Shown: positions 1-33,044 of the stretch, piece after piece | Position numbering within the stretch: position 1 is the first letter of the stretch | Layout: every line of letters starts with the position of its first letter | NCBI GenBank assembly: GCA_026992735.1 | Contig: JALWYO010000131.1 | Coordinates: 1 to 33,044 of the forward strand | DNA length: 33,044 bases | Direction: 5' to 3' | Source of the DNA: Deltaproteobacteria bacterium | GTDB taxonomy: Bacteria > Desulfobacterota > Dissulfuribacteria > Dissulfuribacterales > QOAL01 | Translations under genes and position numbers: made by a program | The notes under the pieces: model-generated | What the model was told of the DNA's origin: nothing | Seen by the model: the letters and a program-made list of their open reading frames with translations, nothing else | Databases searched by the model: none

Positions 1-40
1 CTCGTTCTTCTGCAGTCAATGTCACTGTAAACTTCTTCAT
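1..40 (-). CDS. IS630-like transposase, N-terminal 13 codons only (cut by window start)
   Basis: Reading the minus strand from an ATG at 40 gives MKKFTVTLTAEER before the window ends. This resembles the usual opening of IS630-family transposases, which start MKKYxVTLTxEER just before a helix-turn-helix. A clean GGAGG ribosome binding site lies at 48-52, seven bases upstream, which supports a real start codon. Only 13 residues are visible, so the family call rests on this opening alone. Neither the DDE catalytic domain nor a certain terminal inverted repeat can be seen. Confidence 0.5.
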   Translation of the reverse strand, partial: MKKFTVTLTAEER

Positions 41-499
41 GTGCAAACCTCCATGATTGATTATGAAAAAGTTTACCGTTTTTTATGCGACAGTACAAGG
101 TTGACATGACACTAGTAGTTCAGCGTAAGTGGATGGTCTTATTTTACAGCGATTTTGAAGAATTTCGTAGTTTTTATTGGTGAAGCGTCGCCACAAAAAT
201 CGCGTTTGTTTGAGCGAGGAACGAGCGAGTTCAGCGATTTTGGCAGAGCGAGCCTTAGAAAAACAAGAAATTATTCATCATGAGCGAAAAAACAATACCA
301 TTCACGTAACGTGCCATAAAACTAAACCCTGAATCTGGGCGCGCTATCATCCAACTTATTCTTGGACAGCCCCTTGGAGCAATTTTCTTTTTACAGTCAC
401 GCCACCTTTCGGAGCTTTCATGCCATCAACAATCTTTATTGGTGGCCATTTCATCCAACTGTTTTTTGAGCTAAGTCAGGGGCCATCTGGAAAACATCT
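41..499. other. Non-coding, repeat-rich junction between a transposase and a gene remnant
   Basis: No convincing gene is present. AAAATCGC at 196-203 and GCGATTTT at 234-241 form an 8-bp inverted repeat around a loop that carries two copies of GAGCGAG. A GGGGCTGTCC-type sequence on the minus strand (364-373) looks like the tip of an insertion-sequence inverted repeat, but its partner is not visible. Minus-strand frames around 360-480 contain stops and resemble nothing I recognise. The stretch reads as debris from one or more insertion events. Confidence 0.4.
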
Positions 500-931
500 C
501 TAAGTTCCACTGCGGTACTGGACATCAAAACCAAGGCCGTGGTTCTTCACATAGGAAATGACGCCGGGGTGTCCCTCGATTACGCGGCAGAACCCTGCTT
601 CCCAGTCGCTGTCCAGTATGCAACAGTTTACATGGCACTTGCCAGGCGCGGTCTTCCACCTCAGGCTCCTGGAGATGTTGAAGTTGACGTGCATGGTTGA
701 ACCAGCAGGGTTGTAAGGATCAAGGATTGCCTGTATGGGGCTTTTGTCTTCAAGGCTGCGGGTGATGGCCGCGGTTATGCGTTCACAGGCCATGCCCGCA
801 TGGGCCATTAGTAGAAAGACAGGATAGCCTGACGAGGGCGTGGAGCAGAGTTTGAATTCATGTCTTCGGGCAACCGCAGGGCCTACGGTTGCCTGTAAAG
901 GTTCCTGAGCTAACGCTATGAAATAGCCGTT
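500..931 (-). pseudogene. Remnant of a large restriction-endonuclease/helicase-type protein (BPTD_3080-like C-terminal part)
   Basis: The open minus-strand frame runs from about 950 (inside the end of pyrE) to a TAG at 500-502. Its central part contains the strings ILDPYNPAGST, CHVNCCILDSDWEAGFCRV and YVKNHGLGFDVQYRSG. As I recall the family, these match the C-terminal region of the very large BPTD_3080-type / type III Res-like restriction proteins, normally followed by an RRYLPDF segment. Here the frame meets TAG and then reads RCFPD, so the stop interrupts homology that continues for a few codons. The N-terminal helicase domains are absent and no start or ribosome binding site is convincing. 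It is a degraded fragment next to an insertion sequence. The family call is from memory of the motif. Confidence 0.6.
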
Positions 932-933
932 CC

Positions 934-1485
934 CTAATTCGATTTGAGTTCATTCCTGGTAAAGATGGCCTTCAGGTCGAAACCATGCTCCTTGAGCAGT
1001 TCGGCACCGCCCTCCTGCCTATCCACCACGGTGAGCACAGCGCCTACCTTAAAGCCCTCATGCCTGGTACGGTCTATGGCCTTTATAAGAGTACCCCCTG
1101 TTGTTACCACGTCTTCCAGAAGGGCTACCAGCCCGCCTTCAGGGATGTTGGACTTGCCCTCTATCCAGGAACCCGTTCCATGCCCCTTGGGCTCCTTTCT
1201 GATAATGAAGGCAGGAACCGGCGCATTCTCCAAATAGCTTACTATGGAAACTGCAGTGACAAGGGGATCGGCGCCGAGGGTCATGCCTCCTACTGCACAG
1301 ATTCCATCTATATCCTTTATCATGTTGTAAAACAGCCTGCCACACAGGTATGCCCCCTGGGCGGAGAGAGTGGTCTGCTTGCAGTCTATGTAAAAGTCAC
1401 TCATCCTGCCGGAAGTAAGCTTAAACGTCCCCTCCCTGTATGAACGCTCCAGTATGATCTGTTTCAGCGCCTGTTTTTCATCCAT
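934..1485 (-). CDS. pyrE: Orotate phosphoribosyltransferase
   Basis: The enzyme transfers the phosphoribosyl group of PRPP to orotate, giving OMP in cytosolic de novo pyrimidine synthesis. The 183-residue protein has the usual length. It shows the PRPP-binding signature VALLEDVVTTGGT (residues 120-132, with the acidic pair ED) and the flexible-loop motif RKEPKGHGTG (97-106) that carries the catalytic Lys and His. The N-terminal SGRMSDFYIDCK segment (25-36) matches the orotate site. The start ATG shares its A with the purB stop (TGATG at 1487-1483), so the two genes are probably translationally coupled. It is the last gene of the nifS-degT-purB-pyrE run. No terminator is visible behind it, where eroded DNA begins. 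Confidence 0.95.
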   Translation of the reverse strand: MDEKQALKQIILERSYREGTFKLTSGRMSDFYIDCKQTTLSAQGAYLCGRLFYNMIKDIDGICAVGGMTLGADPLVTAVSIVSYLENAPVPAFIIRKEPKGHGTGSWIEGKSNIPEGGLVALLEDVVTTGGTLIKAIDRTRHEGFKVGAVLTVVDRQEGGAELLKEHGFDLKAIFTRNELKSN

Positions 1486-2792
1486 CAGCCTGTCTCCCCG
1501 GTGCCAAACACCCTGTTGAAGATTGTGTCAACATGCTTCAGGTGATAACTCACGTCAAAGATCCTGTCTATCTCTTCTGAAGAAAAGTGTTTCATGAGCT
1601 CGGTATCTGCGAGAAGCCTTTCCTTGAATGTGCCCTTTCCTTCCCATACCTCCATAGCGCAGCGCTGGACCATGCGGTAGGACTCCTCACGGCTTACTCC
1701 TTTCTGGGTCAGCTCCAGCAGCACCTGCTGTGAAAAGATAAGCCCCTTGAGCATGTTGAGATTCTTCTTCATATTTTCTGGGTAAACTACGAGTTTTCCG
1801 ATAAGACCATTGAGCCTTGCAAGCATAAAATCTGTGGTTATGAATCCATCTGGGCATATAAAACGTTCCACGGATGAATGGCTTATATCCCTTTCATGCC
1901 ACAAAGGCACGTTCTCCAGGGCGGGCACGCAGTAGCAGCGCACCTGCCTTGCCAGGCCGCAGAGATTCTCTGACAGTATGGGATTTCTCTTGTGCGGCAT
2001 GGCGGAGGAGCCCTTCTGACCCTTTCTGAAGAATTCTTCTGCCTCAAGCACCTCTGTTCTCTGGAGATGCCGGATCTCCGTAGCGATCTTTTCAACCGTG
2101 CTGGCAAGTATGGCAAGGCTGGTAAAGACCTCTGCGTATCTGTCCCTTTGCACTATCTGGTTGGATACAGGAGCTGGTTTCAGGCCGAGCTTTTCACAGA
2201 CATAGGCCTCTACCCTGGGGTCCACGTTGGCAAAAGTACCCACTGCCCCTGATATCTTGCCTGTGGCAATGGTATCACGCGCAGCCTCCAGCCTCTTGAG
2301 GTTTCTCTTCATCTCGTCGTACCAGATGGCGAGCTTGAGGCCAAAGGTGATTGGCTCTGCATGGATACCATGAGACCGGCCTATCATTACCGTGTCCTTA
2401 TGCTCCATGGCCCTGACCTTCAAGGTCTCGATCACCTGCTTCACATCATCTATTACAATGTTCATGGAATCGCGCATACGCACTGCCTGAGCAGTATCCA
2501 GCATATCGGAGGAAGTCAGGCCCCAGTGCAGGTATCTGGCAGCTGGGCCAACGTATTCTGCCACGTTGGTCAGGAAGGCAATAACGTCATGCCTTGTCTC
2601 TTTTTCTATCTCCAGTATCCTCTTCTCGTTAAAATCAGCCTTCTCCCTTATCTCCCGGGCTGCATCTTCCGGCACTACCCCAAGCTCTGCCCAGGCCTCT
2701 GCTGCAAGGATCTCTACCTTCAGCCAGGTGCGGTACTTGTTGTTTTCTGTCCATATTTCCTTCATCTCCGGTCTGGAATATCTTTCAAGCAT
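1485..2792 (-). CDS. purB: Adenylosuccinate lyase
   Basis: PurB removes fumarate from SAICAR and from adenylosuccinate, so it acts twice in purine synthesis. The 435-residue protein has the length of the short bacterial type and carries the fumarase/aspartase superfamily signature GSSAMPHKRNP (261-271) on the catalytic loop. H68 (in TRHDV) and H141 (in RSHGIHAEP) match the conserved histidines that bind substrate and act as general acid. An AGGAG ribosome binding site precedes the ATG by about nine bases. It follows the degT-like gene with a 20-base gap and overlaps pyrE by one base, so purine and pyrimidine steps share one transcript. Nothing in the sequence is unusual. Confidence 0.96.
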   Translation of the reverse strand: MLERYSRPEMKEIWTENNKYRTWLKVEILAAEAWAELGVVPEDAAREIREKADFNEKRILEIEKETRHDVIAFLTNVAEYVGPAARYLHWGLTSSDMLDTAQAVRMRDSMNIVIDDVKQVIETLKVRAMEHKDTVMIGRSHGIHAEPITFGLKLAIWYDEMKRNLKRLEAARDTIATGKISGAVGTFANVDPRVEAYVCEKLGLKPAPVSNQIVQRDRYAEVFTSLAILASTVEKIATEIRHLQRTEVLEAEEFFRKGQKGSSAMPHKRNPILSENLCGLARQVRCYCVPALENVPLWHERDISHSSVERFICPDGFITTDFMLARLNGLIGKLVVYPENMKKNLNMLKGLIFSQQVLLELTQKGVSREESYRMVQRCAMEVWEGKGTFKERLLADTELMKHFSSEEIDRIFDVSYHLKHVDTIFNRVFGTGETG

Positions 2793-2812
2793 CTATCTGT
2801 TCTCCTGTTATG

Positions 2813-3952
2813 CTATATCTTTTTTAGGTGTTCCAATGCGGCACGCATGGCTGCAATCACCTGTTCCTGCTCGGATTCTTCTATCAGGGCATGCATGGGC
2901 AGGCTCAACACCTCCTGACACGCCCTTTCCGCCTCTGGAAAATCTCCCTGCCTGTACCCCAGGAAGGCGAACGCCTTTTGCAGGTGTATGGGCACAGGGT
3001 AATGAACCGCTGTAGGAACTTGCATGGAATTCATAAATGCCGCAACCCTGTCCCGTATGCCTCCCTTGATCCTCACAGTGTACTGGGCAAACACGCTCTT
3101 GTAATCCTCTGGCACCTCCGGAACAGCAACATGCTCCCGAAACGACTCCAGAAGTGAAGAATAACGGTCTGCTGCCCTCTGCCTTGCCTCTATCTCGTTG
3201 GGGAAATGCCTCAGCTTTACCCTCAAAACTGCTGCCTGGATGGCATCCAGCCTGGCATTCAAGCCTATGTACTCATGCCTGTACCTTGAAGTCTCACCAT
3301 GAACCCTCAAACACCTTGCCCTGCCTGCAAGATCAGGATCAGAGAAGAAGGCCATTCCGCCGTCACCGTAACCTCCCAGGGGCTTGGATGGAAAGAATGA
3401 CGTGGCTGCCATGCTGCTGAGGTTGCAGGAAAGACGTTTCCCATACGTGGCACCCATGGACTGACAGGCATCCTCCAATACAAAAAGCCCGTGTTTCTGT
3501 GCCAGGCTGTTTATCCTGTCCATGTCTGCGCAGAGCCCGAACAGGCTAACGGGAATGATGCCTGAAGGCATCCGGCCCCGCCTGCTCCGAGCCTCCAGCA
3601 GTTCGGCAAGCCTGTTAACATCCATATTGAATGTCTTTGGATCAATGTCAACGAACAGAGGCCTTGCGCCTGACAGTGCTATGGCCTCGGCAGTCGCTAT
3701 GAATGTAAACGGAGTGGTTATTATCTCCTGCCCCGGCCCTGCCTCGGCTGCCATCAGAGCCACGATAAGGGCATCCGTGCCGGATGAAACCGCCACTGCG
3801 CTACCTGCACCTGTAAACTCGGCCAGCTCCTGCTCCAGGAGACTGACTTCTTCCCCGAGGATGAACCTGCCGGACTGGATCACTGCCGAAACTGCCTGGT
3901 CTATCTCCTGCCTGTAGGCCCGGTACTGCCGCTTGAGGTCAATGAAATCCAT
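2813..3952 (-). CDS. DegT/DnrJ/EryC1/StrS family PLP-dependent sugar aminotransferase
   Basis: These fold-type I enzymes transfer an amino group, usually from glutamate, to a keto-sugar nucleotide in surface polysaccharide assembly. Visible motifs are SSGTDAL (56-62) for phosphate binding, DACQS (161-165, the Asp that pairs with the pyridine nitrogen) and SFFPSKPLGGYGDGG (185-199), in which K190 should form the Schiff base. I chose the ATG at 3952 rather than the in-frame one at 3994: it begins with the family's usual MDFIDLKRQY and has a GAGGAGAGGGA ribosome binding site directly upstream. That start overlaps the end of the nifS-like gene by 14 bases. The sugar substrate cannot be read from sequence, and no other polysaccharide gene is adjacent. 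Confidence 0.88.
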   Translation of the reverse strand: MDFIDLKRQYRAYRQEIDQAVSAVIQSGRFILGEEVSLLEQELAEFTGAGSAVAVSSGTDALIVALMAAEAGPGQEIITTPFTFIATAEAIALSGARPLFVDIDPKTFNMDVNRLAELLEARSRRGRMPSGIIPVSLFGLCADMDRINSLAQKHGLFVLEDACQSMGATYGKRLSCNLSSMAATSFFPSKPLGGYGDGGMAFFSDPDLAGRARCLRVHGETSRYRHEYIGLNARLDAIQAAVLRVKLRHFPNEIEARQRAADRYSSLLESFREHVAVPEVPEDYKSVFAQYTVRIKGGIRDRVAAFMNSMQVPTAVHYPVPIHLQKAFAFLGYRQGDFPEAERACQEVLSLPMHALIEESEQEQVIAAMRAALEHLKKI

Positions 3953-5093
3953 TCCCTCTCCTCTCGTTTTCCAAGTCCATGGCAGCCGCTGCAATGGATT
4001 CCGCAGCCCTGCTTACCTCTTGCCCCGTGGTCATAATTCCCAGGCTCAGGCGTATCATGCCCATGGCAGTAGTATCGTCTATCCCCATGGCACTCAGCAC
4101 ATGGGACACTTTGACACTCCTGTCATGGCAGGCAGCTCCTGTTGAAGCCATAACATCCCCTGCCCTTGCAAGGATTGCCGCACCTTCCAGGCCGGGGAAA
4201 GACACTGCAAGCGTATTGGCCAAGGTCATATCCGGCGGCACGAAACGCACCATGCCGGGAAACATGTCTTTCATGATGGAATACATCTTATCACGCAGGC
4301 CGGCTATCCTGTCCCTGGCATGGGAGCCTTCTTCCTGCATCAGTTTACAGGCCATGCCAAGCCCGCAGGCAAGGGGTACCGGCTCGGTCCCTGGCCTAAT
4401 CCCTCTCTCCTGGCCTGCCCCGTACAGTATATTGTCAATTTCTACACCCTTTCTTACAAACAGTGCTCCAATGCCCTTTGGCGCGTAAAGTTTATGCCCC
4501 GCAATGGTCATGAGGTCGATCCCGAGAGCCCTTACATCCACGGGCATCTTTCCGACAGCCTGTGCAGCATCGGCATGGATAATAATCCCTTTCTGCCTGC
4601 ACAGGCCAGCGATTTCCTTTACAGGCTGTATTGCACCGGTCTCGTTGTTGGCAAGCATGACCGAAACCATTACAGTATCCGTCCGGATCAGCCTTTCCAC
4701 TGCATCAACTGCTACAATACCCGTAAGGTCAGGAGAAGCGAAATCCACTTTCCAACCATGTTCCAGGAGGTGAAGAAAAGGATTCAACACAGATGGATGC
4801 TCAATCCTGGTGGTAACCAGGTGACTGCCTCTGTGCCTGCGGGCCTGTACACAGCCAATGATGGCCAGGTTGTTTGACTCGGTGCCGCCGCTGGTAAATA
4901 CAATTTCATCGGGCTCGGCATTGATCAAGGAAGCGATACGCATACGCGCCTTGTCCAGCATGCCCCTGGCCTTTGTTCCCAGCTCGTGACCGGAACTCGG
5001 GTTGCCCCACGCGTTCTGCATGGCATCCGCCACGGTCTCTGACACTTCTGGCAGCACCGGAGTAGTTGCATTAAAATCCATGTAAATCTTCAT
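3939..5093 (-). CDS. Cysteine desulfurase, NifS/IscS-like
   Basis: This PLP enzyme converts L-cysteine to alanine and an enzyme-bound persulfide that feeds Fe-S clusters, thiolated tRNA or molybdenum cofactor. The 384-residue protein shows TSGGTESNN (67-75), H99 stacking over the cofactor, and AGHKLYAPKGIGAL (198-211) with K201 as the Schiff-base lysine. The persulfide cysteine is C322, in STGAACHD. This is the class I (NifS/IscS) arrangement with a short spacer before SHVL. It is the first gene of a four-gene unit that continues into degT, purB and pyrE. No iscU, iscR or sufBCD lies beside it, so whether it serves as the housekeeping desulfurase or a specialised one is open. Confidence 0.9.
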   Translation of the reverse strand: MKIYMDFNATTPVLPEVSETVADAMQNAWGNPSSGHELGTKARGMLDKARMRIASLINAEPDEIVFTSGGTESNNLAIIGCVQARRHRGSHLVTTRIEHPSVLNPFLHLLEHGWKVDFASPDLTGIVAVDAVERLIRTDTVMVSVMLANNETGAIQPVKEIAGLCRQKGIIIHADAAQAVGKMPVDVRALGIDLMTIAGHKLYAPKGIGALFVRKGVEIDNILYGAGQERGIRPGTEPVPLACGLGMACKLMQEEGSHARDRIAGLRDKMYSIMKDMFPGMVRFVPPDMTLANTLAVSFPGLEGAAILARAGDVMASTGAACHDRSVKVSHVLSAMGIDDTTAMGMIRLSLGIMTTGQEVSRAAESIAAAAMDLENERRGNGFH

Positions 5094-5179
5094 GAAGCCT
5101 GACCTTTCACTTAGATTGCCATAAATGGCCGGAGAGAATATCCTTCAGCCTGAGCATTTATTTTTTTAAGGCACAATCC

Positions 5180-5208
5180 TTGCTGGAAAACCCTGTTACA
5201 GGTTAAAT
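5180..5208 (+). promoter_or_regulatory. Possible promoter for rlpA
   Basis: TTGCTG (5180-5185) and TTAAAT (5203-5208) are separated by 17 bases. The match to the -35 consensus is weak and the -10 is moderate. If real, transcription would begin near 5215. That would exclude the upstream ATG at 5207 and favour the ATG at 5261 as the rlpA start. Confidence 0.3.
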
Positions 5209-5260
5209 GGCTTGGCTATTATTGACCAGAACAGAAAAAAATTCTACTGCAAATTTTTAT

Positions 5261-6004
5261 ATGAACTTCAAAAATTTCCTCTGCTTCATAATGGCTGTTT
5301 CACTTGTAACAGCCCTGTGCAGCTGCGGGCATAAGCATGCTCCACCTTCTGGAAGGCATCTGCATGGAACATACAAGCCCTACCGGGTGAATGGTAAAAC
5401 ATATTATCCCCTGCCATCTGCCGAGGGATTCCAGGAAGAAGGTTATGCCTCCTGGTACGGACCACATTTTCACGGCCGGAAGACCGCCAGCGGCGAAACA
5501 TATAATATGTATGCCCTCACTGCAGCCCACAAAATACTCCCGATGAACACCCCTGTTCTGGTGGAAAACCTCGATAACGGCAAATCCGCAGTAGTCCGCA
5601 TCAATGATCGAGGGCCTTTTGTGAGAAACAGGATCATAGATCTTAGCTATGCAGCAGCCAGAAGACTGGGCATAATAGGCTCAGGGACAGCCAGGGTGAG
5701 GATCACTGCCCTGGGAGAAGCCCATAAAATCAGCGGCCATCTCAATTTCGCACATCATCCAGACTTCAGGCATGGTGATTTTTACGTGCAGATAGGCGCA
5801 TTTACCAACCCTGCAAACGCCTACGCACTGCGGGACCGCCTTTGCAGCCGGTTCAAGCTGATAACAGTGGCCAAAGGTTATACCAACGGACAGCTCTTTT
5901 ACAAGGTGCAGGTAGACGCCCCAAATGACTACGCAGAGGCAAAAAAATTTGAGATGTATATAGAAAGAAACGGTTTTCCGTCAGCCTTTCTGGTGGCAAG
6001 ATGA
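5261..6004 (+). CDS. rlpA: RlpA-like septal lipoprotein with DPBB and SPOR domains
   Basis: RlpA proteins are outer-membrane lipoproteins of the division septum; in Pseudomonas the protein is a lytic transglycosylase acting on denuded glycan. Starting at 5261 the protein has 247 residues and a clear lipoprotein signal: MNFK, a hydrophobic core, then LCSC with C22 as the lipidated residue. An in-frame ATG at 5207 would bury this signal 18 residues in. The double-psi beta barrel (about 61-150) starts with GYASWYG and keeps the acidic and His residues linked to activity in RlpA: E79 (in SGE), H90 (in AAHK) and D116 (in NDRGPF). A C-terminal SPOR domain begins near [10 protein letters not shown] and should bind denuded peptidoglycan. 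It stands alone, divergent from the nifS-like gene. Confidence 0.88.
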
Positions 6005-6189
6005 TATGGAAAAGCTCATGTATCTGATCATGCTATACGACATCACTTTATGAGGCGGAAAATATCGTCTGATATTGGGAAGATAGATCATATCAAAGGT
6101 GTCGTCTGTCATGGTCAATTTCGATATCCTTTAAAAACAGTTCGACCATTGCGATACCCGCTCCTGCACTTCTTTTATAAGCATTATTT

Positions 6190-6221
6190 TCATGAATGAG
6201 GGTGAAAAAACTTATTCATGA
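6190..6221. repeat. 8-bp perfect inverted repeat between convergent genes
   Basis: TCATGAAT (6190-6197) and ATTCATGA (6214-6221) are exact reverse complements around a 16-base A-rich loop. The element lies in the 221-base gap between the convergent rlpA and arnT-like genes, a position expected for a bidirectional terminator. The stem is AT-rich, however, and there is no clear T-run on either side. The rest of 6005-6225 shows nothing recognisable. Confidence 0.3.
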
Positions 6222-6225
6222 GCGT

Positions 6226-7914
6226 TTAGCGGATTTCCCAGGCTTCTAACCCATAGCGATTGCGCTTGCTCCATGGATACTCCGGCGCAGAAAGAATCAG
6301 CGAGGACTGCTCCCTGGTAAGAAAAGGCAGTACCTTGTGACTGTCCTTTTTCCTGGCTATTATCACCTTTCGTCCATGCTGATCCAGGAATTTCATGAGA
6401 TTTTCCCTCTTCCCCACGTCTTTTACAGGCCTGGGCATGTCAAGATAGAAAACCACCCCTGCCATGATCTTGGATAGCCCTATTTTCTCTGGAGGTATGC
6501 CTGGAATCATTGTTTTGAGTTTCAAGATGAAGGGCTTCTTGCTCCTGTAAACCTCCAGGCTGTTCTGCTGAAAACAGAAGAAGCCTCCAAGCAGAACAGA
6601 GGCGCATATCACCATGGAAATCATCCTCCTGGTTTCAACAGAGACAGTTTTCCCGGGCCATAGCCAGGCAATACGCCCTGCGCCCATGAACAGGAGCGCA
6701 AAGACGCCGATAAGTGCCGTGCTGACCTGGAGAGATAGTGGCGCTGCAAAGCCTGTAAACTTTTCCGACAGAGGCCAGATGGCCGGGCTTGCCGTCTCTA
6801 CAACTGCTATTAGAAACAGGAATATTTCCTGGCATGAAATGGCCAGGGTCTTGGTGCGCTGGTTCCCGGGGTGCATGATAAAATCTGCCATGAACAGGGA
6901 TAAAAAAGGTACCGCAGGGAGTATGTAATAACTCCTCCTTGAAGTTGACAGGGAAAAGAGGAGAAATATAGACAGAAGCGCCAGGGCTATCCACTGTTGG
7001 CCTTCATCCAGGAGCCTGAAATTTCTTATCCTGTCGTACAGGGCGGCGATGGCCAAGAATATCCATGGAAACATCAGGAATGGCAGGTAATATATGTAGC
7101 AATAGAACGGATCCTGATGGTCAAATGCCTTGAAGAACCTGATAACATTTTCCCTTAAGGCAAGCGTAAGGCCGTTTTCCGAGTATCCCTTTGCAGTCAT
7201 TGCAGCATAGGCAAATGGCAGGACATATATCAGGGCTGCCAGGGCCATTGCCACGATGTTGGCCATGTTTACATGGGTTTTCCAGCGCCCTTTTCTCAGC
7301 ATATCGGGCAGCAGGGCCACAACAGGCACTGCTATGGCAGTAAGGCCCTTGAAATGTGCGCCTATTGCGCATATGAGATAAAATGCCAGGTATGGATAGA
7401 ATCCTGGCTTATGTCGAAACCTGAAATAACAGCATAGCGCCAGCACTATAACGGCCATGTTTTCCGAGTCAGCGGCTGCGGTCCTTGACCAGAAACAGAA
7501 GCCCCAGGAGGCAAGGAGCAAACCGCCTGCCAGAAGCCCTGCCCTGTTGCCTGACAGCCTTTTCCCCAGGTACATGATGCCCCAGAGGGTGGCTATGCCT
7601 GCTATTGCGCTGGGCAGTCTGCATGCCAGTTCATTCAGGCCACCAGAGACCCATGATGCAGGAATTATCGCCCAGTAAGTGAGCAGGGGTTTGTCGAAAT
7701 AGGGCTGACCGTTTATCTGGGGATGAAAAAAATCCTGGAAGAGGAGCATTTCCCTTGTAACTTCCGCCCATCTTCCCTCAGAGCCCCACAGGCTTCTGTG
7801 GCCCAGCATGTAGAACAGGATAAAGGCCGCTGCCAGCCAGAACATTGCTGTAATGATATGCAGCCGGATATTTTCAGAGGAACTCACTGGAAATTCCTTG
7901 TCAGCCTTCAGCAA
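6226..7914 (-). CDS. ArnT/PMT-family membrane glycosyltransferase (GT-C fold)
   Basis: The 562-residue protein has a short cytoplasmic N-terminus and about 11-12 hydrophobic segments, then a soluble C-terminal tail of about 120 residues, the plan of bacterial ArnT and related GT-C enzymes. The first periplasmic loop carries LWGSEGRWAEVTREML (42-57), with the acidic residue (E46) and arginine in the place of the catalytic acidic motif of this family. A later GQPYFDKPLLTYW motif (about 69-81) is the family's second conserved block. Such enzymes move a sugar from a polyprenyl-phosphate carrier to lipid A, protein or another envelope acceptor; which applies here is not clear. Its start overlaps the end of the ligase-like gene by seven bases, so it is probably co-transcribed with it. 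Confidence 0.85.
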   Translation of the reverse strand: MLKADKEFPVSSSENIRLHIITAMFWLAAAFILFYMLGHRSLWGSEGRWAEVTREMLLFQDFFHPQINGQPYFDKPLLTYWAIIPASWVSGGLNELACRLPSAIAGIATLWGIMYLGKRLSGNRAGLLAGGLLLASWGFCFWSRTAAADSENMAVIVLALCCYFRFRHKPGFYPYLAFYLICAIGAHFKGLTAIAVPVVALLPDMLRKGRWKTHVNMANIVAMALAALIYVLPFAYAAMTAKGYSENGLTLALRENVIRFFKAFDHQDPFYCYIYYLPFLMFPWIFLAIAALYDRIRNFRLLDEGQQWIALALLSIFLLFSLSTSRRSYYILPAVPFLSLFMADFIMHPGNQRTKTLAISCQEIFLFLIAVVETASPAIWPLSEKFTGFAAPLSLQVSTALIGVFALLFMGAGRIAWLWPGKTVSVETRRMISMVICASVLLGGFFCFQQNSLEVYRSKKPFILKLKTMIPGIPPEKIGLSKIMAGVVFYLDMPRPVKDVGKRENLMKFLDQHGRKVIIARKKDSHKVLPFLTREQSSLILSAPEYPWSKRNRYGLEAWEIR

Positions 7915-9218
7915 CCAGCCTGGAATTCCTCATAGTCTATCGCAAACCTGTTGCCCCTAATGCACGGCTCTATGGTTTCGTATTCTACGGGTCTTATCCT
8001 GCAAGCGATGCCCAGGGCTTCATGGAATATCTCTTCGGTTTTTCTTATCCAGCGGTGAAGCTGCGGGAGGCTGCCTGTGAATATGGCCTCATCAATGGCT
8101 ATCAGGACTTCTATCTTCGTAAGGTGTTTCCACTTGTGAAGCACCAGGAGAAATGGCAACTCATGTCCCATTGTCCTGTCTGCTATCAATCTTTGTACCT
8201 GATCCTTTGAAATCTTGATACCCCTGACAGTGATGAGATTGTCGCACCTGGCCTGCACCGGCATCATCCGCCATGTGGTTCTGCCACATACGCATGTCTT
8301 TCTGGTTATTGAGGTAATATCACCTGTTCGGAAGCGAATAAGGGGATTGGCTCTGGCCGTCAGGGTTGTAATTACCAGTTCGCCCTCACTGCCCTCTGGC
8401 ATGACATCACCTGTCCGGGGATCTACTATCTCAGGGATAACTTGATCCATGGCAATGTGCAGGCCGCATTTGCACTTGCATTCGTAGGCCATGGAAGGGC
8501 CGGATGCCTCGAATATGCCGTATGCAGCCCTGGTGTCCACGTCCAGTTCCCGCTCAAAGAGCATCCTGGCCTCACTGGTCAAGGTCTCACCGATGAAGAT
8601 AACTGTCTTGAGATTCAGTGCAGCCAGGGGCATGTTCTTTTCCCTGAATATCTGCATCAGGTGCATGCCATAGGAAGGGGTTGTAACCAGTACAGTCGTC
8701 TTGAAATCCACCATGATCCTGAGCCTGGTGAAAGCAGAGACAAAATCCGGCGGGATAACCAGGGCGCCGATATTTTCAGCTCCTTCTTTTATATCCTGAC
8801 CATGAAGGGCCATGCCTGGATCCAGGCATATCTGCACTATATCATCTGCGCTGACACCGGCATTACCCAGAAACCTGGCGGTGAGCTTGGTTCTCCTGTG
8901 GAGGTCCTGCACTGTAAGGCCGCATGCAACGGGGTTCACGTGCCCGCTTCTGAGTGCGTGTATCCGGACTATATCACGCAGGGGTACGGAAAAGAGGCCA
9001 TATGGATAGTTATCCGAGATATCGTCCCTGGTGGTAAAGGGCAGCCTGGATATGTCTTCTACAGAACCGATATCTTCCGGAGCTATTCCTGCCCTGTTCA
9101 TCCTCTCCCTGTAAAATGGCACCCTTGCAAATACCCTGTTCACCGTGCTTTGCAACAGTTCCGTGTGCCACTGCATCCACTGTTCAGGAGCCAGGTATTC
9201 AACACTGTCTTTTTGCAT
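7908..9218 (-). CDS. Phenylacetate-CoA ligase-like adenylate-forming protein with degenerate ATP loop
   Basis: Overall shape and many blocks match the PaaK branch of adenylate-forming enzymes: YGIFEASGPSMAYEC (233-247), GELVITTL (279-286), IRFRTGD (294-300) and RCDNLITVRGIKIS (324-337). However, the phosphate-binding loop normally reading SSGTTGKP reads ALRSGHVNP (88-96), and the C-terminal lysine-bearing segment normally like GKAxRVIDKR reads GNRFAIDYEE. Acyl-adenylate chemistry may therefore be weak, altered or lost. Five cysteines (C247, C249, C251, C309, C311) form a CxCxC plus CxC arrangement that could bind metal. It lies 8 bases after livF, a pairing common in anaerobes that import and activate aromatic or branched-chain acids. 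Its substrate cannot be assigned. Confidence 0.8.
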   Translation of the reverse strand: MQKDSVEYLAPEQWMQWHTELLQSTVNRVFARVPFYRERMNRAGIAPEDIGSVEDISRLPFTTRDDISDNYPYGLFSVPLRDIVRIHALRSGHVNPVACGLTVQDLHRRTKLTARFLGNAGVSADDIVQICLDPGMALHGQDIKEGAENIGALVIPPDFVSAFTRLRIMVDFKTTVLVTTPSYGMHLMQIFREKNMPLAALNLKTVIFIGETLTSEARMLFERELDVDTRAAYGIFEASGPSMAYECKCKCGLHIAMDQVIPEIVDPRTGDVMPEGSEGELVITTLTARANPLIRFRTGDITSITRKTCVCGRTTWRMMPVQARCDNLITVRGIKISKDQVQRLIADRTMGHELPFLLVLHKWKHLTKIEVLIAIDEAIFTGSLPQLHRWIRKTEEIFHEALGIACRIRPVEYETIEPCIRGNRFAIDYEEFQAGC

Positions 9219-9226
9219 CCCTGTAC

Positions 9227-9961
9227 CTACCTTTCCGAAATATCCCTGTAGTCTTTCCCAAGATATGCCCTTCTTATCTCGCTGTCCTCAGCAAGTTCAC
9301 TGGCAGGCCCCTGTATGGTAATACGGCCTGTCTCCAGGACATAGGCCCGGTGAGATATCTCCAGGGCCTTTCTTGCATTCTGCTCCACGAGGAGGATGGT
9401 TGTTCCTTTACTGTTGAGATCCACCACGGTCTTGATGATCACCTCCACCAGCTTTGGCGCAAGCCCCAGGGAGGGTTCGTCCAGCATAAGAAGCCTGGGT
9501 TTTGCCATCATTGCCCTGCCTATTGCCAGCATCTGCTGTTCGCCGCCACTTAATGTGCCGGCAGTCTGGTCCTGTCTCTCCCTGAGCCTTGGAAAAAGGC
9601 TGAAGACCTCGCCAATATCATCCTCTATTTCCTGTTCGGATGCCTTCTTCCTGGCAAAGGCCCCAAGCCTGAGATTTTCCATGACTGTCAGGGGTGAAAA
9701 TACCTGCCTGCCCTCTGGCGCATGCGCTATGCCCAGTGATACGATTTTGGCAGGCGATATGCCGTTGATTCTCTGCCCTTCAAAGATGATCTCACCTGAA
9801 ACAGGCGTTATAAGGCCGGATATGGAAACGAGAAGCGTTGTTTTGCCAGCACCGTTTGCCCCGATTATGGACACGATTTCTCCCTGATTTACATGAAGAG
9901 AGACATTCTTAAGCACATGGATGGGACCGTATCTGGTATTTAGATTTTTTACATGCAGCAT
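9227..9961 (-). CDS. livF: LivF-type branched-chain amino acid ABC transporter ATPase
   Basis: The 244-residue ATP-binding subunit has Walker A GANGAGKTT (34-42), the ABC signature LSGGEQQ (137-143) and Walker B LLMLDEPSLGL (157-167), and opens with the typical LHVKNLNTRYG. LivF proteins form a heterodimer with LivG beneath the LivH/LivM membrane pair and power uptake of leucine-type amino acids or related carboxylates delivered by a periplasmic binding protein. None of livG, livH, livM or a binding protein is in the window: the next gene upstream, 191 bases away, is an unrelated channel. The partners must be elsewhere, or this ATPase serves another system with the ligase-like protein that follows it. 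Confidence 0.88.
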   Translation of the reverse strand: MLHVKNLNTRYGPIHVLKNVSLHVNQGEIVSIIGANGAGKTTLLVSISGLITPVSGEIIFEGQRINGISPAKIVSLGIAHAPEGRQVFSPLTVMENLRLGAFARKKASEQEIEDDIGEVFSLFPRLRERQDQTAGTLSGGEQQMLAIGRAMMAKPRLLMLDEPSLGLAPKLVEVIIKTVVDLNSKGTTILLVEQNARKALEISHRAYVLETGRITIQGPASELAEDSEIRRAYLGKDYRDISER

Positions 9962-10152
9962 GTATAACCCGGCTCGCTTTCAACCCACACTATGCAGCAT
10001 CTGGGTTCAATGGTTGAGATATTCAGGTGCAATATTCCACAGGTTAGCCATTATTACCATAGTCCATACCGTGAAATTGCAGAAAAGGCCCACCCTCCAG
10101 GGAAGTGGAATATCCGGTTCACAATACAATCTGCACGGGTCAGGAAGCCGTT

Positions 10153-11817
10153 TCAGGCCTTGGCAGGCCCTCCCTCCTGCATTTCCTGTACCTTTAATGG
10201 CGATCCATCTTCAAGTCCTGCTGTCAATGATATCTTTGTTGGAGGAGCCAGCTTTATTCCTTCCTTTTCAAATGCCTGGAGGATGGCAGAGTTTACCTTT
10301 TGGCTGAACTCTAAAAACTCCCAGTACTCTGGAGGGTGATACCAGTAAAACATCACGATATTTATTGCATCGGGCCTGATCTTGTCAAAATAGACCCTTG
10401 GCGGGTAATTTTCAGACATGCCCTGGTGATTTTCGAGAATCTGTCTGACAATGGAAACAGCGGTTTCAATCTTTTCGGGAGGTGTATCAAGGGCAAGCCG
10501 GATATCCTGTTTTCTCCTGATGAACGGGCGTCTGCCTATGTTTTCCACTGCGCTTCTTTCCATTTCATCGTTGGGTATGCTGGTCAGATGGCCGGTCAAA
10601 AGCCTGATGGAAGTGGAGCGCAGACCGATTCCTTCAACCTCCCCGTCATAGCCGTTTACTACTATCCTTTCCCCGACCCTGTAAGGCCTGTCAGCCAGGA
10701 TCATCACCGTTCCAAGGAGATTTTTAAGCACGCCCTGGGCTGCAAGGGCTACTGCCAGACCTCCAACTCCAAGGCCTGCAAGCAGGGCGCTGACCCTGTA
10801 GCCCATGTTGTCGAGCCATAGAAGCAGTGCAAAGGTGATCAGGGAAATCCTTAATATGGTTCTGAGAGGTTTCAAAAGGACCGTGCTGCTCTGCCTGCCG
10901 TCACGCTCCAGCCGGCTGGACCAGAATTCAAAGAGGAGATCAACGGCCCGGATACCCGCCCAGCAAAGGGCCAGGATAAAAAGGGTGCCGGCATTTATGA
11001 GGTCCCTTATCTCAGCAGAAGGCATGAGAAACTCTGCAATGAAGCGTCCGGACAGGACCCACGCCAGGATTCGGACAGGCCCCTTGATGAAACGGCTCAT
11101 TCTTTCGGCCATGGCAGTGCTGTTTCTTTTCTGCACGATAACGGCAGCAAGCCATGACGGTATCCAGATCAGCAGGTAAGATATCAGTAAAAGCACCAGG
11201 TAGGCGCACCACTGCCACAACTGCCAGCCCAAAAACTGGATATCAGGGAAATAGCTGCTGATTTTTGTCTCAAGAGGCCGATAGCCAAAATATTTGTAAA
11301 GCAGGGGAATCTGGGCAACTGTCTTGTTTGAAAATTTCCATATCTTCATCCCCCCTTTCTCAGACACCCTGCGAAGCATAATATTCACTGTGCCTTTTGG
11401 CGTATGGATACGGCCAATTTGTTCCAGGTATTTGGGCAGCCCGTCATCCAGGCGTCCATCGTGGGTATCGCTGAGAGTAGCGGGATCAACAGCCCCTGAA
11501 CGGTCAAGGATTATCTTCAGCTTCCTTGCAAGTTCTTCCCTGGGTATCTTTTTTACCTTTGGCGGCAGATACCTCAGGTCCAGGAAGGCAGACGCCTTTT
11601 TGAAATCACCCTCTCCGGCATATTTAATAAAGGTTTCCACTGAAGACCTGGGTGTTTCTCCTGGAAGCCTCGCAATTTTTGCATGCCCATCATCCGGTAT
11701 GCTCGCCTGCACAGAGCTGGCGGCCTGCCCTGCAAGGCAAAGATCGAGATGCAGGGGAATCAGGAACAGGGAAACCACAATGACAAGAGATATATTGAAT
11801 TTAGGTGAAACTCGCAT
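10153..11817 (-). CDS. MscS-family mechanosensitive channel with periplasmic N-terminal domain
   Basis: Small-conductance mechanosensitive channels open under membrane tension and release solutes on osmotic downshock. This 554-residue protein is about twice the size of E. coli MscS. It has a signal sequence (about 1-30), a periplasmic domain (about 57-170), several membrane segments (about 200-340), and the pore helix with its Gly/Ala-rich face LLAGLGVGGLAVALAAQG (345-362). The beta domain follows (VLKNLLGTVMILADRPYRVGE, about 363-383) and then the alpha/beta vestibule. The enlarged periplasmic part is typical of MscK/YnaI-like variants. It follows the UPF0280 gene with a 56-base gap. The 191 bases after it hold no gene or clear terminator. 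Confidence 0.88.
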   Translation of the reverse strand: MRVSPKFNISLVIVVSLFLIPLHLDLCLAGQAASSVQASIPDDGHAKIARLPGETPRSSVETFIKYAGEGDFKKASAFLDLRYLPPKVKKIPREELARKLKIILDRSGAVDPATLSDTHDGRLDDGLPKYLEQIGRIHTPKGTVNIMLRRVSEKGGMKIWKFSNKTVAQIPLLYKYFGYRPLETKISSYFPDIQFLGWQLWQWCAYLVLLLISYLLIWIPSWLAAVIVQKRNSTAMAERMSRFIKGPVRILAWVLSGRFIAEFLMPSAEIRDLINAGTLFILALCWAGIRAVDLLFEFWSSRLERDGRQSSTVLLKPLRTILRISLITFALLLWLDNMGYRVSALLAGLGVGGLAVALAAQGVLKNLLGTVMILADRPYRVGERIVVNGYDGEVEGIGLRSTSIRLLTGHLTSIPNDEMERSAVENIGRRPFIRRKQDIRLALDTPPEKIETAVSIVRQILENHQGMSENYPPRVYFDKIRPDAINIVMFYWYHPPEYWEFLEFSQKVNSAILQAFEKEGIKLAPPTKISLTAGLEDGSPLKVQEMQEGGPAKA

Positions 11818-11873
11818 ATATTGTGCCTTATAAAGAGGGTTTTTCTATATATGGTGTCCAGTCAACTCTTACA

Positions 11874-12605
11874 TTAAAGAGGTACCAGCTCTATGTTTCC
11901 CCATGCCCCTATCTGTTCCCCCTTTATAACAACCCCTCCTATTATGCCGGGGAACTCGCTGAGCCTGGCGACCGCACGGGATACGTCTTTTCTGGAATTG
12001 ACCATGTTTCCTACCGCAGTTGCAACTGCATCCGCCAGTGCACCGTCCTCGCAAAGGACCGTAACAGCATCAGCACTGCCAAAGCTGGTGGAATGACCTA
12101 CTGTACCGGAAGATGTACAAATTGACATAAACCCGGAATCAGATGGGGCGCACCTAACACCTATCTTGCCAGTAAACAGGGATTTTCCAGCCCAGATAGC
12201 CGCTGTCACGGGTTCAGTGGCCCTGAAGCAGGTGTCACCGCCGTTTTCAACTATTATTTCTCCGTCAAGGATCAATGCAGCCTTTTCACATACGAACCTG
12301 GCAATCGCACCGGCCACTGCTGCCATGGGGCCTGTGCCCGCTACCTGGCCTGCATGCAGCATCCAGTTTACAGGCGGTGGTGCAAAAAGGTCTTCCGGCA
12401 GGGGGAAATAGGATTCAAGAAAACCGGCATGGGACCTGGCATAGGATTCTATGGAAGTCCTTGCCTCTATGACCCATGCTGACACGAGAGAAGATATATC
12501 CTCGGCTGCCTGAACAAAGAGATCGGTTTCCAGGTGCTTTACCTTGAAGGAACAGAGTCCTTGCCTCTTCATAAAGGACCTGTATGTGCGTCTCTCTCCC
12601 GCCAT
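11874..12605 (-). CDS. UPF0280 family protein (ApbE-like fold)
   Basis: The family is defined mainly by conservation in methanogens and sulfate reducers, and its biochemical role is not established. Its fold is related to ApbE flavin transferases. Signature blocks seen here are AGTGPMAAVAGAIA, ILDGEIIVENGGD, CTSSGTVGHSTSFGSADAVTV and ALADAVATAVGN, all in family order. With the ATG at 12605 the protein has 243 residues and begins close to the family's usual N-terminus (an RxYR motif, then ETDLFVQA). A GTG at 12665 in frame would add 20 unconserved residues, and neither start has a clear ribosome binding site. It lies downstream of gpsA and is probably co-transcribed with it. Confidence 0.82.
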   Translation of the reverse strand: MAGERRTYRSFMKRQGLCSFKVKHLETDLFVQAAEDISSLVSAWVIEARTSIESYARSHAGFLESYFPLPEDLFAPPPVNWMLHAGQVAGTGPMAAVAGAIARFVCEKAALILDGEIIVENGGDTCFRATEPVTAAIWAGKSLFTGKIGVRCAPSDSGFMSICTSSGTVGHSTSFGSADAVTVLCEDGALADAVATAVGNMVNSRKDVSRAVARLSEFPGIIGGVVIKGEQIGAWGNIELVPL

Positions 12606-12695
12606 GATCAAGCAGTCAGCAAAACAAGCTGCCTCCAGCGAATTATGCCCGTGGACTGGCTGCACGCATCCGGCAGCAAGCGGTTAAAGTTACTC

Positions 12696-13709
12696 TTACA
12701 GAACCCCGTACAGTTCAGGCCTGGGCGGCCTGTCCAGCAGGGAGCGCACCGCGTCTTTCGGATCTACCCCTTTGTAAATTACCTTGTACACCTCGGCAGT
12801 AATAGGCATTTCTACCCCGTGCTTTTCAGAAAGGCTGTAGAGAGAGCGGGAGGTACGCACACCCTCAGCCACCTGGGTCATAGAATTTAATATCTCGTCC
12901 ATGGACATGCCCTTTCCAAGGTTCAAGCCAACCTGCCTGTTGCGGCTCAGATCCCCGGTGCATGTCAGCACCAGGTCGCCAAGACCGGCCAAACCTGCAA
13001 ATGTAAGAGGGTTTGCCCCCAGCTTGATACCCAGTCTGGACATCTCCGCAAGCCCCCTGGTAATAAGGGCAGCCCTGGTATTTGTGCCAAAACCCAGACC
13101 GTCGGATATGCCTGCTGCAACGGCCATTACGTTCTTTACCGCACCGCCAAGCTGCACGCCAGTGACATCCAAACTGCTGTAAACCCTGAAGTAATCGGTG
13201 CTGAACAAGCTGGTCAGAGCCTTTGCAGTCTCTTCATTGAATGCGGCAATGGTGACGGCAGTGGGCATCCTGGCAGCGACCTCCTTTGCAAAACTCGGCC
13301 CGGAAAGCACTGCAAACTGGTAATTGCCATTGCCATGTATGACCTCTGACAGCACCTCGGTCATGGTCATCAATGTGTCATTCTCTATGCCCTTGGCTGC
13401 AGAGATCAAGATCCGGCTGCCATCAATAATCTCTGCCACCATGGAGGCAGTCTCGCGCATTCCATGCGATGGCACAGCAAACAGGACCATCTCTCTGCCG
13501 TTAAGGGCCCTTCCAAGATCACTTGTTACATCCAGTGAGCCTGGCAGGTCAAAGCCTGACAGATATAAACTGTTTTCCTTCTCGGTCTTCAGGCGCAGGG
13601 CTGTTTCCCTGTTGCGCGCCCACAGGCTCGTATCTATGCCTTTGTATGCCAGGAGCCTTGCAAGGGCGGTGCCCCAGCTTCCGGCCCCCAGAACTGCTAC
13701 GCCTTTCAT
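12696..13709 (-). CDS. gpsA: Glycerol-3-phosphate dehydrogenase [NAD(P)+]
   Basis: GpsA reduces dihydroxyacetone phosphate to sn-glycerol 3-phosphate, the backbone for phospholipid synthesis, in the cytosol. The 337-residue protein has the nucleotide-binding motif GAGSWGTA (8-15), the [10 protein letters not shown] block with the Lys that contacts substrate, and the conserved [19 protein letters not shown] stretch containing the catalytic lysine. Its start overlaps the gyrA stop by four bases (ATGA), so translation is likely coupled. Length and motifs are all ordinary for the family. Overlap with the DNA gyrase gene implies shared expression but no known functional link. Confidence 0.96.
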
Positions 13710-16165
13710 TGCTGTTCGCTGGAAGCCAGTTTGGCAATGGCTGCCAAATGGTCTCCCTCCTTGATGCGTATGAGTTTCACACCCTGGGTGGACCTGCCTA
13801 TTATCCTGATATCCTTGACGCTCATGCGGATTATATTGCCGCTGGCAGCCACCAGCATAATCTCGTCGTTTTCATAGACCAGCTCGACACCTACCACACT
13901 GCCCACTCTCTCGGTGACCTTTATGTTGATAACGCCCTTGCCTCCCCTGGACTGTACCCGGTAGTCAGGGATGGCAGTGCGCTTGCCATAGCCCTTCTCG
14001 GTTACGGTCAGCAGGGTTCCGTCCTCATCAGAGATGATCACCATTGCCACCATCTCGTCATCCCCTGCCAGGTTTATGCCCTTGACGCCTGCCGCAGTCC
14101 TGCCCATGGCCCGGACATCGGTCTCCTTGAACCTTATGCTCTTGCCATTCCTGGTCGCCAGAAAAATATGGGCCTTGCCATCAGTAAGAGCGGCAGTCAC
14201 AAGCTCGTCTTTTTCTTTTATCCCGGCTGCAATAATCCCCTTGGGCCTGGGATGTGAAAAATCTGTAAGGCGGGTCTTTTTCACTATTCCCTTTTTCGTG
14301 GCCATTACAACGAACTTTTCCGGATCGAACTCACGTACCGGCACCACTGCCGCTATGCACTCATTGGCCTTTCTGTCTATGGGCAGAAGGTTGATAAGCG
14401 CCTTGCCCCTGGATGTCCTGGCTGCCTCCGGAATCTCGTGCACCCTGAGCCAGTACAGCCTGCCGGTATTGCTAAAGCACAGAAAGTAGTCGTGCGTTGA
14501 TGCCACGAACAGCTTTTCCACAAAATCATCCTGGTGCTTGCTGGGAAGCCCGGTAACCCCCTTGCCTCCCCTCTTCTGGCTCCTGTAAAGACTAAGGGGA
14601 TTCCGCTTTATATAACCCCTGTGGGACAGGGTGACTACCATGTCTTCCTCTGCAATGAGATCCTCGATCCTGATTTCCTTCGGCTCTGCAATAAGCTCTG
14701 TTCTTCGAGGTATGGCGTACTCATCCCTTATCTCCATGAGCTCGCCTTCCACGATATCCAGGACCTTCTGCTCGCTGGCCAGGATTTCCTTGTATTCCCT
14801 TATCTCCTGGAGGACTTTCTCGTATTCCTCCAGGATCTTTTCCAGTTCCAGCCCCGTGAGCCGCTGGAGCTTCATGTCCAGGATGGCCTGGGCCTGCACC
14901 CTGGAGAGGCCAAACTTGTCCATGAGCCCTTCCCTGGCCTCGGCAGGGGTTCTGGATGCACGGATAAGGGCCACTACCTCGTCCAGGTTGTCTATGGCTA
15001 TCTTGAGGCCCTCGAGTATGTGGGCCCGCTCCTCTGCCTTCCTGAGCAGGTAGGTTGTCCGCCTGATGACCACGGTCTTCCTGTGCTCCAGGAAATGGGA
15101 AAGCATCTCCTTCAGGTTCAGGAGCTCCGGCTTGCCGTTTACTATGGCAAGGAGGATGATGCCAAAGCTGCTCTCCATGGCGGTGTGCTTGTAGAGGTGG
15201 TTCAGGACAACCTGGGCCACGCCGTCTTTCTTGAGTTCAATGACTATCCTCATGCCGCGCCTGTCAGACTCGTCCCTGACAGAATGAACACCATCGACTT
15301 TCTTATCCTTGATAAGAAGGGCTATCTTCTCAACCAGACGCGCCTTGTTTACCTGGTATGGTATCTCGGTAATGATAATCTGTTCCTTGTGACCCCGGGC
15401 TATCTGCTCTACTGTAGCCCTGGCCCTCATCTTGACTATTCCCCTGCCTGTCTCGTAGGCCTCCTTTATACCCCGCTTGCCACATATATAACCGCCGGTA
15501 GGAAAGTCAGGCCCATGGATGTATCCCATGAGATCCGCCACTGTAATATTGGGATCTTTTATCATGGCAACCAGGGCATCTATGACCTCGCCGAGGTTGT
15601 GCGGAGGAATATTTGTAGCCATGCCCACTGCTATGCCGGAAGAGCCGTTTATCAGCAGGTTCGGTATCTTGGACGGGAAGACCGAGGGTTCCACGAGTGA
15701 ATTGTCATAGTTGGGAACAAAGTCCACTGTCTCCTTGTCCAGGTCCTGGAGCAGCTCGTGGGCCAGCTTGGTCAGCCTTATCTCTGTATAACGCATTGCA
15801 GCAGGCGCATCGCCGTCCACAGAGCCGAAATTACCCTGGCCGTCCACAAGCGGGTACCCCATGGAAAAATCCTGGGCCATCCTTACTATGGCATCGTAGA
15901 CTGCAGTATCGCCATGAGGGTGATATTTACCTATTACATCGCCGACTATGCGTGCAGACTTCTTGTATGGCTTGTTATAGTCGTTCCGGAGCTCGTGCAT
16001 GGCATACAATATACGCCTGTGCACAGGCTTGAGACCGTCCCGCACATCAGGCAGGGCACGGCCTATGATGACGCTCATGGCATAGTCCAGGTAGGAACGC
16101 TTCAGTTCCGTGGATATGTCACAGACGTCAACCTTTTCTCCAAATAGATTCTGCTGTTCCGGCAT
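13706..16165 (-). CDS. gyrA: DNA gyrase subunit A
   Basis: GyrA is the DNA-cleaving and rejoining subunit of gyrase, which introduces negative supercoils using ATP bound by GyrB. The 819-residue protein has the winged-helix region [16 protein letters not shown] (41-56), the catalytic tyrosine Y126 in AAMRYTEIR, and a C-terminal beta-pinwheel with a GyrA-box-like QKRGGKG that distinguishes it from ParC. In the quinolone-determining region the position equivalent to E. coli Ser83 is Thr (T87) and the Asp87 equivalent is kept (D91). An AGGAG ribosome binding site lies at 16174-16178, eight bases before the ATG. gyrB is not in the window. gyrA appears to head a transcript continuing into gpsA. 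Confidence 0.97.
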
Positions 16166-16195
16166 TCAATAAACTCCTGTTATGGTATCGGTATA

Positions 16196-16245
16196 TCTGC
16201 TCACAGAATAGCACCTTTACTGCGTTGCAGGCAGAGTTGCATACA
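16196..16245. repeat. Possible degenerate half-copy of the 20727-20835 palindrome
   Basis: From TCACAGAATAGCACC onward (16201) this stretch can be aligned by eye, without gaps, with the left arm of the large palindrome beginning at 20735. About 25 of 34 positions match, including CACAGA, a shared CAC and CTGNGTTG. No right arm is visible, so it may be a decayed copy or a chance match. It lies in the gyrA leader. Confidence 0.25.
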
Positions 16246-16278
16246 AAAAATACGGCTGGGTGCCATTTAGGACTGCAG

Positions 16279-16298
16279 ATTATATTCTACAATATAAT
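16279..16298 (-). promoter_or_regulatory. Candidate gyrA -10 region embedded in an AT-rich palindrome
   Basis: On the minus strand TATAAT occurs at 16284-16279, about 115 bases before the gyrA start. It lies inside a perfect 8-bp inverted repeat, ATTATATT (16279-16286) and AATATAAT (16291-16298), with a 4-base loop. There is no good -35 hexamer at normal spacing. The palindrome could be an operator or an AT-rich melting site. The rest of 16166-16367 contains no gene. Confidence 0.3.
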
Positions 16299-16367
16299 TC
16301 AAACAGTTACAAATTGGTGGGTTATATCAGGCATAATCAAGTTGACCTGTGATGGGTAATATATCGG

Positions 16368-16808
16368 TTATTTCAGTGAGGCCCCTGTTGTGGTCATGGT
16401 AAAACGGCAATGCTTGATACCCTTCAAGGCCTTCAGCTTGTAGGCTACACCCCGCAACACACTGGGCTTACCCCTGACTATGGCTACTTCCAGACAATTA
16501 TTGTGGTCAAGATGCACGTGCTGAGAGGCTATGACAGAATGCGAAAACTCGTGCTGAATACGGATGATAGAATCCAGCAGTTCCCTCTTGTGATGATCAA
16601 ATACATACGTGATCGTGCCTATTACTTCCTGATCTTCACCCTCCTTCTCCCATTCCTGTTCTACCAGCTTTTCCCGTATAAGATCCCTTATGGCCTCAGA
16701 GCGGTTCCTGTATGACCGGATCTTGATATAGCTGTCAAATGCCGAGAGCAATGAGGCGGGGATGGAGACCCCGAATCTGAATACATTTTCCCTGTTGTCC
16801 TTTTTCAT
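16368..16808 (-). CDS. nikR: Nickel-responsive transcriptional regulator NikR
   Basis: NikR is a tetrameric repressor with an N-terminal ribbon-helix-helix DNA-binding domain and a C-terminal ACT-like nickel-binding domain. The 146-residue protein begins with the RHH strand (FRFGVSIPASLLSAFD, 10-25). The four high-affinity nickel ligands of the E. coli protein (H76, H87, H89, C95) are all present, shifted by ten: H86, H97, H99 and C105, in HVHLDHNNC. The regulator should therefore sense nickel. No nickel transporter or hydrogenase gene is beside it. It follows ychF after 81 bases that contain an imperfect inverted repeat. The ribosome binding site is weak. Confidence 0.94.
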   Translation of the reverse strand: MKKDNRENVFRFGVSIPASLLSAFDSYIKIRSYRNRSEAIRDLIREKLVEQEWEKEGEDQEVIGTITYVFDHHKRELLDSIIRIQHEFSHSVIASQHVHLDHNNCLEVAIVRGKPSVLRGVAYKLKALKGIKHCRFTMTTTGASLK

Positions 16809-16855
16809 ACCACGAAATCGCCCGACGAATTTTTAATCTGGCTGTGCCTGGATGG

Positions 16856-16902
16856 TTCAATGTTCTGACAGGCGTAATGTCACGATAAATCAGACATTGA
16901 AT
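16856..16902. repeat. Imperfect inverted repeat between ychF and nikR
   Basis: TTCAATGTTCTGA (16856-16868) and TCAGACATTGAA (16891-16902) are reverse complements apart from one extra T. A smaller dyad, TGACA-N7-TGTCA (16866-16882), is nested inside. It spans the end of ychF and the nikR leader. It could be an attenuating hairpin or an operator, but it does not match the GTATGA-N16-TCATAC NikR site known from E. coli, and no T-run follows on the minus strand. Confidence 0.35.
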
Positions 16903-17936
16903 CTGAAATTTATAACGTCTCCATCCTGTACAATGTATTCCTTGCCTTCCAGACGCACTTTGCCAGCCTTCTGTGCAGCACTGTAGCTTTTGGCAGTGGC
17001 GAGGTCCTGAAAGGCAACCACCTCTGCCCGGATAAACCCTTTCTGGATATCAGAATGTATCGCACCTGCCGCCTTCTGCGCAGGGGTCCCCTGCCTTATG
17101 GTCCAGGCCTTGACTTCATCTTCTCCCACAGTAAAGAATGAGATAAGCCCAAGAAGCCTGTACGATTCCCGGATCAAACGATAGGTGGCCGGTTCAGGCA
17201 GATCCATGTCCTGCCTGAATGCCTTTGCATCGTCTTCATCAAGCTGCGCAAGCTCCATCTCCAGGCTCCCCTTAATGGCTATGCTGGTTACTCCTTCCGG
17301 CAAGGTTATCTGCACGCTTTCCTGGTCCGTATCCTCGGCAAGATTCAAAACTGTTATGCAGGGTTTGGCAGAGAGAAAGGCGTAACCCTTTAATTCCGGG
17401 GCAGAGGTAATTTCTTCGTTGGTCCTGAGGGCATGACCAGCATCAAGCAAATCGCGGGCCTTCTGAAGCAATTCCAATTCTCTTGGATCGCCCTTCTTGC
17501 CCTTTTTCACCTCTTTCTCCAGCCGCTCAAGCCGTTTTTCCACTATCATCAGATCGGTAAGGATGAGTTCTGACTCGAATTCATCCAAATCCTCCTGGGG
17601 ATGCGGAGGTTGGCCTGCAATATCAAAGCAGCGGATAACGTGAACCAGTGCATCGCTTGGCCTGAGCAACCGGAGGATTTCCTCCATGGAGTCCTTTTTC
17701 TCTTTGGCAGCAAGCCCACCGCCTATGTCAATGTATTGGATTATGGCCGGCGTGGTTTTCTTGGGACTATACATGCCGGAAAGCACATCCAGCCTGCTGT
17801 CCGGCACCTTGACCTGGGCGATATTAGGGGCTTTCTTTCCGCCTGAATAAGCAGCTGTTTCAGCTTCACTGCCGGTAAGGGCGTTGAAAACCGTTGTCTT
17901 GCCACTGCCAGGAAGCCCTACTATTCCTATTTCCAT
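16890..17936 (-). CDS. ychF: YchF/OLA1-type P-loop NTPase
   Basis: YchF belongs to the Obg group but prefers ATP to GTP; it binds ribosomes and influences stress responses. The 348-residue protein has the P-loop GLPGSGKTT (7-15), an Obg-type switch region (DIGGG), a coiled-coil insertion rich in Lys and Glu (about 125-160) and, in place of the NKxD guanine motif, the NLAED sequence associated with relaxed base specificity. The C-terminal TGS domain runs from about 265 to the end (AWTIRQGTPAQKAAGAIHSD, then YIVQDGDVINFRF). It is slightly shorter than the 363-residue E. coli protein but complete. It follows mogA by 27 bases. Confidence 0.94.
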   Translation of the reverse strand: MEIGIVGLPGSGKTTVFNALTGSEAETAAYSGGKKAPNIAQVKVPDSRLDVLSGMYSPKKTTPAIIQYIDIGGGLAAKEKKDSMEEILRLLRPSDALVHVIRCFDIAGQPPHPQEDLDEFESELILTDLMIVEKRLERLEKEVKKGKKGDPRELELLQKARDLLDAGHALRTNEEITSAPELKGYAFLSAKPCITVLNLAEDTDQESVQITLPEGVTSIAIKGSLEMELAQLDEDDAKAFRQDMDLPEPATYRLIRESYRLLGLISFFTVGEDEVKAWTIRQGTPAQKAAGAIHSDIQKGFIRAEVVAFQDLATAKSYSAAQKAGKVRLEGKEYIVQDGDVINFRFNV

Positions 17937-17963
17937 GTAATTACATGCCTCTGCATTGTTGTT

Positions 17964-18455
17964 TCAGCCACTGCACCTGCTGGTATCACCTTGCAGCTTC
18001 TTGATGGCGTGTTCCAGCACATCGGAAACAGCCTCAAGGCCATCCCTCACGCCGCCAGGGCTTCCAGGAAGGTTCACGATAAGAGTATTCTTTCTGGCAC
18101 CGCACACTGCCCGGGAAAGCATGGCTCTGCTGGTATTCCTGAGCCCCTGGAGCCTCATGGCCTCGCCCATGCCCGGTATCTCTCTATCTATAACCTTAAG
18201 CGTGGCCTCAGGGGTAACATCCCGTGGAGAAAGGCCCGTTCCGCCAGTAGTCACTATCAGGTCACATGAGCCTGAATCACACCAGGCTGACAAGGCAATG
18301 GCAATGGCATCCACCTCGTCAGGAACAATTTTTTCCTCCTGGATAGAGAATCTTCCGGTAAGCTGAAGAAATTCCCGTATCATGGGACCTGTTGAATCAG
18401 AGCGTTTACCAGCAAAAGCGCTGTCACTCACTGTAAGAATTGCAGCCCTGAACAA
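17964..18455 (-). CDS. mogA: Molybdopterin adenylyltransferase, MogA/MoaB family
   Basis: These proteins adenylylate molybdopterin before metal insertion in molybdenum and tungsten cofactor synthesis. The 163-residue protein shows TTGGTGLSPRDVTPEAT (69-85) and LPGSPGGVRDGLEAV, the two hallmark loops that bind molybdopterin and nucleotide. Length fits MogA/MoaB rather than the much longer MoeA. The apparent start is TTG, immediately after the TAA of the EF-G-like gene (TAATTG), with purine-rich sequence from that gene upstream. Translation is thus likely coupled to the EF-G-like gene. No other cofactor genes are near, so MogA and MoaB cannot be told apart with certainty. Confidence 0.9.
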   Translation of the reverse strand: MFRAAILTVSDSAFAGKRSDSTGPMIREFLQLTGRFSIQEEKIVPDEVDAIAIALSAWCDSGSCDLIVTTGGTGLSPRDVTPEATLKVIDREIPGMGEAMRLQGLRNTSRAMLSRAVCGARKNTLIVNLPGSPGGVRDGLEAVSDVLEHAIKKLQGDTSRCSG

Positions 18456-20528
18456 TTACTTCTCTTCCTTCTGTTGGGCCGCAGCCACTATCTTCTCTGT
18501 AAGATTTGGCGGCACTTCCTCGTAATGGGAAGGTTCTACAGTGAATGTCCCCTGGCCCGCGGTCATCGCATTCAGGTCCAGGACGTATTTCTGCACCTCA
18601 GCCAGCGGAACCATGGCTGTAACAGTCTGAACGCCATCGCCTGGTTCCATTCCCATTACCTTGCCCCTGCGGCTGTTCAGGTCGCCTATTATATCTCCAA
18701 CAGAGTCATCAGGAACTGTCACTGTTATCTTTACAATGGGTTCCAGCAAAGTGGGCTTTGCCTCAAGGACACCCTTCTTGAAACATTGGATGGATGCGAT
18801 TTTGAAAGCCATTTCACTGGAGTCCACCTCATGTGACTTGCCGTCATAGAAACGGATCTTTACATCAGTGACCGGATATCCAGCAAGGGGACCTGACTGC
18901 AGTGCCTCCTGTATGCCCTTTTCCACTGCTGGAACAAAATTTCTGGGCACGTTCATTCCCACAAGGGCTTCCTCGAACTCGAATCCCTCACCCCTGGGCA
19001 GCGGGGTGATATCAAAGTGTACTTCTGCAAACTGCCCTGCGCCGCCTGTCTGCTTCTTATGGCGGTAAACCACGCCCTTCTTGGGGGCCTTTATGGTCTC
19101 TCTGTAGGCTATTTTGGGAGTGGTCAGGTCCACGGTGACACCGAATTTCCGCTTCATCTTCTCTATGGTGGCGTCGATGTGGATCTGTCCCTGACCAGAG
19201 ATGAGCAACTCGTTGGTTTCTGCATTCCGGGATACCTTGATGGTTGGATCTTCCTCCCTGAGACGGGCCAGGGCATTGGTGATCTTTTCTTCATCTCCCC
19301 TGCTCTTGGGTTTCAGGGTATAGGTGATGACCGGGTTTGGAAACTCTACAAACGGGTATTTGACCGGATTTGCAGGATCACACAGGGTATCTCCTGTCTG
19401 CGTAACCTTTAACTTGGCAATGGCTACAATGGACCCTGGCAATGCCTCCTTGGCAGCTTCCTGGCCCTTGCCCTTGAGAAAAAATACCTGACCGTATTTT
19501 TCCTTTTCCTGTTTGGAGGAATTCAGCAATGTCCCGTCAGGCATTAGCTTGCCTGAATATATACGCATTATGGAAAGCCTGCCTGCATATGGATCTGTAA
19601 GCGTTTTGAACACGAGGGCGGAAAATGGAGCATCTGGATCAGGCTCCATGACAACCTCGTCGCCTGTTTCCGGATTTTCCCCGGACACAGCACCTTTCTC
19701 TACAGGAGACGGCATAAACTGCACTATATGATCCAGCACGGTAGAAGCACCTATCTGATTAAGGGCTGAACCACATACCACAGGTACGAATCCACCGTCC
19801 ATGATACCTTGACGAAGGCCTGAAACGATTTCTTCTGGAGACAGGTCTTCACCTTCTAAAAATTTCTCCAGCAGCTCCTCGTCTGATTCTGCCGCATATT
19901 CTATCAGGTTGCTCCGCTGCTCCTCCACTTCGTCTGCCATGGAAGAAGGAATGTCCACCACTGTCTTCTTGCCATCTTCAGAAAATTCAAAGGCCTTCAT
20001 CTGGATAAGGTCAACTATGCCCTTGAAGTCCTCCTGGCTTCCAATAGGAAGGGTTACAGGCACGAGCCTGAGCCCCAGGGCATCCCTGAGGGCATCAAGT
20101 GTCTTGTTAAAGTCAGCACGTTCCCTGTCCATCTTGTTTACAAACATGATAACAGGTGCTGATGTCTCGGAAACCATGGACCATATCTTCCTGGTCTGGG
20201 GTTTGACCGGGTCCACGGCATCTGCAACAAACAGGCAGCTGTCCGCCACGCGAAGCGCCATCATGGATTCGTGAAGGAAATTATCCTCTCCAGGTGTATC
20301 CATAAGGAAAAGCGAACACTTCTTCCAGTTCATCAGGTAAAATGCAGTGCTGATGGTTATCTTTCTTTTAATCTCTTCAGGCTCAAAATCCAGCACCGAA
20401 GTGCCGTCGTCAACCCTGCCGGGTTTCTTTACGGCCTTGGCAGCGAAAAGCATGGCCTCTGCAAGAGATGTTTTGCCGCTTCCGCTTTGAGATACGATTG
20501 CAAAATTTCTGATTCCGGTTGTCTCCAT
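18456..20528 (-). CDS. EF-G-like translational GTPase (EF-G2 subfamily) lacking the catalytic histidine
   Basis: The 690-residue protein has all EF-G domains in order: G domain, domain II, and domains III-V with the RGGxGQF-like HKKQTGGAGQFAEV segment. Several features place it in the EF-G2-like paralogue group rather than with canonical FusA: the P-loop reads SQSGSGKT (13-20) instead of GHIDAGKT, and the body follows the pattern GRVDDGTSVLDFEPEEIKRK. G4 is NKMD (131-134). The switch II motif is DTPGE (77-81), so the histidine that activates the hydrolytic water in EF-G is glutamate here. I chose the ATG at 20528, preceded by GGGAGAA, over an in-frame one at 20573. It overlaps no neighbour and abuts mogA. 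The biological role of such paralogues is not settled. Confidence 0.88.
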   Translation of the reverse strand: METTGIRNFAIVSQSGSGKTSLAEAMLFAAKAVKKPGRVDDGTSVLDFEPEEIKRKITISTAFYLMNWKKCSLFLMDTPGEDNFLHESMMALRVADSCLFVADAVDPVKPQTRKIWSMVSETSAPVIMFVNKMDRERADFNKTLDALRDALGLRLVPVTLPIGSQEDFKGIVDLIQMKAFEFSEDGKKTVVDIPSSMADEVEEQRSNLIEYAAESDEELLEKFLEGEDLSPEEIVSGLRQGIMDGGFVPVVCGSALNQIGASTVLDHIVQFMPSPVEKGAVSGENPETGDEVVMEPDPDAPFSALVFKTLTDPYAGRLSIMRIYSGKLMPDGTLLNSSKQEKEKYGQVFFLKGKGQEAAKEALPGSIVAIAKLKVTQTGDTLCDPANPVKYPFVEFPNPVITYTLKPKSRGDEEKITNALARLREEDPTIKVSRNAETNELLISGQGQIHIDATIEKMKRKFGVTVDLTTPKIAYRETIKAPKKGVVYRHKKQTGGAGQFAEVHFDITPLPRGEGFEFEEALVGMNVPRNFVPAVEKGIQEALQSGPLAGYPVTDVKIRFYDGKSHEVDSSEMAFKIASIQCFKKGVLEAKPTLLEPIVKITVTVPDDSVGDIIGDLNSRRGKVMGMEPGDGVQTVTAMVPLAEVQKYVLDLNAMTAGQGTFTVEPSHYEEVPPNLTEKIVAAAQQKEEK

Positions 20529-20660
20529 GTGCTTTTCTCCCTTTCCCTGGATAATATCGAGGCCCGCACACATGCGGCCCTGAGGATCTACACTACAGCC
20601 CTGCCTGTGAAAACATGAGCCATATCTTCACGAAGACAATGAACAGGGCCTATCCAAGGC

Positions 20661-20690
20661 AACATAATTAATTGTAATGTAAAGAGTCAA
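20661..20690 (-). promoter_or_regulatory. Candidate sigma70-type promoter for the EF-G-like gene
   Basis: On the minus strand TTGACT (20690-20685) and TATGTT (20666-20661) are spaced by 18 bases. The -35 matches five of six consensus bases and the -10 four of six. Transcription would start near 20654, giving a leader of about 125 bases before the ATG at 20528. No competing hairpin is seen between them. Confidence 0.4.
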
Positions 20691-20726
20691 GTAGAGGTTG
20701 CTTGTATCTGCTCATGCTGAAAAAAA

Positions 20727-20835
20727 GTAAGCGTTCACAGAGTACCACATCTGCTGTGTTGGCGGGCGCTTGAAGTACAGGGAGTACGACTGCGCACCCG
20801 CCGCCTTGCATCTGCGGCACCCTGTGAACGCTTAC
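20727..20835. repeat. 109-bp MITE/REP-like palindrome with 14-bp perfect terminal inverted repeats
   Basis: GTAAGCGTTCACAG (20727-20740) and CTGTGAACGCTTAC (20822-20835) are exact reverse complements. Pairing continues imperfectly inward (GT and CC against GG and AC), and a second stem is formed by GGCGGG near 20760 with CCCGCC near 20800. The centre has two copies of AGTAC. The element lies between the EF-G-like promoter and the terminator of the SUMF1-fold gene and codes for nothing. Short A-tracts flank both ends, so a target duplication is possible but not provable. The form is that of a non-autonomous mobile palindrome or a repeated intergenic hairpin. Confidence 0.7.
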
Positions 20836-20885
20836 AAATGGAGAAGGCGTGCAACAAAACTCGACATGACCCCGTGATCAGTTAC

Positions 20886-20928
20886 AAAAAAATAGAGGCC
20901 GGCTTCCTGCTCATGGATGCCGGCCTCT
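20886..20928 (-). terminator. Rho-independent terminator of the SUMF1-fold lipoprotein gene
   Basis: AGAGGCCGGC (20894-20903) and GCCGGCCTCT (20919-20928) form a perfect 10-bp GC-rich stem with a 15-base loop. Read on the minus strand, seven T residues (20892-20886) follow directly. It lies about 85 bases after the stop codon at 21014. Confidence 0.9.
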
Positions 20929-21013
20929 GGGATAACTGTATTTCGACAGGAAATGACCTTTCTGCATGCGTATCAGCAGAAATCCTGGATTTCCCTGCCA
21001 TGGTAAAAAGAAC

Positions 21014-21802
21014 TTACGGGCTCATGACTACCCTGAACCCCAGGGCGGAATTGCCCTTGTATGGGAAGAAGCCGTTGCGGTAGGCAGAGCGGCATGCATC
21101 AGGAAGCGAATCCCATCCGCCTCCCCTTTCAACCTTCAGGACGCCTTTTTCAGGCCCCTGAGGATCCTTTTCAGGGGACTTGGAATAGTAATCAACCGCG
21201 TACCAGTCATTGACCCACTCCCAGACGTTGCCATGCATGTCATAAAGGCCCCAGTCATTGGGCTTCAGAGTACCAACCTCATGGGTTTCTGCGTTGGCAT
21301 TGTGATAGTACCAGGCATATAATGGCAGGTCTCCAATCATGTCTCCAAAACAGTATGAACCCTGCTCTCCGGCCCTTGCAGCGTATTCCCATTCAGCCTC
21401 TGTAGGAAGCCTGTACTTGCTTGTCTTCTCAAGCTCGTTGAGCTTTTTGATAAACTTTACGGCATCATCCCAGGAGACATTTTCCACTGGACGCCTTTTA
21501 CCCTTGAAATGGCTTGGATTACTTCCCATGACTGCCACCCACTGTTTCTGGGTGACCTCGTATTTACCCAGGAAAAAGGGCTTTGTAATGGTAACCTTGT
21601 GCCTGGGCAACTCGTCTATGTCCGCGTTTTCAAAATGCCTGGTGGCACCCATCATGAATGTACCCGGCGCGATCAGCACAAACTCCATGCCTATGCTGTT
21701 CTTGTATGTCTCAAAGGCAAGGGAATCAGTGGATGGTCCCAGGCAGGAAGCAATACATACTGCCAGGAACATAACTGTTAAATAATGCCATCTATCTTTC
21801 AT
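21014..21802 (-). CDS. SUMF1/FGE-fold lipoprotein
   Basis: The protein has the formylglycine-generating-enzyme fold used by many bacteria for sulfatase maturation, iron-dependent chemistry or simple binding. I chose the ATG at 21802, which has AAGGAGG at 21807-21813; the frame extends upstream to 21886 without a better signal. The 262-residue product begins with a lipoprotein signal whose lipobox is IASC, C20 being lipidated. Family blocks follow: NSIGMEFVLIAPGTFMMG, KYEVTQKQW, RPVENVSWDDA, YRLPTEAEWEYAARAG, NDWGLYDMHGNVWEWVNDWY and LGFRVV. Near the end RGGGWDSLPDACRSAYR holds only one of the two cysteines used by true formylglycine enzymes, so that activity is unlikely. It has its own promoter and terminator. 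Confidence 0.88.
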   Translation of the reverse strand: MKDRWHYLTVMFLAVCIASCLGPSTDSLAFETYKNSIGMEFVLIAPGTFMMGATRHFENADIDELPRHKVTITKPFFLGKYEVTQKQWVAVMGSNPSHFKGKRRPVENVSWDDAVKFIKKLNELEKTSKYRLPTEAEWEYAARAGEQGSYCFGDMIGDLPLYAWYYHNANAETHEVGTLKPNDWGLYDMHGNVWEWVNDWYAVDYYSKSPEKDPQGPEKGVLKVERGGGWDSLPDACRSAYRNGFFPYKGNSALGFRVVMSP

Positions 21803-21872
21803 ATAACCTCCTTCATCTGGGCCTGTTTTCATAGAGAAGAAAAACCGGCCACATAAACATCTTGTACAGGAT

Positions 21873-21903
21873 ATGATTATGCACAATCATGAGGATCTGT
21901 CAA
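21873..21903 (-). promoter_or_regulatory. Promoter of the SUMF1-fold gene, overlapped by an 18-bp near-palindrome
   Basis: On the minus strand TTGACA (21903-21898) and CATAAT (21881-21876) are spaced by 16 bases, matching six and five consensus positions. The palindrome ATGATTGTGCATAATCAT (21890-21873) covers the -10 and spacer and is self-complementary except at one symmetric pair of positions. The start site would be near 21869. The arrangement suggests a repressor operator. Confidence 0.55.
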
Positions 21904-21913
21904 CCTATTGTCT

Positions 21914-22876
21914 TCAGTCTTCTTCTGGTGTGATTACTGCCAGGGTCCTCTCAGCACACCTGCCGAGCACTGCCCGCCCCACGCTTCCTACGATGATATC
22001 CGTAAGCGGATGACGCACTGTACGCCCAATATAGATAATATCCACATTGGATGCGCCTGCCTCAGCCACTATGACATCGGCAGGATCTCCTGGGAGTACC
22101 TTCTTCTCTATCCTGTCGGCGGCCATACCGGACTTCACCAGGAGTTTCTCTGCCTCTTCCAAGGTTGCCTCGGCTTCCTGGACCGGGGAAGGCCACTGTT
22201 CACTTTCTGCCGCCTTGGCAATATCCACTACGTCCAGCACGTTCAGCAATATGACCTTTGCATCCCCGGCACAGCCTGCCAATACAGATGCCTCCTGGGC
22301 TGCTGCCATGGAACCCTTTGAGCCGTCAATGGGGATGAGGATGGTCTTTACACGATAAGTGCCATCCAGGGGAAAATCGTTGCCAGGTATATAAACCGAG
22401 CAGGCAGCTGGACCATACAAAATACCCGAAGTAATACTGCCGATGAACTTACCCTTGACAGGATCCATGCAGCGCCGCTGCATAATGATGGTGGAATAGT
22501 TATTTTCAGTGACGAACTTGATGATGGCATCAGCAGGTTTGCCGTCCACTACCTCTTCATCTACCTGACAATTTCCGCAGATGTTTTTTACCGTCTTCGC
22601 TGCATCGTCAAGGACAGGACGTATCTTCTTGTCAATAAAATCCTTTTTTAGCCGCTTGAAGGTTTCGCTTTCAAGGACTGTATCTACCCTTACATCTATG
22701 TTTGCCATGTGAGTGCTTAGGTACCTTCCAGCCATTGCATGGAAAAGGGTTATCTTGCTTATCCTATTACTGCACATGCTCGCCAAAGAACCGGCAAACG
22801 CGCAGGCGGCCTTGTACGTACCCTCGCCATCAACAGGCAGTAATAACTTGGTAAGAGGTTCTGCCTTTTGTGTCAT
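21914..22876 (-). CDS. Tandem-domain universal stress protein (UspA family)
   Basis: The 320-residue protein consists of two Usp folds, about 8-150 and 155-318. The second begins VKTILIPIDGSKGSMAA, the normal Usp opening with the Asp that contacts ATP. It ends DIIYIGRTVRHPLTDIIVGSVGRAVLGRCAERT, close to the G-x2-G-x9-G-S/T nucleotide-binding motif but lacking the second glycine. The first domain is more diverged, opening TKLLLPVDGEGTYKAA. Usp proteins act as cytosolic regulators or nucleotide sensors, often next to transporters. It is the third gene of the unit with the two SLC13-type carriers, 75 bases after the second. That placement suggests it modulates one of them. Confidence 0.88.
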   Translation of the reverse strand: MTQKAEPLTKLLLPVDGEGTYKAACAFAGSLASMCSNRISKITLFHAMAGRYLSTHMANIDVRVDTVLESETFKRLKKDFIDKKIRPVLDDAAKTVKNICGNCQVDEEVVDGKPADAIIKFVTENNYSTIIMQRRCMDPVKGKFIGSITSGILYGPAACSVYIPGNDFPLDGTYRVKTILIPIDGSKGSMAAAQEASVLAGCAGDAKVILLNVLDVVDIAKAAESEQWPSPVQEAEATLEEAEKLLVKSGMAADRIEKKVLPGDPADVIVAEAGASNVDIIYIGRTVRHPLTDIIVGSVGRAVLGRCAERTLAVITPEED

Positions 22877-22951
22877 TTTTTCCTCTCTTTTCTTGATTGA
22901 GCTATAACATCCGTTTTTGAAATCATGCCGCAGACTTTAATTCCGACCATA

Positions 22952-24796
22952 TTAATAGAACATCAACAGCCAGACATTGGCTATGGCAACACTTATGATC
23001 ATGTATGGAAATGCGACTTTCATAAAACCGAAGAACTTCATGGGATGCCCGGCGGACTCTGCAATACCGAGTGTCACAACGTTGGCACTGGCGCCTATCA
23101 TGGTTCCGTTGCCGCCAAAGCATGCACCAAAGGCCAGGGCCCACCAGAGAACGCCTGAGTCTGCACCTGGAATTACCTGGGTAAGATAGCCGACGATTGG
23201 AAGCATGGTGGCAGTAAACGGGATGTTGTCCACAAAGGCGCTCATGATTGCCGAGACCCAAAGGATCAGACAGATGGAGACAACAAGGCTGCCGCTGGAG
23301 AGGTTAAGCACCCAGTCAGCAATGAGATCCAGGAGGCCTGTCTCCTCTACTGCGCCCACGAGTATGAAGAGAAACATGAAAAACAGGAGAGTGGTCCACT
23401 CTATATCCTTTTCTATGAGTTCCAGCAGATCGATCTTCTTGGTAATTAGGCCGTATGTGAACAGGAGTGCTGCACCAAACAGGGCTGCAATACAGACCTC
23501 CATGTGCCAGATGCCGTGGGTAAGGAACATGGCTATCACCATGGCCATTATGATGCCGCCCACGGTAAGGAGTTGAGCATCCGTTATCTGGTATTCCTGG
23601 CGGAGTTTTTCTATAAAGGCCTGTATGTCTTTCACGGTCGCCTTGCCGTATTCCTTGCCAAAGGCGAATTTGGAATATACGAAGAGCACTATCATTGCTG
23701 CGATACATACCGGTGTCAGGTTGACCACGAAATCCATGAAGGTCAGCCCTGCATAGGAACCTATCATGATGTTTGGCGGGTCACCGATGAGTGTCGCTGT
23801 GCCGCCGATATTTGAGGCAAGGACCTCTGGTATGAGAAGCGCCAGGGGATTGATGCCCAGGGACAGGGCAATCTCGATGCTTACCGGTGTGAGCAGCAGC
23901 ATGGTGGTCACGTTATCCAGAAACGCAGAGGCCACTGCTGTAAAGCTCATGAGGATGATGGAAAGCAGTATCACGTTACCCTTGGCCAGCTTGTAGCACT
24001 GGTAGGCCGACCACTGGAACACGCCCGTATGCTTGAGGATGCCCACGATGATCATCATGCCCATCAACAGGAATATGACATTCATGTCAATGGCATGAAT
24101 AGCGCTCTCATAGGAGAATATGTGGTATGCCGGGTTGATGGTGCCAATGGTATAGCTTATGACCAGCATGGTGGCTGCGCCGAGCATGGCAGCCAGTGTC
24201 CTGTGAAGTAGCTCAAAGGAGATGAGTATATAGGCCAGTATAAATATGATGGTGGCAATCCAGAACGCAGGCCCCTGGACCCTCTTGATGGTAAGGTCCA
24301 CGTGGGCAAGGTATCTCTGGCCGTCAAAGGCAATCCTGGTATTGTCAAGGCTGACCCTGCCTGTAGCATAACTGGGTTTGAAGGCCTCTATCTCGATGGT
24401 GGCCCCCTTTATGCTTCCGGCGGGCATCTCCAGCACGGTCTGGAAGGTTCCGTCAGCCTCTGTCTTGAGGCCTCCCTCTCCATGGGCATGCTGTCCTTCC
24501 TTGGCCACGGGCTTCAATTCCTCGCCATTCAGAAAGACCTTCAGCTCCACGTCATCCACACCCGTGCTGTGCGGGTTGGTAATCTTCCCTGCTATGGCCA
24601 GGGTTTCACCGGCATGAGCAGCTTCTCCCGCTCCATCTTCATGCTTTATGCCTTCATGTGCATCTCCTGCGGCGCGGCATGTGCCACCAAGCAGGAAAAA
24701 CATGGCAGCCATAAAGACCGCTATGGTTATAATCAATGATCCGGCACTGCGGCCCATTAACAGGCCTTTGCCGGGGACAGACCAATCAGTATTCAT
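22952..24796 (-). CDS. ArsB/NhaD (ion transporter superfamily) carrier with N-terminal His-rich extracytoplasmic domain
   Basis: Residues 1-43 contain a signal-like hydrophobic segment. About 44-185 form a soluble, beta-rich (Ig/transthyretin-like) domain with His-rich clusters HEGIKHEDGAGEAAHAGE and EGQHAHGEGG. From about 188 on there are some 12 membrane segments. The membrane part has the ion-transporter duplication: AFLDNVTTMLLLTP followed by ASNIGGTATLIGDPPNIMIG in the first half, and SAFVDNIPFTATMLP with FGGNGTMIGASANVV in the second. These are hallmarks of ArsB, NhaD and P-permease relatives. The carried ion is unknown (sodium/proton, arsenite or an organic anion are all possible). A GGGGGGAG ribosome binding site precedes the ATG. 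It lies 14 bases after the other carrier gene. Confidence 0.85.
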   Translation of the reverse strand: MNTDWSVPGKGLLMGRSAGSLIITIAVFMAAMFFLLGGTCRAAGDAHEGIKHEDGAGEAAHAGETLAIAGKITNPHSTGVDDVELKVFLNGEELKPVAKEGQHAHGEGGLKTEADGTFQTVLEMPAGSIKGATIEIEAFKPSYATGRVSLDNTRIAFDGQRYLAHVDLTIKRVQGPAFWIATIIFILAYILISFELLHRTLAAMLGAATMLVISYTIGTINPAYHIFSYESAIHAIDMNVIFLLMGMMIIVGILKHTGVFQWSAYQCYKLAKGNVILLSIILMSFTAVASAFLDNVTTMLLLTPVSIEIALSLGINPLALLIPEVLASNIGGTATLIGDPPNIMIGSYAGLTFMDFVVNLTPVCIAAMIVLFVYSKFAFGKEYGKATVKDIQAFIEKLRQEYQITDAQLLTVGGIIMAMVIAMFLTHGIWHMEVCIAALFGAALLFTYGLITKKIDLLELIEKDIEWTTLLFFMFLFILVGAVEETGLLDLIADWVLNLSSGSLVVSICLILWVSAIMSAFVDNIPFTATMLPIVGYLTQVIPGADSGVLWWALAFGACFGGNGTMIGASANVVTLGIAESAGHPMKFFGFMKVAFPYMIISVAIANVWLLMFY

Positions 24797-24810
24797 TATT
24801 TCTCCCCCCT

Positions 24811-26667
24811 CTATGCGGAAATGCCGTACACAAACTGCAGCATGGCCATCATAACCACCAGGTAAAGTATGGTCATGCCTGTCCCTGCCCTAACATAATC
24901 AACCGTGCGGTAGCCGCCGGGTCTCATTATCAGTGCGTTGACCTGGTGAGTAGGCAGCACGAACGTATTGGATGCAGCTATGCCGACTACCAGTGCCGCC
25001 ATCTTTGGATCAGCGCCGGCCTGAAGGGCCATGTTCATGGTAAGGGGAACAAGGAGCACTGTTGCACCGACATTCGATGCCACCAGGGTGAAGAACGAGG
25101 TAAGAAGGCCGATAATAAGGAGCAGCATGAACGGAGTGACCTGTCCCATGGCATTCATGATGCTGGTTGCGATGTAGCGGGCCGCTCCGGTTGTCTCAAA
25201 GGCAATGCCAAGTGGTATGAGGCCGCCAAGGAGAAAGACTGTCATCCAGTCAACTGACTGGTATGCCTCGTCAATGGACAGAACTTTCAGCAGTACCATG
25301 CCAAGGGCGCCTGAAAGGAGCGCCACGGAAAGCTGGACGTGAAAACCCAGGGCCAGGGTAAGGGCCAGTATCAGGCATGCCACTGCAGGCAGCGCCTTTT
25401 CCGGCCTCATAATCTCGCCCTTGAGGTCTTCTGTAAAAAGTAGGATGCCCTTTTCCTTTAGAAAGTGGAGCTTCTCCCACGGGCCTTCCAGGAGCAGGCC
25501 GTCACCAGCCCTGAGCTTCATCCTGGAAATATTGCGCCTCAGTATCTCCCCACCCTTGTTGAGGGCCATGGGATTGACGCCATAGGTCTTTCTGAAGTGG
25601 ACATCCCTCATGGTTGTGCCCACAAGCTTGGAGTTCGGCGGAATGACCGCCTCAACGATGCCGCTGTTGTTTGGAGACAGCATCTCTGCAAAGTATTCAA
25701 GGTCCTCCTTGGGCTCCCAGCCAAGGTCGTGCTGAATATGCTTTATGTGTTCTTCCTTGCCCATTATTGCAACAACATCTCCCGGCTCGATCACATCCTC
25801 ACGCACAGGAGACAGTATCATCTTCTTGGTAGCAGGCTTGTAGATAGCCAAAATGGTTGACTTGTAAGTGGGCCTGAAATTCAGGTCATCCAGGCTCCTC
25901 GGCCTCCAGTTTTCAGGGACAACCAGTTCGTGGGGCTTTTTGCCAACCTTAATGGAATAAAGGCTTTCCACCTGACCGGACATAAGGCCGGAATCATCAC
26001 CGGCCTGCTTGGAAGGAAGTATCCACCTGCCGAGCAGAGCGAAATAGACTATGCCTGCAACGAGCAAGGCAAGGCCCATGGGGGTGACAGTGAAAAGTCC
26101 GAACGGCTCAAACGCCTTGCCACCCATCAGGGATATGTTGTTGTTCCACCACTGCTCCATAAGGTCGTTCAAGAGGATCAAGGGGCTTGAACCCACCAGG
26201 GTAATACATCCGCCGATAATGGCGCAGAAACCCATGGGCATCAAGATCCTGGAGATAGGAACGCCAAGCTGCTTGCTGATCCTGGTGGCAGCAGGCATGA
26301 AGAGAGCTGCCGCCCCGATATTCTGCATGAAGCTTGAGATGAGCCCCACGGTAGCCGCAATGAGCGCCATGATCCGGGTCTCGGACTTTCCTGCAAGCTT
26401 GATTATCTGCCGCGCCAGGATGTTCATAACCCCTGTCTTGTCAAGCCCGGCGCCGATGATAATGACCGCTATGATGGAAACAACCGCATTTGAACTCAGG
26501 CCGCTGATAGCCTGTTTAGCCGTGACCACCCCGAGCAGAGGCAGGATGACCATCATCATTATGCCAACCACGTCCACCCTCACCCATTCGAAGATGAACA
26601 GGAGAATGGCAAACACAAGCACGGCAAGAACAATCATAATGTCGTGTGTTAAAATTAATTCCTGCAT
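24811..26667 (-). CDS. SLC13/DASS-type carrier with two TrkA-C domains
   Basis: The 618-residue membrane protein has the plan of SAC1-like and related sulfate or dicarboxylate carriers: five or so helices, a long cytoplasmic loop (about 215-390) with two RCK/TrkA-C units, and a second helical block. The first half includes SSFMQNIGAAALFMPAATRI and CAIIGGCITLVGSSPLILLND; the second contains TLVASNVGATVLLVPLTMNMA and VGIAASNTFVLPTHQVNALI. The TrkA-C units contain VIEPGDVVAIMGKEE and KLRAGDGLLLEGP. Sulfate is a reasonable substrate in a sulfate-reducing lineage but is inferred only. An AAGGAGGG ribosome binding site is followed by an AGGGAA/TTCCCT dyad just before the ATG. It leads the carrier-carrier-Usp unit. 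Confidence 0.87.
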   Translation of the reverse strand: MQELILTHDIMIVLAVLVFAILLFIFEWVRVDVVGIMMMVILPLLGVVTAKQAISGLSSNAVVSIIAVIIIGAGLDKTGVMNILARQIIKLAGKSETRIMALIAATVGLISSFMQNIGAAALFMPAATRISKQLGVPISRILMPMGFCAIIGGCITLVGSSPLILLNDLMEQWWNNNISLMGGKAFEPFGLFTVTPMGLALLVAGIVYFALLGRWILPSKQAGDDSGLMSGQVESLYSIKVGKKPHELVVPENWRPRSLDDLNFRPTYKSTILAIYKPATKKMILSPVREDVIEPGDVVAIMGKEEHIKHIQHDLGWEPKEDLEYFAEMLSPNNSGIVEAVIPPNSKLVGTTMRDVHFRKTYGVNPMALNKGGEILRRNISRMKLRAGDGLLLEGPWEKLHFLKEKGILLFTEDLKGEIMRPEKALPAVACLILALTLALGFHVQLSVALLSGALGMVLLKVLSIDEAYQSVDWMTVFLLGGLIPLGIAFETTGAARYIATSIMNAMGQVTPFMLLLIIGLLTSFFTLVASNVGATVLLVPLTMNMALQAGADPKMAALVVGIAASNTFVLPTHQVNALIMRPGGYRTVDYVRAGTGMTILYLVVMMAMLQFVYGISA

Positions 26668-27191
26668 AGGGAAATTCCCTCCTTCTCCCTAAATTTAAAT
26701 TTTGTACTGCTTATTTTGAAAGCAAATCTTTTTCATAATCAAAGAAATAACTGCCAGCAGGCCGGTCACCCGGTGCTGTTCAAAAGGCAAAGCGTACCAT
26801 GCCGTTATGGAATATCATGATATTAATAATTAGAAAACTAAGGAGCATTGGGAAAGTGAAGAGTAAACCTCTGAAGATTAAGCCCTGAAGGCGCATGAAT
26901 AGAGACCTTCGCGAGGCTGCTATGTAGATAAAGAATAACCCTTTGATTTGACATCATCTTAGTGCCTTTGTCCAAATGTGAAACAGATAGATAGCACCTT
27001 GCACCTTTTTTTGCAATATTTTTGAACGAGATCCTGGCAAACTTTCGAAGCCGCTCCAATATTTTTATTGGCACCTTGCATGTACAGGCTAATATAGCCT
27101 GGCATGTCCTTTCCGTAACAGTGATCCCCACTGAAGGCCGTGCCGAAATTAATGACAAAGCAGGACTCAAAGTGTTACAAATGGAGACGCA
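26668..27191. other. Divergent intergenic region between the carrier unit and the cysteine synthase-CysRS fusion
   Basis: No gene is supported here: a long minus-strand frame covers it but is only the antisense of the fusion gene extended upstream. Notable contents are three copies of GCACCTT (26994, 27001, 27071), of which two extend to GCACCTTGCA, and two short hairpins described separately. AAGGAGGG near 26680 serves the minus-strand carrier. GGAG at 27183-27186 serves the plus-strand fusion. The remainder is AT-rich and unremarkable. Confidence 0.5.
27056..27101 (+). promoter_or_regulatory. Candidate promoter/operator region of the cysteine synthase-CysRS fusion
   Basis: CCAATA-TTTT-TATTGG (27056-27071) and CAGGCTA-ATA-TAGCCTG (27085-27101) are two perfect inverted repeats in tandem. 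TTGGCA (27068-27073) resembles a -35 box. A TATAGC at 27093-27098 lies 19 bases beyond it, inside the second repeat, and is a possible weak -10. A regulator binding the 17-bp palindrome could block initiation. The start codon is 90 bases further on. Confidence 0.35.
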
Positions 27192-29561
27192 ATGAAAAAT
27201 CTGCCTAACAGTATCCTTGACCTGATAGGTAATACCCCCTTGATACCGCTGCGGCGTCTCAATCCTTTCAAGGGAGTAACCATCCTGACAAAGCTGGAAT
27301 CCTTTAATCCGGGGGGCTCCATTAAGGACAGGATTGCCCTTAACATGATCGAGTCTGCTGAAAAACGCGGGGAACTCACCAAGGACAGGATTGTACTCGA
27401 GGCAAGCAGTGGCAATACCGGCATCGGCCTTGCCCTGGTCTGTTCCGTAAAGGGCTACAGATGCCTTATAGCCATGAGCGAGGCAGCCAGCCTGGAACGC
27501 AGGAAGATAATGAAGGCATATGGGGCAGAGATACTTCTGACTCCGGCCAGGTTCGGGACAGACGGCGCCATAGAAGCAGTTTACAAGCTCTTTCGCGAAC
27601 ATCCTGAAAAATATTTTCTCACAGATCAGTTCAACAACCCTGACAACTGGATGACTCACTACCATTTCACCGCCAGTGAGATATGGGAACAGACAGGTGG
27701 AGAACTTGATACAGTAATATCTACCATGGGGACCACTGGCACGCTGATGGGCCTTGTCAGAAGATTCCGGGAGCTTGACCCGTCCATCAGGATAATCGGG
27801 GTGGAACCGTTTCTGGGACATTCCATTCAGGGCCTCAAAAATATGAAGGAGTCGTATAGGCCCGGCATCTTCGACAAAAAACTCCCTGACGAAATCGTTA
27901 ACTGCGCCGATGAGGAGGCCTTTGAAACTGCCAGGCGTTTGGCCAGGGAAGAGGGAATATTTGCCGGTATGAGTTCAGGGGCGGCAGTGGCTGCTGCCAT
28001 CCGTCAGGCATCTGTCATGGATTCAGGCACAATAGTTACAATCCTCCCGGATGGCGGGGAACGGTACCTGAGCACCACTCTATTCTCCATCCCTGAAGAA
28101 CAAAGCGAACCTGCCGGAACTGCCCTGAAATTCTGTAATACAGCCACGAAAAAGAAAGAAGTCTTCGAGCCACTTCAACCGGGCAAGGCCGGGATATACT
28201 CGTGTGGCCCAACTGCCTGCGAACACATGGACCTTTCAATGGCCCGCAGGCTGATCTCGGCAGACCTGCTCAAGAGGACACTGCAACATCTTGGGTACAA
28301 GACAACCCATGTCATGAACATAACGGACATGGACGACAGAACCATCAACGCTGCTATCAGGGCCAACCGCCCTCTGGACGAGCTGACTGAAGAATATGCC
28401 AGGTCCTTCATGGAGGACGTGGCAGAGCTCAAGTGTCTGCCTGCAGACTATTATCCCAGGGCCAGCCGTCACGTCACTGACATGATTGATACCACGGAAA
28501 AACTTATTGCAAAGGGATTTGCCTACGAAAGTCACAGCTCTGTTTACTTTGACGTGTCAAAACTCCCTGATTATGGCAGGTTTTCCCGCATAGACCTGGA
28601 AAGAATAGACGTGGGACGCACTGTTGACCTTGACGATTACGACAAGGACAGCCCACTGGACTTTACGCTGTTCAAGAGGGTTAACCTGGACGAACTCAAA
28701 AGGGGAATCGGCTATAATACACCATGGGGCCAGGCCAGGCCGGGTTGGCACATCGAATGCGCTGTCATGGCCATGAAATACCTGGGGGATTTCTTTGACA
28801 TCCATACCAGCGGCTGCAACCTCATATTTCCGCACCATGAAAACGAAATAGCCATAGCACGCGCACTCACGGGCAAAGGGCTGGCAAAATACTGGCTGCA
28901 CAGCGAGCTCATCCTGGTGCATGGCAAAAAGATGGCCCCTGGCAACCAGAACGTGGTAACGATAAAAAAGCTCCTGTCAGGGGGATATTCCGGAAGACAG
29001 ATACGATTTTTCCTTCTGCGTTCCCACTACCGCAAACCAGTCACCTTTTCTTTAAAGGCCCTCAAGGATGCATGCAGGGGGCTTTCCAGGATAGACGCCT
29101 TCCGGGCAGATGTGAACAGCTGTCTTTATCTGAGGCCTGATGAAAAACCTTCTAAAAAGGTCAAAAAGGCACTTTGCCAGATGGAAAGGCATTTTTTTTC
29201 CTGCATCCTGGACGACCTGAACACCTCTGCAGCCTTTGGCACTATCTTCTCATTCATACGAAGCATGAATCCCGTTATTGCCAGTGGAGATGTCAACAGC
29301 AGCGATGCCTCTGCTATCATCAGCAAGTTCCGTGAATTCGACACCATCCTCGGAGTGCTGGAATTCAAGCGCACCAGGCGCAAACTTTCACCCGAGATAG
29401 TCAGGCTCATAGAAGAGAGGGAAAGGGCCAGGCAGGAAAAGAGATTCAAGGACGCTGACGATATGAGAAAAAGGCTCCTGGAAATGGGCATCGAGCTGAT
29501 AGATACGTCCAAGGGAGCGAGGATAAGATTTACAGACCGTCAAGGCGCTTCAGGGAAGTAA
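27192..29561 (+). CDS. Cysteine synthase (CysM-type) fused to a CysRS-like domain with altered HIGH and KMSKS motifs
   Basis: Residues 1-305 form a PLP cysteine synthase with PGGSIKDR (K45 as Schiff-base lysine), SSGNTG, GTTGTLMG and PDGGERYLSTTLF. The QGLKNM and RPGIFDKKLPDE segments resemble CysM, the type able to use thiosulfate. Residues about 325-789 form a full-length CysRS-like region. Its four zinc ligands are kept: C338 (SCGPT), C523 (HIECAVM), H548 and E552 (HHENE). However, HIGH is DLSM (347-350), KMSKS is KMAPG (580-584), and the KIIKS-like segment after NITDMDD reads RTINA. The C-terminal anticodon-domain tail (ADDMRKRLLEMGIEL) remains. A GGAG site precedes the ATG by five bases, and murJ follows after 16. 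It may sense or channel cysteine, or still charge tRNA by a variant site; sequence alone cannot decide. Confidence 0.93.
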   Translation: MKNLPNSILDLIGNTPLIPLRRLNPFKGVTILTKLESFNPGGSIKDRIALNMIESAEKRGELTKDRIVLEASSGNTGIGLALVCSVKGYRCLIAMSEAASLERRKIMKAYGAEILLTPARFGTDGAIEAVYKLFREHPEKYFLTDQFNNPDNWMTHYHFTASEIWEQTGGELDTVISTMGTTGTLMGLVRRFRELDPSIRIIGVEPFLGHSIQGLKNMKESYRPGIFDKKLPDEIVNCADEEAFETARRLAREEGIFAGMSSGAAVAAAIRQASVMDSGTIVTILPDGGERYLSTTLFSIPEEQSEPAGTALKFCNTATKKKEVFEPLQPGKAGIYSCGPTACEHMDLSMARRLISADLLKRTLQHLGYKTTHVMNITDMDDRTINAAIRANRPLDELTEEYARSFMEDVAELKCLPADYYPRASRHVTDMIDTTEKLIAKGFAYESHSSVYFDVSKLPDYGRFSRIDLERIDVGRTVDLDDYDKDSPLDFTLFKRVNLDELKRGIGYNTPWGQARPGWHIECAVMAMKYLGDFFDIHTSGCNLIFPHHENEIAIARALTGKGLAKYWLHSELILVHGKKMAPGNQNVVTIKKLLSGGYSGRQIRFFLLRSHYRKPVTFSLKALKDACRGLSRIDAFRADVNSCLYLRPDEKPSKKVKKALCQMERHFFSCILDDLNTSAAFGTIFSFIRSMNPVIASGDVNSSDASAIISKFREFDTILGVLEFKRTRRKLSPEIVRLIEERERARQEKRFKDADDMRKRLLEMGIELIDTSKGARIRFTDRQGASGK

Positions 29562-29577
29562 AGGCAAAACAGAACAC

Positions 29578-31173
29578 ATGCCCTCCCCTTCCGGAACATC
29601 CGCCTCAAGAATAGCAAGGTCAGCCAAATCCGTAAGCGCAGCGGTCTTTCTCTCAAGGCTGCTGGGACTGGTGCGGGAACAGGTCCTTGCCGGACTCTTT
29701 GGCGCAGGCACTGCCATGGATGCCTTCGTTGTGGCATTCAGGATACCCAACCTCCTGAGGGACCTGTTTGCAGAGGGAGCGTTGAGTTCAGCCTTTGTAA
29801 CTGTTTTTGCGGAATACCAGGAGAAAAAAAACCCAGAGGAAACGCACAGGCTGGTCAATAACGTTTTCACAGCTATCACCATCATACTGGGCATAGTATG
29901 TATCCTTGGCATCTTTTTTTCAAAAGAGCTGGTCATGCTCATGGCACCGGAGTTTTCCCTGGTGGCGGGCAAGATCCAGCTTTCCACCAGCCTCACCATG
30001 ATAATGTTCCCGTTTCTCCTGCTGATTTCCATATCTGCACTCCTGATGGGTCTTCTCAACACCAGGGGGTATTTTTTCATCCCGGCATTTGCCTCAAGCT
30101 GCTTCAACCTGGGTTCCATCGTGGTGGGAGGAGGCCTTGCACTTGCAATCCCTGCAATGGGCTATCCCGCCATCTATGGCATGGCCGTGGGCACCCTGGC
30201 AGGAGGAGGCATGCAGCTCCTGGTCCAGCTTCCATGCGTCAGGAAGGAAGGATTCAGGATAAGACCCTTTCTGAACCTGCGAGATCCAGGCCTCAGGAAG
30301 ATGGGCCGCCTGGTGATCCCAGCCATAATAGGCCTCTCTGCCACGCAGATAAACATATTCGTCAATACCAATTTCGCATCGAGGTGCGCAGAGGGAAGCG
30401 TGGCATGGCTCAACTACGCATTCAGGCTCATGCAGTTCCCCATAGGGCTTTTTGGAGTGGCCCTCTCGGTGGCAACACTGCCTCTGATCGCCAAGCAGGC
30501 AGCCAAGGGAGCATCAAGAGAGCTCGGGGAGACCATGGTGTCTTCACTGGTCCTGGCCTTCGCCCTGACGCTGCCTGCAGCTATCGGCCTTTGGCTCCTG
30601 GCCGAGCCCATTATTGCCCTGATATTCCAGCACGGGCATTTTACCCGGTTCGATACCGTAATGACTGCCCAGGCCCTGAAATTTTACTCCATAGGGTTGA
30701 TGGCATACTCGGCAGTAAAGATCATAGTACCTGTTTACTATGCCCTGGATGACACTAAATGGCCGGTAATCGGGAGTTTCATGTCCGTTGCGGCAAACGT
30801 GATCATAATACTTCTCACCCTGGACAGGTTCCAGCACAGGGCCATAGCACTCTCAACCTCGGTTACCATAATATTCAACTTCCTCTTTCTGGCAGTGATC
30901 CTCTACAGAAAAACCGGGGGATACCCTGTAAGACGGCTGATAGTATCTCTCGGTAAGATAGCAGTGGCCTCTGCCCTGATGGGTGCCGTGGTTCTTGTCA
31001 TATCCACATGGATGGATTTCGGACAGGGAATGGCCGCCCTGGCCCTTCAGGTATCAGTAAGTATTGCAGCTGGTGTTATCGTATATGCCATGGCTGTACT
31101 GCTGGTAGGACTTGGGGAGGCAAGGGAATTCATGGAGGCAGTAAAAGGCATGATCCGGCGGGCAGTAGGTTGA
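29578..31173 (+). CDS. murJ: Lipid II flippase MurJ
   Basis: MurJ moves lipid II across the inner membrane for peptidoglycan synthesis. The 531-residue protein has about 14 membrane helices and the MOP-superfamily MviN pattern: SRLLGLVREQVLAGLFGAG near the start (25-43), then AMDAFVVAFRIPNLLRDLFAEGALSSAFV, whose RIPNLLR and EGA segments are characteristic. Arginines in the central cavity region (SRLLGLVRE, RIPNLLRR-type) are kept. It begins 16 bases after the fusion gene and probably shares its transcript, followed by a 23-base gap to the convergent histidine kinase. Nothing is unusual except that partnership. Confidence 0.95.
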   Translation: MPSPSGTSASRIARSAKSVSAAVFLSRLLGLVREQVLAGLFGAGTAMDAFVVAFRIPNLLRDLFAEGALSSAFVTVFAEYQEKKNPEETHRLVNNVFTAITIILGIVCILGIFFSKELVMLMAPEFSLVAGKIQLSTSLTMIMFPFLLLISISALLMGLLNTRGYFFIPAFASSCFNLGSIVVGGGLALAIPAMGYPAIYGMAVGTLAGGGMQLLVQLPCVRKEGFRIRPFLNLRDPGLRKMGRLVIPAIIGLSATQINIFVNTNFASRCAEGSVAWLNYAFRLMQFPIGLFGVALSVATLPLIAKQAAKGASRELGETMVSSLVLAFALTLPAAIGLWLLAEPIIALIFQHGHFTRFDTVMTAQALKFYSIGLMAYSAVKIIVPVYYALDDTKWPVIGSFMSVAANVIIILLTLDRFQHRAIALSTSVTIIFNFLFLAVILYRKTGGYPVRRLIVSLGKIAVASALMGAVVLVISTWMDFGQGMAALALQVSVSIAAGVIVYAMAVLLVGLGEAREFMEAVKGMIRRAVG

Positions 31174-31196
31174 TACAACATCATCTCTCTTAAGCG

Positions 31197-32306
31197 TCAA
31201 CGTGCAGCAATCTTTGGAATAGAGATGGAGAAAACTGCTCCGTGCTCAGGAGGTTTCTTGTTTTGTACCCAGACCTTGCCGCCATGGGCCTCTACTATGG
31301 TCTTTACCACTGCCAGCCCTATTCCACAGCCTTCCACGTCCCCGGAATAGTTGGCACGGTAAAAGGGATCAAAGATATAGGGCAGATCCTCCTCCATTAT
31401 CCCTGGGCCGCTGTCTTCAATAGTTAGCACGACATTATGGCCTGTTTCCTTTATATTTATGTTAATAGTTGAAGATTCCGGTGAATATTTTATGGCATTA
31501 TCCAGCAGATTAAGTATGACTCTCTGGAACTGTGTCTTGTCCAGCTCCACCAGCGGGATATGCTTTGATGATACTTCGAGCCGTATTCTGATGTCCTTTT
31601 GAGATGCCTTAATCTGAACAGAGGACAGAATATCATGGATAAGTGTTTTGAGATCGCAAGGTTCTTTTGAGAGAGTAATCTGGCCTGCTTCCATCCGCAC
31701 TATGTCGAGAAACGAACGGATGTATTTGTCAACTCTGCCCACTTCCTTCAACACAGCGTCCAGGTAACTGCGCTGTTTGTCATTAAGAGGCCCGGCCTTT
31801 TCACTCTTTAGCCTGTTCAGCAGCCCGCCAGCCACCGCCAGCGGACCCTTAAGGTCATGCGCAAACATTGATATTAATACCCTGCGGTGCTGTTCCAGCT
31901 GTTTTTCCTTGGAAACATCACGAAAGACTGCGATTGCACCCTTGATCTTGTTGCATGTGATAAGGGGCGCGGCCGTATATCTGACAGGGATCTCGTGCCC
32001 GTCTTTATGATGGATAGTGCCTTCTGAATGGATAAGGACCCTGTCCTTGGGAGGCAAGTCCTTGAACTCGGACAGACGGCATGGAATACCTACCAGAACC
32101 TCATGGCATTTCTGGCCCTGAATCTCCTCCCTGGTAAAACCGGTGATTTGCTCTGCAGTCGGATTGAACTCCAGAATCCTTTCGTCTTCATCCAGAATGA
32201 CAAGGCCTATAGGGAAATTATTGACAATCAGGTCAAAAAGCTCGTCCTTATTAGCCAAATCAATATTGAGGGATTTTTTACATTTTTCCGGTGTATTAGA
32301 AGGCAT
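31197..32306 (-). CDS. Soluble PAS-domain sensor histidine kinase
   Basis: The 369-residue protein has no membrane segment. A PAS domain (about 22-130) begins LFDLIVNNFPIGLVILDEDERILEFNP and contains one CxV/CRL pair of cysteines (C67, C76) that might be redox-active. A HisKA domain follows with H150 in MFAHDLKGPL. The ATPase domain has N270 (NLLDNAIKY), D298 (EDSGPG) and GCGIGLAVVKTIVEAHGG (326-343). These are all the residues needed for ATP binding and autophosphorylation. No response regulator is adjacent. It starts 15 bases after the Mrp ATPase stop and is probably in the same transcript. The signal is unknown. Confidence 0.9.
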   Translation of the reverse strand: MPSNTPEKCKKSLNIDLANKDELFDLIVNNFPIGLVILDEDERILEFNPTAEQITGFTREEIQGQKCHEVLVGIPCRLSEFKDLPPKDRVLIHSEGTIHHKDGHEIPVRYTAAPLITCNKIKGAIAVFRDVSKEKQLEQHRRVLISMFAHDLKGPLAVAGGLLNRLKSEKAGPLNDKQRSYLDAVLKEVGRVDKYIRSFLDIVRMEAGQITLSKEPCDLKTLIHDILSSVQIKASQKDIRIRLEVSSKHIPLVELDKTQFQRVILNLLDNAIKYSPESSTININIKETGHNVVLTIEDSGPGIMEEDLPYIFDPFYRANYSGDVEGCGIGLAVVKTIVEAHGGKVWVQNKKPPEHGAVFSISIPKIAAR

Positions 32307-32321
32307 ATTTTAATCAATATA

Positions 32322-33044
32322 TCAAGTTTTGTGTTGCTCCGAAAGCTCGGCAACCCTTTCTGCAAGTTTCAGGAAGGCCTCTGCTGCATCACCTTCACCG
32401 TCCAGCACAACAGGATGCCCTTTGTCACCACCTTTACGGATGTCTGGGTCAAGAGGTATCTGGGCCAGCAGAGGAAAGCCGAAGGCCTTTGCAATCTTCT
32501 CCCCGCCCCCGCTGCCAAAGATATCAACCACCTCGTCCTGACCTGGAATCTTAAAATAGGACATATTTTCCACTATCCCAAGAATCGGGATTTCATGGCT
32601 CTTGAAAAGAGCTATGGAGCGCCTGACGTCAGAAAGTGCCACCTTTTGAGGGGTTGTCACTATTATGACACCTGTTAGGGATATTGTCTGGGCAAGGGAA
32701 AGAGGGGCGTCTCCAGTGCCCGGAGGAAGGTCCACCACCAGGTAATCAAGATCTCCCCACTGCACATGCCCAAGGAATTCCTTAATGGCCTTGTTTACCA
32801 GAGGTCCGCGCCATACGATTGGTGTTCCATCGCCTGCCAAGGTCCCGGTGGAGATCATTTTAATGCCGTATTTTTCAAGGGGAATGAGCATACCGCCCTT
32901 TCCTATCGGACGATCTTTTATTCCGAGCATGATTGGTATGTCAGGCCCATGCATGTCCGCATCCATGATGCCGACCTTGTACCCTTTCCTGGATAGCGCC
33001 AGGGCAAGGTTCACGGAAACAGTGCTCTTGCCTACTCCCCCCTT
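32322..33044 (-). CDS. mrp: Mrp/ApbC-type Fe-S carrier P-loop ATPase (N-terminus cut by window end)
   Basis: The visible 241 residues begin KGGVGKSTVSVNLALALS, the deviant Walker A motif (the gene is open to the window edge, so the true start lies beyond 33044). DADMHGPDIP, the WRGPLVNKAIKEFL block, DYLVVDLPPGTGD, TTPQKVALSDVRR and FGSGGGEKIA are the Mrp/ApbC signatures. These proteins dimerise, bridge an Fe-S cluster through a CxxC motif and hand it to target enzymes. Here the region after VENMSYF reads KIPGQDEVVDIF with no cysteine pair. Cluster binding may thus rely on residues not visible or may be lost. It precedes the histidine kinase by 15 bases. Confidence 0.9.
   Translation of the reverse strand, partial: KGGVGKSTVSVNLALALSRKGYKVGIMDADMHGPDIPIMLGIKDRPIGKGGMLIPLEKYGIKMISTGTLAGDGTPIVWRGPLVNKAIKEFLGHVQWGDLDYLVVDLPPGTGDAPLSLAQTISLTGVIIVTTPQKVALSDVRRSIALFKSHEIPILGIVENMSYFKIPGQDEVVDIFGSGGGEKIAKAFGFPLLAQIPLDPDIRKGGDKGHPVVLDGEGDAAEAFLKLAERVAELSEQHKT

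Follow-up and report, generated by a model that had tools for sequence, protein, structure and literature searches.

Cysteine synthase fused to a cysteinyl-tRNA synthetase-like half without ATP-using motifs: a candidate tRNA-Cys- and cysteine-responsive enzyme of Thermodesulfobacteriota

A single gene of a deltaproteobacterial genome joins a CysM-type cysteine synthase to a cysteinyl-tRNA synthetase (CysRS)-like half. The second half has lost HIGH and KMSKS, the signatures of ATP use in CysRS, and retains the residues expected to read the tRNA-Cys anticodon together with the zinc ligands. We tentatively propose, at a probability of about 45%, that the fusion is a cysteine synthase with a built-in, non-charging regulator that would bind tRNA-Cys or cysteine. 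Since the ATP signatures are lost and the tRNA-reading residues and, mostly, the zinc site are kept, cysteine production probably responds to cysteine or tRNA-Cys. No title or abstract opening in the literature searched describes this fusion.

Domain organization and predicted structure

The window, i.e. the whole stretch of DNA analysed (33,044 nucleotides), contains the following features.

27183–27186, plus strand: GGAG, probable ribosome-binding site 5 nt before the ATG (direct sequence reading)
27192–29561, plus strand: complete fusion gene, 789 codons and stop, one uninterrupted frame; homologues begin at or near the same place
27210–28085, plus strand: CysM-type cysteine synthase domain, residues 7–298 (family profiles, structure matches)
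27324–27326, plus strand: codon of the PLP lysine K45, within the cysteine synthase domain
28086–28121, plus strand: interdomain linker, residues 299–310 (AlphaFold2 model, low confidence at 303–308)
28122–29111, plus strand: CysRS-like catalytic domain, residues 311–640 (family profiles, model, structure matches)
28203–28205, plus strand: zinc ligand C338, E. coli C28 (alignment to E. coli CysRS)
28230–28241, plus strand: HIGH position, reading DLSM, residues 347–350 (alignment)
28758–28760, plus strand: zinc ligand C523, E. coli C209 (alignment to E. coli CysRS)
28833–28847, plus strand: zinc ligands H548 and E552, E. coli H234 and E238 (alignment)
28929–28943, plus strand: KMSKS position, reading KMAPG, residues 580–584 (alignment)
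29112–29381, plus strand: helical bundle, residues 641–730, fast-evolving (model and dN/dS comparison)
29382–29525, plus strand: anticodon-binding domain, residues 731–778 (Pfam CysS_C, model)
29418–29504, plus strand: anticodon-reading set R743, R747, F752, D756, R759 and D771 (alignment)
29578–31173, plus strand: murJ, starting 16 bases past the fusion stop; a conserved neighbour in this organism's own order only

The initial annotation had described a single 789-codon frame joining a complete CysM-type domain to a full-length CysRS-like domain, and profile searches confirmed both this description and its coordinates. The NCBIfam cysKM profile matches residues 9–298 with 355 bits, above the TIGR01136 cut-off, and cysS matches residues 312–778 with 400 bits against a cut-off of 340; because this equivalog cut-off is passed, automatic pipelines may label the fusion as CysRS. 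Pfam assigns PALP (9–287), tRNA-synt_1e (325–628), DALR_2 (671–724) and CysS_C (730–772). The AlphaFold2 model has a mean pLDDT of 89.7, with both halves confident and a weak linker, and its pTM of 0.62 means that the mutual arrangement of the domains is not fixed by the model. Foldseek matched the model to CysRS (8qhp, and tRNA-bound 1u0b) and to cysteine synthase B.

The first half has the PALP fold, the PLP lysine K45 and both the SSGNTG and GTTG loops, and is 46% identical to the E. coli CysM structure. Like CysM (O-acetylserine sulfhydrylase B), it has an intact PLP lysine and substrate loop, whereas CysM lacks the C-terminal CysRS-like half. By fold and motifs it is predicted to be a catalytically active cysteine synthase. 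The motif GLKNM around K216 is common to stand-alone CysM-like enzymes; by comparison with the M. tuberculosis enzyme, whose structure is not among the close structure-search matches, K216 is at most a candidate marker of O-phosphoserine use.

The gene neighbourhood was rejected as a functional clue, as murJ alone recurs, and only within the order; no murJ was seen beside the fusion in the neighbourhoods of relatives outside it. An ARMT1-like phosphatase gene sometimes sits between the fusion and murJ in relatives of the same order. Upstream of the fusion, the window carries two adjoining SLC13/CitMHS-type transporters on the minus strand (22952–26667).

Distribution and single origin

The fusion is present in at least 165 of 394 sampled species genomes of Thermodesulfobacteriota and in at least 106 of 248 genera (E ≤ 1e-150), the species count being a lower bound because this threshold may drop short partial copies. 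An assembly chimera is ruled out, since the same full-length fusion recurs across these genomes, single-contig ones included. Named carriers among the matches listed are Desulforapulum, Desulfoluna, Desulfobulbus, Desulfocapsa, Desulfobacula and Caldimicrobium; the titles of some records use broad or outdated names (Deltaproteobacteria, shown under Myxococcota in the CysM-half tree). A Desulfofundulus match (L105) was rejected as tandem stand-alone enzymes.

In quick trees, the fusions fall on one side of a single branch, whose support is 96 in the tree of the CysM half and 100 in that of the CysRS half. The fusion thus has a single origin, with one clade for each half, and species as distant as 42% identity still have the full-length protein. 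One 99%-complete genome of the same family (G008) has no fusion match and contains CysE and a stand-alone CysK. In another genome (L069, G059), the fusion is broken into ORFs of 704 and 211 residues, possibly by a frameshift or sequencing error. A different CysRS-like protein (L081:963-3188, G065:C1) has HLGN, KMAKS and the zinc ligands, and its ORF continues into a family-2 glycosyltransferase domain.

Loss of the ATP-using motifs

We scored 63 fusions at 113 positions that are invariant in ten canonical CysRS (E. coli numbering), and mean retention was 69.5%. K269 and G225 are retained in none, the second histidine of HIGH (H40) in 6% and G226 in 13%, and the GGG loop is replaced. The reading of HIGH as DLSM and of KMSKS as KMAPG, reported in the initial annotation, was confirmed; the tree suggests that this exact state was derived within the organism's own family, and it is lineage-specific. 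Extended to homologues, the loss of ATP motifs holds in that none of the 63 fusions carries HIGH and KMSKS together, but it is graded: many order-level relatives read HLGL and KMSRSxGN, and part of the clade keeps H37 and KMSRS. Some ATP use is therefore possible in the part of the clade where H37 and KMSRS persist. In its own lineage, the second half is predicted from the motif losses to be incapable of activating cysteine and charging tRNA.

Many relatives retain H37, K266 and KMSRSxGN, which would fit an active ligase that, at least in the KMSRS lineages, activates cysteine for attachment to tRNA or to a different acceptor in the manner of MshC, the mycothiol cysteine ligase. We consider this quite improbable, given the absence of K269 from all 63 fusions, the replaced GGG loop and the lack of both HIGH and KMSKS in the organism's own lineage. 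MshC is likewise a CysRS paralogue and a structural match, but it has no cysteine synthase fusion; the fusion scores 191 bits on the MshC profile TIGR03447, below the cut-off of 485, and the match ends ahead of the anticodon domain. The surrounding genes also do not resemble a biosynthetic cluster.

One report ties the persulfide activity of E. coli CysRS to the lysines of 73KIIK76 and 266KMSK269 (PMC10655014). That the fusion moonlights as a cysteine persulfide synthase, as reported for CysRS, is very improbable: K266 is retained as K580, but K73 is replaced by R383 and K269 by P583, in agreement with the initial annotation, which had found these lysines mostly gone.

Conservation of the zinc site and the anticodon-reading residues

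All four zinc ligands given in the initial annotation (C338, C523, H548 and E552) are intact by alignment to E. coli CysRS, and across the 63 fusions C28, C209, H234 and E238 are retained in 92, 94, 100 and 84%, respectively. W205 and T68 are also mostly retained. The anticodon-reading set, which aligns with E. coli R423, R427, W432, D436, R439 and D451, respectively, is more invariant still: R423, D436, R439 and D451 are kept in all 63 fusions and R427 in 94% (P about 0.003 against random sets). According to a study of E. coli CysRS (PMC12684709), R427 and D436 bond to G34 of the anticodon, W432 stacks on G34 and R423 makes a water-mediated contact with it. We infer that R439 and D451 are anticodon contacts as well, and the invariance of these domain residues may be partly structural. 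Eleven of the 63 fusions have an altered zinc site and still hold the anticodon set, with lysine replacing R427 in two cases.

These observations bear on a pure feedback mechanism of the HisZ type, in which free cysteine sensed at the zinc pocket would lead to inhibition of the synthase, with tRNA uninvolved. The mostly retained zinc ligands and W205/T68 are in line with it, but we regard it as unlikely, since the zinc site varies more than the anticodon residues, which persist in the 11 zinc-altered copies. As these copies keep the domain, cysteine sensing is not universal in the clade. The earlier suggestion of a sensor or tRNA/ligand-binding module that tunes the synthase is still the best reading, with the qualification that a purely cysteine-sensing account is incomplete. 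A retained tRNA-reading site without catalytic motifs would equally suit a scaffold or channel that recruits tRNA-Cys or the translation machinery and delivers cysteine at its site of use, with no allostery; we consider this improbable.

Selection and the separate canonical CysRS

The genome (2.31 Mb, 98.85% complete) encodes a separate canonical CysRS of 490 residues with HIGH and KMSKS, the second cysS that the initial annotation had proposed to look for. The fusion is thus not the sole CysRS and is dispensable for tRNA charging.

The pseudo-CysRS half is under purifying selection, with dN/dS like that of the true CysRS encoded in these genomes. In the species pair G017/G011, its catalytic part has a value of 0.064 and the true CysRS 0.084; in the pair G013/G015, where changes are few, the values are 0.123 and 0.054, respectively. 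Both pairs lie far below 1. Several motifs were lost repeatedly along the CysRS-half tree, as a decaying domain retained merely through in-frame fusion might show. This explanation is hardly credible in view of the dN/dS, the full length down to 42% identity and the invariant anticodon residues. Random decay is thus disfavoured, and the view that kept zinc ligands and lost ATP motifs are not a pseudogene pattern was upheld, as the pattern holds across the clade.

Pathway context

CysE, the serine acetyltransferase, is the usual cysteine-inhibited feedback step. We surveyed 98 relatives and the organism's own genome, with a threshold of 90 bits for a CysE match. Among the 52 fusion genomes with a completeness of 90% or more, 37 lack both a stand-alone CysK/M and a CysE match of at least 90 bits, 2 have a weaker CysE-like match and 13 also have CysE and a stand-alone CysK, counts that ignore relatedness. 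Judged by these searches, the fusion is usually the sole predicted cysteine synthase, and the genomes concerned lack any recognisable serine acetyltransferase. The absence of CysE from most fusion-only genomes would also suit pure cysteine feedback; the 13 genomes with CysE and CysK mean, however, that missing feedback cannot be the full explanation. Several CysK/CysE pairs in the relatives adjoin by coordinates.

Profile searches of the organism's own genome found no CysE above the cut-off and no MetX match. At the end of one contig (C93), a SerA-like gene adjoins an ORF that resembles an aminotransferase and matches SerC weakly (40.7 bits, cut-off 443.6), which makes a supply of O-phosphoserine possible.

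Proposed function and relation to known systems

In the preferred reading, a cysteine synthase with a non-charging regulator, the pseudo-CysRS half would bind tRNA-Cys by way of the anticodon; in copies that keep zinc, the old amino-acid pocket would hold cysteine, or the cysteine of Cys-tRNA. Occupancy of this half would then alter the activity of the attached synthase. The direction is a guess: abundant charged tRNA or cysteine might switch the synthase off, or uncharged tRNA might switch it on. A more specific version, in which the fused, ATP-dead class I synthetase governs the synthase by directly sensing the charging of tRNA-Cys, is possible but doubtful.

The closest parallel is HisZ, which a 2022 review of synthetase paralogues describes as a HisRS paralogue that lacks adenylation activity, regulates HisG and mediates histidine feedback (PMC9437257). 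Like HisZ, the fusion is synthetase-derived, is not expected to activate its amino acid and is linked to an enzyme that makes that amino acid. HisZ derives from class II HisRS and acts on the first step of its pathway, whereas the fusion derives from class I CysRS, is covalent, keeps the anticodon-binding domain and would exert its putative regulatory role on the last step. Passages of the same review name MshC and CysRS* as CysRS paralogues (PMC9437257). CysRS* of Desulfobacterales is, like the fusion, a second, noncanonical CysRS in this phylum, but as described there it lacks an anticodon-binding domain and charges SelC* (PMC9437257). The fusion shares with bacterial CysS the full-length fold, the zinc ligands and the anticodon-reading residues, and differs in its missing HIGH and K269, its replaced GGG loop and the presence of a separate true CysS in the genome.

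If the synthase is indeed governed by the charging of tRNA-Cys, the fusion would couple cysteine synthesis to translation by a feedback that takes the place of control through CysE. The regulatory proposal, if correct, would show how cysteine synthesis can be controlled without the CysE step in numerous members of a phylum in which sulfate reducers abound, and the synthetase-derived regulators would gain a tRNA-reading representative of class I.
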